Below, piece after piece: positions 1-64,000 of a stretch of 64,000 nucleotides of DNA. The position numbers and the translations under genes are program-made. Position 1 is the stretch's first letter. Each line of letters begins with the position of its first letter. The notes beneath the pieces are model-generated. The model had not been told where the DNA came from. It made no database searches and saw only the letters and a list, made by a program, of their open reading frames with translations. Origin of the DNA: Streptococcus gallolyticus subsp. gallolyticus DSM 16831 (lineage in GTDB: Bacteria > Bacillota > Bacilli > Lactobacillales > Streptococcaceae); the NCBI RefSeq assembly GCF_002000985.1, contig NZ_CP018822.1:452001-516000 (forward strand). Direction: 5' to 3'.

Positions 1-405
1 GCGATTACTGCTTACCAAGCTAAGACCAAATTACTCTTTATTCTTGCTCGTGTGGATAACTTGGTGAAAAATGGTCGCTTGAGCAAATTGATTGGTAAAG
101 TTATCGGACTTCTTAACATTCGTATGGTCGGAAAAGCTAGTGACGAAGGGACTTTAGAGCTTCTTCACAAGGCAAGAGGTCAGAAAAAAGCTGTTCAAGC
201 AACAATCGATGAAATGTTCAAAGAAGGTTATCAAGGTGGCAAAGTCATGATTACTCACGCCAACAATGAAAAAGCTTGCCAACAGCTAAGTGATAAAATC
301 AAAGAGAAATACCCTCAAGCCGATATCACATTTATCAAAGCTTCAGGACTTTGTAGCTTCTATGGTGAAGATGGTGGTATCTTATTAGGATACGAAACAA
401 AATAA
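1..405 (+). CDS. DegV family protein, C-terminal part (5' truncated by window)
   Basis: The frame is open from base 1, so the gene begins upstream; the GTG at 52 lies inside it and is not a true start. The visible 134 residues match the C-terminal lobe of DegV/EDD proteins, which bind fatty acids and serve in fatty-acid uptake with FakA-type kinases. The segment 'VDNLVKNGRLSKL' is the typical DegV stretch before the second domain, and the protein ends with an alternating sheet-helix region. The gene stops just before a strong hairpin terminator. The family call is from recognition of the sequence pattern; the fatty-acid-binding loop is outside the window. Confidence 0.75.
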   Translation, partial: AITAYQAKTKLLFILARVDNLVKNGRLSKLIGKVIGLLNIRMVGKASDEGTLELLHKARGQKKAVQATIDEMFKEGYQGGKVMITHANNEKACQQLSDKIKEKYPQADITFIKASGLCSFYGEDGGILLGYETK

Positions 406-410
406 ACGTT

Positions 411-446
411 AAAACACCCAAGATGAATATCAGTCTTGGGTGTTTT
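411..446. terminator. Bidirectional intrinsic terminator
   Basis: A perfect 13-bp stem (411-423 pairing with 434-446) with a 10-nt loop, flanked by A and T runs on the two sides, lies between two convergent genes. It can end both the DegV transcript and the minus-strand membrane-protein operon, whose last codons it overlaps. Confidence 0.9.
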
Positions 447-945
447 GTGTATGACGATTTAAGCCACTGTATTTTTTAATAGCAATAAGTGTTGTAATTG
501 TGATGACCACGTCCATAACTAAAGCAGGATAGGCTTTAATGGTGAAGTCGTATAAAGACCAAAGTAGCATATTCTCAACCGTTACCCAGCGAAGCCATTG
601 TACCCTATCAGTCAAAAAAGAAACGATAGTATAAGATACTGATGAAATCAAAGGTAAACAGCCGATTAATCCTAAATTATTGACATGAATGCCTAATGTT
701 ACTTGAATGATAATGAGGAGGATAGTTGTATAAATTGAATCCCATTTCTTAATCATGAGCGTATTTCGAATAATAGAAACACTGATAGAAATAGCTCCCG
801 TATAACCACCCAACAAAAAATTGGCAATCATGGTAAAGAAATAATCAGACAGTTGCCAACTCAACATGCTTTTCTTAGTTTTGGCAAAAGATGAGATTGC
901 TAAACAAGTTGCGCCAATGGCTGAAAAGACAAGCCCGATTGACAT
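430..945 (-). CDS. YgjV-like integral membrane protein
   Basis: A 171-residue hydrophobic protein with about five predicted membrane spans. The pattern of short hydrophobic helices and the segment 'WLRWVTVENMLLWSLYDF' fit the YgjV family of bacterial inner-membrane proteins of unknown function. The ATG is at 945 and starts 5 bases after the stop of the upstream minus-strand gene, so the two are probably co-transcribed. The ribosome binding site is weak, which suggests translational coupling. The 3' end overlaps the terminator. No catalytic motif is seen and the function is unknown. Confidence 0.65.
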   Translation of the reverse strand: MSIGLVFSAIGATCLAISSFAKTKKSMLSWQLSDYFFTMIANFLLGGYTGAISISVSIIRNTLMIKKWDSIYTTILLIIIQVTLGIHVNNLGLIGCLPLISSVSYTIVSFLTDRVQWLRWVTVENMLLWSLYDFTIKAYPALVMDVVITITTLIAIKKYSGLNRHTQNTQD

Positions 946-950
946 AATGA

Positions 951-1532
951 TTAATATCCGTAAGAATCGCTATTAGTGACAGTCGAATCAGAATAAGTAT
1001 TATCGTAAGTGCTGTATGTTGAATCACCTGAAGTAGTATTGCTTTGTGTAGTTGCTGCTGCGATAGCGTTAGAAACAGCATCCAAACGAGCTTGAAGTTG
1101 GTCTTTGACGGTTTCGTTTGTTAGAACATCAATTGCTGCTTGTGCCGCAGTGACATTTGCGCTTGTTTGTTCAGATTCTGCCGTTGCAACAGCTGTTTCC
1201 GCATTGCTTTCATTGGTTACTTCAGCAGAGACAGCATCCAATTGTGATTGTAAATCTGTTTTTTTACTTTCATCAGAAAGTTTATTAATGGCTGCTTGGG
1301 CATTGGTAACAGCTTCTGACGTAGGATTGGCTTGTGCTTCTGCGAGCAATGCTTCTGCATTAGCTTCTAACTCTTCTTCGCTAGTAGATGATGAAGATGA
1401 GACAGCAGTAGTTGTTTGTGAACTTGATGTGCTGGCATAATTGTTACCAAAGATTAGGTAAATACCAGCTCCAAAAGCAATTAAAATAATGCTAAGAATG
1501 AGATAAGTAACTTCACTTCTTGAGGTTTTCAT
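951..1532 (-). CDS. Membrane-anchored extracellular repeat protein
   Basis: A 193-residue protein with a basic N terminus, one membrane helix (about residues 9-29), a serine/threonine-rich linker, and two similar helical modules at about residues 66-100 and 118-150. Both modules carry the pattern 'AQAAI..L..E..K..LQ..LDAV', which resembles FIVAR/GA-type three-helix surface modules. The C terminus is rich in Ser, Thr and Tyr. There is no LPXTG motif or lipobox, so it is probably an uncleaved signal-anchored protein exposed on the outside. It heads the operon with the YgjV-like gene. A minus-strand TGTTATAAT element near 1637-1645 could be its promoter. The function is not known. Confidence 0.6.
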   Translation of the reverse strand: MKTSRSEVTYLILSIILIAFGAGIYLIFGNNYASTSSSQTTTAVSSSSSTSEEELEANAEALLAEAQANPTSEAVTNAQAAINKLSDESKKTDLQSQLDAVSAEVTNESNAETAVATAESEQTSANVTAAQAAIDVLTNETVKDQLQARLDAVSNAIAAATTQSNTTSGDSTYSTYDNTYSDSTVTNSDSYGY

Positions 1533-1571
1533 GAAAGCTCCTTTTCCTTTTTATAAATTAGATACTACTTC

Positions 1572-1588
1572 AATAACGTAGCGTTATT
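1572..1588. promoter_or_regulatory. 7-3-7 inverted repeat, possible operator
   Basis: AATAACG and CGTTATT form a perfect inverted repeat with a 3-nt spacer, 40 bases upstream of the minus-strand anchored-protein gene. It has the size of a dimeric repressor site. The 350-base divergent intergenic region (1533-1882) otherwise holds only A/T-rich promoter-like sequence and the dyad at 1693-1714. Confidence 0.35.
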
Positions 1589-1692
1589 CGATAAGTCAAA
1601 TAATGTTAAACTTCTGTGATTAACAGAGCATCTTTCTATATTATAACATAGAAATGACAGCGCATTAATTTTTTTCGATATTCTCTTAAAAA

Positions 1693-1714
1693 TTTAGGCT
1701 AATTTAACCTAAAA
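1693..1714. promoter_or_regulatory. DtxR/MntR-like dyad
   Basis: TTTAGG and CCTAAA are arranged as a 22-bp dyad between two divergent genes. Its core agrees with most positions of the DtxR/MntR-type consensus (TTAGG...CCTAA). By inference it could link the Na/Pi transporter or the anchored protein to metal status. No direct evidence for the regulator is in the window. Confidence 0.35.
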
Positions 1715-1882
1715 CGATTATACTGCCAAAAAGGAAACTTCAAAAAATGATCGATTATTAAAAAATCAGTTTTTTATCATTTTAGAAAAAGAACAAAAAA
1801 TACTTGTTTGTTTGCTTTTAATACATTAAAATGGAATTATCGGCTTTTTACGATAAAAATTATAATATTTGAGGATAAAACT

Positions 1883-3514
1883 GTGTCAGTAAATTGGCAA
1901 GAAATTGCTTTTAATTTTTTTGGAGGTCTAGGGCTCTTTCTCTTCAGTATTAAATACATGGGAGACGGTTTACAGCAGGCTGCTGGAGACAGACTTCGTT
2001 ATTATATTGATAAATATACGAGTAATCCTTTTCTAGGAATTCTTGTTGGTTTAGCCATGTCAGCTTTAATCCAATCAAGTTCAGGAGTGACGGTTATTAC
2101 TGTTGGGCTTGTGTCAGCGGGACTTTTGAACCTTCGACAAGCAATTGGAATCGTCATGGGTGCCAATATTGGAACAACGGTAACATCATTTTTAATTGGG
2201 TTTAATCTAGGAGACTATGCGCTACCGATGATTTTTGTTGGTGCTGCCTTGTTGTTCTTTACATCACGTCGAAGCTTGAATAACATTGGACGTATTATTT
2301 TTGGTGTTGGGGGAATTTTCTTTGCACTCAATATCATGAGTGATGCAATGGAGCCTTTAAAATCTGTTTCAGCTTTTCAAGATTACCTAGCAACCTTGGG
2401 CGATAAGCCAATTATGGGGGTTCTGATTGGGACAGGCTTAACCATGCTTATCCAATCATCAGCTGCCATTATTGGAATTTTACAGGGCTTGTATGCTGGT
2501 AATTTGCTTGACCTTCAAGGAGCGATTCCGATTCTTTTAGGAAGTAACATTGGGACGTGTATCACAGCTGTTTTGGCATCAATTGGTTCGAATATAGCAG
2601 CTAAACGTGTGGCAGCTGCCCATGTCCTTTTCAATGTGATTGGAACTGTGCTGTTTATGATCCTTCTTTTGCCATTTACAAGCTTAATGGAATGGATGCA
2701 ATCAAGCCTTGATTTAACACCAGCGATGACTGTAGCCTTTGCCCACGGAACATTTAATATCACTAATACCATTCTTTTGTTCCCATTCATTGGAACATTG
2801 GCTTATATTGTGACAAAACTAATTCCTGGACAAGACGAAGTAGCGAAATACGAAGCAATCTATCTCGACAAAATTTTGTTGAAACAAGCACCAGCTATCG
2901 CACTCGGAAATGCTAAAAAAGAACTTATTCACTTGGGTGCTTATGCGACACAAGCTTTTGAAGCGGCATTTCTATTTGTAGAAACGAGTAATGAAAAATA
3001 CGCTGATAAGACGCAAAAATTTGAAGATACGATTAATAATGTCGATGAAGAATTGACCAAATACCTCATTGAGTTATCAAGTGAACAATTGAATCAGCAT
3101 GAAAGTGAGATTCTTTCAAGTCTTTTAGATTCATCACGTGATTTGGAACGTATTGGTGACCATAGTATTGGTTTGGTTCGTTTGATGGAACACAATATTT
3201 CAAAAGATATTACGTTTTCACCAGCGGCAGTTAAGGAAATCGACCAACTTTACCATGAAACGCATCGTATGATTTTGGATGCTTTAAAGGTTGTTATTGA
3301 TAATGATCGTGAATTGGCTGACGAATTGGTGGAACGTCATAAAGATATTGCGCATTTGGAACGTCGTATTCGTAAGAATCACATCAAACGCATGAATAAT
3401 GGTGAATGTACACCGTTGGCAGGTATTAACTTTATTGACCTCATCACACCATGCACACGCATTACTGACCACGCTTTGAACTTAGTTGAAAAAGTCATTG
3501 AAGACCAAATTTAG
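1883..3514 (+). CDS. Na/Pi cotransporter family protein with C-terminal PhoU domain
   Basis: A 543-residue protein. It has two homologous NptA-type membrane repeats, marked by 'ALIQSSSGVT' and 'LIQSSAAIIG' (the QSS motifs that form the substrate site in SLC34/NptA proteins). A cytoplasmic helical PhoU-like domain follows from about residue 350, with 'DSSRDLERIGDHS' as the PhoU signature. It should import phosphate with sodium or respond to phosphate status. I chose the GTG at 1883 because GAGGA lies 7 bases upstream and because the longer frame adds 25 residues unlike the family. A hairpin terminator follows the stop. Confidence 0.85.
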   Translation: MSVNWQEIAFNFFGGLGLFLFSIKYMGDGLQQAAGDRLRYYIDKYTSNPFLGILVGLAMSALIQSSSGVTVITVGLVSAGLLNLRQAIGIVMGANIGTTVTSFLIGFNLGDYALPMIFVGAALLFFTSRRSLNNIGRIIFGVGGIFFALNIMSDAMEPLKSVSAFQDYLATLGDKPIMGVLIGTGLTMLIQSSAAIIGILQGLYAGNLLDLQGAIPILLGSNIGTCITAVLASIGSNIAAKRVAAAHVLFNVIGTVLFMILLLPFTSLMEWMQSSLDLTPAMTVAFAHGTFNITNTILLFPFIGTLAYIVTKLIPGQDEVAKYEAIYLDKILLKQAPAIALGNAKKELIHLGAYATQAFEAAFLFVETSNEKYADKTQKFEDTINNVDEELTKYLIELSSEQLNQHESEILSSLLDSSRDLERIGDHSIGLVRLMEHNISKDITFSPAAVKEIDQLYHETHRMILDALKVVIDNDRELADELVERHKDIAHLERRIRKNHIKRMNNGECTPLAGINFIDLITPCTRITDHALNLVEKVIEDQI

Positions 3515-3525
3515 ATTATATAGTA

Positions 3526-3562
3526 AATAGAAACTGGAATTCTTCCAAGTTTCTATTTTTTT
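3526..3562 (+). terminator. Intrinsic terminator after Na/Pi cotransporter
   Basis: The stem ATAGAAACT-GGAA pairs with TTCC-A-AGTTTCTAT (one bulge) and is followed by seven T residues, directly downstream of the stop codon at 3514. Confidence 0.8.
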
Positions 3563-3583
3563 GCCAAAAAAGTTAAATAGATT

Positions 3584-3595
3584 TGGTATATACCA
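3584..3595. promoter_or_regulatory. NagR/GntR-type operator
   Basis: The perfect palindrome TGGTATATACCA overlaps the edge of the nagA -35 box. It matches the shape of the dre/NagR sites of GntR/HutC regulators (TGGT-N4-ACCA). Repression here would be relieved by glucosamine-6-phosphate or N-acetylglucosamine-6-phosphate. The regulator gene is not in the window. Confidence 0.65.
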
Positions 3596-3624
3596 TTTAC
3601 AAAAGTAATTATTTGGCATATAAT
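3596..3624 (+). promoter_or_regulatory. nagA promoter
   Basis: TTTACA (3596-3601), a 17-bp spacer and TATAAT (3619-3624) lie 25 bases before the nagA start, adjoining the palindromic operator. Confidence 0.8.
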
Positions 3625-3648
3625 ATAAGTGAATGGAGGCGGTTAAAA

Positions 3649-4797
3649 ATGACAAAGTATATTAAAGCAGACGAATTTTATTATCCTTATCAAGTGAAAA
3701 AAGCTGGTTATCTTGCTATCGAGGGAGATACTTTTGGAGACTGGCAAGCAGAAGTACCAAGCGATGCTGACATCATTGATTATACGGGTTACAGCATTGC
3801 TCCTGGTTTAGTTGACACTCATATTCACGGTTTTGCTGGTGCTGATGTTATGGATAACAGCAAAGAAGCTCTGGAAACCATGAGTCATGCCCTTTTAGGA
3901 GCAGGAGTGACTAGCTTTTTACCAACTGGTTTGACAGCGTCATTTGAAACTTTAGATGATATTTGTCGTACGGCAGCTGATTTTGCAGGTCAAGAAAGCG
4001 GTGCACGTATTCAAGGGCTTTTCTTTGAAGGACCATATTTTACGGAAAAATACAAAGGGGCTCAAAATCCTTCCTATATGCGTAATCCGTCAATTGTTGA
4101 ACTAGACCAATGGTTGGAAAGTTCAAAAGGTTTGTTAAGAAAAATTGCTTTGGCACCAGAACGTGATGATGTGGCTGATTTTATTAATCATGCTAAGGAA
4201 AAAAATGTGATTGTTGCTTTAGGGCATTCTGATGCGACTTATGAACAAGCGGCAAATGCTGTGGAAGCTGGTGCTTCAGTTTGGGTTCATGCCTATAATG
4301 GTATGCGTGGACTTAACCACCGTGAACCTGGTATGGTTGGTGCGGTTTATGAACTCCCAAATACCTATGCTGAATTAATCTGTGACGGACATCACGTTCA
4401 TCCGTCAGCGTGTGATATTTTAATGCACCAAAAAAATTATGACCACGTTGCCTTGATTACGGACTGCATGAGTGCAGGCGGTCTTAAAGATGGTGATTAT
4501 ATGCTTGGCGAATACCCTGTTACTGTCGAAAAAGGAACAGCACGTTTGAAATCAAATGGTGCTCTTGCGGGTTCAATTCTCCAACTAAAAGATGCCGTAA
4601 AAAATGTTGTTAATTGGGGAATCGCTTCAAAAGCACAAGCTATTAGTATGGCAAGCCTTATTCCTGCTATCTCTGTTGGTATTGATGATAAATGCGGACA
4701 AATCAAAAAAGGACATCAAGCTGATTTTATTGTCCTTGACAAAGAACTTGATTTACAAGCAACTTACTTAGGTGGCGAAAAAGTTTGGAACGCCTAA
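3649..4797 (+). CDS. nagA: N-acetylglucosamine-6-phosphate deacetylase
   Basis: A 382-residue amidohydrolase, the usual length for streptococcal NagA. It removes acetate from GlcNAc-6-P to give glucosamine-6-P for glycolysis or wall synthesis. Metal and catalytic residues are visible: H58 and H60 in 'DTHIHG', E127 in 'FFEGPY', H193 in 'LGHSD', H214 in 'WVHAYN' and D272 in 'ITDCMSAGG'. The ATG at 3649 follows GGAGGCGG by 6 bases; the upstream in-frame extension is promoter DNA. It is transcribed alone between two terminators and is probably controlled by a NagR-type repressor. Confidence 0.95.
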   Translation: MTKYIKADEFYYPYQVKKAGYLAIEGDTFGDWQAEVPSDADIIDYTGYSIAPGLVDTHIHGFAGADVMDNSKEALETMSHALLGAGVTSFLPTGLTASFETLDDICRTAADFAGQESGARIQGLFFEGPYFTEKYKGAQNPSYMRNPSIVELDQWLESSKGLLRKIALAPERDDVADFINHAKEKNVIVALGHSDATYEQAANAVEAGASVWVHAYNGMRGLNHREPGMVGAVYELPNTYAELICDGHHVHPSACDILMHQKNYDHVALITDCMSAGGLKDGDYMLGEYPVTVEKGTARLKSNGALAGSILQLKDAVKNVVNWGIASKAQAISMASLIPAISVGIDDKCGQIKKGHQADFIVLDKELDLQATYLGGEKVWNA

Positions 4798-4804
4798 ACG
4801 TGAG

Positions 4805-4832
4805 AGCCTGAGATGAACAATCTTGGGCTTTT
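4805..4832 (+). terminator. Intrinsic terminator after nagA
   Basis: AGCCTGAGAT and ATCTTGGGCT form a 10-bp stem with G-U pairs, followed by T residues. Confidence 0.75.
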
Positions 4833-4932
4833 AGTTTTGGGTAAATGAAAACTGTTTTTTATCTCGCCTTTGAATTTTGAATGATGAAATGAGTGAAAAC
4901 AAGATTTCAGCTATTAGTTTTTTGTTTGAACC

Positions 4933-4961
4933 TAGACACTCCAAGTCATTTATGCTAAAAT
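4933..4961 (+). promoter_or_regulatory. glyQS promoter
   Basis: TAGACA (4933-4938), a 17-bp spacer and TAAAAT (4956-4961) place transcription start near 4968, at the beginning of the T-box leader. Confidence 0.7.
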
Positions 4962-4967
4962 ACTCTT

Positions 4968-5165
4968 TAAAGAGAGAAAGTCTCATGGTGTTTCTTAGCG
5001 AGTCCGAGGTGGTGGAAGTCGGATGAAACTGAAGTGAGTCGCTGGCGCTTTCGCTTAGCAAGGCTAAGTTAAAATCAGATAAATGAAGTAATAAGATAGG
5101 GTGGAACCGCGTTTTAACGCCCCTTATGAGGTATCATATGGGTGTGTTGGCGGTTTTTTATTATG
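4968..5165 (+). promoter_or_regulatory. T-box leader controlling glyQS
   Basis: A T-box riboswitch that senses uncharged tRNA-Gly and switches between termination and read-through. The signature AGGGTGGAACCGCG is at 5098-5111. Upstream is a Stem-I-like region with 'GAGTCCGAGGTGGTGG'. Downstream GGCGGTTTTTTA (about 5149-5161) completes a terminator that competes with the antiterminator formed by the T-box. A GGC triplet at 5044-5046 could be the glycine specifier, but I did not model Stem I fully. The leader fits the glycyl-tRNA synthetase genes that follow. Confidence 0.85.
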
Positions 5166-5187
5166 GAAAAACGTTAGCCTCCAAGAT

Positions 5188-5247
5188 ACGTCGCAAAAAT
5201 TAGTTATTAAAATAAGGAGTAAATACATGTCTAAAAAATTGACGTTT
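5188..5247 (+). repeat. First copy of the glyQ translation-initiation region
   Basis: A 60-bp segment carrying a ribosome binding site (AAGGAG), an ATG and seven more glyQ codons. It is repeated with a few differences at 5380-5438, where it forms the real glyQ start. The two copies are 192 bp apart. Confidence 0.85.
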
Positions 5248-5331
5248 TACCTAGGCAATGTCAGTAATCTCCTCATTTTAATTGGCAGTCGTCGAACTGA
5301 CAAACGGCAATCGCTATGGCGATTTGCCTAG
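5227..5331 (+). CDS. Possible 34-codon leader ORF from duplicated glyQ start
   Basis: The upstream copy of the glyQ start has a good ribosome binding site and an ATG (5227). It reads 'MSKKLTF' like GlyQ, then diverges and stops at TAG 5331. It would be translated whenever the T-box reads through. Whether it is a functional leader peptide or a by-product of the duplication cannot be told from sequence. Confidence 0.3.
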
Positions 5332-5379
5332 CCTATGCACTAGTCAGATTGTTTAAAAATAATCGTTTTGCCCAATCTG

Positions 5380-5438
5380 ACGTCGCAAATCAAGTTACTA
5401 AAATAAGGAGTAAATACATGTCTAAAAAATTGACGTTT
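5380..5438 (+). repeat. Second copy of the glyQ initiation region
   Basis: A 59-bp segment nearly identical to 5188-5247, containing the true glyQ ribosome binding site and first codons. The DNA between the copies contains two inverted repeats: CTAGGCAA/TTGCCTAG (5251-5258 and 5325-5332) and GTCAGATTG/CAATCTGAC (5343-5351 and 5373-5381). Confidence 0.85.
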
Positions 5439-6335
5439 CAAGAAATTATTTTGACTTTGCAACAATTTTGGAATGACCAAGGTTGTATGTTGATGCAAGC
5501 TTATGACAATGAAAAAGGTGCTGGTACAATGAGTCCCTACACTTTCCTTCGTGCCATTGGTCCGGAACCATGGAATGCGGCTTATGTTGAACCATCACGT
5601 CGTCCAGCTGACGGTCGTTACGGTGAAAATCCTAACCGTCTTTACCAACACCACCAATTCCAAGTGGTTATGAAACCATCACCATCAAACATTCAAGAAC
5701 TTTACCTTGAATCATTGGAAAAATTAGGAATTAATCCCCTAGAACACGACATTCGTTTCGTTGAAGATAACTGGGAGAACCCATCAACTGGTTCAGCTGG
5801 TCTTGGTTGGGAAGTTTGGCTTGATGGTATGGAAATCACTCAATTTACTTACTTCCAACAAGTTGGTGGTTTGCAAACAGGTCCTGTAACATCAGAAGTT
5901 ACTTACGGTCTTGAACGTTTGGCATCTTACATTCAAGAAGTGGATTCTGTCTATGATATTGAATGGGCACCAGGTGTTAAATATGGTGAAATCTTCCTTC
6001 AACCAGAATTTGAACATTCAAAATATTCATTTGAAATTTCTAATCAAGATATGCTTCTTGAAAACTTTGAAAAATTTGAAGCAGAAGCAAAACGTTGCTT
6101 GGATGAACACCTCGTACACCCAGCTTATGACTACGTTTTGAAATGTTCACACACTTTCAACTTGCTTGATGCGCGTGGTGCGGTTTCTGTAACAGAACGT
6201 GCTGGTTACATCGCTCGTATTCGTAACTTGGCTCGTGTTGTTGCCAAAACATTTGTGGCAGAACGTAAACGCCTTGGTTACCCATTGCTTGATGAAGCAA
6301 CACGTGAAAAATTATTGAAGGAGGATGCTGAATAA
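5418..6335 (+). CDS. glyQ: Glycyl-tRNA synthetase alpha subunit
   Basis: A 305-residue class II aminoacyl-tRNA synthetase subunit, the standard GlyQ length. With GlyS it charges tRNA-Gly in the bacterial alpha2beta2 enzyme. It contains the class II features '[20 protein letters not shown]' and '[14 protein letters not shown]'. The start at 5418 gives '[18 protein letters not shown]', the normal GlyQ N terminus; the longer upstream frame is spurious. The stop TAA overlaps the glyS ATG by one base, giving translational coupling. The T-box leader upstream controls the pair. Confidence 0.96.
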
Positions 6336-8374
6336 TGGCTAAAAATTTACTTGTAGAACTTGGTTTAGAAGAATTACCAGCTTACGTGGTTACTCCAAGT
6401 GAAAAACAACTTGGCGATCGTATGGCAGCATTTTTGAACGAAAAACGTTTGGCATTTGAAGGCATTCAAACTTTCTCTACACCACGTCGTTTGGCTGTTC
6501 GTGTGACTGGTCTTGCTGATGCGCAAACTGATTTAACAGAAGATTTTAAAGGTCCTTCTAAGAAAATCGCATTGGACGCTGACGGTAACTTCACAAAAGC
6601 GGCTCAAGGATTTGTCCGTGGTAAAGGGTTGACAACTGACGATATTGAATTCCGCGAAGTTAAAGGCGAAGAGTATGTTTACGTTACAAAACACGAAGCA
6701 GGAAAAGCTGCCAAAGAAGTGCTTGTTGACATTCCAGAAATCTTGTCAGCAATGACTTTCCCAGTAAACATGCACTGGGCAAATAACACATTTGAATACA
6801 TCCGTCCTGTTCACACATTGACTGTTCTTCTTGATGATGAAGCTCTTGACCTTGATTTCTTGGATATTCATTCAGGTCGTGTTAGCCGTGGACACCGTTT
6901 CCTTGGTCATGAAACAGAAATTGCTAGCGCTGATTCATACGAAGAAGACTTGCGTAGAGTCTTTGTTATCGCCGACGCTAAAGAACGTCAAGACATGATT
7001 GTTAACCAAATCAAAGACATTGAAAAAGCACAAAACGTCCAAGTTGAAATCGATGACGAATTGCTTAACGAAGTCCTTAACTTGGTTGAATACCCAACTG
7101 CTTTCATGGGAAGCTTTGATACGAAATATCTTGAAGTACCAGAAGAAGTGCTTGTCACATCAATGAAAAACCACCAACGTTACTTTGTTGTCCGTGACCA
7201 AGCTGGTAAATTAATGCCAAACTTCATCTCAGTTCGTAACGGTAATGCTGAGTACCTTGAAAATGTCATTAAAGGTAATGAAAAAGTGCTCGTGGCTCGT
7301 TTGGAAGACGGTGAATTCTTCTGGCGTGAAGACCAAAAACTTAAAATTGCTGACCTTGTGGCAAAACTTGACAACGTTACATTCCACGAAAAAATCGGTT
7401 CACTTTCTGAACACATGAAACGCAGCAAAGTAATTGCAGCTTACCTTGCCGAAAAAGCTGGCGCTTCTGCCGAAGAAAGCAAAGCTCTTGCTCGTGCTGC
7501 TGAAATTTATAAATTCGACTTATTGACTGGTATGGTTGGTGAATTTGATGAATTGCAAGGTATCATGGGTGAAAAATATGCCCTTCTTGCAGGCGAAGAT
7601 GCCGCAGTAGCAACAGCTATTCGTGAACACTACCTTCCAAATTCAGCTGACGGTGACCTTCCAGAAACTAAAGTTGGTGCTCTTTTGGCACTTGCTGATA
7701 AATTGGATACTATCTTGTCATTCTTCTCAGTTGGCTTGATTCCGTCAGGTTCAAATGACCCATATGCTCTTCGTCGTGCAACAGCTGGTGTTGTTCGTAT
7801 CATGGATGCCTTTGGTTTAAAAATTCCAATGGATGAATTGATTGACAACCTTTACGCCTTGTCATTTGATAGCTTGACTTATGAACACAAAGCAGAAGTT
7901 ATGGATTTCATCCGTGCGCGTGTTGAAAAAATGATGAGCAAATCAGTTTCTAAAGATATTAAAGAAGCTGTTCTTGCTGGTTCAAACTTTGTTGTGGCTG
8001 AAATGCTTGAAGCTGCTGATGCTCTTGTTGAAGTAAGCAAAGCTGCTGATTATAAAGCCGCCGTTGAAAGTCTTTCACGTGTATTCAATCTTGCTGAAAA
8101 AGCGCCAGCTGACCTAACTGTGGATGCGAGCTTGTTTGAAAATGATGAAGAAAAAGCTTTGGCACAAGCTGCAGCAGAATTGAACTTGTCAGGTAGCGCT
8201 AGTGATAAATTGGCACAATTATTCGCTTTAAGCCCAGTTATCGACAAATTCTTTGACAATACAATGGTAATGGTGGATAATGAAGCTGTTAAAAATAATC
8301 GCTTGGCTATCCTTGCTGAATTGACTGCAAAAGCTAGCAGCGTAGCAGCATTTAACAAATTGAATACCAAATAA
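6335..8374 (+). CDS. glyS: Glycyl-tRNA synthetase beta subunit
   Basis: A 679-residue beta subunit that binds tRNA-Gly and completes the alpha2beta2 glycyl-tRNA synthetase. It begins '[19 protein letters not shown]', the conserved GlyS N terminus, and has '[11 protein letters not shown]' and an HD-like region around '[14 protein letters not shown]'. The C-terminal anticodon-binding domain covers about residues 560-679. It overlaps glyQ by one base and shares its T-box. Codon use is strongly biased (CGT, GGT, AAC), as in highly expressed streptococcal genes. Confidence 0.96.
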
Positions 8375-8552
8375 GAAGTGGCATTTCGCTTGCCGCTCCT
8401 GACACAGTTGGCTAAAATTTTGCTAATGACTGCTAAGTTAGCATTGTCATTTTAGAGGTGTATTAGCTAATTGATTTTCTGATTTGGTAAATTATAAGAA
8501 AGGAAAAAGCGTGTAGAATCTATGGATTTTATACGTTTGGTGAGTCTTACTC

Positions 8553-8810
8553 ATGAATGAAAAAAAGATTCAACGCATTAATGAACTTGCGCGTAAGAAA
8601 AAAACAGTTGGTTTGACAGGTGCTGAAAAAGTTGAACAAGCTGAGCTTCGCAAAGAGTACATTGAAGGGTATCGTCGCTCACTTCTTCACCATATCGCAG
8701 GGATTAAACTTGTTGATGAAGAAGGAAATGATGTGACACCAGAAAAACTAAAACAACTTCAACGCGAACGTGGTTTGCATGGCAGAAGCCTTGACGACCC
8801 AAATTCGTAA
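8553..8810 (+). CDS. DUF896 (YnzC-like) small protein
   Basis: An 85-residue helical, charged protein of the DUF896/YnzC family (Bacillus YnzC is a small LexA-regulon-associated protein of unknown role). Helical hairpin motifs '[19 protein letters not shown]' and '[13 protein letters not shown]' are seen, followed by a short flexible tail. No Shine-Dalgarno is evident immediately before the ATG. The 178 bases between glyS and this gene hold small hairpins (for example a 7-bp stem at about 8376-8396) but no T-tract terminator, so read-through from glyS is possible. A strong terminator follows. Confidence 0.85.
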
Positions 8811-8816
8811 GATAGG

Positions 8817-8845
8817 AATCCCAGTCAGTAATGACTGGGATTTTT
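8817..8845 (+). terminator. Intrinsic terminator after DUF896 gene
   Basis: AATCCCAGTCA and TGACTGGGATT form a perfect 11-bp stem with a GTAA loop, followed by TTT. Confidence 0.9.
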
Positions 8846-8866
8846 GTGTACAATGAAAAGGAAAAA

Positions 8867-8886
8867 TGTCCATTTTAAAGTGGACA
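8867..8886. promoter_or_regulatory. Palindromic operator before the PTS operon
   Basis: A 20-bp near-palindrome, TGTCCA-N8-TGGACA, with symmetric TTTAAA in its centre. Its right arm TGGACA doubles as a -35-like box 15 bp before TATAAT (8902-8907). It is a likely site for the operon's own PRD regulator or for another repressor. Confidence 0.5.
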
Positions 8887-8901
8887 CTAAAAGGAGTTTG
8901 T

Positions 8902-8922
8902 TATAATTAGAAAACGCATACA
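8902..8922 (+). promoter_or_regulatory. PTS operon -10 box and cre-like site
   Basis: TATAAT lies at 8902-8907. Immediately downstream, AGAAAACGCATACA (8909-8922) matches 12 of 14 positions of the CcpA cre consensus (TGWAANCGNTNWCA). A site at the start of transcription would give catabolite repression of the PTS operon. Confidence 0.5.
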
Positions 8923-8948
8923 ATAATAAGTGTGAAAGGAAAATGAAG

Positions 8949-10430
8949 ATGAATAAAAAACAATTACAATTTGATAGATTGCTAGCAGTATTGCATCAGA
9001 ATTCAGATTATATCACGGCAAAATCTTTATCCGAACAATTGAATTTATCTGAAAAAACGGTTTATCGTCTTGTAAAGGAAATAAATCAAAACTATTTTCC
9101 TGATGAACTTATCATAAAAAAGAGAGGACGTGGTTTTAAACTTAATAGACTTAAAAATTATGCTACTTTAATAAATTCTAAGCAAAATGATTTTACACCA
9201 GCTAGTAGGCAACTTCAAATTTTGGAGAGATTGTTAACGATATCACCTAAAAAATTACTTATATATGACTTAGCACAAGAGTATTATGTCAGTGATTCCG
9301 TTATTATGAAAGATAAAATCGAGATTCAAAAGCGACTCAATCCCTTTCATTTAAAAATCTCAACTCGGACAGGCTATATTTTTATAACAGGTTCAGAATT
9401 GGATATTCGTAGAGCATTAGCGGATTTGGTACCAACGTTTAGCATGATTGATATTGACAATTTGTCTAATACTACTAACCAAAGTCATTTTGATTTAGAG
9501 CTTGCTAAAATTATTTTGGAAGAAATTGACCAAATTGAGACGGATTTACAGGCAAGGTTACCATACCCATACAATGTTAATATTTTTTCTCATCTTTACA
9601 TTATGCTTGAACGGTTAAAAATTTCTAGTCGTAAAATCGCTAACGCAGAAGTAGTGGATATCAAGATGACAGATTACGATGACTCAATTCTCAAAGAAAG
9701 TAAAAAGATTATAAATGATATTGGGAATCGTTTAGGGAGGAGTATTGATGATTTAGAAATTAATTATCTCTATCAATACTTGTATTCGTCAAGATTTCAA
9801 CTTAGTACACATCAGCAAAAAATTGAATTTTCAACGCGTGTTGTTTCTGTAACAAAATTTTATTTTAAAAAGATGGAAATGACAAAGTCAGAATCAATAA
9901 ATGAACAATCTCCTATGTTTATTGATTTGGCAAACCATATCAGTCCATTGTTAAGAAGATTAGATAATAAAATTTATATCAAAAATAATATGTTGCATGA
10001 TATTAAAGACCGTTATGCTGATATTTTTAATCAGACAGAGAAAGTTTCTCTGGAGATGACAGAACAATTTGGTTTTTCAATGTTAAGTGCTGATGAAATT
10101 GGCTTTTTGACGTTATATTTTGTTCGTTTCAAAGAATTAAACCCAACTCCCATAAAAGCGGTTGTGATGTGTTCATCGGGAATTGGCATTTCAGAACTGC
10201 TTAAAGTGAAAATTGAAACAGCTTTTCAAAATCTTGATATTGTTAAAGTAGTATCTTCTCAAAATATCAAAGAAATTTTGCAAAATTATCCAGATATTCA
10301 ATTGGTTATCACGAGTGTTAGTTTGCAAGAAATGTTAAACGTAAAGACAATTCTTGTAAGTGCCTTATTAACAGATGAAGATAAAAAGAATATTCAAAAT
10401 GCAATAAGGGAGATTAATTATGGTAACTGA
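8949..10430 (+). CDS. PRD-containing PTS-regulated transcriptional activator (MtlR/BglG-like), lacking its IIA domain
   Basis: A 493-residue regulator: N-terminal winged HTH (residues about 1-70, 'SLSEQLNLSEKTVYRLVKEI'), a second helical region, two PTS regulation domains (about 180-390), and a IIB-like domain with C408 in 'MCSSGIGISELL'. Activators of this type usually end with a IIA domain; here that domain is a separate overlapping gene. It probably activates the downstream ascorbate-type PTS. I chose ATG 8949 because AAAGGA lies about 8 bases away; ATG 8943 is too close to the site. Confidence 0.8.
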   Translation: MNKKQLQFDRLLAVLHQNSDYITAKSLSEQLNLSEKTVYRLVKEINQNYFPDELIIKKRGRGFKLNRLKNYATLINSKQNDFTPASRQLQILERLLTISPKKLLIYDLAQEYYVSDSVIMKDKIEIQKRLNPFHLKISTRTGYIFITGSELDIRRALADLVPTFSMIDIDNLSNTTNQSHFDLELAKIILEEIDQIETDLQARLPYPYNVNIFSHLYIMLERLKISSRKIANAEVVDIKMTDYDDSILKESKKIINDIGNRLGRSIDDLEINYLYQYLYSSRFQLSTHQQKIEFSTRVVSVTKFYFKKMEMTKSESINEQSPMFIDLANHISPLLRRLDNKIYIKNNMLHDIKDRYADIFNQTEKVSLEMTEQFGFSMLSADEIGFLTLYFVRFKELNPTPIKAVVMCSSGIGISELLKVKIETAFQNLDIVKVVSSQNIKEILQNYPDIQLVITSVSLQEMLNVKTILVSALLTDEDKKNIQNAIREINYGN

Positions 10431-10842
10431 TTTATATCAATACGTTTCTAACCAAAATTTCAATAATCGGCAAGAAGTTTATGAATATTTAGCATCTCAA
10501 ATTGACAGTCAAACCCTAAGTCAGCAAGAGATAGAAAGTAAATTCTTAGAACGTGAAGCGATGGGAAATATTGAAATCGCACAAGGTGTTGTTTTACCGC
10601 ATTTCACCAATGAGAATGTTCAAGATAAAATCTTCATTGTACGTCTTTCGGAACCTATTTTGAATTGGTCTAAAGGTATTGCAAAGGTAAATATTGTAAT
10701 TGCTCTTGTGATTAATTCTCAAACAGCATTTAAAATACGTCCACAAATTCAAAATCTCATTCAGCATCTAATTGATGAGCAGTTTATTGAATTATTAATG
10801 ACAGGCAGTCAATTGGAAATTAAGAATTATTTAAAACAATAG
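10420..10842 (+). CDS. PTS IIA domain protein (fructose/mannitol type), detached from the regulator
   Basis: A 140-residue EIIA-2 domain. The motif 'LEREAMGNIEIAQGVVLPHF' includes H61, the likely phosphorylated histidine. It overlaps the end of the PRD regulator by 11 bases and is the piece normally fused to the C terminus of MtlR-like activators. It may relay phosphate to the regulator's domains in trans. The sequence is complete with its own start and stop, so it is not just a frameshifted tail, although it could have arisen that way. Confidence 0.75.
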   Translation: MVTDLYQYVSNQNFNNRQEVYEYLASQIDSQTLSQQEIESKFLEREAMGNIEIAQGVVLPHFTNENVQDKIFIVRLSEPILNWSKGIAKVNIVIALVINSQTAFKIRPQIQNLIQHLIDEQFIELLMTGSQLEIKNYLKQ

Positions 10843-10856
10843 TACGAGGAGAAATT

Positions 10857-11294
10857 ATGGAGTTATTAGATAAAGAAAATATCCAGTTAAGTTCTCAAAA
10901 AATGAATTGGGAAGAGGCAATAAGATTAACGGCTCAACCTTTACTAACAAAAGGAAAAATTAAAGAGAGCTATATTCAGGCGATGATAGATAAGGTAAAA
11001 GAATACGGACCATTTATTAACATTGGAGAATATTTAGCTTTACCACATGCCCGACCGGAGGAGGGAGTTATTGAAACTGGTATATCTTTTCTGAAGTTAA
11101 AATATCCAGTAAATCTTTTAGATGACCCTAACCATCCAGTATCTATTTTTATTTGTTTGGCTGCTAGTGATAGTAGTCAACATCTAGAAGCATTGATGAA
11201 ATTAACAAAAATTCTATCTAAGAAGGAAAATTTACAAGTATTGCTTCAATCATCAAATATTGAAGAAATTAGCTCATTGCTAGAAGGAGTGTAA
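10857..11294 (+). CDS. ulaC: PTS IIA component, ascorbate type
   Basis: A 145-residue EIIA-2 protein with 'GEYLALPHARPEEG'; H64 is the probable phosphorylation site. It passes phosphate from HPr to the IIB protein encoded next. A good ribosome binding site (CGAGGAG) precedes the ATG. It is the second IIA in this operon: this one resembles the transport IIA (UlaC/SgaA type), while the preceding one looks regulatory. The symbol refers to the family; the substrate is not proven. Confidence 0.75.
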   Translation: MELLDKENIQLSSQKMNWEEAIRLTAQPLLTKGKIKESYIQAMIDKVKEYGPFINIGEYLALPHARPEEGVIETGISFLKLKYPVNLLDDPNHPVSIFICLAASDSSQHLEALMKLTKILSKKENLQVLLQSSNIEEISSLLEGV

Positions 11295-11299
11295 TAATT

Positions 11300-11599
11300 A
11301 TGAAAATTTTTGCAGTATGCCAAAGTGGTTTAGGAACAAGTTTTATGGTTCAAATGAATATTGAGTCAGCCCTACAAGAATTAGGAGTTGATGTAGAAGA
11401 TTTTACAGTTGAGCATACAGATTCAGGAAGTGTTAGTGGAGACATGGCTGATTACTTCTTTGCTGAAAAGACTTTGGTTCCTGCTTTATCTAACCTACCA
11501 GAGGAAAAGATTATTTCGTTAAATTCTATCATTGATGCTGATGAAATAAAACAACAAGTAATTAATATACTAGATAAAAATGCTATTACACATCGGTAA
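11300..11599 (+). CDS. ulaB: PTS IIB component, ascorbate type
   Basis: A 99-residue IIB protein of the lactate/ascorbate type. 'MKIFAVCQSGLGTS' places the phosphocysteine at C7. It takes phosphate from IIA and gives it to the sugar carried by the IIC protein that follows. It starts 6 bases after the IIA stop. Confidence 0.8.
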   Translation: MKIFAVCQSGLGTSFMVQMNIESALQELGVDVEDFTVEHTDSGSVSGDMADYFFAEKTLVPALSNLPEEKIISLNSIIDADEIKQQVINILDKNAITHR

Positions 11600-11626
11600 T
11601 CAAAAAGTAGAGAAGAGGATTCTATT

Positions 11627-12985
11627 ATGAAAAGTGCTTTAAATATATTTGTTTCTATAGTTACTCAACCTGCCATTTTAGTAGCTCTCATTGCTTTAAT
11701 TGGTTTACTTTTACAAAAGAAAAAATTCTCTGATGTAATGTCAGGGACAATTAAAACAATAGTTGGATTTCTTGTTTTAACAGGTGGTTCAGGGATTTTG
11801 CAGAATGCCTTGGCTCCTTTTGCAAAAATGTTTCAAGTAGCTCTAAATACTCAAGGTGTTGTTCCTAGTAATGAAGCTGTTGTTGCGATTGCTTTACAAG
11901 ATTATGGAAGTCAAACAGCTTTAATTATGTTGGTTGGAATGATTGTTAATATTCTATTGGCACGCTTTACACGTTTTAAATATTTATTTTTAACAGGTCA
12001 AGCTATGATGTATGTTTCTTGTATTACAGCTGTTATTTTGATAAGTGCTGGTATCAAAGCGAATCCTATAGTTATCATACTTGGAGGGTTATTTGAAGGA
12101 ACGTTACTGACAATCACTCCCGCTCTTTGTCAACCTTTTATGAAAAAAATTACTGGTAATGATAATGTTGCCATGGGACATACAGGAAATATTGGTTATG
12201 CTATAGCTGGTTGGATTGGAAAATGGTTTGGTGATAAATCAAAATCTACAGAGGATATGGATGTTCCACAATCATTTAGTTTTCTACGTGATTCAACAGT
12301 ATCTATTATGTTATTAATGAGTGTAGTTTATGTCATCTTGGCACTGGCAGCTGGCACAGGTTATGTAGAAAAAGAATTGAGTGATGGAACAAGTGCGATT
12401 GTTTATGCAATTATTCAAGCAGGGACATTTACGGCAGGATTTGTAGTTGTTCTACAAGGTGTTCGTATGGTACTAGCAGAAATCGTTCCAGCATTTCAAG
12501 GTATTGCTAAAAAATGGGTACCAAATTCTAAACCAGCATTGGATGTGCCAATTATCTTTTCTTATGCACCAAATGCAGTATTGATTGGCTTTTTTACTAG
12601 TTTTATTGTTGGCACAATTTCAATGTTTATAATGATTGCTCTTCATACTACGGTTATTATTCCAGGTGTAGTTGGACACTTCTTCTGTGGAGCTGCAGCA
12701 GGTATTTACGGAAATTCTACTGGTGGTAGAAGAGGAGCTGTTCTTGGCTCTGCTGTTAATAGTTTACTTATAAGTTGGTTACCATTGGCTATTTTACCAT
12801 TACTTGGTTCTCTTAAAATGGCAGCTTCAACATTTGCTGATACAGATTATCTAATTCCAGGCTATATCTTAGGAAAAATTGGACAATTGGGGTCAGGTGC
12901 ACTTATTACAGCAATCCTCGCTTTTGTATTTATTGTAATTGTAATAAGTATTATTCTTGATAAACGAACAGATTCTGAATTGTAA
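11627..12985 (+). CDS. ulaA: PTS IIC component, UlaA/SgaT family
   Basis: A 452-residue membrane permease with about ten or eleven hydrophobic segments. It has the UlaA/SgaT signatures '[16 protein letters not shown]' and '[20 protein letters not shown]'. It imports and phosphorylates L-ascorbate or a related acid or sugar together with IIA and IIB. It is followed 13 bases later by a transaldolase-like gene. None of the ula catabolic genes (ulaD, ulaE, ulaF, ulaG) is nearby, so the substrate may differ. Confidence 0.85.
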
Positions 12986-12998
12986 GAAGGGGAATACA

Positions 12999-13652
12999 AT
13001 GAAATTTTTCTTAGATACAGCCGATGTTTCGGCGATTAAAACAATTAACGAATTAGGTGTCGTGGACGGTGTCACGACCAATCCAACGATTATTTCCCGT
13101 GAAGGGCGTGATTTTGAGACGGTTATCAAGGAAATTTGCCAGATTGTTGATGGTCCTGTGTCGGCAGAAGTCACAGGCGTAACAGCTGAAGAAATGATTA
13201 CTGAAGCGCGTGATATTGCTAAATGGGCAGATAATATTGTGGTCAAAATTCCGATGACAATGGAAGGGTTGAAAGCAGTCAATGTGCTTTCAAAAGAAAA
13301 CATTAAGACCAACGTCACTCTTATTTTTACGGTATCTCAAGGGCTTATGGCTATCAAAGCTGGTGCAACCTTTATCAGTCCATTTGTTGGACGTCTGGAA
13401 GACATCGGCACAGATGCTTACCAATTGATTTCAGATTTGCGAGAAATCATTGATTTTTATGGCTTTGATACGGAAATCATTGCAGCCAGCATTCGTAATA
13501 CAGTTCATGTTGAGAACGTTGCGAAACGAGGTGCTCATATTGCTACCATTCCAGATGCTGTTTTTGATAAAATGACCAAACACCCTTTGACGACAAGCGG
13601 CATAAAAAACTTTACTAAAGACTGGGAAACGTTTAAAAATAAAGTCGAATAA
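12999..13652 (+). CDS. talC: Fructose-6-phosphate aldolase / small transaldolase-like protein
   Basis: A 217-residue TIM-barrel protein of the short transaldolase/FSA family. The Schiff-base lysine is in '[12 protein letters not shown]', with 'DTADVSAIK' and 'GVTTNPTII' near the N terminus and '[13 protein letters not shown]' later. It could cleave or transfer a dihydroxyacetone unit with fructose-6-P or sedoheptulose-7-P. The ATG at 12999 follows AAGAAGGGG; the upstream in-frame extension reads into ulaA. Position between a PTS and transketolase suggests that the incoming sugar feeds pentose-phosphate metabolism. Confidence 0.85.
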
Positions 13653-13681
13653 TAATTTGTTTTAAAAACTCTAATTATTTA

Positions 13682-13690
13682 TGATATAAT
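13682..13690 (+). promoter_or_regulatory. Extended -10 promoter of tkt
   Basis: TGATATAAT (TGn plus a perfect -10) lies 51 bases before the transketolase start. No good -35 is seen, as is usual for extended -10 promoters in streptococci. Confidence 0.65.
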
Positions 13691-13741
13691 AGAATCCGAA
13701 CAATAATACTATAAGTCCTTAAAAACAGAAAGGTTTCACTC

Positions 13742-15727
13742 ATGACATTTGATGCTATTGATCAGTTGGCAGTCAATACTGTCCGTACGCTCTCAATTGA
13801 TGCCATTCAGGCAGCTAATTCAGGTCACCCTGGTCTTCCAATGGGAGCTGCACCTATGGCTTATGTTCTTTGGAATCATGTAATGAATGTTAATCCGAAG
13901 ACAAGCCGTTCTTGGTCTAACCGAGATCGTTTTGTACTATCTGCAGGACATGGTTCTGCCCTTTTATACAGCCTTCTTCATCTATCAGGTTACAATGTTA
14001 GCATTGATGATTTGAAGAATTTCCGTCAATGGGGTTCAAAAACACCAGGTCACCCAGAAGTCAATCATACAGACGGTGTTGAAGCTACAACTGGACCTCT
14101 TGGGCAAGGGATTGCCAATGCTGTTGGTATGGCAATGGCAGAAGCTCACTTAGCAGCTAAATTTAACAAACCAGGATTTAATATCGTTGACCACTACACT
14201 TATGCTTTGCATGGTGACGGTTGCTTGATGGAAGGTGTCAGTCAAGAAGCTGCCAGCCTTGCTGGACATCTTAAACTTGGCAAATTAGTCCTTCTTTACG
14301 ATTCAAACGACATTTCACTTGACGGTCCAACATCAAAAGCTTTCACAGAAGATATCAAAGGTAAATTTGAAGCTTACGGTTGGCAACACATTTTAGTTAA
14401 AGATGGTAATGACCTTGAAGCGATTGCTAAAGCTATCGAAGAAGCAAAAGCTGAAACTGAAAAACCATCTATTATCGAAGTGAAAACAATCATTGGTTTC
14501 GGTGCTGAAAAACAAGGAACATCAGCTGTTCACGGTGCCCCTCTTGGCGTTGATGGCATTGCTTACGCTAAAAAATCTTACGGTTGGGAATATCCAGAAT
14601 TCACAGTACCAGAAGAGGTGGCTAAACGCTTTGAAGTTGGTATCAAATTCCGTGGTGAAGCTGCTGAAAATGAATGGGATACTAAATTCCGTGAATACGA
14701 AGCTGCTTATCCAGAATTAGCCGCTGAATACAAAGCAGCATTCGCTAACAAACCAGTTGACGTGACACTTGAAGATTTCGAAATTGGTACAAGCCTTGCT
14801 AGCCGTTCATCAAGTCAACAAGCTATCCAACAAATCTCAGCACAAGTGCCATCATTCTGGGGTGGTTCAGCTGACCTTTCTGCATCAAACAATACAATGG
14901 TCAAAGTAGAATCTGATTTCCAACCAGACAACTACCTTGGTCGCAATATTTGGTTTGGTGTGCGTGAATTTGCCATGGCAGCTGCCATGAACGGTATTGC
15001 CCTTCATGGTGGTACTCGTGTTTACGGTGGTACATTCTTCGTATTCTCAAACTACCTTCTTCCAGCTGTTCGTATGGCTGCTCTTCAACAATTACCAACG
15101 GTTTATGTCATGACGCATGATTCAATCGCTGTCGGTGAAGACGGACCAACTCACGAACCAGTTGAACAATTGGCTAGCGTTCGTTCTATGCCTAACCTTA
15201 ACGTTATCCGCCCTGCTGACGGTAACGAAACAAATGCTGCATGGAAACGTGCTCTTGCTGAAACTGATCGTCCAACAATGCTCATCTTGACACGTCAAAA
15301 TCTTCCTGTCCTTGAAGGGACAAAAGAATTGGCAGCAGAAGGTGTTAATAAAGGTGCTTATATCCTTTCAGAAGCAAAAGGTGACCTTGACGGTATCCTT
15401 ATTGCAACAGGTTCTGAAGTGAAATTGGCGCTTGATACGCAAGCTGCTTTGGAAGCAAAAGGTGTTCATGTTCGTGTGGTTTCAATGCCAGCACAAAACA
15501 TCTTTGACGAACAAGACGCTGCTTATAAAGAAAGCATTCTTCCAGCTAACGTCACAAAACGTTTGGCTATCGAAGCTGGTTCAAGCTTTGGTTGGGGCAA
15601 ATACGTTGGTCTCCAAGGTAAAACTCTTACAATCGATACTTGGGGCGCATCTGCACCAGGCAATAAAATCTTTGAAGAATACGGCTTCACAGTTGATAAC
15701 GCTGTAAATCTTTACGAATCATTGTAA
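13742..15727 (+). CDS. tkt: Transketolase
   Basis: A 661-residue thiamine-diphosphate enzyme that moves two-carbon units between sugar phosphates in the pentose phosphate pathway. The ThDP motif begins '[10 protein letters not shown]' (about residue 155) and continues to '[11 protein letters not shown]'. The pyrimidine domain has '[12 protein letters not shown]' and '[15 protein letters not shown]', and '[19 protein letters not shown]' carries catalytic histidines. The N terminus '[21 protein letters not shown]' is typical. It has its own extended -10 promoter and terminator but is adjacent to the aldolase gene, so read-through may also supply it. Confidence 0.96.
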
Positions 15728-15741
15728 TTAATAACTAACTG

Positions 15742-15773
15742 AAACCCTCCTTGTTTTCAAGGAGGGTTTTTAT
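15742..15773 (+). terminator. Intrinsic terminator after tkt
   Basis: AAACCCTCCTTG and CAAGGAGGGTTT form a perfect 12-bp stem with a TTTT loop and a T tail. Confidence 0.95.
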
Positions 15774-15779
15774 AATTAT

Positions 15780-15808
15780 TTGACAAATGATAGCTGAAAA
15801 GGTAAGAT
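15780..15808 (+). promoter_or_regulatory. Promoter of the immunity-like gene and ABC exporter
   Basis: TTGACA (15780-15785), a 17-bp spacer and TAAGAT (15803-15808), directly after the tkt terminator. Confidence 0.65.
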
Positions 15809-15866
15809 AGAATAAAAATATTTTTGTGTTACTTTAATAGTACAAATAAAATTTTAGGGGGATTTT

Positions 15867-16169
15867 ATGGAAGAGAAGTGCAGTGAATTATACAAAGCAA
15901 TTAGGAATGCTTATGAAGATATGATCATTCGTCAAGATAACGATTTGTCAAAAATCTTACTTTCTGCGTCAAATGAGGTGATTAGGTCTGGAGATGCTGG
16001 GTTGAGCGCTCTTCACCTTGACCGTCAGTTAAATCTGTATAGTACAAGGCATGATTTTTCGCTACCAAAGGGGGCAAAATCATTGAAACAGTTGACACAG
16101 GAATTTGCTGCGGATTACCGAAAGAGCAAAGAAGTTTCAAAATGGATAAAACCATTGTTAGGAGAGTAG
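15867..16169 (+). CDS. Small helical protein, bacteriocin-immunity-like
   Basis: A 100-residue, mostly helical soluble protein. Its length and layout resemble the four-helix immunity proteins of pediocin-like bacteriocins (EntA_Immun family), with 'LHLDRQLNLYSTRHDF' in the third-helix region. Such proteins protect the cell from a class IIa bacteriocin. No bacteriocin precursor with a double-glycine leader is nearby, so it could be an orphan immunity gene. It is followed 15 bases later by the ABC exporter genes. The family call is tentative. Confidence 0.45.
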   Translation: MEEKCSELYKAIRNAYEDMIIRQDNDLSKILLSASNEVIRSGDAGLSALHLDRQLNLYSTRHDFSLPKGAKSLKQLTQEFAADYRKSKEVSKWIKPLLGE

Positions 16170-16184
16170 GGAAAGGAGATAGGT

Positions 16185-16919
16185 ATGATTCGATTTGATC
16201 ATGTTTCAAAGTTGTATGGTGATAAGGAAGCACTAAGTGATGTCAATATGACCATTGCTAATGGCGAAATTTTTGGCTTGATTGGGCATAATGGTGCAGG
16301 AAAAACAACGACGATTAGCATTTTAACGTCAATCATTGAAGCGAGCTATGGTGAGGTATATGTTGATGAGTTACCTCTTTCTGAGCACCGTGATGATATC
16401 AAAAAACGCATTGGTTACGTGCCTGATTCACCTGATATTTTCCTGAACTTAACGGCGATAGAATACTGGCATTTTTTAGCTAAAATTTATGACGTTGATG
16501 ATAAGCTCACTGATGAACGGATTGAACGATTGTCACATTTGTTTGATATTGCGGAGAATATCAATGATTTGATTGATAGTTTTTCACACGGTATGCGTCA
16601 AAAAGTGATTCTTATTGGTGCTCTGATATCAAATCCAGATATTTGGATTTTAGATGAACCTTTGACAGGGCTTGACCCACAAGCATCGTTTGATTTGAAA
16701 GAAATGATGAAAGAGCACGCGCGTGGTGGCAATACGGTTCTTTTCTCAACACATGTTCTTGCTGTTGCGGAGCAACTTTGTGACCGTATTGGAATTTTAA
16801 AAGATGGCAAGTTGATTTTTATCGGTACCTTAGATGACTTAAAAGCTAATCACCCTGATAAAGATTTGGAAACAATCTATCTTGAATTAGCAGGGCGTAA
16901 AGCGCAAGAGGAGGGATAG
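16185..16919 (+). CDS. ABC transporter ATP-binding protein (EcsA-like)
   Basis: A 244-residue ATPase. Walker A 'GHNGAGKTT', a signature region 'DSFSHGMRQKV' (the usual LSGGQ is replaced by FSHGM, as in EcsA/ABC-2 exporters), Walker B 'IWILDEP' and the switch 'LFSTH' are all present. It powers the permease encoded 4 bases downstream. The ribosome binding site GAAAGGAGAT precedes the ATG. The substrate is unknown; export of a peptide or lipid is possible, given the immunity-like gene upstream. Confidence 0.85.
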   Translation: MIRFDHVSKLYGDKEALSDVNMTIANGEIFGLIGHNGAGKTTTISILTSIIEASYGEVYVDELPLSEHRDDIKKRIGYVPDSPDIFLNLTAIEYWHFLAKIYDVDDKLTDERIERLSHLFDIAENINDLIDSFSHGMRQKVILIGALISNPDIWILDEPLTGLDPQASFDLKEMMKEHARGGNTVLFSTHVLAVAEQLCDRIGILKDGKLIFIGTLDDLKANHPDKDLETIYLELAGRKAQEEG

Positions 16920-16923
16920 GCGT

Positions 16924-18549
16924 ATGAATTGGTCAACAGTTTGGGAGTTAACCAAGATTAATATCCTCTATTCTAGCCCACAGTCTGTCACGGCGGCAAA
17001 GCGAAAACAAGAACGTAAACCAAGCAAAGGTTTTTCGGCTTATAAGAGTGTGATGCGCCAGCAAATTCTCCTCAGCCTTTTGTTTGCGGTTATTTACATT
17101 TCTATGTATGCTAACATTGATTTTCGTTATTTCCCAGGGTATTTCTCTTTTTACATAGCGATTTTCTTTATCATGGCAACTCTAAATGCTTTTTCAGCCA
17201 TGTATAGCATTTTTTATGAGAGCGATGATGTTCGGCTTTATGCACATTTGCCGATTAAATCGAGTGAACTTTATATGGCAAAAGTGATTTCCAGTTTTGG
17301 TATGGGCATTACATTTTTAATGCCACTTTTGTCCTTGTTTTTTATCGCTTACTGGCAAATAGCAGGGCTTGTACTAGCGATTCCGTTGACAATTATCCTC
17401 TTTTTTGTTCTGTTTGCGGCTGTGATTTTGTTGGCACTTTATCTTAATAGTTTTGTGGGAAAAATCATTCTTCGAAGTCAGCACCGAAAAATCGTCTCGA
17501 CTGTTCTCATGTCTATATCAACGATTGGAGCAGTCGGTGCCATTCTTTACATGAATGTTATCAACAGTCAAAACATGACTTATGATGATAATGTTGCCCT
17601 TGCAGACCATACTGTTTTACCATATTTTCGTGGTTTTTATGACGTGGTAAAAGCACCATTTCAATCAGCGACTGTTCTTAATTTTTGGCTACCTTTGTTA
17701 GTGTTGATGATTTTAACAGTTGGGGTTGTCAAATGGTTGATGCCAACGTATTACAAAGAAGTTCTTTATGCTAAGCCTAAATCTAAGCCGAAACAAAAAG
17801 TATCGTCAGCATCTCAAAAAGCGTTGAAAGGTAAATCGTTGAAAACGATGATGATTCGTCACCATATGTCAACCTTACAAAATGCGACCTTGCTGACACA
17901 AACTTATCTATTGCCTTTGATTTATGTGGTGATTTTTATCACACCGAGTGTGACAAATGGGGTTAGTTTGGCTGAAGTGCCGAATGATTATTTTGGTGTG
18001 GCAATGCTTATCGGAATTGTTTTGGGAAGTTTTTGTAGCACGCCAAGCTCATTTGTTGGGGTTGGGATTTCATTAGAAAAAGAAAATCTGACTTTCTTTA
18101 AAGCTCTACCAATCAATTTCAAGGATTTTCTTGTTCAAAAATTTTTAACGCTGGTAGGACTCCAAGCACTTGTTCCAGCTATCGTTTATTTATTAGTGGG
18201 CTTGTTTGTCTTAAAAGCACCGCTAGTGTTGGTCATTTTCTTTATCCTAGGACTTCTTGCGAGTATCTTGCTTCAGGGACAACTTATGTATCGCCGTGAT
18301 TTTAAATTTCTTGATTTAAAATGGCAAGATGTGACCCAACTTTTTAACCGTCACGCAGGACAATGGCTGACCCTCGCTATTATCCTAATCGCCTTAGTAG
18401 TAGGTGGAAGTCTAGGGGCAGGCACATTTTTACTCGGAGCTCTACTCAAAGATGTTCTGTTGGCGAATGTTTTGTTTGCAATACTGGCTGTTTTGATAGG
18501 AATCGCTTCTCAAATAGTGATTTACCAAACATTTTGGAAAAAGTTATAA
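16924..18549 (+). CDS. ABC exporter permease
   Basis: A 541-residue membrane protein with about twelve hydrophobic segments. A basic cytosolic stretch (residues about 280-310, 'KPKSKPKQKVSSASQKALKG') separates two membrane halves. It resembles the large ABC-2-type exporter permeases of Firmicutes and is paired with the preceding ATPase. Its stop lies just before two consecutive hairpin terminators shared with the convergent PTS gene. Confidence 0.75.
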   Translation: MNWSTVWELTKINILYSSPQSVTAAKRKQERKPSKGFSAYKSVMRQQILLSLLFAVIYISMYANIDFRYFPGYFSFYIAIFFIMATLNAFSAMYSIFYESDDVRLYAHLPIKSSELYMAKVISSFGMGITFLMPLLSLFFIAYWQIAGLVLAIPLTIILFFVLFAAVILLALYLNSFVGKIILRSQHRKIVSTVLMSISTIGAVGAILYMNVINSQNMTYDDNVALADHTVLPYFRGFYDVVKAPFQSATVLNFWLPLLVLMILTVGVVKWLMPTYYKEVLYAKPKSKPKQKVSSASQKALKGKSLKTMMIRHHMSTLQNATLLTQTYLLPLIYVVIFITPSVTNGVSLAEVPNDYFGVAMLIGIVLGSFCSTPSSFVGVGISLEKENLTFFKALPINFKDFLVQKFLTLVGLQALVPAIVYLLVGLFVLKAPLVLVIFFILGLLASILLQGQLMYRRDFKFLDLKWQDVTQLFNRHAGQWLTLAIILIALVVGGSLGAGTFLLGALLKDVLLANVLFAILAVLIGIASQIVIYQTFWKKL

Positions 18550-18550
18550 A

Positions 18551-18606
18551 AAACTCTCCCCAAGTTATTTTGAGGAGAGTTTAGGAGCGGAATTTTTCCG
18601 CTTTTT
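18551..18606. terminator. Double terminator between convergent operons
   Basis: Stem 1 is AAACTCTCC/GGAGAGTTT (18551-18582). Stem 2 is AGCGGAA/TTCCGCT followed by a T run (about 18585-18607). A-rich sequence on the left serves as the T tract for minus-strand transcripts. Confidence 0.8.
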
Positions 18607-20460
18607 TTATTTCTCTAATTCTAAAATCAAATCACCAGTTTGGCTAAATTGATTGTCGTGTTTAATGATTTGATTATAATTAGAACCGTTTGTAATGATG
18701 ACCATTGTTTGGCTAGAGTAGCCAGCGTTTTCAATAGCTACTTTATCAAATGAAATTAATTTGTCACCTTTTGTGACGGAATCTCCTTGCTTAACGAAGG
18801 CTTTAAATCCTTCTCCGTTGAGATCTACGGTATTGATACCAATATGAATGAGAATCTCTGCTCCCATGTCTGAGACAAGTCCAATAGCATGTTTAGTTGG
18901 AAAGAGAGTTGCGATAGTACCATCAAATGGGGCATAGACATCGGTTGCTTCTGGTAAGATAACAACACCGTCTCCCATAACTTTTGATGCAAAAACTTCA
19001 TCTTCAGCTTTTTCAATAGGGAGAACTTCACCAGTCAATGGAGACATGACTTCTTGACCTGTAATGACAGGAGCTTGTGTTGTATCAAGGTTGTCAGTAG
19101 TTTCTTCTTTTTCGAAGTGTTTGGCAAGGACAAAGGTAATAATAGCAGTTGAAATGATGCTAATGACAATAGCAATGATAATATTGTAAAAATAAGTCAT
19201 TGTGTTATCACCAATATAGAGAAGAACTGCTGGAAGTCCAGAAGAACCAGTCGCAAATCGGTGAGCATGTGTTAAACCAGCATAAAGACCACCAAGTCCT
19301 CCACCAATCATTGAAGCAATCAATGGGTAGCGTTTGGGTAGATTAACACCATAAAGAAGAGGTTCGGTAATTCCCATGTAGGCTGTGATAGAACCAGGAA
19401 TAGCTGTTTCTTTGGTTGTTTTATCCTTTGTTACGAAAGCAACGACTGCACCAGCTGTTGCTTGTGCCATATTTGAACAGACACACCCAGGACCAAAGAT
19501 TGAGTCATAACCTAGTTGAGACATTTGCATGATTCCAAGTGGGGCAACACCGTTATGGATACCAAACATCACCATAATCGGTAAGAATGTTCCAATGATT
19601 AAAGCAGGTGCCCAGCTTGCATTTTCTGCTAAGAATGTGAAAACGGTAGCTAAGTAATTTCCGACAATGGCTCCAATTGGCCCAAGAACTGAGAAGGCTA
19701 ATGTTCCCATGATAAGGAAAGTTAGCATTGGAACAAAAACAATATTGATTGATTTTGGAATGTGTTTGTTTAAGAATTTCTCAACATAAGATTGGACAAA
19801 AATGATGAGAATAATAGGGATAACACTTGAACCATAACTTGCTAGTGTAAATGGAATGACGTTAAAGAAGTTGACAGCGTCTCCAGCAGTCACAAGCGCC
19901 GACCAATTTGGATGTAAAAGCATGGCAGCGACACCTGCAGCTAAAATAGGGTTACATTTGAGTTTTTGTGCCTGAGTAAAGGCAATGAGAATTGGTAAGA
20001 AGTAAAATACACCATCTGCAAATACATTAAGCATGTAATAGGTTTGTGAATCAGTGGTGATGACATTGAAAACGACAAGAAGTGCTAAAACAGCTTTTAC
20101 CATACCAGCCCCAGAGAGTGCGGGGATGATTGGTTGGAAAGTTCCTGCGACAAAATCAATGATAGTATCAAAAATGCCTTTTTTCTCTTGGGTAGTAGTA
20201 TCTTGTGATATTTCAACGAGCTTTTCAATTTCTTCAAAGACATCTGCAACGTGTGTTCCGATGACGATTTGGTATTGTCCAGCATTGATAATAACCTTTG
20301 TTACGCCGTCGAGCTTTTCAAGAGCTTCGGTGTCAGCTTTTAGGTTATCAACAAGCGTAAAGCGTAGTCGTGTTTGACAATGATAAACGTTAGCAACATT
20401 TTCTTTACCACCAACTAAGGCAATAATTTGGGTAGCCAATGTTTGATATTCTTTTGACAT
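18607..20460 (-). CDS. bglP: Beta-glucoside-type PTS EIIBCA transporter
   Basis: A 617-residue three-domain PTS permease. The IIB domain has C28 in 'VYHCQTRLRF'. The IIC membrane domain spans about residues 100-450 with 'GITEPLLYGVNLPKRYPL'. The C-terminal Crr-like IIA domain (about 480-617) has 'ILIHIGINTVDL' with its phospho-histidine. It imports and phosphorylates a beta-glucoside (cellobiose, arbutin or salicin class). The start at 20460 is preceded by GGGAG at 7 bases; the longer frame is unsupported. The divergent phospho-beta-glucosidase and RpiR regulator complete the locus. Confidence 0.88.
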   Translation of the reverse strand: MSKEYQTLATQIIALVGGKENVANVYHCQTRLRFTLVDNLKADTEALEKLDGVTKVIINAGQYQIVIGTHVADVFEEIEKLVEISQDTTTQEKKGIFDTIIDFVAGTFQPIIPALSGAGMVKAVLALLVVFNVITTDSQTYYMLNVFADGVFYFLPILIAFTQAQKLKCNPILAAGVAAMLLHPNWSALVTAGDAVNFFNVIPFTLASYGSSVIPIILIIFVQSYVEKFLNKHIPKSINIVFVPMLTFLIMGTLAFSVLGPIGAIVGNYLATVFTFLAENASWAPALIIGTFLPIMVMFGIHNGVAPLGIMQMSQLGYDSIFGPGCVCSNMAQATAGAVVAFVTKDKTTKETAIPGSITAYMGITEPLLYGVNLPKRYPLIASMIGGGLGGLYAGLTHAHRFATGSSGLPAVLLYIGDNTMTYFYNIIIAIVISIISTAIITFVLAKHFEKEETTDNLDTTQAPVITGQEVMSPLTGEVLPIEKAEDEVFASKVMGDGVVILPEATDVYAPFDGTIATLFPTKHAIGLVSDMGAEILIHIGINTVDLNGEGFKAFVKQGDSVTKGDKLISFDKVAIENAGYSSQTMVIITNGSNYNQIIKHDNQFSQTGDLILELEK

Positions 20461-20561
20461 AATCTTGTCTCCCTTTTGTTTTTTCGAGATAAGATTATCA
20501 CAGCAAAAAAGCCCTTTCAAGACTTAGGAAAGGGGATGGAAAAAGGTTTCATTTTCATAAA

Positions 20562-20575
20562 TGGTAGCGCTTTAA
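20562..20575 (-). promoter_or_regulatory. cre-like site upstream of bglP
   Basis: Minus strand TTAAAGCGCTACCA matches 12 of 14 cre consensus positions. It lies about 100 bases upstream of the PTS start and next to an RpiR-type palindrome, fitting catabolite repression by CcpA. Confidence 0.55.
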
Positions 20576-20578
20576 AAA

Positions 20579-20593
20579 TGAAATTTTATTTCA
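20579..20593. promoter_or_regulatory. RpiR-family operator candidate 1
   Basis: The palindrome TGAAATTTTATTTCA. A near-identical copy lies upstream of the regulator gene at 21482-21496, so the pair probably marks the binding sites of the local RpiR/MurR regulator. Confidence 0.6.
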
Positions 20594-20595
20594 AG

Positions 20596-21465
20596 TTATA
20601 TATGTTTATCTTGACGTCCAGTTTCTAGGAGCTCTGCCATTTTTTGTTTATAAGATAGATTTATTTCATAGTCTAATGAAAAATAAGTTGCGTAGAGGAT
20701 ATTGAGAATGAATAAGATTGACTCTTCTGAAGCAAAGCCTGAAATTTTTCCAACGATTTGCTCTCGTCCAGAAATCGGAAGCGTGAAGTCACAAAATTGT
20801 GCCAATGGTGATTTTTCTTGGCTGGTGATAGCAAGTGTTGTCACGTCGCAATCGCTAAGATGTTCCAGTAAATGATGTGGAAATTGAACAATTTGACCAG
20901 AGTAGGAAATCAAAATAGCTAAATCTTCAGATGTTAAGGATAGAGAAGTCAAGCCCATTTCGTCATTACGTGGAACTTCAATAATTTTCCCAATACCAGC
21001 CATACGTCGTCGGAAAACTTCGGCTAAAATATTATTAGGACTGATACCAAAAATGGCGACACGTTTTGCTTTTTTGATGGAATAGGCCGCTTGTGTTAGT
21101 AGAGCATCATCTAGTAGAGCTAAGCTATCCTCAATACTTGCTATTTGAAGTTGTGCAATCTTTCTTGCTAAGGTCAGATTATCATCGTTTTTGGTAAAGG
21201 GAACATCTGGGTCAACATCAGAAAAATAATGATTCTCTTGATGAATTTCTTCCATTAGAGGCACTAAAAATTCTTTCCAACCAGAAAATCCCAAAGATTT
21301 AGCAAAGCGAACTAAGGACGATTTTGAAATATACGCTTGATTTTGAATATCATCTAGTGTTAAATGAGCTAACTCTGTTTTATGAGTCAAAATAAAGTTT
21401 GCAATGTCTTTTTTGGAATCTTTACGTGTCTGAGCTAGATACTCAATATCTTGTAATAGTGTCAT
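20596..21465 (-). CDS. RpiR/MurR-family transcriptional regulator
   Basis: A 289-residue regulator with an N-terminal HTH_6 domain (residues about 1-77, 'NQAYISKSSLVRFAKSLGF') and a C-terminal SIS sugar-phosphate isomerase-like domain (about 110-260, 'RVAIFGISPNNILAEVFRRR', 'ILISYSGQ'). It should sense a phosphorylated sugar and control bglP and the divergent glucosidase. The start at 21465 has AAAGGA about 6 bases upstream. Its own promoter region carries a TGAAA-N5-TTTCA palindrome, so it may regulate itself. Confidence 0.85.
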   Translation of the reverse strand: MTLLQDIEYLAQTRKDSKKDIANFILTHKTELAHLTLDDIQNQAYISKSSLVRFAKSLGFSGWKEFLVPLMEEIHQENHYFSDVDPDVPFTKNDDNLTLARKIAQLQIASIEDSLALLDDALLTQAAYSIKKAKRVAIFGISPNNILAEVFRRRMAGIGKIIEVPRNDEMGLTSLSLTSEDLAILISYSGQIVQFPHHLLEHLSDCDVTTLAITSQEKSPLAQFCDFTLPISGREQIVGKISGFASEESILFILNILYATYFSLDYEINLSYKQKMAELLETGRQDKHI

Positions 21466-21481
21466 AAAAAATCCTTTCTGA

Positions 21482-21496
21482 TGAAATTTTGTTTCA
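21482..21496. promoter_or_regulatory. RpiR-family operator candidate 2
   Basis: The palindrome TGAAATTTTGTTTCA sits 17 bases upstream of the regulator start, in the divergent region shared with the glucosidase gene. Two direct repeats AAGTCGTTTT (21538-21547 and 21558-21567, 20-bp pitch) lie on the glucosidase side. Confidence 0.6.
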
Positions 21497-21521
21497 GCTT
21501 TTTCTAGTTGACTTAATTTAA

Positions 21522-23039
<1,518 letters not shown>

Positions 23040-23105
23040 TCCCTTTCAAAATCTCCTAAAGGGTATTGTGTTAAAAATCCCATTGATTTCGTAATAAAGC
23101 TAATA

Positions 23106-23131
23106 AAAACAGTTCCTCGGACTGTTTTTTT
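23106..23131 (+). terminator. Intrinsic terminator before proB
   Basis: AAAACAGT and ACTGTTTT pair around a 7-nt loop, followed by TTTT. It separates bglA from proBA. Confidence 0.8.
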
Positions 23132-23135
23132 AGTG

Positions 23136-23141
23136 TATAAT
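23136..23141 (+). promoter_or_regulatory. proB -10 box, very close to the start codon
   Basis: TATAAT ends only 6 bases before the proB ATG at 23148, so transcription would begin at or next to the start codon. No clear -35 is visible because the terminator stem occupies that position. Confidence 0.55.
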
Positions 23142-23147
23142 AGGCAT

Positions 23148-23951
23148 ATGAAACGAAATTTTGAAACTGTTAATCGAATTGTTATAAAAATTGGGACAAG
23201 CTCGCTTGTCATGCCAAATGGCAAAATTAATCTTGAAAAAATTGACCAACTAGCTTTTGTTATCTCTAGCTTGATGAATAAAGGAAAAGATGTTATTTTG
23301 GTGTCATCTGGTGCCATGGGTTTTGGGCTCAATGTGTTAAATATGGACAAACGTCCGACAGAAATTGCACGTCAACAGGCGGTGTCAAGTGTTGGGCAGG
23401 TTGCCATGATGAGCCTTTATTCTCAAATCTTTTCGCATTATCAGACAGAAGTTAGTCAGCTGTTGATTACACGTGATGTTATTGAATATCCTGAAAGCTT
23501 AGAAAATTTCACTAATGCCTTTGAAATGTTATTAACAATGGGAATTGTGCCAATCGTTAACGAAAACGATGCTATTAGCGTTGATGAAATGGACCACACA
23601 ACAAAATTTGGTGATAATGACCGACTTTCAGCGATTGTAGCCAAGGTAACCAAAGCAGATTTGTTAATCATGTTATCAGATATTGACGGACTTTACGATA
23701 AAAATCCAAATATCTATGATGATGCCAAACTTCGCGAACACGTTACTGAAATTACGGACGAAATCATTAAATCAGCGGGCGGTGCTGGAAGTAAATTTGG
23801 CACGGGAGGCATGCTCAGCAAGATTAAGAGTGCTCAAATGATTTTTGACAATAACAGTCAGATGATTTTGATGAACGGTGCAAATCCGCGTGATATTTTA
23901 AAAGCTCTAGAAGGTGCTAATATTGGAACGTGGTTTTCACAAGTGAATTAA
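23148..23951 (+). CDS. proB: Glutamate 5-kinase
   Basis: A 267-residue kinase that phosphorylates glutamate in the first step of proline synthesis. '[12 protein letters not shown]' and '[12 protein letters not shown]' form the nucleotide-binding core; '[12 protein letters not shown]' and '[10 protein letters not shown]' bind substrate. The PUA domain is absent, as in other short streptococcal ProB. The ATG at 23148 gives the conserved N terminus but has no Shine-Dalgarno, and the promoter -10 is 6 bases away. proA follows 14 bases downstream. Confidence 0.94.
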
Positions 23952-23965
23952 AAGGAGGACCAAAG

Positions 23966-25216
23966 ATGGGCTATATTGATGAATTAGGTAAAAATGCTAA
24001 AGTAGCTAGCCAAAGTCTGGTAAAGCTTGGAACTGCTGAAAAAAATCAGATTTTAGGACAAGTTGCGGATGCTCTGCTTGCAGAGACAGACTATATTTTG
24101 GCTGAAAATGCATGTGATGTTGACCAAGCACAGGAAAATGGTATTTCGCCTGTTATGGTTGACCGTTTGCGTCTAGATGCTAAGCGTATTGAGGGGATTG
24201 TTGAGGGCGTCCGTCAAGTTGCGGATTTGCAAGACCCGATTGGTCAGGTTGTCCGTGGTTATACCAATCTTGATGGCTTGAAAATCGTTCAAAAACGTGT
24301 ACCACTTGGCGTGATTGCCATGATTTTTGAAAGCCGTCCAAATGTATCTGTTGATGCTTTCAGCCTTGCTTTTAAAACAAGTAATGCTATTATTTTGCGT
24401 GGTGGTCGCGATGCCATTCATTCTAATACAGCCCTTGTGACGGTTATCCGAAAAACTCTTGCTAAAGCAGGTGTAAATGAAAACGTCGTCCAGCTTGTTG
24501 AGGATACTAGCCATGCCGTTGCTGAAGAATTAATGCAAGCTGTTGATTATGTTGATGTTCTTATCCCACGTGGTGGAGCTCGTTTAATTCAAACGGTCAA
24601 AGAAAAATCAAAAGTTCCTGTTATTGAAACAGGTGTCGGAAATGTTCACATTTACGTTGATGATTCGGCTGACCTTGATATGGCAACGAAGATTGTGATT
24701 AATGCCAAAACGCAACGTCCAAGTGTTTGTAATGCTGCAGAAAGCTTGCTTGTTCACAAAGCGGTAGCAAAAACATTCTTACCACAGTTAGAAGAAGCAA
24801 TTGCGAAAGTTCATGCTGTTGAATTTCGTGCAGATGATAAAGCGCTAGCTATTTTCAAAAATGCAGTAGCAGCCACAGATGAGGATTACGGTACAGAATT
24901 TTCAGATTATGTCATGTCTGTCAAAGTGGTTGATTCTGTTGATGACGCTATTGATTGGGTGAATCGTTACACGACTCATCATTCAGAAGCTATTATCACC
25001 AAAGACCTTGAACACGCTGAACGTTTCCAAGATGAAGTGGATGCGGCTGCGGTTTACGTCAATGCCTCAACACGCTTCACAGACGGTTTTGTCTTTGGAT
25101 TGGGTGCAGAAATTGGTATTTCAACACAAAAACTGCATGCGCGTGGTCCAATGGGCTTGGAAGCTTTGACAAGCACAAAATTTTACATTAATGGTAAAGG
25201 ACAAATTCGAGAATAA
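23966..25216 (+). CDS. proA: Gamma-glutamyl phosphate reductase
   Basis: A 416-residue NADPH-dependent reductase of the aldehyde dehydrogenase fold, the second step of proline synthesis. '[19 protein letters not shown]' and the catalytic cysteine in '[15 protein letters not shown]' are visible. '[20 protein letters not shown]' is the typical C-terminal region. The start at 23966 follows AAAGGAGG, with '[12 protein letters not shown]'. It is co-transcribed with proB. Confidence 0.95.
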
Positions 25217-25276
25217 TTGATTTTTGCTTACTGCTTGTCCTTATGCAGATGGCAGCCTTTACAATAAAAAACATTA

Positions 25277-25309
25277 CCAAAAGCTTGATATTATCAGCTT
25301 TTGGTTTTT
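25277..25309 (+). terminator. Intrinsic terminator after proBA
   Basis: CCAAAAGCT and AGCTTTTGG form a perfect 9-bp stem with a 10-nt loop and a TTTTT tail. Confidence 0.9.
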
Positions 25310-25350
25310 GTATTTCTGGTGGAGGTTTTAAGGAAGAATCTTATGATTTA

Positions 25351-25359
25351 TGATATAAT
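25351..25359 (+). promoter_or_regulatory. Extended -10 promoter of rsmH, adjacent to its ATG
   Basis: TGATATAAT ends 7 bases before ATG 25367, the same geometry as at proB. This predicts a leaderless or nearly leaderless transcript for the cell-wall cluster. Confidence 0.55.
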
Positions 25360-25366
25360 GAAAGGT

Positions 25367-26317
25367 ATGACAACAGATTTTCATCATATTACAGTGCTTC
25401 TACATGAAACCGTTGATATGCTTGATATCAAGCCTGATGGTATCTATGTAGATGCAACGCTTGGTGGGGCGGGGCACAGTGAGTACCTGCTTTCTAAGCT
25501 TGGACCGACTGGTCATCTTTACGCGTTTGACCAAGACCAGACGGCTATTGATAATGCACAAATTCGTTTAAAAGACTATATTGAAAAAGGACAAGTCACT
25601 TTTATCAAGGATAATTTCAGAAACCTAGCTTCCAATTTGGCGTCTCATGGTGTGACTGAAATTGATGGTATTTTGTATGACCTTGGGGTGTCAAGCCCAC
25701 AATTGGATGAGCGCGAGCGTGGCTTTTCGTATAAAAAAGATGCGCCTTTAGACATGCGTATGAATCGTGACCAAGATTTGTCAGCTTATGACGTGGTTAA
25801 CACTTATGATTATCATGACTTGGTTCGTATTTTTTTCAAGTATGGTGAGGACAAATTCTCAAAACAAATTGCACGTAAAATTGAGCAGGCGCGAAAAGTT
25901 AAGCCGATTGAGACAACGACAGAATTAGCAGAAATCATTAAATCTGCTAAGCCTGCTAAGGAACTCAAGAAAAAAGGACATCCTGCGAAGCAGATTTTCC
26001 AAGCCATTCGTATTGAAGTCAATGATGAGCTCGGTGTGGCAGATGAGTCTATCCAACAAGCTATTGAGTTATTGGCAGTTGATGGGCGCATTTCAGTGAT
26101 TACTTTCCATTCTTTGGAAGACCGTTTGACAAAACAATTATTCAAAGAAGCTTCTACCGTAGATGTGCCGAAAGGGTTGCCTTTTATTCCTGAGGATATG
26201 CAACCTAAGCTTGCTTTGGTTAATCGAAAACCTATTTTGCCAAGCGAAGAAGAGTTAGAAGTCAATAATCGTTCTCACTCAGCCAAGCTCCGTGTGGCTA
26301 GAAAGGTTCGTAAATAA
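25367..26317 (+). CDS. rsmH: 16S rRNA (cytosine1402-N4)-methyltransferase
   Basis: A 316-residue SAM-dependent methyltransferase (MraW) that modifies C1402 of 16S rRNA and heads the division/cell-wall cluster. '[16 protein letters not shown]' is the SAM motif, and '[20 protein letters not shown]' and 'PLDMRMN' are conserved. ATG 25367 gives the family's N terminus '[14 protein letters not shown]'. The alternative ATG 25358 would overlap the -10 box. ftsL starts 2 bases after the stop. Confidence 0.95.
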
Positions 26318-26319
26318 TT

Positions 26320-26643
26320 ATGACAGATAAACATCGTAACGAAGCTATTTCTAATGCGCTTAAAAGACGGATTAGAAAATTTTCGAGAATTGAAAAAGTT
26401 TTTTATGGTTCTATTATTTTGACGGCTATTACCATGGCTGTTAGTATTATTTACCTACAGAGCCGTAATCTACAAGTGCAACAAGAAATCACAAATCTTA
26501 ATAGTCAGATAAGTGATATGCAGACAGATTATGATAATGCTAAACAAGAGGTTAACGAATTAACAAGTCGTGACCGTATTGAACAAATAGCAGGAAATGC
26601 AGGCTTGACTAGCCAACAGGATAATATTAAACAGGTGGAGTAA
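26320..26643 (+). CDS. ftsL: Cell division protein FtsL
   Basis: A 107-residue bitopic protein: a short basic cytoplasmic tail, one membrane helix (about residues 24-44) and an extracytoplasmic coiled coil ('VQQEITNLNSQISDMQTDYD'). It forms the DivIB-DivIC-FtsL complex that activates septal wall synthesis. Its place between rsmH and pbp2X is diagnostic. Confidence 0.92.
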   Translation: MTDKHRNEAISNALKRRIRKFSRIEKVFYGSIILTAITMAVSIIYLQSRNLQVQQEITNLNSQISDMQTDYDNAKQEVNELTSRDRIEQIAGNAGLTSQQDNIKQVE

Positions 26644-26652
26644 AAATAGTCT

Positions 26653-28917
26653 ATGAAGAAATTAATGAACCGTTTTTTAGACTATGTGGTAAAGGATAGA
26701 CGAACGCCCAACAAAAACCGTGAGCGCGTTGGTCAGAATTTGATGATTCTGGCGGTCTTCCTTTTCTTTGTGTTTGTTATCAATTTTGCCATTATTATTG
26801 GGACAGATACAAAGTTCGGACACAATTTGTCAACAGAAGCGTCAGAAGTTTATCAACAGACAGTAACCGTTCAGGCTAAACGTGGTACGATTTATGACCG
26901 TAATGGTGTTGCTCTTGCGGAGGATTCAACAACTTACAGTATCTATGCCATTATTTCAACATCTTATGTTTCATCAACAGGTGAAAAGCTTTATGTCAAA
27001 AAATCTCAGTATGAGAAAGTGGCAGAGATTTTAAATGAACAGCTTGGAATTGACAAGGATGAAGTGCTGAGTCAGCTAAAACAAGATGGGCTTTTCCAAG
27101 TTTCTTTCGGAAGTTCAGGTTCTGGGCTGTCATACAGTACAAAATCAGCTATTGAAACGGCTATGGACGAAGCTGGCATTAAAGGAATTGGTTTCACTTC
27201 AACGCCCGGACGTATGTATCCAAATGGTATTTTTGCTTCACAATTCCTTGGTTTGACACAATTAAAAGAAAATAAAGATGGCACATCAAGTCTTGTAGGA
27301 ACATCAGGTCTTGAAGCAGCTTTAGATGATATTTTGTCAGGTACAGATGGTAAAGTGACTTATCAAAAAGATAAAAATGGTAATCTGTTACTTGGTACTG
27401 AAACAACGGTTAAACAAGCTGTCGATGGGAAAGACGTTTACACAACACTTTCTGAACCATTGCAATCTTACTTGGAGTCTCAAATGGATATCTTCCAAAA
27501 TGAAGCCCAAGGAACGTATGCTAGTGCCACAGTTGTTAATGCAAAAACCGGTGAAATTTTAGCAACGACACAACGTCCAACTTACAATGCGCAAACCTTG
27601 GATGGTTATAGTGAGGATAATCTAAAAACTTGGAACACCTTACTCTATCAAAACTATTATGAACCAGGGTCAACCATGAAAGTCATGACCCTTGCTTCAG
27701 CAATTGATGACGGTGTTTTCAATCCTAATGAGGTTATTTCAACAATCAATGGTATTACGGTTGCTGATACGACAATCAATGACTGGAACGTCAACGAAGG
27801 AATGACTTCGGTTCAGTACCTGACTTACGCGCAAGGTTTTGCTTGGTCAAGTAACGTTGCTATGACTAGCCTTGAACAAAAAATGGGGAATGACAAGTGG
27901 CTCACTTATCTTTCGCGTTTCAAATTTGGTTATCCAACACGTTTTGGTATGCTAAATGAGGACAGTGGTTTGTTACCTTCTGACAATGAAGTAACGGTAG
28001 CCATGAGCTCATTTGGTCAAGGGATTGGTGTTACACAAGTGCAAATGTTGCGTGCCTTTACAGCTATCTCTAATGGTGGTGTCATGCTAGAGCCGCAGTT
28101 CATTAGTCAGATTTACGATCCAAATACGAATTCGGCACGTGTAGCGACATCAGAAGTTGTTGGTAATCCTGTTTCAGAAGATGCTGCTGATCAAACACTT
28201 GATTACATGGTAACTGTTGGTACCGATTCACAATATGGTACATTGTATAACAGCACAACAGGTCAACCATATATCCAAGTTGGTGACTATTCCGTCGCTG
28301 TGAAATCTGGTACTGCCCAAATTGCTGCTTCGGCCGAAGACGGTGGTGGGTACTTAACTGGAGATAATGATTACATTTACTCAGTTGTTGCGATTGTGCC
28401 ATCAGATGACCCAGAATTTATCATGTATGTAACGCTTCAACAACCATCTGAAAAATTCAGAGCTATGTATTGGCAAGATGTTGTCAATCCTGTACTTGAA
28501 AGGGCGATGATGATTAAAGATACCTTGACTAGTACAGCGGTAACGGGAACTGATACAGAAACCGAATATACACTAAAAGATTATATCGGTGAAAGCCCAG
28601 GAGATACAGCCCAAGAACTTCGTGATAACCTTGTACAACCAGTTGTTGTTGGTTCAGGTAGCAAGATTAAGAAAATGTCTAAAAAAGTCGGAAGCAACCT
28701 TTCTGCTAATGAGCAAATCTTACTTTGGACAGGTGATCTTGAAACAGTGCCAGATATGTATGGTTGGACGAAAGAAAATGTTGAAAAATTTGCTAAATGG
28801 ACTGGAATTAAGATAACCTTTAAGGGTTCCGATTCGGGAACAGTCACGAAACAAAGTGTCGAATCCGAAACAGATATCGACGGTGTTAAAAAAATTACAA
28901 TTACTCTAGGAGAATAA
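26653..28917 (+). CDS. pbp2X: Penicillin-binding protein 2X
   Basis: A 754-residue class B PBP, the septal transpeptidase and a main beta-lactam target. It has an N-terminal membrane anchor (about residues 27-47), a dimerisation domain with 'RGTIYDRNGVALAED', and a transpeptidase domain with 'PGSTMKVM' (SxxK), 'SSNVAM' (SxN) and 'VKSGTAQ' (KSG). Two C-terminal PASTA repeats follow. A GGAG lies about 13 bases before the ATG, a little far. It is co-transcribed with ftsL and mraY. Confidence 0.94.
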   Translation: MKKLMNRFLDYVVKDRRTPNKNRERVGQNLMILAVFLFFVFVINFAIIIGTDTKFGHNLSTEASEVYQQTVTVQAKRGTIYDRNGVALAEDSTTYSIYAIISTSYVSSTGEKLYVKKSQYEKVAEILNEQLGIDKDEVLSQLKQDGLFQVSFGSSGSGLSYSTKSAIETAMDEAGIKGIGFTSTPGRMYPNGIFASQFLGLTQLKENKDGTSSLVGTSGLEAALDDILSGTDGKVTYQKDKNGNLLLGTETTVKQAVDGKDVYTTLSEPLQSYLESQMDIFQNEAQGTYASATVVNAKTGEILATTQRPTYNAQTLDGYSEDNLKTWNTLLYQNYYEPGSTMKVMTLASAIDDGVFNPNEVISTINGITVADTTINDWNVNEGMTSVQYLTYAQGFAWSSNVAMTSLEQKMGNDKWLTYLSRFKFGYPTRFGMLNEDSGLLPSDNEVTVAMSSFGQGIGVTQVQMLRAFTAISNGGVMLEPQFISQIYDPNTNSARVATSEVVGNPVSEDAADQTLDYMVTVGTDSQYGTLYNSTTGQPYIQVGDYSVAVKSGTAQIAASAEDGGGYLTGDNDYIYSVVAIVPSDDPEFIMYVTLQQPSEKFRAMYWQDVVNPVLERAMMIKDTLTSTAVTGTDTETEYTLKDYIGESPGDTAQELRDNLVQPVVVGSGSKIKKMSKKVGSNLSANEQILLWTGDLETVPDMYGWTKENVEKFAKWTGIKITFKGSDSGTVTKQSVESETDIDGVKKITITLGE

Positions 28918-28923
28918 ACTAAG

Positions 28924-29937
28924 ATGTTTTTAAGTTTAATCGCAGGTATTGTCGCTTTTGTGTTGACAGTATTTGCCATGCCCCATTTTATCCGTATTTA
29001 CCAAATCAAGAAAATCGGTGGGCAACAAATGCACGAGGATGTCAAACAACATTTGGCTAAAGCTGGTACTCCAACCATGGGAGGAACAGTTTTTCTAACA
29101 GTCGGAATCCTTGTTAGCCTCATTTTTAGCTTGTTTGTCGAAAAGCAAAACGGTGCTTCAATGGGAGCAACGGCAGGCATTCTTTTGGTGGTTCTCATTT
29201 ATGGGATTATTGGTTTTCTTGATGATTTTTTGAAAATCTTTAAACAAATTAATGAAGGCTTGACACCTTGGCAAAAAATGAGCTTGCAAATTATTGGTGG
29301 CTTGATTTTCTATTTCGTTCATGTCCGTCCAAGCGGAACAGATGATTTAAATGTCTTTGGTTTTGACCTTCATCTTGGTATTCTTTACGTTTTCTTTGTT
29401 CTTTTCTGGGTTGTTGGTTTTTCAAACGCCGTTAATTTGACAGACGGTATTGATGGTTTGGCTTCTATTTCAGTTGCTATCAGCTTGGTTGCCTATGGAA
29501 TCATCGCCTTTGCTCAACGACAATTTGATGTCTTGTTGATTATCGTGACAATGATTGGTGCTTTGTTTGGCTTCTTTGTCTTTAACCATAAACCTGCCAA
29601 AGTCTTTATGGGTGATGTGGGAAGTCTGGCTTTAGGAGCAATGCTTGCAGCAATTTCTATTGCACTTCGCCAAGAATGGACTTTGTTAATCATTGGTATC
29701 GTTTATGTCTTTGAAACAAGTTCAGTCATGCTTCAAGTGTCATATTTCAAATACACGAAGAAAAAATATGGTGAAGGGCGTCGTATTTTCCGCATGACAC
29801 CATTCCATCATCATTTGGAACTTGGTGGTTTGACAGGAAAATCAGAAAAATGGTCAGAATGGAAAGTTGATGCTTTCTTGTGGAGTGTTGGCGCTATTGC
29901 AAGTATTTTGACCTTGATTGCACTTTACGTATTTTAA
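28924..29937 (+). CDS. mraY: Phospho-N-acetylmuramoyl-pentapeptide transferase
   Basis: A 337-residue polytopic enzyme with about ten membrane segments that makes lipid I. Catalytic aspartates are in 'GFLDDFLK' and '[12 protein letters not shown]'; '[12 protein letters not shown]' is the conserved histidine loop. It ends the rsmH-ftsL-pbp2X-mraY cluster and is followed by a terminator. Confidence 0.96.
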
Positions 29938-29943
29938 TAAATG

Positions 29944-29972
29944 AACGAGTTGGGTTTCCAGCTCGTTTTTGA
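29944..29972 (+). terminator. Intrinsic terminator after mraY
   Basis: AACGAGTTGG and CCAGCTCGTT pair with one G-U, around a GTTT loop, with T residues after. Confidence 0.85.
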
Positions 29973-29991
29973 TTCTAAATCGCAGTGTACT

Positions 29992-30021
29992 TTGCTTTAA
30001 TCACCCTTTTAATGATATAAT
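29992..30021 (+). promoter_or_regulatory. Promoter of the DEAD-box helicase, with structured leader
   Basis: TTGCTT (29992-29997), an 18-bp spacer and TGATATAAT (TATAAT 30016-30021). The leader of about 110 nt contains hairpins CCTAG/CTAGG (30043-30062) and TCAAGT/ACTTGA (30097-30111), which could respond to RNA helicase activity or cold. Confidence 0.65.
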
Positions 30022-30135
30022 AGAAAAGAATGAAAAAATTCGCCTAGTCGCTTTTGGCTAGGGATTAAACGATAAGTAAATAATATAGAGAAATTTTCAA
30101 GTGAAACTTGATGAGATAAGAAATTGAGGTAAAAC

Positions 30136-31479
30136 ATGTCTTTTAACGATTTTAATTTTAAGCCCTACATTCGTGAGGCGCTTGCAGAGCTTAAATTCAC
30201 AAATCCGACAGAAGTGCAACAAAAGTTAATTCCCGTTGTGCGTTCTGGTCGTGATTTGGTTGGAGAATCTAAAACTGGTTCAGGAAAAACGCACACTTTC
30301 TTGTTGCCGATTTTTGAAAAATTAGATGAAAACAGCAATAATGTTCAGGTGGTTATCACAGCACCAAGTCGTGAGTTGGCAACGCAAATTTATCAAGCAA
30401 CCAAACAAATTGCTGAAAAATCTGAAACAGAAATTCGTGTGGCAAACTACGTTGGTGGTACAGATAAACTACGTCAAATTGAAAAATTGAAATCATCTCA
30501 GCCACACATCGTCATTGGTACACCTGGTCGTATCTATGATTTGGTCAAATCAGGTGATTTGGAAATTTATAAAGCTCATACCTTTGTTGTTGATGAAGCT
30601 GATATGACGCTTGATATGGGATTCCTTGATACAGTGGATAAGATTGCAGGGACATTGCCAAAAGATGTTCAAATTTTGGTTTTCTCAGCGACTATTCCAC
30701 AAAAATTGCAACCCTTCTTGAAAAAATATTTGACAAATCCAGTCATGGAAAAAATCAAGACAACTACTGTTATCGCAGACACAATTGATAATTGGTTGGT
30801 TTCAACTAAGGGACGTGATAAAAATGCGCAAATCTTGGAAATCACTAAAGCCTTAAATCCATATCTTGCCATGATTTTTGTAAACACAAAAGAACGTGCA
30901 GATGAGTTGCATAGCTATCTTGTGTCAAATGGATTGAAAGTGGCAAAAATTCACGGCGATATTCCTCCACGCGAACGTAAACGCACCATGAACCAAATCA
31001 AAAAACTGTCATACGAATACATTGTGGCGACAGATTTGGCAGCGCGTGGGATTGATATTGAAGGAGTTAGTCATGTTATCAATGATGCTATTCCGCAAGA
31101 TTTATCATTCTTTGTGCACCGTGTTGGACGTACAGGACGTAATGGTTTAAATGGTATTGCGATTACGCTTTACAAACCAAGTGACGATTCTGATATTCGT
31201 GAACTTGAAAAAATGGGGATTAAATTTGTCCCTAAAATGCTTAAAAACGGTGAATTTCAAGATACTTACGACCGTGACCGTCGAGCTAACCGCGAAAAAT
31301 CATACCAAAAATTAGATACTGAAATGATTGGTTTGGTTAAAAAGAAAAAGAAAAAAATCAAACCAGGCTATAAGAAAAAAATTCAATGGAAAGTTGATGA
31401 AAAACGCAAACGTGAACGCCGTGCCGCTAATCGTGCCAAAGGACGTGCTGAACGTAAAGCAAGAAAACAAACTTTCTAG
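30136..31479 (+). CDS. DEAD-box ATP-dependent RNA helicase (CshB-like)
   Basis: A 447-residue RNA helicase with all core motifs: Q motif 'FTNPTEVQQKLIP', Walker A 'SKTGSGKT', 'PSRELA', 'GTPGR', Walker B 'VDEADMTLDMG', 'SAT', and in the second lobe 'ATDLAARGIDI' and 'HRVGRTGRNG'. A very basic tail (about residues 395-447, with runs of lysine) should bind RNA. It probably acts in ribosome assembly or mRNA turnover. It is a single gene with its own promoter and terminator. Confidence 0.9.
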   Translation: MSFNDFNFKPYIREALAELKFTNPTEVQQKLIPVVRSGRDLVGESKTGSGKTHTFLLPIFEKLDENSNNVQVVITAPSRELATQIYQATKQIAEKSETEIRVANYVGGTDKLRQIEKLKSSQPHIVIGTPGRIYDLVKSGDLEIYKAHTFVVDEADMTLDMGFLDTVDKIAGTLPKDVQILVFSATIPQKLQPFLKKYLTNPVMEKIKTTTVIADTIDNWLVSTKGRDKNAQILEITKALNPYLAMIFVNTKERADELHSYLVSNGLKVAKIHGDIPPRERKRTMNQIKKLSYEYIVATDLAARGIDIEGVSHVINDAIPQDLSFFVHRVGRTGRNGLNGIAITLYKPSDDSDIRELEKMGIKFVPKMLKNGEFQDTYDRDRRANREKSYQKLDTEMIGLVKKKKKKIKPGYKKKIQWKVDEKRKRERRAANRAKGRAERKARKQTF

Positions 31480-31486
31480 AAAACAG

Positions 31487-31515
31487 AATCCCGAAATAAC
31501 TTCGGGATTTTTATT
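31487..31515 (+). terminator. Intrinsic terminator after helicase
   Basis: AATCCCGAA and TTCGGGATT form a perfect 9-bp stem with an ATAAC loop and T-rich tail. Confidence 0.9.
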
Positions 31516-31664
31516 TTAATCAAGTAGCGCTTGGTTTGCTTTGTCAAGAAATGTGATTTATTTCCTGATAGTTTTTTCTTATCAAGTCCATAGAAAAAAT
31601 GTATTGGGAAAGTGTGGCTAAGTTTGATAGACTGGAAAGGAATTATTAGAAAAGAGGCAGACAA

Positions 31665-32489
31665 ATGAAAAAGAGGAGATTACTATCGTTTGGTTTCTTA
31701 TTTCTGTTGACACTAGTTCTGGCGGCTTGTTCCAATCAATCACAATCAAGTGGTAAAACAGTCATCAAAGTGGCAACAGACTCAGATACAGCACCATTTA
31801 CTTACAAAGAAAATGACACCTTTAAAGGTTACGATATTGATGTGGTGAAAGCCATTTTTAAGGATTCCAAGAAATATAAAGTTGAATTTGTGACAACGGC
31901 GTTTGATTCTATTTTAACAGGAGTAGATGCAGACCGTTACCAAATTGCGGCAAATGACTTTAACTATAATGAAGAACGTGCTGAAAAGTACCTTTTCTCA
32001 GACCCAATTTCTAAATCAAACTATGCCATAACAAGTGCCGAAGGGACAAGTTATGATAGTCTTGATGATTTATCTGGAAAATCAACTGAAGTGATTTCAG
32101 GTTCTAACTATGCTCAAGTTTTAGAAAAATGGAACGATGAAAATCCTGATAAAGAGCCGATTAAGATTAATTACGCTTCTAGCTCAACAGGATTGACAAC
32201 ACGTGTGCAACATATTGAAAATGGGACAATCGACTTTATTTTGTATGATGCGATTTCATCGAATTATCTCGTTGAGGACCAAGGTTTCAATTTGACAGTG
32301 ACCAATGTAACAGATGATATTGGTGGCGAAACAGATGGTTTAGAATACTTGCTATTTGCAGATACAGATGAGGGAGCTAAACTACAAAAATTTGTCAATA
32401 AACGTATCAAAGAGTTAAAAGATGATGGCACATTGTCTGAATTGAGCGAGCAATATTTTGGCGGCGACTTCGTTTCAACAATCGATTAA
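31665..32489 (+). CDS. Amino-acid ABC transporter substrate-binding lipoprotein
   Basis: A 274-residue family 3 solute-binding protein. The signal peptide ends in a lipobox 'LVLAAC' (lipid-modified Cys at about 22). The binding domain starts 'KVATDSDTAPFTYKENDTFKGYDIDVVKAI'. It delivers a polar amino acid to the permease encoded next. The neighbouring thioredoxin reductase makes cystine or a sulfur amino acid a reasonable guess, but the substrate cannot be read from sequence. Confidence 0.88.
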   Translation: MKKRRLLSFGFLFLLTLVLAACSNQSQSSGKTVIKVATDSDTAPFTYKENDTFKGYDIDVVKAIFKDSKKYKVEFVTTAFDSILTGVDADRYQIAANDFNYNEERAEKYLFSDPISKSNYAITSAEGTSYDSLDDLSGKSTEVISGSNYAQVLEKWNDENPDKEPIKINYASSSTGLTTRVQHIENGTIDFILYDAISSNYLVEDQGFNLTVTNVTDDIGGETDGLEYLLFADTDEGAKLQKFVNKRIKELKDDGTLSELSEQYFGGDFVSTID

Positions 32490-32563
32490 AAATGAAAAAG
32501 GAAAAGAAAAGGATTGGTGGTAGGGCTATCGTTATAGCGTAGGATAATAGAAAAGGAGCTCAT

Positions 32564-33367
32564 ATGACTTTAACAACATTAGCAGCTGGCTTGTCTTGGT
32601 ATGATAAGTTGGTTGAAAAAATTCCAGAGGGTCAATTATTCAGTTGGCGAGCGGTTTTTGATGCCATTCCGTCTTTAATAGAACGTTTACCAACAACGCT
32701 TGGCTTAACAATAGCAGGTGCGATATTTGGCTTGTTGTTAGCTTTGCTATTTGCTATCGTGAAAATCAATCGCACAAAGGTTTTGTATCCAATTCAAGCT
32801 GTTTTTGTTAGCTTTTTACGTGGAACACCTATCCTTGTTCAACTCATGTTGACTTACTACGGTATCCCACTTTTCTTGAAATTTCTCAAAATAAGATACG
32901 GTTTTGATTGGAATATCAATGCTATTCCAGCATCTGTTTTTGCGGTAACTGCATTTGCTTTCAATGAAGCGGCATACACTAGCGAAACCATTCGAGCTGC
33001 GATTCAAGCTGTGGATGTCGGAGAAATTGAAGCTGCGCGTAGCTTGGGAATGACCTCCTTTCAAGTTTACCGTCGCGTGATTATTCCAAATGCAGCTGTC
33101 ATTGCAACGCCGACGTTGATTAACAGCTTGATTGGCTTGACGAAGGGAACATCATTGGCATTTAATGCAGGTATTGTTGAAATGTTTGCCCAAGCGCAGA
33201 TTTTAGGTGGTTCGGATTATCGCTATTTTGAACGTTACATTTCAGTTGCGCTTGTTTACTGGGTAATCAGTATTATTATTGAACAAATCGGTCGTCTCAT
33301 TGAAAAACGAATGGACATCGATACGCCTCAATCAAGTCAAAAAGAAGTGGCAGGAGGTATTCGCTGA
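32564..33367 (+). CDS. Amino-acid ABC transporter permease
   Basis: A 267-residue HisM-type permease with about five membrane helices. The coupling-loop motif 'EAARSLGMTSFQVYRRVIIP' (EAA loop) is clear. It starts after an AAAGGAG site, and its stop overlaps the ATPase ATG (TGATG). It works with the lipoprotein and ATPase on either side. Confidence 0.9.
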   Translation: MTLTTLAAGLSWYDKLVEKIPEGQLFSWRAVFDAIPSLIERLPTTLGLTIAGAIFGLLLALLFAIVKINRTKVLYPIQAVFVSFLRGTPILVQLMLTYYGIPLFLKFLKIRYGFDWNINAIPASVFAVTAFAFNEAAYTSETIRAAIQAVDVGEIEAARSLGMTSFQVYRRVIIPNAAVIATPTLINSLIGLTKGTSLAFNAGIVEMFAQAQILGGSDYRYFERYISVALVYWVISIIIEQIGRLIEKRMDIDTPQSSQKEVAGGIR

Positions 33368-34110
33368 TGATTAAAATTACAAATTTAACCAAAGAATTTT
33401 CAGGGCAAAAAGTTTTAGACGGTTTGGATGTTGATATTCAAAAGGGAGAAGTTCTAGCTCTTGTCGGTGCTTCAGGTGCAGGAAAATCAACGTTCTTGCG
33501 TAGTCTAAATTATTTAGAAAAACCTGATTTTGGCAGCATTGCCATTGATGATTTCAAGGTTGATTTTCAGACGATTTCTAAGGAAGATGTCCTTGTTTTA
33601 CGTCGTAAATTAGCCATGGTTTTCCAACAATTTAATCTCTTTGAACGTCGAACAGCCCTTGAAAATGTCAAAGAAGGTTTAAAAATTGTTAAGAAGCTTC
33701 CAGATAGTGAAGCAACAAAAATTGCGAAAGAAGAATTAGCTAAGGTTGGTTTGTCTGACCGTGAAAATCATTATCCACGTCATTTGTCAGGTGGGCAAAA
33801 ACAACGGGTGGCTTTAGCACGTGCTTTGGCAATGAAACCAGACGTCCTCTTGCTTGATGAACCCACTTCGGCGCTTGACCCAGAGCTTGTCGGCGAAGTT
33901 GAAAAATCAATTGCGGATGCCGCTAAAGCAGGGCAAACCATGGTTTTGGTTAGCCATGACATGAACTTTGTTTATCAAGTGGCAGACAAGGTCTTATTCC
34001 TTGATAAGGGACATATCCTTGAAGCTGGCAAACCAGATGACGTTTTCAATCATCCAAAAGAAGCCAGAACCAAAGAATTCTTCGCAAACTATACAAAAAC
34101 GTATATTTAA
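33367..34110 (+). CDS. Amino-acid ABC transporter ATP-binding protein
   Basis: A 247-residue polar-amino-acid-type ATPase. Walker A 'GASGAGKST', Q-loop 'VFQQFNLF', signature 'LSGGQKQRVALARAL', Walker B 'VLLLDEPTSALDPE' and switch 'VSHD' are intact. The first codon overlaps the permease stop, giving tight coupling. Confidence 0.93.
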   Translation: MIKITNLTKEFSGQKVLDGLDVDIQKGEVLALVGASGAGKSTFLRSLNYLEKPDFGSIAIDDFKVDFQTISKEDVLVLRRKLAMVFQQFNLFERRTALENVKEGLKIVKKLPDSEATKIAKEELAKVGLSDRENHYPRHLSGGQKQRVALARALAMKPDVLLLDEPTSALDPELVGEVEKSIADAAKAGQTMVLVSHDMNFVYQVADKVLFLDKGHILEAGKPDDVFNHPKEARTKEFFANYTKTYI

Positions 34111-34121
34111 CCACTGACTTT

Positions 34122-34130
34122 TGTTATAAT
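34122..34130 (+). promoter_or_regulatory. Extended -10 element overlapping the ABC terminator
   Basis: TGTTATAAT directly precedes the hairpin that ends the ABC operon. Transcription would start inside the hairpin, giving a separate transcript for the DUF4059 gene and possibly trxB. Confidence 0.5.
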
Positions 34131-34132
34131 AA

Positions 34133-34160
34133 GAGCTGAGAGACTTTTTCAGCTCTTTTT
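34133..34160 (+). terminator. Intrinsic terminator after the ABC operon
   Basis: GAGCTGA and TCAGCTC pair around a 9-nt loop, followed by TTTTT. Confidence 0.8.
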
Positions 34161-34200
34161 AGAGTGATAAAGCAAAAACTGATTTAAGTATAGGTGACGT

Positions 34201-34425
34201 ATGTTTTTAGAAATTTTTAGTCTTTATATCAAAGGACTTCTATTAGCCATTGTTTTTGTTTTCTTAGTTGGTATCATTTGGAATTTTTGGCGTGCTGCCC
34301 GTAAATTGGACAAAACAGCCAAAGAACGCCAAGCCTTTTTATATGATGTGTTAATGATGTCAATCATGACTATCCCAGTTTTGTCCTTTGCATTTATGGC
34401 GATTTTATTAATGTTCAAAGCGTAA
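34201..34425 (+). CDS. DUF4059 small membrane protein
   Basis: A 74-residue protein with two membrane helices (about residues 8-30 and 48-72) joined by a basic loop 'WRAARKLDKTAKERQ'. It matches the small DUF4059 proteins that sit between an amino-acid ABC transporter and trxB in streptococci. The function is unknown. It lies 63 bases before trxB. Confidence 0.75.
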   Translation: MFLEIFSLYIKGLLLAIVFVFLVGIIWNFWRAARKLDKTAKERQAFLYDVLMMSIMTIPVLSFAFMAILLMFKA

Positions 34426-34488
34426 TAATTGCAATTTTAATACCTGATTGCTACAATGAAAAAATAATCGAGATATTGAGGTGACTAA

Positions 34489-35403
34489 ATGTACGATACA
34501 TTAATTATCGGCTCAGGTCCTGCGGGTATGACTGCGGGGCTTTATGCCGCTAGATCTAATTTGAAAGTTGGTATTATTGAACAAGGAGCCCCTGGTGGAC
34601 AAATGAATAATACCTCAGAAATCGAAAATTACCCAGGGTATGACCATATTTCAGGACCAGAATTGTCAATGAATATGCATGCGCCGCTTGAAAAATTTGG
34701 TGTTGAAAATATTTACGGTATTGTGAAATCTATCGAGGATGCTGGCGATGTGAAACGTGTCATCACTGAAGACGCTAGCTACGAAGCAAAAACAATTATT
34801 TTAGCGACTGGTGCTAAATACCGCACTCTTGACGTACCTGGTGAAGAAGAATACACAAGCCGCGGCGTTTCTTACTGTGCTGTCTGTGACGGTGCTTTTT
34901 TCCGTAATCAAGATTTATTAGTTGTCGGTGGTGGGGATTCAGCAGTCGAAGAAGCTGTATATCTCACACAATTTGCCAAATCTGTAACGATTATTCATCG
35001 CCGTGATGAATTGCGCGCTCAAAAGATTTTGCAAGATCGTGCCTTTGCTAACGACAAAATCAACTTTATCTGGGATTCTGTTGTCAAAGAAATCAAAGGA
35101 ACTGACATTAAAGTCTCTGGTGTAACTGTTGAAAATGTTAAAACTGGTGAGCTTAGCGAACATGAATTTGGTGGTATTTTTATCTACGTTGGGGTTAATC
35201 CAGTAACAAGCATGGTAGCTGACCTTGGCATCACAGATGAAGCTGGTTGGGTGATAACAGACGAACGCATGATGACACCAAAAGCAGGCATTTTTGCCAT
35301 TGGAGATGTTCGTCAAAAAGAACTTCGCCAAATCGCAACAGCTGTTGGCGACGGTGCCATTGCTGGACAAGGTGTTTACCAATATATTGAAAATATGACA
35401 TAA
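34489..35403 (+). CDS. trxB: Thioredoxin-disulfide reductase
   Basis: A 304-residue flavoenzyme that reduces thioredoxin with NADPH. The FAD motif is 'IIGSGPAGMTAGLYAARSN', the redox pair is 'CAVC' (about residues 133-136), the NADPH motif is 'VVGGGDSAVEEA' and the C-terminal FAD motif is 'GIFAIGDVR'. It is the last host gene before the prophage. Confidence 0.96.
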   Translation: MYDTLIIGSGPAGMTAGLYAARSNLKVGIIEQGAPGGQMNNTSEIENYPGYDHISGPELSMNMHAPLEKFGVENIYGIVKSIEDAGDVKRVITEDASYEAKTIILATGAKYRTLDVPGEEEYTSRGVSYCAVCDGAFFRNQDLLVVGGGDSAVEEAVYLTQFAKSVTIIHRRDELRAQKILQDRAFANDKINFIWDSVVKEIKGTDIKVSGVTVENVKTGELSEHEFGGIFIYVGVNPVTSMVADLGITDEAGWVITDERMMTPKAGIFAIGDVRQKELRQIATAVGDGAIAGQGVYQYIENMT

Positions 35404-35414
35404 TCACATCATTA

Positions 35415-35445
35415 AAGTCTGAGATGAAAATCTTAGGCTTTTTTA
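35415..35445 (+). terminator. Intrinsic terminator after trxB
   Basis: AAGTCTGAGAT and ATCTTAGGCTT pair with G-U wobble around GAAA, followed by six T residues. It is similar in sequence to the nagA terminator. Confidence 0.8.
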
Positions 35446-35553
35446 GTAGTTGCTAGATTTGTGAGAAAATATGAAAATATTTTTCAGAAAATCAGCTTTT
35501 TTTCAAATCTTTGCGCAAAACCTCACAAAGTTTTAGCCAGTCTGTCGTAATTG

Positions 35554-35562
35554 TGCTATAAT
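35554..35562 (+). promoter_or_regulatory. Orphan host promoter at the left prophage edge
   Basis: TGCTATAAT, a good extended -10, points rightwards into the prophage end, where no plus-strand gene follows. It probably drove the host gene now displaced to the far side of the prophage. Confidence 0.5.
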
Positions 35563-35635
35563 ATAAGCTATTTTGACAAAACGAACTAAACCTTGAAATA
35601 AAGCCTATTTTAAAAGGGTTTTGAATTTATTGAAA

Positions 35636-35696
35636 TAATATTTTTTGGGTATTTTTTGGTATTTTTTGATTTTTTGGCGGGGACAAAGGCGGGGAA
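35636..35696. repeat. T-rich short tandem repeats; probable attL region
   Basis: Three near-copies of ATTTTTTGG-type units are followed by a duplicated GGCGGGGA (35677-35696), immediately downstream of the integrase stop. The left attachment site should lie in or near this stretch. The core cannot be set without the right end. The rest of 35446-35635 holds only the orphan promoter. Confidence 0.4.
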
Positions 35697-35701
35697 TTTT
35701 T

Positions 35702-36862
35702 TTACTTGATTGCACGCAAGAATGAATCAGTAACTTCACCGGCTACCTCGTCTTTAATATGCGTATATTGTTGTGTCATGTAAGATGTTGAATGTCCTAA
35801 AGCTACCGCCATATGCTCGATTGATACACCAGCAATCTGACCTTGTGTAGCAAAAAAGTGTCTCATCATATGAGGTGAAGCGTGAATTTCCGATTCAGCA
35901 CTTACTTTTTTGAAAATGGTAGCGATATGAGAATATTTTATTGGTTCACCTCTTCGTTTCTTGAGGTTTGCTCCCTCATCGACGAAAATAAAATCATTTT
36001 GTCCGAGAATTCTATTGCTTTCTTTGGCGATTCGTCTTGCAAACATCATGGCTTTTTGTAACAATTCTGTCGTCTCTTCGTCAAGCAACACATAACGTTT
36101 TGAGGTTCTTGTTTTCATTCTGCCGCCCTCTGGACGTCTTTCCGTTCTGCTTTCGTCCAAGAATATTCTAAAGCGTCCGTTCACCAAATTTAATGAGCTG
36201 AATTTAATACCTAAAACCTCACTTCGACGCAAGCCGAAATAAGTCAGTCTAGCCATAGTATAATCATAGCTGCTTAATATTTCACGAGCGCATTCGTCCC
36301 AAGCACGAAATTCCTCTAAAGACAATCGTTTCTTTTTAGTAGGAATATTGCTTTTACCAATATAGATTTTCAAAATAGGATTTTTGTCAAGATAACCATT
36401 TACAACAGCGTCAGTTACCATAGCTTCGAAAAGAGCATTGATTTGAATGACAGTAGCTCTTGAATAGCTATTTAATAAACTAGATATATATGCTTCGTAT
36501 TTTGTGCGTTTAATGTCTTTTAATAGCGTAGCACCAAATTGTTTACTAAAATGATGATTGTACCAACTTGTCTTTGTCATAACTGTATCTGGCGCCCAAC
36601 GCCCAGTTTTGATACGATTTTCGCTGTATATCTGCCAGTAATCGTTAACGGTCATGTTTTTACGGGGGTCGTAGTCACCATTTGCGATTTTGTTTTCGAT
36701 TTCAGCAAGTGCCTGTCTGGCTTCAGCGACTGTTTTTAAGCCACTAGCACTCACTTCTGTTTGCTTACCATGTAACTTGAATTTTCGGCGAACGTAGTAG
36801 CGTTTGCCTTTTTTAGTTTCATATGTGTATATATTTGGATATTTTGTCTTATTGTATTTCAT
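35702..36862 (-). CDS. int: Prophage site-specific tyrosine integrase
   Basis: A 386-residue tyrosine recombinase of the phage T12/Tn916-related group. An N-terminal arm-binding domain (about 1-60, 'YVRRKFKLHGKQTEV') and an SAM-like core-binding domain (about 65-165) come first. The catalytic domain has Arg in 'LRRSEVLGI', 'HMMRHFFA' (HxxR) and the nucleophile Tyr in 'TSYMTQQYTHI'. The ATG has AAGGAG close upstream. Being the outermost prophage gene, it marks the left boundary. Confidence 0.93.
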   Translation of the reverse strand: MKYNKTKYPNIYTYETKKGKRYYVRRKFKLHGKQTEVSASGLKTVAEARQALAEIENKIANGDYDPRKNMTVNDYWQIYSENRIKTGRWAPDTVMTKTSWYNHHFSKQFGATLLKDIKRTKYEAYISSLLNSYSRATVIQINALFEAMVTDAVVNGYLDKNPILKIYIGKSNIPTKKKRLSLEEFRAWDECAREILSSYDYTMARLTYFGLRRSEVLGIKFSSLNLVNGRFRIFLDESRTERRPEGGRMKTRTSKRYVLLDEETTELLQKAMMFARRIAKESNRILGQNDFIFVDEGANLKKRRGEPIKYSHIATIFKKVSAESEIHASPHMMRHFFATQGQIAGVSIEHMAVALGHSTSYMTQQYTHIKDEVAGEVTDSFLRAIK

Positions 36863-36883
36863 TTTTTCTCCTTGTTAAAAATT

Positions 36884-36901
36884 AGCTTCTGGACAAGGCT
36901 T
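36884..36901. repeat. 18-bp repeat shared with 43214-43231
   Basis: AGCTTCTGGACAAGGCTT occurs here, 22 bases upstream of the integrase start, and again just after the excisionase-like gene. The 18-bp identity within one prophage suggests a shared protein-binding or recombination site. Confidence 0.6.
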
Positions 36902-36917
36902 TTTAACTTAGAGAACT

Positions 36918-36947
36918 TTGACAATCACCCCCTTAAAATGATAAAAT
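36918..36947 (+). promoter_or_regulatory. Strong promoter divergent from the integrase
   Basis: TTGACA (36918-36923), an 18-bp spacer and TGATAAAAT (TAAAAT 36942-36947). No plus-strand coding gene follows, but a hairpin-plus-terminator RNA does. Confidence 0.75.
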
Positions 36948-36953
36948 AGAATA

Positions 36954-37040
36954 CAAGAAAAGTGCCCATTTAATGGCTCTTTCTTATACTTCCTTTTCCC
37001 TATGTTCAAAGTTTGGCGACGGTGAACATGGGGATTTTTT
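36954..37040 (+). ncRNA. Candidate small RNA of the lysogeny region
   Basis: About 85 nt from the predicted start to a terminator. The first hairpin is AAGAAA...TTTCTT with an inner GCC/GGC (about 36957-36988). A pyrimidine-rich single-stranded linker 'ACTTCCTTTTCCC' comes next. The terminator stem CCTATGTTCA/TGAACATGGG is followed by a run of T residues ending near 37038. The T run is on the plus strand only, so the terminator is not for the convergent NYN gene. There is no ORF with a ribosome binding site. It looks like a trans-acting RNA whose linker could pair with Shine-Dalgarno sequences. Confidence 0.55.
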
Positions 37041-37043
37041 TGT

Positions 37044-37709
37044 TTATTGCTTATAAGCGTTATCACAGGTGCGTAGACCCTCAATGTGAAGGCTTAGACT
37101 ATCTTTTATATGACTACCAAGAGGGTCTAAGACAAAATCAATCCCTTCTCGACGAGCAAGTTTTGCTGCAGGAACAAAGTCACTATCTCCAGCTATCAAT
37201 ACAATTTTATCAACTTGGTGTTTATAAGCTAAAGAAGCTATATCAAGACCTATACGCATATCAACACCTTTTTGTTGCATAGATAAGCTAAAGTCTTTTT
37301 CAGTTAAATCTTCAACAGTTATAGTATTATTTAATAATCTTTTAGTTGAACTTGGTTTTAAATTATAATGTACTGTTCCTTCACTTAATTCACCGAGCCT
37401 AAGAGCAACTTTACGTTTATGGCTCAATTCATTAAAGAAATCCTCAGTCCATGCCTTAGTTTCACTCTTACTAAAATCTATAGTTCTTTTTGATTGAGGA
37501 TGATAAACTTGTTTTGAAATAGGAGGACAGTCATAATAAAAAATTCTGTATAAATCATGACGGACTTCATCACCGTAGTTTGTATCTTTTAGATGCCTAT
37601 TACAATAACTATATAATTCGGTTGCTCTCTGCTTAGCAGTCAAATGTCCTAAGACAGTTGCTGCACGTTTCCTATAAAAGCCACCATCTACCAAAATTGC
37701 TATTTTCAA
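37044..37709 (-). CDS. NYN-domain (PIN-like) ribonuclease family protein
   Basis: A 221-residue protein of the NYN/DUF88 (LabA-like) group, a PIN-fold RNase family. Acidic residues in the right places are D8 in 'ILVDGGFY', D150 and D156 in 'KGVDMRIGLDIA', and D175/D177 in 'IAGDSDFVP'. The start is TTG 37709, with GGAGG 8 bases upstream. It sits in the prophage lysogeny module as likely cargo, behind a structured RNA and a consensus promoter. A role in RNA cleavage during defence or host interference is inferred, not shown. Confidence 0.75.
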   Translation of the reverse strand: MKIAILVDGGFYRKRAATVLGHLTAKQRATELYSYCNRHLKDTNYGDEVRHDLYRIFYYDCPPISKQVYHPQSKRTIDFSKSETKAWTEDFFNELSHKRKVALRLGELSEGTVHYNLKPSSTKRLLNNTITVEDLTEKDFSLSMQQKGVDMRIGLDIASLAYKHQVDKIVLIAGDSDFVPAAKLARREGIDFVLDPLGSHIKDSLSLHIEGLRTCDNAYKQ

Positions 37710-37726
37710 TCTTTATTCCTCCGAAA

Positions 37727-37803
37727 AATACAAAAAGCTCTTGATTTCGGCACTCCCCTTATGGTGGGGGGTCTACTCTCAAGAGCTGAACTAACTTTAT
37801 TGT
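37727..37803 (-). ncRNA. Structured RNA upstream of the NYN gene
   Basis: Starting about 7 bases after a consensus promoter, the transcript folds by a perfect 9-bp stem AGCTCTTGA/TCAAGAGCT (37787-37779 with 37744-37736 on the minus strand). The stem encloses a C4-6/G4 hairpin with an ACCATAA-type loop. U runs follow the closing stem, so it can act as a terminator before the NYN gene. The layout (promoter, small folded RNA, terminator, nuclease) resembles type III toxin-antitoxin and AbiF-type loci. No match to a known RNA family is claimed. Confidence 0.6.
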
Positions 37804-37809
37804 GTATTC

Positions 37810-37838
37810 ATTTTAGAACACTTTAATTTTTTTGTCAA
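37810..37838 (-). promoter_or_regulatory. Consensus promoter for the RNA and NYN gene
   Basis: Minus strand TTGACA, a 17-bp spacer and TAAAAT: near-perfect sigma-A spacing, stronger than most promoters in this prophage. Confidence 0.85.
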
Positions 37839-37857
37839 CTCTTTTGAGTAAAAAACT

Positions 37858-37917
37858 TTATTTTTTCTTAAGTTTTTGTATTAGTTCTTGAACAAGTTCC
37901 CTAAAATTGTTAGTCAT
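37858..37917 (-). CDS. Possible 19-residue peptide
   Basis: ATG 37917 is preceded by AAGGGA at 9 bases and encodes MTNNFRELVQELIQKLKKK, then TAA. The peptide is an amphipathic, lysine-ended helix. It lies just upstream of the NYN promoter. It may be a real micropeptide or chance; the ribosome binding site is the only support. Apart from this ORF and the NYN promoter/RNA, 37710-37974 contains nothing else that I recognise. Confidence 0.3.
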   Translation of the reverse strand: MTNNFRELVQELIQKLKKK

Positions 37918-37974
37918 AAATCAATATCCCTTCTAACTGTTTAGCTTAAAAAGAACATTTGTACGTTGTTAGCT

Positions 37975-38769
37975 TTAATCTTCTAAACTATAATCATTTA
38001 CTGTAATTTGAATAGTTGAAAAAGTTTTATCTGTTGTAAATTCAAGGTTTCGTTTCTCGTTAGCCGCCCAGTCATTTTCATAAATTGTTTGAGTATCAAC
38101 GGTAGTTCCCTGATCATCAATTAACTTGATATCTAGAAATAAATATTCAAAGTTCAACTGAGTAGTATTTTCAGCAGTAGCAGTATAGATATAATATGAA
38201 AGAGATTCGTCTGAATTCGCTTCATCCAATGTAAATGTAAGAGAATCAGCAAATGATTTTATTGTATCTTCATTTTTGTTCTTTGTTTGAACTTCTTTTC
38301 CAGATGCTAACAATTCGTCTAAAATACTTTGGTTTTTTTCAGACACTTCAATTTTTTTGATATCATTGATTGCAATTAATTTTGAAGTTCTAGAATCATA
38401 ATGTTTTTCCCAATTATCATAAAATGAATCTGAACCATACGTTTTAGCAACTTCTAACCCATTTTTTAGTTCATTTATATAAGCTAAAGCAGCTTCTTTA
38501 AGTTTGCTATCTTTAAATTTAAGATCTTGGTATTTTTCAATAACATCAAGCTCTGTCTGAGTAGCTGTTTCGTATCCTTCTTCAGTCATTACAACATCAG
38601 CATTTGCTTCATCATCAGTATATGCCCATCTGGCATCTAATGCCTTTCCTAAATCAGTAACAAAATCATTATCATAATATTTCACTTCTTTTTTGGTTGA
38701 TGTTGTTCCACAGCCAGCAACAATAATACTAACAAATAATAAAGATATTACTAAAAACATTCTTTTCAT
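37975..38769 (-). CDS. Prophage-encoded lipoprotein
   Basis: A 264-residue secreted lipoprotein: signal peptide, lipobox 'IVAGC' (Cys 20), a helical region (about 35-170), then a beta-rich domain (about 185-264) resembling FxLyD-type domains ('NTTQLNFEYLFLDIKLIDDQG'). The ribosome binding site TAGGAG is good. Lipoproteins at this site in streptococcal prophages can block superinfecting phage DNA entry (Ltp of phage TP-J34), so exclusion is plausible. The sequence itself is not recognisably Ltp. It may be co-transcribed with the repressor-side genes. Confidence 0.6.
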   Translation of the reverse strand: MKRMFLVISLLFVSIIVAGCGTTSTKKEVKYYDNDFVTDLGKALDARWAYTDDEANADVVMTEEGYETATQTELDVIEKYQDLKFKDSKLKEAALAYINELKNGLEVAKTYGSDSFYDNWEKHYDSRTSKLIAINDIKKIEVSEKNQSILDELLASGKEVQTKNKNEDTIKSFADSLTFTLDEANSDESLSYYIYTATAENTTQLNFEYLFLDIKLIDDQGTTVDTQTIYENDWAANEKRNLEFTTDKTFSTIQITVNDYSLED

Positions 38770-38796
38770 TTTTATTTCTCCTATAATTGATAAAAA

Positions 38797-39000
38797 TTAT
38801 TTACTTTTAAAGGTTCTACCACAACTATTACAATGCCAGTTGTTTTTTCCGTTCTTACCGACAAGTCCAAGTAGGACGAGTGGCCAAGCAATTAAAAATC
38901 CAATACAACCAACACAACCGTTGAAATTTTTTCTGTCCTGATTCATAAATTGAATATTAGTGCTTCTGCAATATGGACAGCGCTTAGCAAACATTCCCAT
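38797..39000 (-). CDS. Small zinc-ribbon membrane protein
   Basis: A 67-residue protein with two CxxC pairs, 'CPYCRS' near the N terminus and 'CNSCGRTF' near the C terminus. They flank a hydrophobic segment ('GCIGFLIAWPLVLLGLVG') that could span or sit on the membrane. The two pairs could form one zinc ribbon. AGGAGG precedes the ATG. It lies between the lipoprotein and the repressor, so it is probably part of the same accessory unit. Function unknown. Confidence 0.6.
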   Translation of the reverse strand: MGMFAKRCPYCRSTNIQFMNQDRKNFNGCVGCIGFLIAWPLVLLGLVGKNGKNNWHCNSCGRTFKSK

Positions 39001-39062
39001 TTTCTTTTTCCTCCTGTATATCAGTTTTTTAAATATAATTCAGTGATTGCGGATAGTTTTTT

Positions 39063-39845
39063 TTACTTTTCTCTATAAATATCTACAACTTCCCCAATAG
39101 TCCTAATGTTATCATTTTCGGATAATGGAATATCATCGTATTCCTTGTTTAATGATTCTAAATAATCACCTTTTAATTTCTTGACGTAATTTTCACCGTT
39201 AACTTTAAAAATCCCGATTTTATTTAAATCGACTTGGTCTGTTAGCTTGATAAAAAGGAAATCACCATTTTTTATTTTGGGTTCCATTGAATGACCAACG
39301 ACGATAGCGATAGTATCATACTCGTCTTCATCTGGTATCTCATCAGCGTCAAAGTCAACCATTGTGTCATAATCATCTTCTTGCCAGTAGCCAGTCCCTG
39401 CCGATACTTTACCAGGAGCAGGTAAGCTCACTCGTTTTCTCGTATCATATTCAGCGCGTTTTTCTTGAATATCAATAACTTTACCTTGCTCTTCAGCTAG
39501 AAGTTTTTCAGATGTCTGCACAAGTTTATTTTTACGATTATCATTTAACTTATTATAGTTAGATAGTAAAATCGCTTGACGAGGGTCAAAGTTGACTTTG
39601 GTTATGTTTTGTTTTGGTTTCGCTGATTCAATTGGTGGAAATAAGTCATCAATTGAAATATCGAAAGCGTTAGCTAAAGCATACATAGTATCTTTTTTAG
39701 GAGAACGGAAACCACGTTCATAATTTCCTATAGCATTTTTACCGATGCCAATTTTCTCGCCTAATTCAGTTTGAGTCCAATTATTTTGTTTCCTATATTC
39801 TTTTATTTTATTTCCGATAAATTTGGCAATTTCTTCTTTATCCAT
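39063..39845 (-). CDS. Prophage repressor (XRE HTH plus S24 peptidase domain)
   Basis: A 260-residue CI/LexA-type repressor. The HTH is at about residues 20-48 ('WTQTELGEKIGIGKNAIGNY'). The S24 domain has A149-G150 as the probable autocleavage site, S186 in 'GHSMEPKIKNGD' and a lysine in 'NYVKKL' as the catalytic pair. It should hold lysogeny and be inactivated by self-cleavage during the SOS response. I chose ATG 39845, as GAGG lies 8 bases away; the GTG 39854 and ATG 39851 are too close to the site. Confidence 0.9.
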   Translation of the reverse strand: MDKEEIAKFIGNKIKEYRKQNNWTQTELGEKIGIGKNAIGNYERGFRSPKKDTMYALANAFDISIDDLFPPIESAKPKQNITKVNFDPRQAILLSNYNKLNDNRKNKLVQTSEKLLAEEQGKVIDIQEKRAEYDTRKRVSLPAPGKVSAGTGYWQEDDYDTMVDFDADEIPDEDEYDTIAIVVGHSMEPKIKNGDFLFIKLTDQVDLNKIGIFKVNGENYVKKLKGDYLESLNKEYDDIPLSENDNIRTIGEVVDIYREK

Positions 39846-39875
39846 ATTCATCACCTCTTTTCTTACAACATAATA

Positions 39876-39896
39876 ATAGCATAAAAAACCACGAAA
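39876..39896 (-). promoter_or_regulatory. Repressor promoter with operator half-site
   Basis: The minus strand reads TGCTATTAT (extended -10) just before the repressor leader. ACCACGAA at 39888-39895, a half-copy of the prophage operator, lies next to it, giving the repressor a way to control its own synthesis. Confidence 0.5.
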
Positions 39897-39930
39897 AGAA
39901 AACTTTTTTTGTTTTTTCGCAAAAAAAATG

Positions 39931-39959
39931 TTGACAGACCACGAAACGTGGTCTATAAT
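39931..39959 (+). promoter_or_regulatory. Early lytic promoter with operator filling its spacer
   Basis: TTGACA (39931-39936) and TATAAT (39954-39959) are both perfect. The 17-bp spacer GACCACGAAACGTGGTC is itself a palindrome. A bound repressor would sit exactly between the two boxes. Related sites are ACCACGAA at 39888 and ACCACGATTCGTGGT at 41029-41043. Confidence 0.9.
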
Positions 39960-40009
39960 ATAGTCAAGGTTAAGGAATTAGCCGAAGAAAATAAAAGAAA
40001 GGAGCAAAG

Positions 40010-40165
40010 ATGAACGAACTAGAAAGAACAGCCCTCAATGAAATCATGAGGACTGTAACATACATTGCAGAGAAAGTTGATGAAATTGATTCTAAGATTT
40101 CTTTGGACGATTCACAAGTTCATGTGCATCAAGAAATTGAAGTTGCATCTCAATGTAGTGAATAA
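40010..40165 (+). CDS. Small early phage protein (51 residues)
   Basis: The first ORF after the early promoter, with AAGGAG 7 bases before ATG 40010. The 51-residue protein is helical and acidic ('MNELERTALNEIMRTVTYIA'). Its last 74 bases overlap the 3' end of the convergent DUF4145-like gene, so its tail may have been replaced when that cassette entered. Function unknown. Confidence 0.55.
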   Translation: MNELERTALNEIMRTVTYIAEKVDEIDSKISLDDSQVHVHQEIEVASQCSE

Positions 40166-40781
40166 CACCTTTTAAGTATTTCTTTAAATCTTGTAAATCT
40201 TTATCGTTATGCCGTCTAGTGTAATGAGTTTCATCGTTACCTATATAGGCAGTTGCTAAAGCAAAGGTTTTAAGATTTTCGTCCTTGATATACGTCTCAA
40301 TAACTTGTTTCAAGAGCATTTTTTCAATTTCGGTTTTATCTTTTGGATTTGTTGCAATCAAAAAATCTTTAATAAGAAATTCAAGAGCCTTTCTATAGCC
40401 AATCCCCGCTAAATGGTCAAGTTGTTCAACTTCAGCTTTTAGTGCTTGAGTATAAATTTGCTTACCTAGTGGGGAAATTAGTTCAAGATCATCTGTAAAA
40501 GAAATGTCACTAGGAAGATTTGGAACTACATTGACGTGCTCAATTTCGTAGCTATCGGTGTAGCTATTTATTCGATATTTTGTTGCGATAAATTCCTCTG
40601 TCCAGAAATGTTTACAACCTAAGCATCTAAATGTTAAAACCACGCTTGTTTTATCTCTTTCGAGAGAAAAATAAGAAGAATTTACAAGGTGTGGATTTGT
40701 TGGTTTTTTACAATTTGGGCATACGTCATCGATAGTTACAGGTTTAGAAACAGATGAGTTTATTGTTGCTTGAAATATCAT
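40092..40781 (-). CDS. DUF4145-like protein (first minus-strand cassette in the early region)
   Basis: A 229-residue soluble protein. An N-terminal zinc-finger-like part has 'CPNCKK' and 'CLGCKHFW'. A C-terminal helical domain (about 120-229) has 'AGIGYRKALEFLIKDFL', the pattern of DUF4145, which is often seen with restriction or defence genes. Its promoter TGGTATAAT is at 40808-40816 on the minus strand, and GGAG precedes the ATG. It runs against the early operon, so it can be expressed in the lysogen. A defence role is inferred. Confidence 0.6.
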   Translation of the reverse strand: MIFQATINSSVSKPVTIDDVCPNCKKPTNPHLVNSSYFSLERDKTSVVLTFRCLGCKHFWTEEFIATKYRINSYTDSYEIEHVNVVPNLPSDISFTDDLELISPLGKQIYTQALKAEVEQLDHLAGIGYRKALEFLIKDFLIATNPKDKTEIEKMLLKQVIETYIKDENLKTFALATAYIGNDETHYTRRHNDKDLQDLKKYLKGVIHYIEMQLQFLDAHELVNRPKKS

Positions 40782-40836
40782 AATTTGTTCTCCAATCGTT
40801 TTATTTAATTATACCATTTTAGAAAGGGGTGAGGGC

Positions 40837-41046
40837 ATGCAAATAAAATTGTACGAATTACGTAAAGAAGCTGGGCTAACACAGGCGCAGATGGCTGAAA
40901 AACTGAATATTTCTGAAACAACTTATCGCTCAAAAGAGCTAGGTCAGACCGATTTCAAATCAACAGAAATGTTTTTAATCGCTGATATTCTTGAAAAAGA
41001 TATCCACGAAATTTTTTTACCTAAAAAGACCACGATTCGTGGTTGA
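40837..41046 (+). CDS. Cro-like XRE repressor
   Basis: A 69-residue single-domain HTH protein ('MQIKLYELRKEAGLTQAQMA', with recognition helix 'SETTYRSKELGQ'). In this position it should act like Cro and shut off the lysogenic promoter. Its last codons contain the third operator palindrome (41029-41043). A purine-rich site GAAAGGGGTGAGG precedes the ATG. Confidence 0.75.
   Translation: MQIKLYELRKEAGLTQAQMAEKLNISETTYRSKELGQTDFKSTEMFLIADILEKDIHEIFLPKKTTIRG
41029..41043. promoter_or_regulatory. Third prophage operator inside the cro-like gene
   Basis: The perfect palindrome ACCACGATTCGTGGT overlaps the final codons of the cro-like gene. It shares ACCACGA/TCGTGGT arms with the early promoter operator. 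Confidence 0.7.
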
Positions 41047-41061
41047 ATCGTAAACTTTCCC

Positions 41062-41229
41062 CTCTCAGCTAGTAGTTACGGCTCTAGCAAGTCAACAAAT
41101 ACAAGTCATTAATCAAAACGGTAATAATTTTCAATAAAATCTCCTCATTTATTTTTTAAACTGATTCCCTTAAAACTTTAATTCACCAAATCAAAATGAC
41201 TTGCTAGGGCTATAACTGCTAGTTGAGAG
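41062..41229 (+). repeat. 33-bp imperfect inverted repeat with 102-nt loop
   Basis: Left arm 41062-41094 pairs with right arm 41197-41229. The few differences are nearly all G-U compatible in RNA. Each arm also holds its own GCTAG/CTAGC palindrome. There is no ORF in the loop. It precedes the ribosome binding site of the next gene and could be an RNA switch, a processing site or a small mobile relic. Confidence 0.7.
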
Positions 41230-41258
41230 CAGTAGAACACAATTAGAAAGGAGCAAAC

Positions 41259-41408
41259 ATGAAACCAAAACGATATCCATATAGCGGACAGAAAAAAGAA
41301 TCTACTTTCAAAACAATAGACGTGATGATAGATGGCAACGGTTCTGTAGAATTTATCAGAAATAACAGATTGGCGCAAATTTATAGTTTAGAAAAGGAGG
41401 GAAATTAA
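41259..41408 (+). CDS. Small early phage protein (49 residues)
   Basis: ATG 41259 follows AAAGGAG. It encodes 49 residues, 'MKPKRYPYSGQKKESTFKTI...', basic at the N terminus. The stop overlaps the next ATG (TAATG). Function unknown. Confidence 0.55.
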   Translation: MKPKRYPYSGQKKESTFKTIDVMIDGNGSVEFIRNNRLAQIYSLEKEGN

Positions 41409-41584
41409 TGAATATCTTTTTTGTAACAATTATTGTCAGCTCCGTGACAGCAATGTTAACATCTATGATTGCTATGAAATTTCATTTAATTATGTTAAAA
41501 AAATGGCTTGCCGATTTTTTCGACAAGCAAGATCTATGGTTACATGATCATTTTGAAAAATTAGCACAAAAGTTATTCCGATAG
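41408..41584 (+). CDS. Small membrane protein (58 residues)
   Basis: A coupled ORF (TAATG) preceded by AAAGGAGGG. One N-terminal membrane helix ('FFVTIIVSSVTAMLTSMIAM') is followed by a charged tail. Its last 12 bases overlap the convergent Abi-alpha-like gene. Function unknown. Confidence 0.5.
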   Translation: MNIFFVTIIVSSVTAMLTSMIAMKFHLIMLKKWLADFFDKQDLWLHDHFEKLAQKLFR

Positions 41585-42361
41585 ACAAATATCGTAAAGA
41601 TCAGACCCAAGTGGTGAAATGTCAATTATTCCTTTAACAATATGTAGAGATTCATTGTTATTTTTATTAATATATGAATTCTTATAAGCTTCTGTAAGTG
41701 GGTTATTTTCAAGTAATGAATATCTGCTTTCTTTTGTGAGCCATGTTGCGAAGTCTACTTTTATCAAGCCAAGTCTTTCCAAATTGCTTATTGAAGTGGC
41801 GTGTCTGTCGAAATCAAAGATGGAGTCATCGACTGCTTCATGAAGATTTTCACAAGGAATAAAAACTAAATTTTTTAATGGGTTTGTAGATTGGTTATCA
41901 AATTGTATTGCATATTGCGCCACAGGAAATCTCCCTGCCTTCGCAATTGTGATTAAATTTTGAGCATCTAATGGGCTCATTTGCTTAATAATTTCAACAA
42001 ATGAATGGTGAAGTTGTGGGTTTTTGGAAGAATCAAACGAAGAAGCTAACAAAGATGCAAACATTTCTCTAATGTTTTCTTCTTCAATATAAAATTTTGA
42101 TGCTTCTAACGCTGGTCCAAGGATACTCATTTTAGGTTCTTGGATATGTTCAATAGGAATTTTCTCTACTTTTTCAGTAAGTGACTTAATGTATTGCTCG
42201 TTATCTATTCTGCGTTTTTCATTTTTTCTTATTAAAAAACTGTCAATAGAACCGAAAACATATTTCCATGCCTCATTAAACGTATTAGCTGGCGCTTCGG
42301 CTCCTTTTACTGCCATTGTTGTGGCAAAAGAAGTCAAAATTGTTGGTAACAGTTCATCCAT
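41573..42361 (-). CDS. Abi-alpha/DUF4393-like protein (second minus-strand cassette)
   Basis: A 262-residue helical protein. The segment 'MSILGPALEASKFYIEEENIREMFASLLAS' followed by 'HHSFVEIIKQMSPLDAQNLI' is the hallmark of the DUF4393 family, now called abortive infection alpha. Such proteins are tied to phage resistance. ATG 42361 follows AGGTG; the GTG 42370 is upstream of it. A minus-strand TGATATAAT (42389-42397) gives it its own promoter, so the prophage can express it during lysogeny. Confidence 0.7.
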   Translation of the reverse strand: MDELLPTILTSFATTMAVKGAEAPANTFNEAWKYVFGSIDSFLIRKNEKRRIDNEQYIKSLTEKVEKIPIEHIQEPKMSILGPALEASKFYIEEENIREMFASLLASSFDSSKNPQLHHSFVEIIKQMSPLDAQNLITIAKAGRFPVAQYAIQFDNQSTNPLKNLVFIPCENLHEAVDDSIFDFDRHATSISNLERLGLIKVDFATWLTKESRYSLLENNPLTEAYKNSYINKNNNESLHIVKGIIDISPLGSDLYDICLSE

Positions 42362-42416
42362 AGTATACACCTCACATTTTTTGCTTCCATTATATCAAAT
42401 TTAGAAAGGAGACAAG

Positions 42417-42563
42417 ATGAAAGTTAGCATTGAAATCACAAATCTTTCTGATTTTTTAGAATTAGCTAAAGAAGTGGTTAAAAAAGCCGAAGAACTAGAA
42501 ACAGCAGTTCAACGGCTAAATAACACTGAATTAGAATTACAAACCAAGACGATTGACGAGTAA
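42417..42563 (+). CDS. Small early phage protein (48 residues)
   Basis: AAAGGAGA precedes ATG 42417. The 48-residue product is a predicted coiled helix ('LAKEVVKKAEELETAVQRLN'). Its last 27 bases overlap the end of the third minus-strand gene. Function unknown. Confidence 0.5.
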   Translation: MKVSIEITNLSDFLELAKEVVKKAEELETAVQRLNNTELELQTKTIDE

Positions 42564-42860
42564 TGCTTTCTGAGCTTCAGTTACCATTTCTTTCCAAGTT
42601 GAGAATTTAGTCTGCTGAGAAACGAACACATCTAAAATATTTTCGTCTGCTTTCTTGAATTCCTCTTGATTAGAAATCTTTTCAGGACTAGATAATAAAA
42701 ATTCTTCTATGGTTGAAAAGTTAGTGTTTTCACTCATGAATTTTTTAGAAAAGATTTCATTGAAAGAGTATTTATGTGTCCCTGAAACTGACTGAGCATT
42801 TTTGGATAATTGATTGAGGTTCTTCTCAACTCTATCCATTCCCTTTATTTTAAAACTCAT
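42537..42860 (-). CDS. Small phage-associated protein (third minus-strand cassette)
   Basis: A 107-residue protein. 'MSFKIKGMDRVEKNLNQLSKNAQSVSGTH' followed by 'FNEIFSKKFM' and a C-terminal 'ALLVNRLGL' matches a common small family in phages and mobile elements with no known function. ATG 42860 has AGGAGGTGA; the longer frame is not supported. It has two upstream minus-strand -10 elements with a terminator between them. Confidence 0.6.
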   Translation of the reverse strand: MSFKIKGMDRVEKNLNQLSKNAQSVSGTHKYSFNEIFSKKFMSENTNFSTIEEFLLSSPEKISNQEEFKKADENILDVFVSQQTKFSTWKEMVTEAQKALLVNRLGL

Positions 42861-42882
42861 ATAATCACCTCCTTTCGAGATG

Positions 42883-42944
42883 ATTATACCAAAAAAAAGC
42901 CACTGAAAAATCAGTGACTTACCAAATAACTTACTTACATTATA
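42883..42944 (-). ncRNA. Possible 40-nt RNA: tandem promoters around a terminator
   Basis: The minus strand reads TGGTATAAT (42947-42939), then a stem GTCACTGA/TCAGTGGC with a TTTT loop and eight T residues (42918-42891), then a second TGGTATAAT (42891-42883) before the 107-residue gene. The G-U pair in the stem supports minus orientation. The first promoter would give only a very short RNA unless the terminator is bypassed. Confidence 0.45.
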
Positions 42945-42960
42945 CCAGAAAGGAAACACT

Positions 42961-43212
42961 ATGGATAGTGTAATGCAACAATTTTCTGATTGGTTAAAAA
43001 GCATAATCAAGGAAACATTAAACAAGCTTTTGGAAATCGAACGGGATGACGGGTTTAACGAGTTGATGAACGCCACAGAAACATGCAAGTTTCTAGGCAT
43101 TGATTACAGCACATTTCAAAAATATCGTTATTCAGACGATTTTCCAAAAGAACTGCCAGCAAAACGCTGGTCTAAGCGAGCTATTAAGAAATGGCTTGAA
43201 AATCAAATTTAA
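42961..43212 (+). CDS. Excisionase-like HTH protein
   Basis: An 83-residue protein with a C-terminal winged-helix/AlpA-type DNA-binding domain: 'NATETCKFLGIDYSTFQKYR' and 'ELPAKRWSKRAIKKWLENQI'. The location in the early region fits an excisionase or DNA-binding regulator. AGAAAGGAA precedes the ATG. An 18-bp repeat also found upstream of the integrase starts two bases after the stop. Confidence 0.6.
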   Translation: MDSVMQQFSDWLKSIIKETLNKLLEIERDDGFNELMNATETCKFLGIDYSTFQKYRYSDDFPKELPAKRWSKRAIKKWLENQI

Positions 43213-43213
43213 A

Positions 43214-43231
43214 AGCTTCTGGACAAGGCTT
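43214..43231. repeat. Second copy of the 18-bp repeat
   Basis: AGCTTCTGGACAAGGCTT, identical to 36884-36901 next to the integrase. Confidence 0.6.
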
Positions 43232-43250
43232 AAAAGAGAAAGGATTTAAC

Positions 43251-43391
43251 ATGAAACTAATCAACTGGATTTTTGCAAAACCTAAAAAACAACAAGAACT
43301 ACAGCAAACGTGGACGTTTGAACACAACGGTTGGGAAGCCAGTGCTAAAGATTATAACCAAATTCACAATATCCGTAACGGCTTAATTTAG
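43251..43391 (+). CDS. Small early phage protein (46 residues)
   Basis: GAAAGGA precedes ATG 43251. The 46-residue product begins 'MKLINWIFAKPKKQQELQQT' and has an aromatic, basic composition. Function unknown. Confidence 0.45.
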   Translation: MKLINWIFAKPKKQQELQQTWTFEHNGWEASAKDYNQIHNIRNGLI

Positions 43392-43400
43392 GTGGCAAAT

Positions 43401-43628
43401 ATGATACAAGAAGTTATTAACGAAAATGCGTTCTTGAAAGACGAAAATAGACGTCTAAACAATGAACTGACAAAACATTACTTTGCAACAGTCGCAAAAG
43501 CAAACTTGCTTGATATCATCATTGCTGAAGGGTATATCTTACCATCAACGCTTGATAAGTGTATCAATCAGCTTGATGAAATCGACCAGCTAGAAATTAG
43601 AAAGGCTATGACAAATGGTGACAATTAA
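43401..43628 (+). CDS. Phage coiled-coil protein (75 residues)
   Basis: Starts at ATG 43401 after AGGTGG. The N-terminal coiled coil 'NENAFLKDENRRLNNELTKH' is followed by a helical tail. It overlaps the next gene by 14 bases and may be a partner of that ATPase. Function unknown. Confidence 0.5.
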   Translation: MIQEVINENAFLKDENRRLNNELTKHYFATVAKANLLDIIIAEGYILPSTLDKCINQLDEIDQLEIRKAMTNGDN

Positions 43629-44910
43629 TAAACTAGAAATTGAGAACGTCAAACGGATTAAAGCGGTCAAAATTGAACCGTCAGCGAGTGGTTTGACTGT
43701 AATTGGTGGAAATAACAATCAAGGTAAGACCAGTGTTCTGGACAGCATTGCTTGGGCATTAGGTGGTAACAAATACAAACCAAGTAAAGCAGAACGCGAG
43801 GGCTCAATAGTGCCGCCAACACTAAAAGTAACCTTATCAAACGGTCTTATCGTTGAGCGCAAAGGTAAGAATAGCTCGCTTAAAGTCATTGACCCTAACG
43901 GTCAAAAAGCAGGGCAACAGTTACTTGACAGCTTCGTGGAAGAATTAGCTATCAACTTACCTAAATTCATGGAAAGCACACCAAAAGACAAGGCTAACAC
44001 GCTTTTACAAATCATTGGTGTTGGTGACCAGTTAGCTGAATTGGAGCTAAAAGAAAAGGAAATCTATAATCAACGTCATGCAATTGGTGTGATTGCTGAC
44101 CAGAAGGAAAAGTTCGCCAAAGAACAGCCGTATTATCCAGACGCACCAAAAGAACTGGTTAGTATTTCAGAGCTTATCCAACAGCAGCAGACTATCTTAG
44201 CTAAGAATGGTGAGAATGCTCGTAAGCGTCAAAATGTGACAGTCATTCAACAAAATTACGACTTCAAGAAAGCCGAAGTAGAGGACTTCAAACAAAAATT
44301 AAAACAAGCAGAAGCACAATTGGCACAGCTTGAAAATGATTTGTCTATCGCACAGACTGACGCTATGGACTTGCATGACGAATCAACAGCTGAAATCGAA
44401 GAAAATATTGCACGTATTGACGAAACCAATCGCCGTGTTCGCGCTAATCTTGATAAAGATAAAGCCGAAGACGACGCCAAACAACAGCGTGAACAATACA
44501 ATCAATTGACTAACGAAATCGAAGCTGTTCGTCAACAGAAAACAGATTTGTTAACTAACGCAGACTTGCCACTTGAAGGCTTATCAGTATCTGACGGTAA
44601 GCTACTATATCAAGGGCAAGAATGGGATAACATGTCTGGTAGTCAACAACTTATGGTGGCTACTGCGATTGTTCGTAAACTCAAACCAGAATGTGGCTTT
44701 GTTTTAATTGACAAGTTGGAACAAATGGACCAAATCACACTTGAACAATTTGGCGCTTGGCTAGAACAAGAAGGTTTACAAGCCATTGCCACAAGGGTAT
44801 CAACTGGTGAAGAATGTGCTGTGATAATCGAGGACGGTTACTCAGTCGTTAACGAAGCACATCAACAATCAACAACAGCTAAGCCAGCATTTACAGCAGG
44901 TACATTTTAA
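43615..44910 (+). CDS. SMC/RecN-like AAA ATPase of the phage recombination module
   Basis: A 431-residue ATPase. The Walker A is 'GGNNNQGKTSVLDSIAWAL' (about residues 31-49). A long coiled coil covers about 140-320. The C-terminal part 'NMSGSQQLMVATAIVRKL' is an ABC-type signature, followed by a Walker B-like 'CGFVLIDKLEQMD'. It resembles the RecF/SbcC-type ATPases found next to phage annealing proteins. The C terminus ends in 'AGTF'. It is probably a helper in recombination or replication. Confidence 0.75.
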   Translation: MVTINKLEIENVKRIKAVKIEPSASGLTVIGGNNNQGKTSVLDSIAWALGGNKYKPSKAEREGSIVPPTLKVTLSNGLIVERKGKNSSLKVIDPNGQKAGQQLLDSFVEELAINLPKFMESTPKDKANTLLQIIGVGDQLAELELKEKEIYNQRHAIGVIADQKEKFAKEQPYYPDAPKELVSISELIQQQQTILAKNGENARKRQNVTVIQQNYDFKKAEVEDFKQKLKQAEAQLAQLENDLSIAQTDAMDLHDESTAEIEENIARIDETNRRVRANLDKDKAEDDAKQQREQYNQLTNEIEAVRQQKTDLLTNADLPLEGLSVSDGKLLYQGQEWDNMSGSQQLMVATAIVRKLKPECGFVLIDKLEQMDQITLEQFGAWLEQEGLQAIATRVSTGEECAVIIEDGYSVVNEAHQQSTTAKPAFTAGTF

Positions 44911-44929
44911 GAAATAGGAGAAAAAAACA

Positions 44930-45265
44930 ATGAAACAAACTGAAACATTTATCGTCTTTCGTGATAAGAAAACAGGAGCTTTCCTAGTGGACTATCAAAA
45001 CAAAAAAACTTCTTTAGCTTTTAATTCTACCTGGAGTGATGATATTGAAAGTGCAATTAATATCACAAAAGAAAAATTTGAGGAAGAAAATGAACGTTAC
45101 AAAGGAATGCTAGACGTCTTTGGCGCAGAACCGATTGAAGTCAAAGCAGAATACACGCTCACAACATTGGATGGTGAGGAACCAAAAGAAATCAAAGTGA
45201 GCAGTCAAAGTAAAGCTGAAATGTTGTTTGATGCACTTGACGATATTTTCGGAGGTGACGATTAA
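44930..45265 (+). CDS. Phage protein of unknown function (111 residues)
   Basis: An acidic 111-residue protein, 'MKQTETFIVFRDKKTGAFLV', with a C-terminal acidic tail 'DALDDIFGGDD'. Its stop overlaps the next gene's ATG. The acidic tail is like those of ssDNA-mimic or SSB-interacting proteins, but this is only suggestive. It is conserved in position between two recombination ATPases. Confidence 0.5.
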   Translation: MKQTETFIVFRDKKTGAFLVDYQNKKTSLAFNSTWSDDIESAINITKEKFEEENERYKGMLDVFGAEPIEVKAEYTLTTLDGEEPKEIKVSSQSKAEMLFDALDDIFGGDD

Positions 45266-46392
45266 TGCAAATTACAAAAGGAAAACGCGCACGAGCTCAA
45301 AAAGTAGTCGTTTATGGTCCTGAAGGTATTGGTAAGTCAACCTTTGCGGCACAATTTCCAGAACCGCTATTTATCGACACGGAAGGTTCAACAGATAACA
45401 TGGACGTCTCACGCTTGGATAAGCCATCAAGTTACACTATGTTAAAAAACGAAATTGCATGGGTGAAAGCTAATCCAACTGTTTGTAAGACGCTTGTCAT
45501 TGATACGATTGACTGGGCAGAAAGTTTAGTCATTGCAGATGTCTGCGCACAACATGGTAAGAAAGGTATTGAGGATTTCGGCTGGGGAAATGGCTACACA
45601 TACACTAAGGAAGAAATGGGGCGTCTGCTCAATCAGCTTGGTGAATTGGTTGATTTAGGTATCAACGTTGTGTTAACAGCACACGCTCAAATGCGTAAAT
45701 TTGAACAGCCAGACGAAATGGGAAGTTATGACCGCTGGGAGTTGAAACTCGGTAAAAAGACAAGTTCACAGACTGCACCGTTAGTTAAAGAATGGGCTGA
45801 CATGGTTCTGTTTGCCAATTATAAAACAGTCGTTATGACAGCCGATAACGGTAAGAAAAAGGCTACTGGAGGGCAACGTGTTCTATACACGCAACACCAC
45901 CCAGCTTGGGACGCTAAAAATCGTCATGGTTTGCCAGAAGAAATGCCATTTGATTATGCAGGCATTGCACACATCTTTAATCAAGCGCAACCACAGCCTA
46001 CACCTCAACCACAACAAACAGCGCCTGAGCCTGCTCCACAAGCACCAGCACAGGAACAAACACCAACTGCCGAACCAGCGCCACAGGTTCAACCACAGGC
46101 ACAAGAAACGCCACAGCAACCGTCACAAGCGCCTGAAAGCTTAACGCAGCCTGCGCCAGAACGTCAGCCTTACCAAGAGCCTAATTTAGCCTTACCACAA
46201 GCGCTGCGTGATTTAATGATACAAAATCAAGTCACAGAGCTTGAAGTCCAAAAGGCAGTTGCTCAAAAGGGTTACTATCCAGAGGATACGCCAGTTATCA
46301 TGTACGACCCTGGATTTATCGACGGTGTCCTTATTGGCGCTTGGGACCAAGTATTCAACATGATTAAAGACAATCGTATCTTGCCATTTTAG
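45265..46392 (+). CDS. Sak4-like RecA-fold ATPase with Q/P-rich tail
   Basis: A 375-residue protein. The N-terminal 220 residues are a RecA-like AAA_24/Sak4 domain: Walker A 'GPEGIGKSTFAAQF', Walker B 'KTLVIDTIDWAE' and 'VVLTAHAQM'. A Pro/Gln-rich linker follows (about residues 235-305), and a C-terminal 60-residue segment ends in 'ILPF'. Sak4 proteins are phage single-strand annealing recombinases that need an SSB. The tail ending in LPF looks like an SSB C-terminal tip. Confidence 0.8.
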   Translation: MQITKGKRARAQKVVVYGPEGIGKSTFAAQFPEPLFIDTEGSTDNMDVSRLDKPSSYTMLKNEIAWVKANPTVCKTLVIDTIDWAESLVIADVCAQHGKKGIEDFGWGNGYTYTKEEMGRLLNQLGELVDLGINVVLTAHAQMRKFEQPDEMGSYDRWELKLGKKTSSQTAPLVKEWADMVLFANYKTVVMTADNGKKKATGGQRVLYTQHHPAWDAKNRHGLPEEMPFDYAGIAHIFNQAQPQPTPQPQQTAPEPAPQAPAQEQTPTAEPAPQVQPQAQETPQQPSQAPESLTQPAPERQPYQEPNLALPQALRDLMIQNQVTELEVQKAVAQKGYYPEDTPVIMYDPGFIDGVLIGAWDQVFNMIKDNRILPF

Positions 46393-46401
46393 GTGATTAT
46401 T

Positions 46402-46536
46402 ATGGCTAAAGAAACATTACTTAAACTTTTGGAAGAAAGTATTGACGAAATTTATAAAGGTGATATTCCAGAAGATCTTACCTTTGATACTTTTATTAAA
46501 GATTTAAATAACTTTTTAGAAAACGAGGAGAAATAA
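46402..46536 (+). CDS. Small phage protein (44 residues)
   Basis: ATG 46402 follows AGGTGA. The 44 residues are acidic and helical ('MAKETLLKLLEESIDEIYKG'). It lies one base before the DUF669 gene, with GAGGAG in its last codons serving that gene. Function unknown. Confidence 0.5.
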   Translation: MAKETLLKLLEESIDEIYKGDIPEDLTFDTFIKDLNNFLENEEK

Positions 46537-46537
46537 C

Positions 46538-47149
46538 ATGACACAATTTAACAATAACTTTGACCATGAATTAGCTTGGGATGATGAAATTACCACAGAC
46601 GCCAAAGGATTCGTACAGATTACACCTGGTGACTATCAATTCACAGTTACTAATCTTGAACGTGGACGTCACACGCCAAATCCACAAAAACCAGGAAAAT
46701 TGCCAGCCTGCAACAAAGCAACTATTACTATCGTGATTGAAACTGCTGAAGGTGAAGCACAATTAACACATAATCTATTTTTGCATACATCAACTGAAGG
46801 TATGTTGTCAGCATTCTTTGGTGCTATCGGTCAAAAGAAACACGGTGAACCACTTCGTATGAATTGGAATAGTGTCATTGGTGCAAAAGGTGTTTGCCGA
46901 GTAAATAAACGCAAAGGTACTGGACAATATGCTGACCGTGAATATGACAACGTTAAAGCGATGATTTACGCTGATGACGTTGATTGGACAAAAGTGTTGA
47001 ACGCAAACGTACAATCACAACAGCCAACTTATCAACAACCAGCGCAAAATTACCAAGCCCCTGCGCAACTAACAGCACAACCTCAACAATATCCGCAACA
47101 ACCACAAGCACCACAACAAGCTGCAGGATTTCAAGCTGGGCAATTTTAA
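46538..47149 (+). CDS. DUF669 phage protein, ssDNA-binding-like
   Basis: A 203-residue protein. The first 150 residues match DUF669 ('FTVTNLERGRHTPNPQKPGK', 'ATITIVIETAEG', 'KGVCRVNKRKGTGQYADREY'), a family that accompanies phage annealing proteins and probably binds ssDNA. The last 50 residues are a Gln/Pro-rich linker ending in 'AGQF', like an SSB tail. It may be the SSB partner for the Sak4-like protein. Confidence 0.75.
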   Translation: MTQFNNNFDHELAWDDEITTDAKGFVQITPGDYQFTVTNLERGRHTPNPQKPGKLPACNKATITIVIETAEGEAQLTHNLFLHTSTEGMLSAFFGAIGQKKHGEPLRMNWNSVIGAKGVCRVNKRKGTGQYADREYDNVKAMIYADDVDWTKVLNANVQSQQPTYQQPAQNYQAPAQLTAQPQQYPQQPQAPQQAAGFQAGQF

Positions 47150-47162
47150 GAGGTAACTAACA

Positions 47163-47786
47163 ATGAAAACAAGAAAATTAAAGAATGATTTAACTGGTCA
47201 GACTTTTGGTTTTCTAAGGGTATTACGCCGTTCCGAAGATGTCGGGAACGGTCGTAAGCCTGTTGTCAAGTTTGTCTGCGAGTGCAAATGCGGAAAAACT
47301 ATTCATGTTAAATCAGATTCCTTACTATCTGGTCACACAGTAAGTTGTGGATGTAAAAAAGTAAAACATGGATTTTCACACAAGGAGCGTTTATACCAAA
47401 CATGGCTTAATATGCGTCAAAGATGTAATAATCCTAATCGTCCAGATTTTGCAAGATATGGTGATAGAGGGGTAAAGATTTGTGACGAATGGCAGGATTA
47501 TTCAAAATTCAGAGAATGGTCATTATCACACGGATATGCCGACAACTTATCGATTGACCGCATTGATGTTAATGGTAATTATGAACCCTCTAATTGCAGG
47601 TGGGTAGATAACTATATTCAAGCAAACAACACTCGTAAAAATCATTTGATTACATTTGAAGGCAAAACTTATACAATGGCAGAACTTGCCAGAAAGCTAG
47701 GGGTATCTTATGCAGCATTACAGCACAGAGTAGAGCGAGGTTGGACGATTGATAGAATCGTCAACACACCTCAAAGGAGTTGGTGA
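47163..47786 (+). CDS. Homing-endonuclease-like / AP2-type DNA-binding protein
   Basis: A 207-residue protein. A zinc-finger-like part has 'FVCECKCGK' and 'TVSCGCKK'. A middle domain 'YGDRGVKICDEWQDYSKFREW' with 'LSIDRIDVNGNYEPSNCRWV' is typical of phage HNH/AP2-associated proteins. The C-terminal part has a helix-turn-helix ('TMAELARKLGVSYAALQHRV'). It separates two replication genes and ends 1 base before the helicase ATG, so it looks like a mobile intruder. No clear active-site triad is claimed. Confidence 0.6.
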   Translation: MKTRKLKNDLTGQTFGFLRVLRRSEDVGNGRKPVVKFVCECKCGKTIHVKSDSLLSGHTVSCGCKKVKHGFSHKERLYQTWLNMRQRCNNPNRPDFARYGDRGVKICDEWQDYSKFREWSLSHGYADNLSIDRIDVNGNYEPSNCRWVDNYIQANNTRKNHLITFEGKTYTMAELARKLGVSYAALQHRVERGWTIDRIVNTPQRSW

Positions 47787-47787
47787 A

Positions 47788-49371
47788 ATGGAATTACGAA
47801 GCTATCAACAAGAAAGTATTGACTCTATTTTGTCAGAATGGGAGCAAGGTCATAAAAGAACGTTATTAGTTTTGCCAACAGGGTGTGGGAAAACCGTAGT
47901 TTTTACTAAGTTAACCGAGGAATTGGTTAGGCAAGGAAAACGTGTTCTTATTTTAGCTCACCGCTCGGAATTGCTAGAACAAGCAGCAGATAAATTAAAA
48001 AAAGTTACTGGGCTTGGTGCCTCGGTCGAAAAAGCTGAGCAGACTTCGCAAGGGTCATGGTATCGTGTAACTGTTGGTAGTGTCCAAACGCTTCAAAGAG
48101 ATAAACGACTTGAACAATTTCCAAAAGATTATTGGGATGTCATTATTGTAGACGAAGCGCACCATATTTTAGCTGATGGTTACCAAAAAGTAATGAATTA
48201 CTTTGATTGCGCAGATGTATTGGGAGTTACAGCTACAGCTGACAGATCTGATCGTCGCAATCTAGGCGAATATTTCGACAGTCTAGCTTACGAGTATTCG
48301 ATTGTTGACGCAATCAAATCTGGCTATTTATCAAAAATCACAGCAGTTACTATCCCGTTGACGTTGGATTTATCAAGTGTTAGTCAACAAGCTGGTGATT
48401 TCAAGGCTAGCGAAGTTGGAACAGCGTTAGATCCATATTTGGAACAAATCGCAGATGAAATGGTTAAGCAATGTTCAGACAGGAAAACAGTTGTATTCTT
48501 ACCATTGGTAAAGACGTCTAAGAAATTCCGCGACATTTTAAACAAGAAGGGCTTTAAAGCTGCTGAAGTGAATGGCGAGTCAGAAGACCGTGCGGAAATT
48601 TTAGCTGACTTTGACGAAGGTAAATACAATGTTCTGTGTAATTCAATGTTACTGACTGAAGGCTGGGATTGTCCGAGCGTTGACTGCGTTGTGGTGCTTA
48701 GACCGACAAAGGTTAGAGCGCTGTATAGTCAAATGGTAGGACGTGGCACGCGCTTAGCTGAAGGTAAAGAGAATTTGTTGATTCTGGATTTCCTTTGGCA
48801 TACAGAACGCCACGAACTATGCCGACCAGCACATCTAATCACAGACAGCCCAGAAGTGGCTAAGAAAATGGTTGAAAACATGGCTGAACAGACGAACCAA
48901 CAATTTGAATTGCTGGAAGCTGAAGAAACAGCTAGCAAGGACGTTGTGGCTGAACGTGAAGAAGCACTTGCAAAACAATTATCAGAAATGCGCAAGCGTA
49001 AACGTCGATTAGTTGACCCACTACAATTTGAAATGTCTATCCAAGCCGAGGACTTAGCGGACTATGTTCCAGCGTTTGGCATTGAGATGACACCGCCAAC
49101 AGACAAACAACTAAAAGCATTAGAGAAATTCGGTATCTTTACTGATGATATTGGCAATTTTGGTAAGGCTAGCAAGCTGTTAGACCGACTTAAGAAACGT
49201 CAAACAGAAGGGCTAACCACACCTAAACAAATTCGTTTGCTTGAACGCTACGGGTTTAAAAATGTTGGTATGTGGACATTTGCCAGCGCAAGTAGCTTAA
49301 TTAATCGCATTGCTGCAAACGGTTGGCATGTTCCTCGCGGTATTCGACCAGCGGAATTTAAACCAGAATAA
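47788..49371 (+). CDS. Phage DEAD/DEAH-box helicase
   Basis: A 527-residue superfamily 2 helicase. Motif I 'LPTGCGKTVVF', motif II 'IIVDEAHH', motif III 'GVTATADR', and in the second lobe 'NSMLLTEGWDCPSVD' and 'YSQMVGRGTRL' are all present. It probably unwinds DNA at the phage origin. ATG 47788 follows AAAGGAG; the longer frame overlaps the preceding gene. Confidence 0.88.
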   Translation: MELRSYQQESIDSILSEWEQGHKRTLLVLPTGCGKTVVFTKLTEELVRQGKRVLILAHRSELLEQAADKLKKVTGLGASVEKAEQTSQGSWYRVTVGSVQTLQRDKRLEQFPKDYWDVIIVDEAHHILADGYQKVMNYFDCADVLGVTATADRSDRRNLGEYFDSLAYEYSIVDAIKSGYLSKITAVTIPLTLDLSSVSQQAGDFKASEVGTALDPYLEQIADEMVKQCSDRKTVVFLPLVKTSKKFRDILNKKGFKAAEVNGESEDRAEILADFDEGKYNVLCNSMLLTEGWDCPSVDCVVVLRPTKVRALYSQMVGRGTRLAEGKENLLILDFLWHTERHELCRPAHLITDSPEVAKKMVENMAEQTNQQFELLEAEETASKDVVAEREEALAKQLSEMRKRKRRLVDPLQFEMSIQAEDLADYVPAFGIEMTPPTDKQLKALEKFGIFTDDIGNFGKASKLLDRLKKRQTEGLTTPKQIRLLERYGFKNVGMWTFASASSLINRIAANGWHVPRGIRPAEFKPE

Positions 49372-49387
49372 ATAAGAAAGGATAAAC

Positions 49388-51661
49388 ATGGCAGAGAGAG
49401 ATTTTGACCTGCTACCATTGCTGGATTATATCAATCCTGCCATGGTAGATTATGCAACTTGGTGCCAAATTGGTATGGCACTTAAACACGAAGGCTATAC
49501 AGCTATGGATTGGGATAACTGGTCACAAGCTGATACACGTTATAAACGTGGGGAGTGTTTCAAAAAATGGGATACTTTCAACGAAGAAGCAGGTAGTGTC
49601 GTAACAGGAGCTACTATCACGCAACTAGCAAAAGAGAATGGTTGGCAACCTGCGTCAAGCGGTCGTGGTGATTTCCATGAGCTTGATTGGGAAGATACCA
49701 TTGACCGTGACTATCAAATTGTCGATAAGAACTGGATTGAATCTAAAGAAATCAGAGAACCGCTAAATTGGCAACCTGCACAAGATTTGATTAGATATCT
49801 AGAAACCTTGTTTGATTCAACGGATCTAGTCGGCTATGTGACTGCTACCTATCCAATTGAAACAGACAATGGCACAATTTATAAACCTACACAAGGGAAT
49901 TTTGACAGGACAGCTGGTGAGCTTATCCAGCTACTGCAAAAAACGCCTGATGATATTGGCGCTGTCTTTGGTGATTATAAGGAAGAAGCAGGTGCGTGGA
50001 TTCGTTTTAATCCGTTAGATGGTAAAGGTGTTAAAAACGACAACGTCACAGATTTTCGTTATGCACTTGTTGAATCAGACACGTTAGACACTGGTAAGCA
50101 ATACGCACTATTTAAAGAGCTTGAATTGCCGATTGCAACGCTGGTTCATTCTGGCAAGAAGTCACTACACGCAGTCGTGAAAGTAGACGCGCGTGATTAT
50201 CAAGAATATAGGAAACGTGTAGATTACATCTATCAAATCTGTAAGAAAAATGGTCTTGATATTGACACGCAAAACCGTAATCCTAGTCGTCTATCACGCA
50301 TGCCAGGTGTCACACGAAACGGACACAAGCAATTCTTGATTGATACGAATATTGGTAAAGCCAATTACGACGAATGGTATCAATGGGTCGAAGATTTAAA
50401 CGACGATTTACCAGACCCAGAAGGACTGTTAGACAGCTGGGACGACATACCAGATTTAGCACCAGAGCTTATCCATGGTGTGCTACGTCAAGGGCATAAG
50501 ATGCTGATTGCTGGTCCGTCAAAAGCTGGGAAATCATTTGCCTTGATTGAGTTATCAATCGCCATAGCTGAAGGTAGCAAGTGGTTAGGTTGGCAATGTG
50601 AGCAAGGACGTGTCTTATATGTCAATTTGGAATTGGATAGACCGTCAGCACTGCACCGTTTTAAAGACGTGTACGACGCTATGGGACTTCAAGCAAATAA
50701 TGTTCAAAATATCGACGTCTGGAATTTGCGTGGTAAGACCGTCCCAATGGACAAGTTAGCGCCGAAGCTAATCAGACGTTCACTTAAGAAAAATTACCAA
50801 GCTGTCATTATTGACCCAATCTACAAAGTATTGACTGGTGATGAAAACAGCGCGGACCAAATGGCACACTTTACCAATCAGTTTGATAAAGTGGCTACTG
50901 AGTTAGGCTGTAGTGTGATTTACTGTCACCACCATTCAAAAGGTGCCCAAGGTGGAAAGAAATCAATGGACCGTGCCAGCGGTTCAGGAGTGTTTGCTCG
51001 TGACCCAGACGCGTTGATTGACTTAGTAGAGCTTGATTTAAACGATAATCTGATTAAACAACGTACTGATAAAGCAAAATGTGATGTGTTTAAACGTGCT
51101 ATCCAAGAGAAGAACTTAGATTATTACCAACATGGAATCACGCTTGATGATTTGCAAAGTGTCGCACAGATGAGTAAACATTTTGACAAAGCATTAGACG
51201 ATATCATGGTTAGAAAGCCATACTTGCACGAAATCCAGCAAGTGGAAGAATCTATCAAGATTGCCACAGCTTGGCGTGTTGAGGGGACGCTTCGTGAATT
51301 CGCGAAATTCCCACCAGTCAATATGTGGTTCAGCTATCCAGTACACAGCGTGGATACAACAGGTGTTTTGGCAGATATTCAGTTGGAAGATGATAAGCCC
51401 CTTTGGCAAAAAGCAAAAGAATCACGAAAAAGTAAAGAACAAAACTTAAAAGAACGAAACCAAAAATTAGAGACAGCTTACAACGCTTTATTTGATGGTT
51501 CAGCTCCAGTTACTGTTCAAGAAATTCGTGAATATTTAGATTTAAAATCAAACAAAAGTGTAGAAAATTATATCAAAGAGCACAACAATTTTGATGTTAA
51601 AAAAGGAATTGTATTTCAAGTTTCAGTAAACCAAGAAGCGGAAAAGAAAGAAAAAAACTAG
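49388..51661 (+). CDS. Phage primase-helicase (PriCT and RecA-like ATPase)
   Basis: A 757-residue replication protein. The N-terminal PriCT_2-like domain ('YINPAMVDYATWCQIGMALKHEGY') is followed by a primase-like region with 'FRYALVESDTLD' and 'SGKKSLHAVVKVDA'. A RecA-like helicase domain has Walker A 'AGPSKAGKSFALIEL' and Walker B 'AVIIDPIYKVL'. The C-terminal part is charged and helical. It should prime and unwind DNA at the origin that probably follows (51684-51775). Confidence 0.82.
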   Translation: MAERDFDLLPLLDYINPAMVDYATWCQIGMALKHEGYTAMDWDNWSQADTRYKRGECFKKWDTFNEEAGSVVTGATITQLAKENGWQPASSGRGDFHELDWEDTIDRDYQIVDKNWIESKEIREPLNWQPAQDLIRYLETLFDSTDLVGYVTATYPIETDNGTIYKPTQGNFDRTAGELIQLLQKTPDDIGAVFGDYKEEAGAWIRFNPLDGKGVKNDNVTDFRYALVESDTLDTGKQYALFKELELPIATLVHSGKKSLHAVVKVDARDYQEYRKRVDYIYQICKKNGLDIDTQNRNPSRLSRMPGVTRNGHKQFLIDTNIGKANYDEWYQWVEDLNDDLPDPEGLLDSWDDIPDLAPELIHGVLRQGHKMLIAGPSKAGKSFALIELSIAIAEGSKWLGWQCEQGRVLYVNLELDRPSALHRFKDVYDAMGLQANNVQNIDVWNLRGKTVPMDKLAPKLIRRSLKKNYQAVIIDPIYKVLTGDENSADQMAHFTNQFDKVATELGCSVIYCHHHSKGAQGGKKSMDRASGSGVFARDPDALIDLVELDLNDNLIKQRTDKAKCDVFKRAIQEKNLDYYQHGITLDDLQSVAQMSKHFDKALDDIMVRKPYLHEIQQVEESIKIATAWRVEGTLREFAKFPPVNMWFSYPVHSVDTTGVLADIQLEDDKPLWQKAKESRKSKEQNLKERNQKLETAYNALFDGSAPVTVQEIREYLDLKSNKSVENYIKEHNNFDVKKGIVFQVSVNQEAEKKEKN

Positions 51662-51683
51662 AAGAATTCTAAAGAAAAATCCT

Positions 51684-51775
51684 GTTATTTTCTTTTCTTA
51701 AATCGGAAAAATACTAGTTCTTTTCTTTTCTTGCTAATTTTAGAAAAATCGGAAAAATACTAGTTATTTTCTTGA
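51684..51775 (+). repeat. Iteron-like repeats, candidate replication origin
   Basis: AAATCGGAAAAATACTAGTT occurs twice (51700-51719 and 51746-51765, 46-bp pitch). Three T/C-rich GTTNTTTTCTT stretches alternate with them. The region is very A/T-rich and lies directly after the primase-helicase. This is a common place for a phage origin. Confidence 0.5.
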
Positions 51776-51847
51776 AAAAATATCGCTATAACTCTTCCAG
51801 AGTTATTAAAAGTGTTTTTCCTTCGTCAAAAGTCAAAGAGAAAAGGA

Positions 51848-51899
51848 AAAGGGGCTGTAAGCTCTGCCCCTTTATCCTTTGTCTCATCTTTGACAAAGG
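51848..51899 (+). terminator. Two consecutive hairpins downstream of the replication genes
   Basis: AAAGGGGC/GCCCCTTT (51848-51873) and CCTTTGTC/GACAAAGG (51876-51899). The first may terminate transcription, although its T run is short. The second has no T run and may be an origin or processing element. The rest of 51776-51948 is A/T-rich without other signals. Confidence 0.5.
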
Positions 51900-51948
51900 C
51901 GCACATGACAAATGTAAAAATCAAAAAGTAGAAAAATGAGGTGAAAAA

Positions 51949-52200
51949 ATGGAAGTTTACAAGCTTAGAATGATTATTGAATATCAAGAGTTGAAAAGAC
52001 GTACTGAAAAGTTAGGCATCATACTTGACAGATGGTTAACGGATGATTTGGATTTTGAACCATCTTGCCCATTTGAATTACTTGAAAGCCAGTTTCATGT
52101 AATGAAAGCGTATCTTAGCATTTTGGCGCAACGTGCTGAAATTGAGCATATTGACCTTGGTTATGACTTTGTTAATGACCGAAGCAAGGAAGATTATTGA
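51949..52200 (+). CDS. Small phage protein (83 residues)
   Basis: A helical 83-residue protein ('IIEYQELKRRTEKLGIILDR', 'PFELLESQFHVMKAYLSILAQR'), a type often found in Firmicutes phages after the replication genes. GAGGTG precedes the ATG. Function unknown. Confidence 0.6.
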   Translation: MEVYKLRMIIEYQELKRRTEKLGIILDRWLTDDLDFEPSCPFELLESQFHVMKAYLSILAQRAEIEHIDLGYDFVNDRSKEDY

Positions 52201-52211
52201 GGTGGTAGAAG

Positions 52212-52565
52212 ATGACTAATTTATGGGAAGAAACATTAAGAAAGTTAGCAACTTACGAAAAAACATTTAAAGATGTCAAATATATTCAAGGTTTAGATTT
52301 TGCAATTACAAAAGAAAATTTTGAACAAGTCGCAAAAAAGACTACGTATGACTCTGGTTATGGTAAATCAGAGGTGGCAGAGGACTTAGTAATCGTTGGT
52401 GATGGTTGGTGGCTTGAACGTAATGAATATGACGGAGCTGAATGGTGGGAATATAAAGAAACACCAAAACAAATTAATGAGGTCAAAGAAGTTAATCGTC
52501 TTGCAGGTGGTATTGATGCAGGTTATGTATTAGCTGAACTAAATAAAAGCACGGTGGAAAAATGA
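52212..52565 (+). CDS. Phage protein of unknown function (117 residues)
   Basis: A 117-residue acidic protein rich in aromatic residues ('GDGWWLERNEYDGAEWWEY'). GAGGTGG lies upstream. It overlaps the RusA gene by 4 bases (ATGA), so the two are coupled. Function unknown. Confidence 0.55.
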   Translation: MTNLWEETLRKLATYEKTFKDVKYIQGLDFAITKENFEQVAKKTTYDSGYGKSEVAEDLVIVGDGWWLERNEYDGAEWWEYKETPKQINEVKEVNRLAGGIDAGYVLAELNKSTVEK

Positions 52566-52957
52566 TTGAATTTTTTATCCCAATGAAAAAAATTCCCACT
52601 GTCACACATCAGCAAAAGAAAGTTCGTGTAATACGTGGTAAGCCACAGTTCTATGAGCCAAACGAGCTAAAGGAAACGCGGGAAATGTTCATGGAATTGT
52701 TAGCACCATATGCACCAGAAGAACCAATGGACGGTCCATTGAGATTGACCACTAAATGGTTATTTCCAAAAATCAAAGGTACGACTAACGGTCAGTACAA
52801 GCATACGAAACCAGATACAGATAATCTTGTTAAGTTGCTAAAAGATTGCATGGAAAGAACAGGATTCTATGTCAATGATTCAAGAGTGGCTAGTGAGATA
52901 ATCGAAAAGTTTTGGGCTGATACGGTTGGAATATACGTGAGGTTGGAAAACTTATGA
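52562..52957 (+). CDS. rusA: RusA-family Holliday junction resolvase
   Basis: A 131-residue endonuclease. The RusA signature 'KPDTDNLVKLLKDCM' and 'YVNDSRVASEIIEKFW' contain the acidic metal-binding residues. It resolves branched DNA before packaging. It overlaps both neighbours by 4 bases. Confidence 0.88.
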   Translation: MIEFFIPMKKIPTVTHQQKKVRVIRGKPQFYEPNELKETREMFMELLAPYAPEEPMDGPLRLTTKWLFPKIKGTTNGQYKHTKPDTDNLVKLLKDCMERTGFYVNDSRVASEIIEKFWADTVGIYVRLENL

Positions 52958-53175
52958 AAATTGATTATATTGATTTCTTTCAAACAGAAGTACCAAACTG
53001 GATGAGAGAAAGTAACCAGAAATCACAAGAAGTCGGTTTTGGAACTATTGAATATTGGGAATGGGCGAATCAGTCCATTGTGGCAATCTGCGAAAAGTAC
53101 GGTAATGATGAATTGGTTAACGGTCAATTTCATTTAATCTGGGACTGGTTAGATAAACAAGCGAAAGGAGTATAA
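52954..53175 (+). CDS. Small phage protein (73 residues)
   Basis: A 73-residue acidic protein rich in Trp ('YWEWANQSIVAICEKY'). It overlaps the RusA stop by 4 bases (ATGA). Function unknown. Confidence 0.55.
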   Translation: MKIDYIDFFQTEVPNWMRESNQKSQEVGFGTIEYWEWANQSIVAICEKYGNDELVNGQFHLIWDWLDKQAKGV

Positions 53176-53177
53176 AC

Positions 53178-53327
53178 ATGTATGAAGTAATTGTCTATTT
53201 TGACAATATGGTTGATGATGTGAAAGTGTTTGAAACCAAAGAATCTGCTAAGGCTGAAGCAGACAAACTTGGGTGGAAATATCGTCATAGTCGTCTCTAT
53301 CGTGTGGAAGTGAGGGAAAGTAAATGA
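53178..53327 (+). CDS. Small phage protein (49 residues)
   Basis: GAAAGGAG precedes ATG 53178. The 49-residue product 'MYEVIVYFDNMVDDVKVFET' looks like a small alpha-beta fold. Its stop overlaps the next ATG (ATGA). Function unknown. Confidence 0.5.
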   Translation: MYEVIVYFDNMVDDVKVFETKESAKAEADKLGWKYRHSRLYRVEVRESK

Positions 53328-53590
53328 AAGCGACTATTTGGAAATATTGCACAGTTGATTTGATAATGATAATTATTGTTATTATTGCCTTACATGTGTA
53401 TCAAAGGTCACAGTATGAAGCAAAGATAAATCACTTGACTCATGAGTTGATAAATACACAGACAGCCTTGAAACAGGCTAACGATAGGATTAAAATACTA
53501 GAGGATAATCAAACAATTATTTATTATCCTGATAATTATGGATGGGAGGAAGTTACGGGAAATGCGAGTCAAATTTTATTTGGCAAATAA
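53324..53590 (+). CDS. Membrane-anchored coiled-coil protein (88 residues)
   Basis: An N-terminal membrane helix ('VDLIMIIIVIIALHVY', about residues 11-26) is followed by a coiled coil (about 32-62). The layout resembles small phage membrane proteins of unknown role. The 3' part overlaps the next ORF by 29 bases in another frame. Confidence 0.55.
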   Translation: MKATIWKYCTVDLIMIIIVIIALHVYQRSQYEAKINHLTHELINTQTALKQANDRIKILEDNQTIIYYPDNYGWEEVTGNASQILFGK

Positions 53591-53732
53591 GGAGACAGTC
53601 ACAACGTCTCTGAGTAAAGCTACTTATGATTTCATTTACAGCCACTGGAAAGCTGGATTAGATGTCAAATTGGGAGAGCGAACAATCAAGCATGACGAAG
53701 TTTCAGATATACAAGTGTTAGATGAAGAGTAA
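53562..53732 (+). CDS. Small phage protein (56 residues)
   Basis: ATG 53562 gives 'MRVKFYLANKETVTTSLSKA', a probable small beta-rich fold. GGGAGGA lies 11 bases upstream. The longer frame starting at 53538 lacks a site. Function unknown. Confidence 0.5.
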   Translation: MRVKFYLANKETVTTSLSKATYDFIYSHWKAGLDVKLGERTIKHDEVSDIQVLDEE

Positions 53733-53739
53733 GCTAGTA

Positions 53740-53781
53740 ACTCGTTATGGTATTCACGCAGGCTCGATTCCTGCGACGAGT
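53740..53781 (+). ncRNA. Miniature tRNA-like element (acceptor stem plus T arm)
   Basis: A 42-nt element with exact tRNA geometry: a 7-bp acceptor-like stem ACTCGTT/GACGAGT (last pair T-G), an 11-nt linker, a 5-bp T stem GCAGG/CCTGC and a 7-nt T loop CTCGATT. There is no gap between T stem and acceptor strand. The D and anticodon arms are missing. It could be a deletion relic of a phage tRNA or a functional tRNA mimic. Confidence 0.55.
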
Positions 53782-53782
53782 A

Positions 53783-54104
53783 TAACCCGAAATATTTTAA
53801 AACGGAATAGAGGTGGTGTGAACCACTTCTTCTTACAAAACAAATTAGTATACAGTTAGTGAAGTTTATCGGGTTACTTGCTAACAACATAGCGAAATGA
53901 AATAGGAAGGGAAACTCAATGTAATTTTTAATCTAACGCAGTTTATCGCTAGACTGTTATTCTGCAAGGCGCTGCTTATTCTTATGGTAATTCAATGTTT
54001 GGGTCGTGCGTCTGCCCATTTGTGAAACGCAAAAAAGCCTCGCTCGTGCAAGACCTTTAGCTATATTGGTAATATCTATATTATATCATAAAGGAGCTGT
54101 TAGG
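53783..54104. other. Non-coding, hairpin-rich stretch before the late regulator
   Basis: No ORF with a ribosome binding site is seen. Structures include TAACCCG/CGGGTTA (53783-53789 with 53870-53876) enclosing GTGGT-GTGA-ACCAC near 53815-53828, and GCGT/ACGC pairs near 54008-54031. It may be a leader RNA or a remnant of lost genes. Confidence 0.5.
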
Positions 54105-54518
54105 GTGGGAAAATTGAGCAATTCACAATTAAAAGCACTTGATGAGCTATTGTTTGATTATGTTAGCATTGACCATAAAATTGCAGTACGTAAGCTAGAA
54201 ATTAGCGACGTTCCAAACACGGATGAAAATATTGGTGGTGGACGGTCTAATGTTGTGTCTAAGCCGACTGAGAATTTAGTTGCTAAATGGGATAGTGACC
54301 AGCGTCTAAATAGCTTATATGCGCAAAAATACGCAGTAGAAAGCACGTTAAATGTTTTGGATTCTGACATGACTAAAATATTTTGGTTACGTTGGGCAAG
54401 AGGTAGTGTGAATACCTGGGAAGAAATTGCTGATAAAATGGCATATGACAGGAGCACTATTTATCGCAGACGTCAACGCATTTTAGAAATTTTTGCTGAT
54501 TTTTATGGTTTTTCGTAA
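54105..54518 (+). CDS. ArpU/RinA-like late transcription regulator
   Basis: A 137-residue protein starting at GTG 54105 with AAGGAG 8 bases upstream. The C-terminal part is a sigma-70-region-4-like HTH ('NTWEEIADKMAYDRSTIYRRRQRILE'), as in ArpU and RinA proteins that switch on phage packaging and lysis genes. Its place just before the terminase region supports this. An inverted repeat 54523-54548 after it could be its target. Confidence 0.7.
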   Translation: MGKLSNSQLKALDELLFDYVSIDHKIAVRKLEISDVPNTDENIGGGRSNVVSKPTENLVAKWDSDQRLNSLYAQKYAVESTLNVLDSDMTKIFWLRWARGSVNTWEEIADKMAYDRSTIYRRRQRILEIFADFYGFS

Positions 54519-54522
54519 AAGT

Positions 54523-54548
54523 TGCGACTTTTGCCCCTATTTGTCGCA
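54523..54548. promoter_or_regulatory. Inverted repeat and late-promoter-like region
   Basis: TGCGAC/GTCGCA with a 14-nt loop lies directly after the late regulator. A TGGTATCAT extended -10-like element follows at about 54570-54580. It is a candidate regulator site. Between 54549 and 54777 there is no gene; a further inverted repeat GTCACAA/TTGTGAC (54651-54657 and 54697-54703) is present. Confidence 0.4.
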
Positions 54549-54777
54549 CAAAAAATGTTATATTATGGTATCATCAAATGTTTATGATAAGGACGAGGTT
54601 TCTTGAAATTTTAGAGTTGTGTTGTTTCGAATGGGTCTGCAACAGGTCAGGTCACAATGGCTAGAGTTGAAAATAAATGGTAAAGGGTTAAACATCTTGT
54701 GACAGATGCCTAAAAAACGGTACATAATACAGGTTGAGTGTATCATACTTGTCTGTGCAACCTTTTGGGTAAGCAGT

Positions 54778-54850
54778 AGGAACATAGCTCAGATGGTAGA
54801 GCGACTGACTTTTAATCAGAGGGTCACTGGTTCGAGTCCAGTTGTTCCTG
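54778..54850 (+). tRNA. tRNA-Lys (UUU anticodon)
   Basis: Cloverleaf read by eye: 7-bp acceptor AGGAACA/TGTTCCT, D arm GCTC...GAGC, anticodon loop CTTTTAA (anticodon TTT), T arm ACTGG-TTCGAGT-CCAGT, discriminator G. CCA is not encoded. The first anticodon-stem pair is an A-A mismatch. It is a phage-carried tRNA reading AAA and AAG codons. Confidence 0.85.
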
Positions 54851-54958
54851 TTGCATTTATTGCAAAAATCCATATTTTTTATCAGAAAGCCTATTATACT
54901 ATTGTGTAAAGGCTTTTTTAATAGTATGATTAAAATGATAAGAATATGGAGGTTGTAT

Positions 54959-55879
54959 ATGGAAAGTAAGCAGGCAAAGGCTAATTTTTTTAAGTTAAAT
55001 TCATCAAAAAAATCTAATTTGGGGCTTTTTAACAAAAAAATAAAGGAAATGTATTCTAATTTTCAAGATAAGAATTATCAGAATATCCCTACTTTGGATA
55101 TTGATGGATTGCAGTATTATGTGAGTGCCATGCAGAAAGTTAATTCTGATGAAGTGTTAGGTGAAGAACGATTATACTGTATATTGATGACTATTTCTAG
55201 AGTAGACACAAAGTCTCAAATCTTGCTAGCTAACTTAGAAAATACTATTGATTCACGAAAAAGAGAAGTGGAACATGGAGAAAATGAAGGGCTGGTTGTT
55301 GATACTCGGCTGCTCTTTGATCCATTTAGACAAATCATAGTTGTTTATAATCAGAGAGGAACGATAAATAACTATGATTTACAAAGATTCTTTTGTAAAA
55401 TAATTGAAGTTAGAGGACTTAAATTTGAAATAATACTAAACCAGGAGGCTATGAAACGACTTGATCACTTAGATGTTGTTAAAAGTGTAAGTTATACGGT
55501 AGCAAGCCCTGATAACTTTAAAGCTTACAGAGATGATAATAGAACCGAAAGTGGGGATTTTAAGTTCGCTAATTCAATTTCTGGTGAATCTATTAAAATA
55601 ACAATAAAGTCAGAAAGTTTGGCTAAAGAAGGAATTAAAGATAAAATTCAGAAGCTTATTTCTGATGGAAGTTTAAAGGTTACGGCTGCTACTGTAGATG
55701 GGTGGAGTAACGGTGTAGAAGAACCAATTGATTTAATCAAAAATAAATTAAAATATAAAGGGTTTATAAGTTATGAAAATGTAATGGACGATAAGGCTGT
55801 TTATGGCTTTTTAAATACTGCATATGATTATTATTACGAATATTTAAAAAGCATTTATAATGTCCATTTAGAGGTGTAA
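54959..55879 (+). CDS. Accessory cassette protein A, unknown (306 residues)
   Basis: A 306-residue soluble protein with no domain I can name firmly. The N terminus is basic and helical ('ESKQAKANFFKLNSSKKS'). The middle has 'LVVDTRLLFDPFRQIIVVYN', and the C-terminal part is alpha/beta with 'SGESIKITIKSESLAKEGIKDKIQ'. ATG 54959 follows GGAGG by 6 bases; the longer frame runs over the tRNA and is spurious. It ends 2 bases before a small multi-span membrane gene, and a terminator closes the pair. The cassette lies between the late regulator and terminase, a favoured site for phage cargo. The overall plan resembles two-gene defence systems with a membrane partner. Confidence 0.6.
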   Translation: MESKQAKANFFKLNSSKKSNLGLFNKKIKEMYSNFQDKNYQNIPTLDIDGLQYYVSAMQKVNSDEVLGEERLYCILMTISRVDTKSQILLANLENTIDSRKREVEHGENEGLVVDTRLLFDPFRQIIVVYNQRGTINNYDLQRFFCKIIEVRGLKFEIILNQEAMKRLDHLDVVKSVSYTVASPDNFKAYRDDNRTESGDFKFANSISGESIKITIKSESLAKEGIKDKIQKLISDGSLKVTAATVDGWSNGVEEPIDLIKNKLKYKGFISYENVMDDKAVYGFLNTAYDYYYEYLKSIYNVHLEV

Positions 55880-55881
55880 AT

Positions 55882-56346
55882 ATGAAAAAAGGCAGATTAA
55901 AAAGGAATCTTTTAGTAATATTTTTTGGAGTGTTAACATTTTTAATTAGCTTATATCTAAAAATTACTCCAAAGGATTTAAAAAATTTCACTGATATTAT
56001 GTCTGCTTCGTTATCTTTTTCGGCTATTGTAACGGCTATCTTTTTTGCTAGTTTCTCTTTGATTCCATCATCGGGTTCGAATAAATTGGTGAGTATGATG
56101 GAAGATTTAGGAACGGATATAAAAATAATGGATAGGTTGTTGGTTGCTACGGTTTTATCATTTGTAAGTTCACTGTTATCATTTATAGCGTTGTTTTTTG
56201 ATAAAGAAGATACTAGCAATATCTCTAGTTTTTTTGTATCAGGATGGCTGGCGGTGACAGTAATGATGTTTGTCAGTTCATTATTAGTATTGAAGGTATT
56301 AATGAAACTAGTAGAAACTTATAACAGTTATAAAAAAAGACATTAG
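55882..56346 (+). CDS. Accessory cassette protein B, multi-span membrane protein
   Basis: A 154-residue protein with four predicted membrane helices (about residues 8-27, 38-62, 83-107, 118-143) and charged loops. It starts 2 bases after protein A, with AGAGGTG as its site, so the two are translated together. It has no known motif. It may be the membrane effector or sensor for protein A. The codon pattern is A/T-rich like protein A and unlike the packaging genes, which suggests separate origin. Confidence 0.6.
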   Translation: MKKGRLKRNLLVIFFGVLTFLISLYLKITPKDLKNFTDIMSASLSFSAIVTAIFFASFSLIPSSGSNKLVSMMEDLGTDIKIMDRLLVATVLSFVSSLLSFIALFFDKEDTSNISSFFVSGWLAVTVMMFVSSLLVLKVLMKLVETYNSYKKRH

Positions 56347-56373
56347 TCACACGTTTGTGTGGCTATTTATTTT
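56345..56373 (+). terminator. Intrinsic terminator after the two-gene cassette
   Basis: AGTCACAC and GTGTGGCT form an 8-bp stem with one G-U around GTTT, followed by a T-rich tail. It insulates the cassette from the terminase genes. Confidence 0.75.
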
Positions 56374-56392
56374 GGATTGGAGGTGAGGACTT

Positions 56393-56827
56393 ATCGCTAA
56401 GTATACTTACTGGATAACAGATGAAGGACTGTTATTAATTGAAGGGTGGGCTCGTGATGGTCTCACCAACGAACAGATTGCGAAAAATATAGGAATTAGC
56501 CGTGAAACTTTGAATCAATGGCAAAAGCGTTTTTCTGTCATTTCTGACGCCCTAAAGTCAGGTAAAGAAGTAGTTGACCGTCAAGTTGAAAATGCTTTGT
56601 TTAAAACTGCTACAGGCTATTATTATGATGAAGAAACAGTAACTAATCAAGGTGAAATTGTGACTGTCAGAAAGTACAGCAAACCAAACACAACCGCGCA
56701 GATTTATTGGCTTAAAAATCGTAAACGTGATGTCTGGACTGATAAACAAGAAGTACAACTCGAAGCTAACGTCACAACAAACAAACTTGACGGTATTTTG
56801 GCACAGTTAGAAGATGATAGCTCATGA
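56393..56827 (+). CDS. terS: Terminase small subunit, apparent ATC start
   Basis: From codon 56393 the frame reads 'IAKYTYWITDEGLLLIEGWA', then an HTH 'TNEQIAKNIGISRETLNQWQ' and 'KEVVDRQVENALFKTATGYY', typical of streptococcal TerS. It would be 144 residues. No ATG, GTG or TTG exists in frame before TTG 56510, which would delete the HTH. A strong GGAGG lies 9 bases before ATC 56393, exactly where the start should be. So either ATC is used, or the gene has a start-codon mutation. TerS recognises pac/cos DNA for TerL. Confidence 0.75.
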   Translation: MAKYTYWITDEGLLLIEGWARDGLTNEQIAKNIGISRETLNQWQKRFSVISDALKSGKEVVDRQVENALFKTATGYYYDEETVTNQGEIVTVRKYSKPNTTAQIYWLKNRKRDVWTDKQEVQLEANVTTNKLDGILAQLEDDSS

Positions 56828-58215
56828 GCGACATGATTCTATCTGATAAATATAAAGCGTTCTTGCGACACAATGCGAAAGCCGAAGCTCTTGAAGGAAC
56901 AACAGCTGCTGGAAAGACAACGGTTGGTGCTTTTAAATTCATGTTAAAAGTCGCTAAGTCATCTAAAAAGTTACACTTTATTGCTTCAAAATCAATTGGT
57001 GACGCGGAAAAGAACATTATTAATTCTGATTTGGGGATAGTTGATATTTTCGGAGAGTTGGTCGATTATCGTGGGAATGGTAGTCTTGATTATAAAATTC
57101 CACATTTGGTTTATCACGTCGATAACAAACCAGAGAACGATAAGATTGTTTTCGTTCTTGGGTACGAAGATAAAACCAAATGGAAAAAGGCGCTGGGTTC
57201 GCAATTTGGCTGTGGTTACATTGACGAAATCAACACGGCTGATACAGACTTTGTTCAAGAATCAACTATGCGCTGTGACTATTGGATGTGCACCATGAAC
57301 CCAGACGACCCAACATTACCAATTTATGAACAATACATCAATCGCTTTCGTGCCTTGCCAGAATATGAACAAGATACGCCAAAGGAAATTCAAGAAGAAT
57401 TAGACAAACAACCAGCGCAACCAGAATGGACGTACTGGTTTTTTAATTTCGACCATAACGCAGGACTACCAGAGGATAAAAAACAGCAAATTATCAACAC
57501 AGTAGCCCCTGGGACAAAGATTTATAAGAATAAAATATTAGGGCTTCGTGGTCGGTCGGAAGGTCTTATTTTCTCTATGTTCGAGAGACAGCGCAACGTC
57601 ATTACACGTAAGCAAGCTAAATCGTTTAGCTATGCGCAGTTTTCGTGTGGTGTTGATACGTCTTATTCTGAACAGTCAAACGACACAATCGCTTTTATTT
57701 TCCAAGGTATTACGCGAGACGGTAAGCTAGTAACACTTGCCGAACGAGTTTACAACAATAAAGATTTGAGCGGTGATAAGATAGCGCCGTCAGATACAGT
57801 CGAGCTATTGCATAAGTTTCTAGATAATTGTAAGGACGATTGGGGCTTTGCACGTAGGATTTACGTTGATAACGCAGACCAAGCAACAATTATGGAATTG
57901 AGGAAATACGCTAATAAATATGGTCTGCTATACGAGTTCATGAATGCGAACAAGAAAGTCAAAATCATTGACCGTATTAATTTAATGGCTGGCTGGATGA
58001 AACAAGGTTATTACTTCGTTGTTGAAGATTGTATGGAACATTTACACGAATTGGACGTCTACAGCTGGAAAGAAGGCAAGGATGAGCCAGAAGATAGAAA
58101 CGACCACACCATCAATGCTTGTCAGTATGGCTTTATTCCGTACATCAAAATGATTGGTGAAAGGCAGAATAATTCTAACCAGTTCGATACGCTTCGGGCT
58201 GGTTTTGGTTTGTAA
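56824..58215 (+). CDS. terL: Terminase large subunit
   Basis: A 463-residue packaging motor. The ATPase domain has 'EGTTAAGKTTVGAFKF' (Walker A) and 'CGYIDEINTAD' (Walker B). The nuclease domain has acidic residues in 'SCGVDTSYSE', 'IYVDNADQATI' and 'DRNDHTINACQYG'. It overlaps TerS by 4 bases. It cuts and packs DNA with TerS and the portal. Confidence 0.93.
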   Translation: MSDMILSDKYKAFLRHNAKAEALEGTTAAGKTTVGAFKFMLKVAKSSKKLHFIASKSIGDAEKNIINSDLGIVDIFGELVDYRGNGSLDYKIPHLVYHVDNKPENDKIVFVLGYEDKTKWKKALGSQFGCGYIDEINTADTDFVQESTMRCDYWMCTMNPDDPTLPIYEQYINRFRALPEYEQDTPKEIQEELDKQPAQPEWTYWFFNFDHNAGLPEDKKQQIINTVAPGTKIYKNKILGLRGRSEGLIFSMFERQRNVITRKQAKSFSYAQFSCGVDTSYSEQSNDTIAFIFQGITRDGKLVTLAERVYNNKDLSGDKIAPSDTVELLHKFLDNCKDDWGFARRIYVDNADQATIMELRKYANKYGLLYEFMNANKKVKIIDRINLMAGWMKQGYYFVVEDCMEHLHELDVYSWKEGKDEPEDRNDHTINACQYGFIPYIKMIGERQNNSNQFDTLRAGFGL

Positions 58216-58227
58216 TGAAAGGATATT

Positions 58228-59703
58228 ATGACATACAAAGAAACTTTTGTAGATAGCACAGGCAAGAGCAATTTACTTGAATTACGTTTCCACCGTGAAG
58301 CACGGATGAGATACAGTGTTCACGACTTAGACACGTTATTTGCTGATGACTATCGCTTACTTAAGGAAATACTACATCACCACGAAACAATACAGAGACC
58401 ACGTATTCAAGAACTGCTTGACTACGCTGAGGGAAATAATCATGATATCAGTAAAGCTGGTCGACGTCGTGATGATGACATGGCAGACGCCCGTGCCATT
58501 CATAATTTTGGACGTGCAATTGCTGTATTCAAACAAGGGTATTTGGTTGGCAATCCTATTCAGGTTTCTTATGAGGACGACAATTATCAGGAACAATTGG
58601 ACGAATTAGCTAAGCAAAATGATTTCCACCAGCTAAACCGTTCACTAGTGCTTGATTTATCTAAAACTGGTCGTGCTTATGACCTAGTTTATCGTGCACA
58701 AGATGATACGACACGAGCAGTTAAGCTAGATCCGTTAGGGACATTTGTCATTTATGACGACACTCTGGAGATGCACAGTGTCGCTGGTGTACGCTACTAT
58801 CAAGCTAATCCGTTTGATGATAAGAAAAAGATTGTTGAAGTCTACACGCCAAGTAACATTATGACGTTTGAATATGACGGTACACTTAATGAAATCAGCA
58901 GAACCTCACATGCGTTTGAGTTAGTTCCAATTACGGAATACATGAATAATTCAAACGGATTAGGTGATTATGAAACAGAGTTGTCATTGATTGACTTGTA
59001 CGACGCTTCGCAATCTGATACAGCTAATTACATGCAAGATTTATCAGACGCTATTTTGGCTATCATAGGTCGTGTTAACTTCCCAGCCGATTGTGATACA
59101 GCACAAAAGCAGATTGAGTACATGCGTAAAATGCGTAAAGCTCGTTTGTTAAACTTAGAGCCACCTATTGACCAAGAGGGTAACGAAGGAACAGTTGACG
59201 CTAAGTATTTGTACAAGCAATATGATGTTAACGGTACTGAAGCTTACAAAAAACGTGTTGTTAATGACATTCATAAGTTTACCAATACACCAGATATGAC
59301 CGACGATAATTTTGCTGGTGTTCAGTCTGGTGAAGCTATGAAATGGAAAGTGTTTGGTCTTGACCAGGAACGTGTTGACATGCAAGCTTTGTTTGAAAGG
59401 TCTCTTAAACGTCGTTATCGTCTAGTGGCTAACATTGGTAAAGTTGCTCGTGAAATGACAGATTTTGACGTGTCTAAATTAATCATTACATTTACGCCGA
59501 ACTTACCTGCAGACACAGCAAACATTGTCACAAATGCTAAGAATCTGTATGGCATGGTCAGTGATGAAACTGTTTTTGATATGCTTCAAACGGCGACTGG
59601 TGTTGATGCTAAAATTGAAATGGAACGTTTGAACTCCGAAGAACCACAAGAACCAGAACCACGAATTGGTGAGGTGACCGCTGATGAGCAAGAAGCACAA
59701 TGA
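58228..59703 (+). CDS. Portal protein (SPP1 gp6-like)
   Basis: A 491-residue portal of the SPP1 gp6 family: 'RIQELLDYAEGNNHDISKAG' near the N terminus, 'HNFGRAIAVFKQGYLVGNPI', and 'NTPDMTDDNFAGVQSGEAMKWK'. It forms the ring through which DNA enters the head. The C-terminal region is acidic. It overlaps the head protein gene by 20 bases. Confidence 0.92.
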   Translation: MTYKETFVDSTGKSNLLELRFHREARMRYSVHDLDTLFADDYRLLKEILHHHETIQRPRIQELLDYAEGNNHDISKAGRRRDDDMADARAIHNFGRAIAVFKQGYLVGNPIQVSYEDDNYQEQLDELAKQNDFHQLNRSLVLDLSKTGRAYDLVYRAQDDTTRAVKLDPLGTFVIYDDTLEMHSVAGVRYYQANPFDDKKKIVEVYTPSNIMTFEYDGTLNEISRTSHAFELVPITEYMNNSNGLGDYETELSLIDLYDASQSDTANYMQDLSDAILAIIGRVNFPADCDTAQKQIEYMRKMRKARLLNLEPPIDQEGNEGTVDAKYLYKQYDVNGTEAYKKRVVNDIHKFTNTPDMTDDNFAGVQSGEAMKWKVFGLDQERVDMQALFERSLKRRYRLVANIGKVAREMTDFDVSKLIITFTPNLPADTANIVTNAKNLYGMVSDETVFDMLQTATGVDAKIEMERLNSEEPQEPEPRIGEVTADEQEAQ

Positions 59704-61075
59704 TTACTGGTCAAAGCGTAGTGATGACATTATGCACTATGTTGACGGTACAGACATTGATATGTTTGCTGAATTGCAAAAGGTTTATGTTGAGCAATCA
59801 GCAGAGCTCCAACGTGATTTGTTTGCATTTGTGACTAAATATGCAGATGATAATAAAATGAGCTATTCTGACGCCCTACAGCGCCTTAGAGGAGTTGACC
59901 TATCAAATTATCAAGCTAACGCTAAGAAGTACCGTAAACAAGCTGAGAAAGACCCAGAATTGCTCAAACGACTGAATGAACAGTATGCTGGCTCGAAAGT
60001 GACACGACTGGATGCACTAAATCTTGAAATGACGTACAAAGTTGGTGTCATGCAAGGTGTTCTTGAAACGTCGTTTGAAAATTATCTGAAGTCAACTGCT
60101 AAATATGCTTATAAGAAAGCCATGGGTGGCAATAGTGGGGCTTTAAATGAACCAGCGCTGAAAGAACTTATCAATACACCGTTTAATGGTCGAAATTATT
60201 CGCAGCAATTGTGGGGCAATACTGATGATTTAGCCAGGGATTTGAGAGATGTTCTAAAACGTGGTTTTATTCGTGGTGATGATGTTCGTAGTATGGCTGG
60301 TGAGCTTGCCAAAAAATACAATGTGGCACGTTCACGAGCTCAAATACTTATTAGGACAGATGGAACAGCTATTGTCAATCGTTCAGCTATCAAACGCTAT
60401 GAAGAGTCTGGTTTGGAATTCTATCGCATATCTGTACAGATGGACAATAGAATGTCTGACATATGCATTAGGATTCATGATGAAGATAAACGTTATAGAA
60501 TTGATGAGTTCGAAACTGGTGTAACTGCACCACCATTTCATTATAATTGTCGGTCCGCTGTTATTCCTGATGAAGATGAGTTAGACGAACAATCGTTAAG
60601 AAATATTGGAAAAGCAAATGTAGATAGCTTATTTGAAGATGTATCAAAGATTTGGGATGAAGTTTCTCATGGCGTGGTAGATAGAGAACAAATAAGAAAT
60701 AAGTTGCAAGATAGGTATGATATAGGCGTTTTATCGTCTAAAATTAGTCGATATGCGGCATTTAATAATGTTTATATAGACGGCAATAGTTTATCTTCAT
60801 CTTTGCGTTCTCATGGTCAACAGTATACTTTAGATGAATTTAAATTGATTGAAGATGTAATTAAAAAACCTTATTTAGCTCTTGATAATTCTTCAAGGGT
60901 GGAAGGCTCACTTCTTCTTTATGCTAAAATACCTAACAAAGACCGTTTAGTTATGGAAGCAGTTATTATTCCTCGTGATGAAATGATGATGATTCATTTC
61001 AATAAAGTAGGTATTAGGCAAGAGAAGAAGAATAGAAAAAACAATGTAATACTTTACGAAAAAGGCAAAGAATAG
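59684..61075 (+). CDS. MuF-type minor head protein with C-terminal toxin-like domain
   Basis: A 463-residue SPP1 gp7/MuF-family protein. The MuF part (to about residue 300) ends in 'SDICIRIHDEDKRYRIDEF' and 'APPFHYNCRSAVIPDEDE'. A linker follows, then an extra domain (about 345-463: 'SKISRYAAFNNVYIDGNS', 'VEGSLLLYAKIPNKDRLVME') resembling PBECR-type RNase-fold domains that phages inject with their DNA. This extra part is more A/T-rich than the rest. The nuclease call is tentative. A structured RNA lies directly downstream. Confidence 0.75.
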   Translation: MSKKHNDYWSKRSDDIMHYVDGTDIDMFAELQKVYVEQSAELQRDLFAFVTKYADDNKMSYSDALQRLRGVDLSNYQANAKKYRKQAEKDPELLKRLNEQYAGSKVTRLDALNLEMTYKVGVMQGVLETSFENYLKSTAKYAYKKAMGGNSGALNEPALKELINTPFNGRNYSQQLWGNTDDLARDLRDVLKRGFIRGDDVRSMAGELAKKYNVARSRAQILIRTDGTAIVNRSAIKRYEESGLEFYRISVQMDNRMSDICIRIHDEDKRYRIDEFETGVTAPPFHYNCRSAVIPDEDELDEQSLRNIGKANVDSLFEDVSKIWDEVSHGVVDREQIRNKLQDRYDIGVLSSKISRYAAFNNVYIDGNSLSSSLRSHGQQYTLDEFKLIEDVIKKPYLALDNSSRVEGSLLLYAKIPNKDRLVMEAVIIPRDEMMMIHFNKVGIRQEKKNRKNNVILYEKGKE

Positions 61076-61081
61076 TATAAT
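61053..61081 (+). promoter_or_regulatory. Promoter inside the head-protein gene end
   Basis: TTTACG (61053-61058), a 17-bp spacer and TATAAT (61076-61081). It would start the cloverleaf RNA at about 61088. Confidence 0.65.
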
Positions 61082-61087
61082 ATAGGT

Positions 61088-61219
61088 GAGAAAAGATAGA
61101 GGTTGAGAATCTGTCACCAACACGCCGCTTAGCTAGCGGGTCAGAAATGCGGGAGCCTCGACAGTCCCGCCTATCTTATTACTATTTGCGCTTAGAGTTA
61201 TAATCTAGGCGCTTTTTTT
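61088..61219 (+). ncRNA. tRNA-like cloverleaf RNA with own promoter and terminator
   Basis: The RNA (about 130 nt) has a 7-bp closing stem AAGATAG/CTATCTT (61093-61099 with 61171-61177). Inside are three hairpins: GTTG/CAAC (61102-61121, 12-nt loop), CCGCT/AGCGG (61125-61139) and GCGGGA/TCCCGC (61149-61170). The last hairpin abuts the closing stem as a T arm does in tRNA. A 9-bp terminator GCGCTTAGA/TCTAGGCGC plus seven T residues ends it (61188-61218). The T-loop consensus is absent, so it is not a normal tRNA. No known family is claimed. Confidence 0.65.
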
Positions 61220-61239
61220 GTACCCAAAAAGGAGAAGAT

Positions 61240-61350
61240 ATGTTTATTTGGCAGTTAATTTTAAACGCACTAGGCTTGTTAGTTTTAGTGATTATTTGTG
61301 GTTTAATTGCTATTGCAGTAAAAAGTTTTATTAAGGAATTGAAAAAATAA
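61240..61350 (+). CDS. 36-residue single-span membrane peptide
   Basis: AAAAGGAG precedes ATG 61240. The peptide 'MFIWQLILNALGLLVLVIIC' continues hydrophobic and ends in a Lys-rich tail. It lies between the cloverleaf RNA's terminator and another terminator. It has the size of type I toxin or regulatory membrane peptides, but no homology is claimed. Confidence 0.5.
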   Translation: MFIWQLILNALGLLVLVIICGLIAIAVKSFIKELKK

Positions 61351-61357
61351 CTTGGCT

Positions 61358-61389
61358 GAACTGTTCGGAATTTCCGAATGGTTCTTTTT
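61358..61389 (+). terminator. Intrinsic terminator after the membrane peptide
   Basis: GAAC-TG-TTCGGAA pairs with TTCCGAA-TG-GTTC, followed by TTTTT, 3 bases before tRNA-Ser. Confidence 0.8.
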
Positions 61390-61391
61390 GT

Positions 61392-61478
61392 GGAAGATTA
61401 CTCAAGTGGTTAAGAGGGCAGGTTGCTACCTTGCTAGGCGTGTAAAAGCGTGCGTGGGTTCGAATCCTACATCTTCCG
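61392..61478 (+). tRNA. tRNA-Ser (GCU anticodon)
   Basis: A class II tRNA: acceptor GGAAGAT/ATCTTCC, D arm CTC...GAG, anticodon arm GCAGG-TTGCTAC-CTTGC (anticodon GCT), a long variable arm, T arm GTGGG-TTCGAAT-CCTAC, discriminator G. CCA is not encoded. It reads AGC and AGU serine codons. Confidence 0.9.
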
Positions 61479-61650
61479 TTGACGTGGCTAGTCATTAAAT
61501 AAGCCAAATAATAACTTACTAGCGTGGCTTATTGCGTTAGGTATGGAAATTACATTCGGACAAGACTAGAAAACGTGAGACGTCCGTTTTCGTGGCTTTA
61601 AGAACGTTTGGAAGTATCTAACAAGATAGGACTAGCATGGAGGAGTAAAA
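61479..61650. other. Structured non-coding stretch before the scaffold gene
   Basis: CGTGGCT occurs three times (61483-61489, 61523-61529, 61591-61597). Inverted repeats AATAAGCC/GGCTTATT (61498-61505 with 61526-61533) and AAAACG/CGTTTT (61570-61575 with 61585-61590) are present. There is no ORF with a ribosome binding site until the scaffold gene. Confidence 0.45.
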
Positions 61651-62286
61651 ATGAAAAAAGAACTTTTAGCGCTTAACATGCGTAATTTACAATTTTTTGC
61701 TGATGGTAGCGAAGCTGGTGCTGACGATAACGGCGGTGCAGGCACAGAGGGCAACGAAAGCAATAACAACGGTAATGATAACGGTCAAGAGTTCAAAGGT
61801 CCGCAATCACAGTCAGAATTAGACAGTCTTACGAATAAAGCTGTACAAAAGGCTTTAGAGAATTACAAAAAAGGTGAGCAAGAACGTATTAAACAACGTA
61901 TTGCTGAAGCTCTTGAAAAAGAAAAAGATTATGCTAATTTATCGGCTGCTGAGCGTGCTAAACGTGAATTCGAAGATAGTAAGTCAGCTTTTGAACAAGA
62001 AAAAGCACAATTTGAACACGAAAAATTAGTCGTTCAAGTTGAAAAAGACCTTGTTTCAAAAGGTTTGCCAGCTGAATTTGCCGAATTGTTAGCCGCTGGT
62101 GATGCTGAACAAGCACTTGAACAAGTCAGCAAATTTGAAAAAGCCTTTAACGACGCTGTTAACGCTAAAGTCAAAGTATCATTACGTCAGCCAGCACCTA
62201 ATGCAGGTGGTAATGGTGCTTCACAAACGAATTATGGTGCAAGTCTTGCCAAAAATTCAATCAAAACTGGTGAGAAACTATTTTAA
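61651..62286 (+). CDS. Capsid scaffolding protein
   Basis: A 211-residue acidic, helical protein. The start 'NMRNLQFFADG' is the usual scaffold N terminus in this phage group, and the centre is a long coiled coil ('YKKGEQERIKQRIAEALEKE'). It guides head assembly and is lost on maturation. GGAGG precedes the ATG; the head decoration and capsid genes follow. Confidence 0.85.
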   Translation: MKKELLALNMRNLQFFADGSEAGADDNGGAGTEGNESNNNGNDNGQEFKGPQSQSELDSLTNKAVQKALENYKKGEQERIKQRIAEALEKEKDYANLSAAERAKREFEDSKSAFEQEKAQFEHEKLVVQVEKDLVSKGLPAEFAELLAAGDAEQALEQVSKFEKAFNDAVNAKVKVSLRQPAPNAGGNGASQTNYGASLAKNSIKTGEKLF

Positions 62287-62298
62287 AGGAGAGCTTAT

Positions 62299-62664
62299 AT
62301 GCCAACTAAGAAATTATTTGGAAATGCTGAAATTCTTCACAATTTACCTTATGAAGCAATTTCAGTTACTGTTGATAAGTCAACAACAGGTACAGTTACA
62401 GAAAATGCACGTACTATTCTAAAAGCTGGTACGTTAATTGCTGGTGACGGTGCTTCAATCTTTGATGACCGCACCAAGAAAGTAAAAGCCAATGCAGAAA
62501 CACCAGACGGCGTTTTGCTTTACGATATTGATGTAACAGAAGAAGACGCAGTCGCAAGTCTTGTCTATCGTGGTACCTTGCGAGAAGACAAAGTCAATGG
62601 TGGTACAGTACCTGAAGGTGCTAAAACTGCTTTGAAACATATCCAATTTGTGAAAGGAGCTTAA
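62299..62664 (+). CDS. Head decoration-like protein
   Basis: A 121-residue beta-rich protein ('EAISVTVDKSTTGTV', 'AVASLVYRGTLREDKV') between scaffold and major capsid genes, the position of head-stabilising/decoration proteins. AAAGGAG precedes the ATG. The role is inferred from place and composition. Confidence 0.6.
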   Translation: MPTKKLFGNAEILHNLPYEAISVTVDKSTTGTVTENARTILKAGTLIAGDGASIFDDRTKKVKANAETPDGVLLYDIDVTEEDAVASLVYRGTLREDKVNGGTVPEGAKTALKHIQFVKGA

Positions 62665-62667
62665 TTT

Positions 62668-63714
62668 ATGCCATTAATTTATGATGTTATGACAGCGGGG
62701 AATGTCTCTGGTTACTGGAATGCTAGTCAACAAGCAGTTGATTCTACAATCGGTGAAAAAGTGTTCCCTGCTCAAAAACAACTTGGACTGAAATTATCTT
62801 ACGTCAAAGGTGCGTCTGGTCGTCCGGTCGTATTGAAACCGTCTGCTTTTGATACAAAAGCAACACTTCGTGAACGTATGGCTGTTGAATTGGTTGATAA
62901 AGAAATGCCGTTCTTCAAAGAAGCTATGCTCGTGAAAGAAGCTGACCGACAACAATTGAACCTTATTGCTCAAACCGGTAATCAAGCACTTATTGACACA
63001 ATCACAGCTGGTCTGTTTGATGATGCAACAACGTTACTTTCTGGTGCTCATGCTCAATTAGAAGCTATGCGTATGTCAGTACTTGCGACTGGTAAGATTG
63101 CTGTTATCTCAAACGGTGTTGCTCTTGATTTTGATTATGGTGTAGCTGATGACCATAAAGGGAAAGTCAAAACAGCGTGGTCAGATGCAGATACAGCTAC
63201 ATCGCTCAAGGATATTGACACAGCTATTACAGCGATTGAAGAGCTTGGTAACAAGGCGGAAGTAGCTTACATGAGTGCTAAGACATTTGCGCAACTTAAA
63301 AACGCTAAATCTACAACAACATTGATTAAACCGCTTGCACCAACAGGAGCAGGAGTTACTAGCCAAGAATTGAAAGACTATATCCAAGATAATTATGGTT
63401 TGACTATTGTTGTTAAATCAGGTACTTACAAAGATGCTGACGGTAAAATCAAAAAATATTTCCCAGATGATAAAGTCACTTTTGCACCAAATGCGGCACT
63501 TGGTAAAACAATGTTTGGTACAACGCCTGAAGAATCAGATTTGATGGGCGGTAACAACGCTGTTGAAGTATCTATTGTTGATACTGGTATTGCTATCACA
63601 ACTAAAAAACTTGATGATCCAGTTAATGTTAAAACTAAAGTGTCTATGATTGCTTTACCTTCATTCGAAAATATCGATGAAGCTTATATGCTTAGCACTA
63701 CACCAGAAATTTAA
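62668..63714 (+). CDS. Major capsid protein (E family)
   Basis: A 348-residue HK97-fold shell protein of the Phage_cap_E type ('VVLKPSAFDTKATLRERMAV', 'EMPFFKEAMLVKEADRQQL', 'MFGTTPEESDLMGG'). It starts 3 bases after the decoration gene and has AAAGGAGC upstream. Biased codon use fits high expression. Confidence 0.88.
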   Translation: MPLIYDVMTAGNVSGYWNASQQAVDSTIGEKVFPAQKQLGLKLSYVKGASGRPVVLKPSAFDTKATLRERMAVELVDKEMPFFKEAMLVKEADRQQLNLIAQTGNQALIDTITAGLFDDATTLLSGAHAQLEAMRMSVLATGKIAVISNGVALDFDYGVADDHKGKVKTAWSDADTATSLKDIDTAITAIEELGNKAEVAYMSAKTFAQLKNAKSTTTLIKPLAPTGAGVTSQELKDYIQDNYGLTIVVKSGTYKDADGKIKKYFPDDKVTFAPNAALGKTMFGTTPEESDLMGGNNAVEVSIVDTGIAITTKKLDDPVNVKTKVSMIALPSFENIDEAYMLSTTPEI

Positions 63715-63728
63715 TCAGGAGGTAGTTA

Positions 63729-63872
63729 ATGGCTAAAGTGATTGCAGGTTTTCGAGATAAGGAAACACAGATTGTCTATGTAATTGGTGACGATTACGAA
63801 GGTGACCGTGTTGCTGAACTTACAAAAGCTGGTTTCTTGAAGAAAGAAGCTACAAAGAAAGCCACTAAATAA
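63729..63872 (+). CDS. Small head-region protein (47 residues)
   Basis: AGGAGG precedes ATG 63729. The 47-residue product 'MAKVIAGFRDKETQIVYVIG' ends in a Lys/Ala-rich tail ('KKEATKKATK'). Small proteins like this lie between capsid and connector genes in SPP1-like phages. Function unknown. Confidence 0.6.
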   Translation: MAKVIAGFRDKETQIVYVIGDDYEGDRVAELTKAGFLKKEATKKATK

Positions 63873-63889
63873 TAAACAGGAGGTGTTCA

Positions 63890-64000
63890 ATGACGCCGAC
63901 ACCACTTGATGAAACTAAAATTATCCAAAATGTAAAGTTGGATTTAGAAATTACTGATAAATTGCAGGACGGTTTGTTAAAAATGCTGTTAGACCGAGTG
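63890..64000 (+). CDS. Head-tail connector protein, N-terminal part (3' truncated by window)
   Basis: AGGAGGTG precedes ATG 63890. The frame is open to the window end (37 residues: 'MTPTPLDETKIIQNVKLDLE'). The pattern 'IIQNVKLDLEITDKLQDGLL' fits head-tail connector (gp15/DUF3199-like) proteins. The rest of the morphogenesis genes lie outside. Confidence 0.6.
   Translation, partial: MTPTPLDETKIIQNVKLDLEITDKLQDGLLKMLLDRV

Follow-up and report, generated by a model that had tools for sequence, protein, structure and literature searches.

In C. difficile, the AbiF-RCd22 system is laid out as a SigA promoter, an RNA, a terminator and a toxin gene, with a read-through transcript, and is carried by a prophage; the RCd22 RNA is reported to bind AbiF directly and thereby to neutralise it, both in cis and in trans (PMC12373285). 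Among NYN proteins, a CRISPR-associated ribonuclease of B. fragilis cleaves single-stranded RNA in vitro in a Mn2+-dependent and sequence-nonspecific manner, as described in the accessible part of the paper (PMC11346440). A third point of reference is an RNA. TEG147 is a 60-nt RNA tabled as a bona fide sRNA expressed in S. aureus HG003, although the accessible part of the table shows no Northern or end mapping entered in its row (PMC5826253). It sits on a genomic island according to the available text of a 2011 paper (PMC3053349), and its Rfam entry arose from a training course (PMC7779021, available in part). No function for Teg147 was found in the literature searched, and the accessible parts of these three papers contain no link to an NYN protein. 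Likewise, no account of an NYN nuclease paired with a small RNA was found in a literature search covering mostly open-access papers.

We analysed a window of 64,000 nucleotides from Streptococcus gallolyticus subsp. gallolyticus DSM 16831, in which a promoter, a small RNA, a terminator-like stem and an NYN nuclease gene follow one another on the minus strand.

Architecture of the locus

The features of the locus are as follows.

39063..39854 (-), S24/HTH repressor, upstream (Pfam Peptidase_S24 2.5e-20, HTH_3 6.9e-18)
37833..37838 (-), -35 hexamer TTGACA (promoter scan and sequence)
37810..37815 (-), -10 hexamer TAAAAT, 17-nt spacer from the -35 hexamer (promoter scan)
37731..37791 (-), RNA hairpin, Rfam RF03535 (TEG147) (covariance models)
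37779..37787 (-), stem I, 5' arm AGCUCUUGA (fold; the homologous stem covaries)
37774..37777 (-), core AGUA, 5' side of the internal loop (conserved in aligned homologues)
37755..37769 (-), apical stem CCCC/GGGG with loop ACCAUAA (fold; 82.5% of cells paired in 57 homologues)
37746..37748 (-), core GAA, 3' side of the internal loop (conserved in aligned homologues)
37736..37744 (-), stem I, 3' arm UCAAGAGCU, terminator-like, runs into the U run (fold)
37724..37735 (-), U runs UUUU G UA UUUUU behind stem I, individually 37735-37732 and 37728-37724 (sequence)
37718..37722 (-), Shine-Dalgarno-like GGAGG, 8 nt before the TTG (sequence)
37044..37709 (-), NYN nuclease gene, 221 aa, TTG start at 37709, phrog_5783
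35702..36862 (-), phage integrase, downstream (Pfam Phage_integrase 1.3e-21)

The first-pass annotation had described a TTGACA-17-TAAAAT promoter, a perfect 9-bp stem around a C/G hairpin followed by U runs, and an NYN-domain gene with a TTG start, in the order promoter, small RNA, terminating stem and nuclease. Each element was found, on the minus strand and in that order. The promoter (37838-37810) matched 11 of 12 consensus positions. Taken alone it is not beyond chance, because two promoter-like sites were present in the 401 bp of the locus compared with 1.2 ± 1.2 in shuffled sequences. In the homologues described below, a promoter with at least 9 of 12 matches lay within 70 nt upstream of 57 of the 80 NYN-linked RNAs, compared with 20.6% of letter shuffles. 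As a set, the promoters are therefore above chance, and the family backs the one in the window.

The nine perfect pairs of stem I enclose the CCCC/GGGG inner hairpin. The 61-nt RNA folded at -22.1 kcal/mol (z -4.16), and none of 200 shuffles was equally stable; with its flanks (107 nt) the z-score was -2.45 and 3 of 200 shuffles reached the same stability. A simple terminator scan, which considers loops of 3-8 nt only, returned no site at the locus; a stem and a U run are present. Direct repeats of 10 nt or more were absent from positions 37700-37850. The RNA passed the gathering score of RF03535 (58.3 versus 56.1 bits; E=2.2e-9 over the window) and is thus a member, narrowly above threshold, of a known family. 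Our own covariance model (R1), which has the window sequence among its 57 builders, placed it at 37788-37734 with 67.7 bits and gave one match in the whole genome.

An RNA of S. hominis, with the length and fold of the window RNA, also passed the RF03535 threshold (63.9 versus 56.1 bits). It was the only one to do so among 17 homologue loci scanned, at which no further Rfam family matched the RNA, so RF03535 covers a small slice of this RNA family. Because the S. hominis RNA precedes an NYN gene and S. aureus has proteins of this family with 70-73% identity to the window protein, Teg147 probably lies upstream of the S. aureus NYN gene. The module proposed below, if right, would supply a functional hypothesis for Teg147.

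The window protein matched the NYN family PF01936 (E=2e-11; 45 bits against a gathering cut-off of 24.2) and missed the cut-off of the NYN family TIGR00288 (24.6 versus 178.45 bits, NCBIfam). Its fold was assigned as NYN/PIN-like and MARF1-like by structure comparison; a sequence-profile search of the PDB gave a single match at E 0.59 and was not used. The MARF1 NYN domain and VPA0982 (2qip) share 16-17% identity with it over 142-154 of its 221 residues, and about 80 of the 221 fall outside the alignment with the MARF1 NYN domain. D8 was kept in all 81 homologous translations, D60, D150, D156 and D177 in 79 and D175 in 77, the set including two very short translations (21 and 38 aa). In a set of 47, D8, D60, D150, D156 and D177 were invariant, and we take the predicted catalytic residues to be among these five.

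Other genes and RNAs were noted in the window. Between the repressor and the NYN module, a gene at 37975-38769 (-) appears lipoprotein-like by eye and matches PHROG 34415 at 4.8e-138, with no Pfam match. An Abi_alpha protein is encoded at 41573-42370 (-) (Pfam 1.8e-50; PADLOC PDC-S47 8.2e-46). Its gene, a second candidate for a defence function, lies about 4 kb upstream of the NYN module and may share an element with it. Rfam also recorded a skipping-rope RNA near tRNA-Ser at 61092-61178 (+) (49.8 bits) and the Streptococcus sRNA SpR19 at 4988-5119 (+) (79.5 bits).

Linkage and conservation of the RNA

A search of 84,980 species genomes by short patterns, which finds only proteins containing them, yielded 137 NYN relatives, of which the best 80 were kept, several of them near-duplicates. 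These loci came from Streptococcus, Staphylococcus, many Clostridia, Actinomycetota, Treponema and Akkermansia, as well as Planctomycetota, Pseudomonadota, Geobacteraceae, Bacteroidota and Omnitrophota. We take them to represent about eight phyla, judging from organism names. A hairpin of similar build was present upstream of NYN in all 79 readable loci among these best 80 of 137; the sequence of the remaining one (L010) starts at the gene. A T-rich stretch followed the hairpin in nearly all 79 (in L050 it is A-rich instead), and the RNA was in cis, with the protein match beginning 3-92 nt (median 27) after it.

The covariance model was built from 57 sequences, the window's included, and these sequences are also among those it found. 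In 81 sources (671 kb) it gave 70 matches at E<=10, each directly upstream of NYN: 66 of the 81 sources had E<=0.001 and four were weaker, the E-values being rough, and others were recognised by eye. No match was obtained in 11 sources: L010 and ten that have diverged, of which seven are Bacteroidota. When nine Bacteroidota RNAs were aligned, stem I was similar and the inner loop different. A search starting from the nuclease in 398 Pseudomonadota genomes gave 20 NYN carriers, the centre genome included. The RNA was found upstream in 14 of them by the model (13 at E<=0.002, one at 0.09) and in four more by eye; it was not seen in the other two (L380, L393). The covariance-model check suggested in the first-pass annotation thus located the fold upstream of close and distant homologues alike. 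This linkage makes the RNA a near-obligate partner of a widespread family of NYN nucleases. What is new is the pairing of hairpin and NYN gene across about eight phyla, the RNA being named only as a staphylococcal sRNA in the papers found. The earlier remark that no such arrangement was described for NYN proteins therefore agrees with the literature searched as far as the pairing goes, and fails for the RNA itself, which is RF03535/TEG147.

The outer stem covaries. In stem I, 90.4% of cells were paired (73.1% in shuffles), double changes numbered 139 (33 in shuffles) and the covariation score was 0.618 (0.268 in shuffles), each value being reached by none of 500 shuffles. The number of pairs with a double change was 12 compared with 9.7, a value reached by 27 of 500 shuffles. 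When the partner was shifted by one column, the covariation score of stem I fell to 0.27 or less. Within the internal loop, AGUA was present in 45 of the 57 aligned homologues and its U in all 57; opposite it, GA was found in 49 and GAA in 30. AGUA opposite GAA is what we take to be the textbook consensus of the bulged-G (loop E, or sarcin-ricin) motif, and the inner loop appears, on its letters, to be a bulged-G-like core. By eye, a short 5' inverted repeat and a UAAU-like linker stand just before stem I in some loci (e.g., L008, L102 and L129); a UAAU-like sequence was counted in 39 of 80 NYN-linked RNAs (30% in shuffles) and in 14 of 23 other RNAs (26% in shuffles).

Few parts of the RNA are as conserved as the unpaired core, and no variable unpaired stretch was seen in the alignment beyond the apical loop. 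A guide role, which the first-pass annotation had allowed for, is unlikely because of these two properties. They also bear on the broader explanation that the nuclease depends on the RNA, as a cofactor or guide, to activate or direct it. Near-obligate linkage and a conserved core that looks like a protein contact are what such a ribonucleoprotein would present, and the approximately 80 residues outside the MARF1 NYN alignment could serve RNA binding. Nevertheless, the alignment offers no variable unpaired guide stretch, and RNAs without an adjoining nuclease persist intact (see below); we regard this explanation as quite improbable. An ordinary intergenic terminator with no function of its own would account for the stem and U run. 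However, a terminator needs neither an unpaired core conserved across phyla nor the promoter-like sequence that precedes the RNA above chance, and a plain terminator was judged highly improbable.

Annotated records carrying the NYN family were inspected for 6 of 15 phages and 4 of 167 plasmids. The covariance model matched seven of the inspected records, that of Thermus weakly (E 0.027); the Javan85 record is the same sequence as one of the genome loci. The E. coli and Proteus phages showed a diverged hairpin by eye and the Campylobacter plasmid a degenerate core. Blastn of two RNAs against phages and plasmids gave weak matches only (E 0.3 or more). E. coli phage ev099 and a Proteus phage both carry the NYN gene immediately after a LexA-family repressor. 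On its other side in ev099 is an N-like gene, which presumably puts NYN in the place that rexAB has in lambda. A query taken from the lambdoid-phage NYN locus was covered to at least 80% in 73 of 5,426 complete E. coli genomes. In Streptococcus phage Javan85 the NYN gene is located between a regulator and an integrase, and plasmid NYN genes lie near relaxase or traG genes. The 167 plasmid records included 136 from Campylobacter, and 128 of the 167 were predicted to be conjugative. At the homologue loci, 15 of 121 flanking ORFs matched phage integrases (at most one ORF per side, with 12 near-duplicate, cut or broken loci excluded). Since many flanking ORFs are ordinary chromosomal genes, not every copy lies in an evident mobile element.

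RNAs without an adjoining nuclease

Searches starting from the RNA gave 5 real matches in 398 Bacillota genomes, 9 in 398 Pseudomonadota genomes after one was dropped, 17 in 391 Clostridia genomes and, by core patterns in viral contigs, at least 23 with 39 bits or more; the viral-contig loci L313-L348 lay outside the covariance-model search. Three weak matches, L088 and L089 in Bacillota and L360 in Pseudomonadota, were read by eye as plain hairpins or attenuators and dropped. Matches of 22.1 bits or less (L120, L130, L111, L094 and L302) were excluded from the count, as were two viral loci that end before the next gene (L099 and L235), which left 52 classified RNAs, the two copies in L107 being counted separately. 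The next gene was NYN in 27, an NYN remnant in 2 and neither in 23. The remnants were L198, with a large deletion, and L354, with the start only. From position 11926 onward in L198, an intact RNA is followed by NYN pieces with a large internal deletion, as if the nuclease gene were decaying and the RNA being kept.

The 23 RNAs without NYN were as well preserved as the 27 linked ones: median scores were 52.5 and 50.6 bits (P=0.90), and 8.04 and 8.07 of the 9 stem pairs were formed, respectively, compared with 5.54 in shuffles. Decayed copies are missed in both sets, because the same score threshold cuts both. Diverged RNAs linked to NYN escape the strict whole-genome scan, so the ratio of 27 to 23 overstates the share without NYN: the scan overlooked the RNA of G029, later found at 23.5 bits, and of the 20 NYN carriers in Pseudomonadota it detected 4. 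The centre genomes (G000, G398 and G399) supply three of the 16 NYN-linked RNAs that come from genomes. One genome (G585) has both a lone RNA (L355) and a separate NYN gene with its own RNA (L386). In L129 the sequence behind the RNA extends for 369 nt, and in L149 two NYN segments that overlap in different frames were kept separate. With 23 of 52 classified RNAs lacking NYN, an RNA tied to NYN alone was ruled out. The asymmetry stands: the nuclease is rarely without the RNA, whereas intact RNAs without an adjoining nuclease occur in many genomes. The frequency of the latter was not foreseen by the first-pass annotation.

These observations bear on the explanation that the RNA is an autoregulatory leader only, which the nuclease would bind or cut to set its own level, with no antitoxin role in trans. 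The position of the RNA in cis at a short distance before the protein match in the 79 NYN loci, its conserved core, its terminator-like stem and the Rfam class of RF03535 (Cis-reg) all agree with a leader. On the other hand, the 23 of 52 RNAs with no NYN behind them score as well as the linked ones, and a discrete 60-nt transcript is tabled for S. aureus in the available part of PMC5826253. We consider it unlikely that the RNA is a leader and nothing else.

The genes that follow RNAs without NYN encode a SLFN_AlbA_2 protein 18 nt behind the RNA (L084), a PBECR3 nuclease (L363), an AbiLi-type AAA protein (L374), RelA_SpoT (L127), a HicB-like protein (L366), RelB (L087), a DUF2281 protein (L355) and Peptidase_M78 (L353). 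In L107, one RNA copy precedes two small ORFs and AbiD and the other a 289-aa reading frame. On the reverse complement of L107, a stretch of a few hundred bp that contains promoter and RNA appears to be duplicated (about 2794-3159 and 5164-5530); by eye, repressor-like and SIR2-like proteins lie upstream and an integrase-like ORF downstream. For the protein behind the RNA in L105, PADLOC gave PDC-S42 and NCBIfam a putative phage structural protein; it was not counted as defence because the labels disagree. Six RNAs without NYN precede integrase or phage late genes by eye (L097, L100, L218, L365, L367 and L376). Also by eye, those of L100, L218, L376 and L365 adjoin phage packaging or lysis genes.

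Such neighbours raise the possibility of a portable leader, a general attenuator, responsive to infection or stress, that controls whichever effector follows and is common to unrelated defence genes. Toxin-antitoxin or defence-like genes of other kinds (SLFN_AlbA_2, PBECR3, AbiLi-type AAA, AbiD, RelA_SpoT, HicB-like and RelB) follow at least 7 of the 23 RNAs that lack NYN, and each of the two copies in L107 stands before a different gene. No pairing recurred, however, in searches that reach close relatives only: the L363 (PBECR3), L107 (AbiD) and L084 (SLFN) proteins gave no second RNA-linked case in viral contigs, and for L363 and L084 phages gave none either; AbiD matched nothing but itself and PBECR3 had no match. 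Two of five SLFN-like phage records were inspected and contained no RNA. Furthermore, the non-NYN genes start approximately 60-260 nt away, AbiD approximately 640, the 18 nt of L084 being the exception. Because pairings did not recur in these limited searches, most gene starts are distant and about as many RNAs precede integrase or late genes by eye, we rank a portable leader lower and think it improbable.

A candidate RNA-protein module and its relatives

The reading we prefer, in which we place about even confidence, is a type III-like RNA-protein toxin-antitoxin or abortive-infection module, in which a single hairpin would both attenuate the nuclease gene and act as an antitoxin in trans. 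It builds on the promoter, the covarying fold, the near-obligate linkage, the conserved acidic residues, the prophage and plasmid settings and the lone intact RNAs, all read from sequence. One promoter would give an RNA of roughly 60-70 nt. The outer stem and U run would end most transcripts, leaving the RNA in excess, and occasional read-through would yield the NYN ribonuclease. The nuclease would bind the bulged-G-like core of the RNA and be kept silent. If the balance were upset, by phage take-over of transcription or by loss of the element, free nuclease would cut RNA and growth would stop, which may protect against phages. The asymmetry between RNA and nuclease fits a toxin and its antidote, as an antidote may stand alone and a toxin rarely can. 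Decay would be expected of a guide that has lost its enzyme or of a leader that has lost its gene; the lone RNAs are intact, and this favours an antidote. The core is unusually conserved for an antitoxin and fits a regulatory leader equally. If the toxin-antidote reading is true, lone intact RNAs would be elements carrying the antidote without the toxin, for which the RNA mimicry by which a phage reportedly evades ToxIN is a precedent. Because the core is conserved, the predicted contact between RNA and protein is open to direct test.

A bolder extension, which is speculative and rather unlikely, is that this bulged-G (sarcin-ricin-like) fold is a pan-bacterial antidote to RNA-cutting toxins. 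It would mimic their target, perhaps a bulged-G site like the sarcin-ricin loop of 23S rRNA, attenuate the toxin gene, and be carried by phages and prophages, alone or before other RNases or abortive-infection genes, as an immunity or counter-defence RNA.

Type III systems (ToxIN, CptIN and TenpIN) resemble the locus in having an RNA upstream of a predicted ribonuclease gene on the same strand under one promoter, a terminator-like stem between RNA and gene, and mobile-element settings. They differ in that the toxin candidate here is an NYN protein of PIN-like fold, which we compared with the folds we presume for type III toxins. They differ also in that the window RNA is without tandem repeats, which belong to the definition as given in PMC12373285. 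Because both of these defining features fail, the module was not filed under type III, although on the preferred reading it would operate like one of these systems; the gene order that the first-pass annotation had likened to type III holds.

The likeness to AbiF-type loci, also drawn in the first-pass annotation, is apt, and AbiF-RCd22 is the closest published mechanism among the papers found. According to the accessible text of PMC12373285, AbiF-RCd22 shares with the window locus the order of promoter, RNA, terminator or terminator-like stem and toxin or nuclease gene as well as the prophage setting. The window nuclease and RNA are unrelated to their AbiF-RCd22 counterparts, and the window RNA is the simpler of the two. 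Its toxin, unlike the window NYN protein, belongs to Abi_2/AbiD/F, and its RNA has two abiF motifs and a separate terminator, whereas the window RNA is one hairpin that is itself terminator-like (PMC12373285, same text). The abiF motif RF03085 gave no match in the window by cmscan up to E 10. The B. fragilis NYN ribonuclease is located in a type III CRISPR locus, and no leader RNA is mentioned in the available part of PMC11346440.

VPA0982 (2qip), the structural relative, is titled as of unknown function. The window and S. hominis RNAs match TEG147 in length and fold. That a conserved RNA lies next to a defence-like gene has recognised precedents, namely the abiF motif and the DUF3800 motifs in Rfam, the latter presumably lying before DUF3800 genes. 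If the toxin-antidote reading is true, RNA-antitoxin systems would gain an NYN (PIN-like) nuclease class together with a compact one-hairpin RNA, distributed over about eight phyla.
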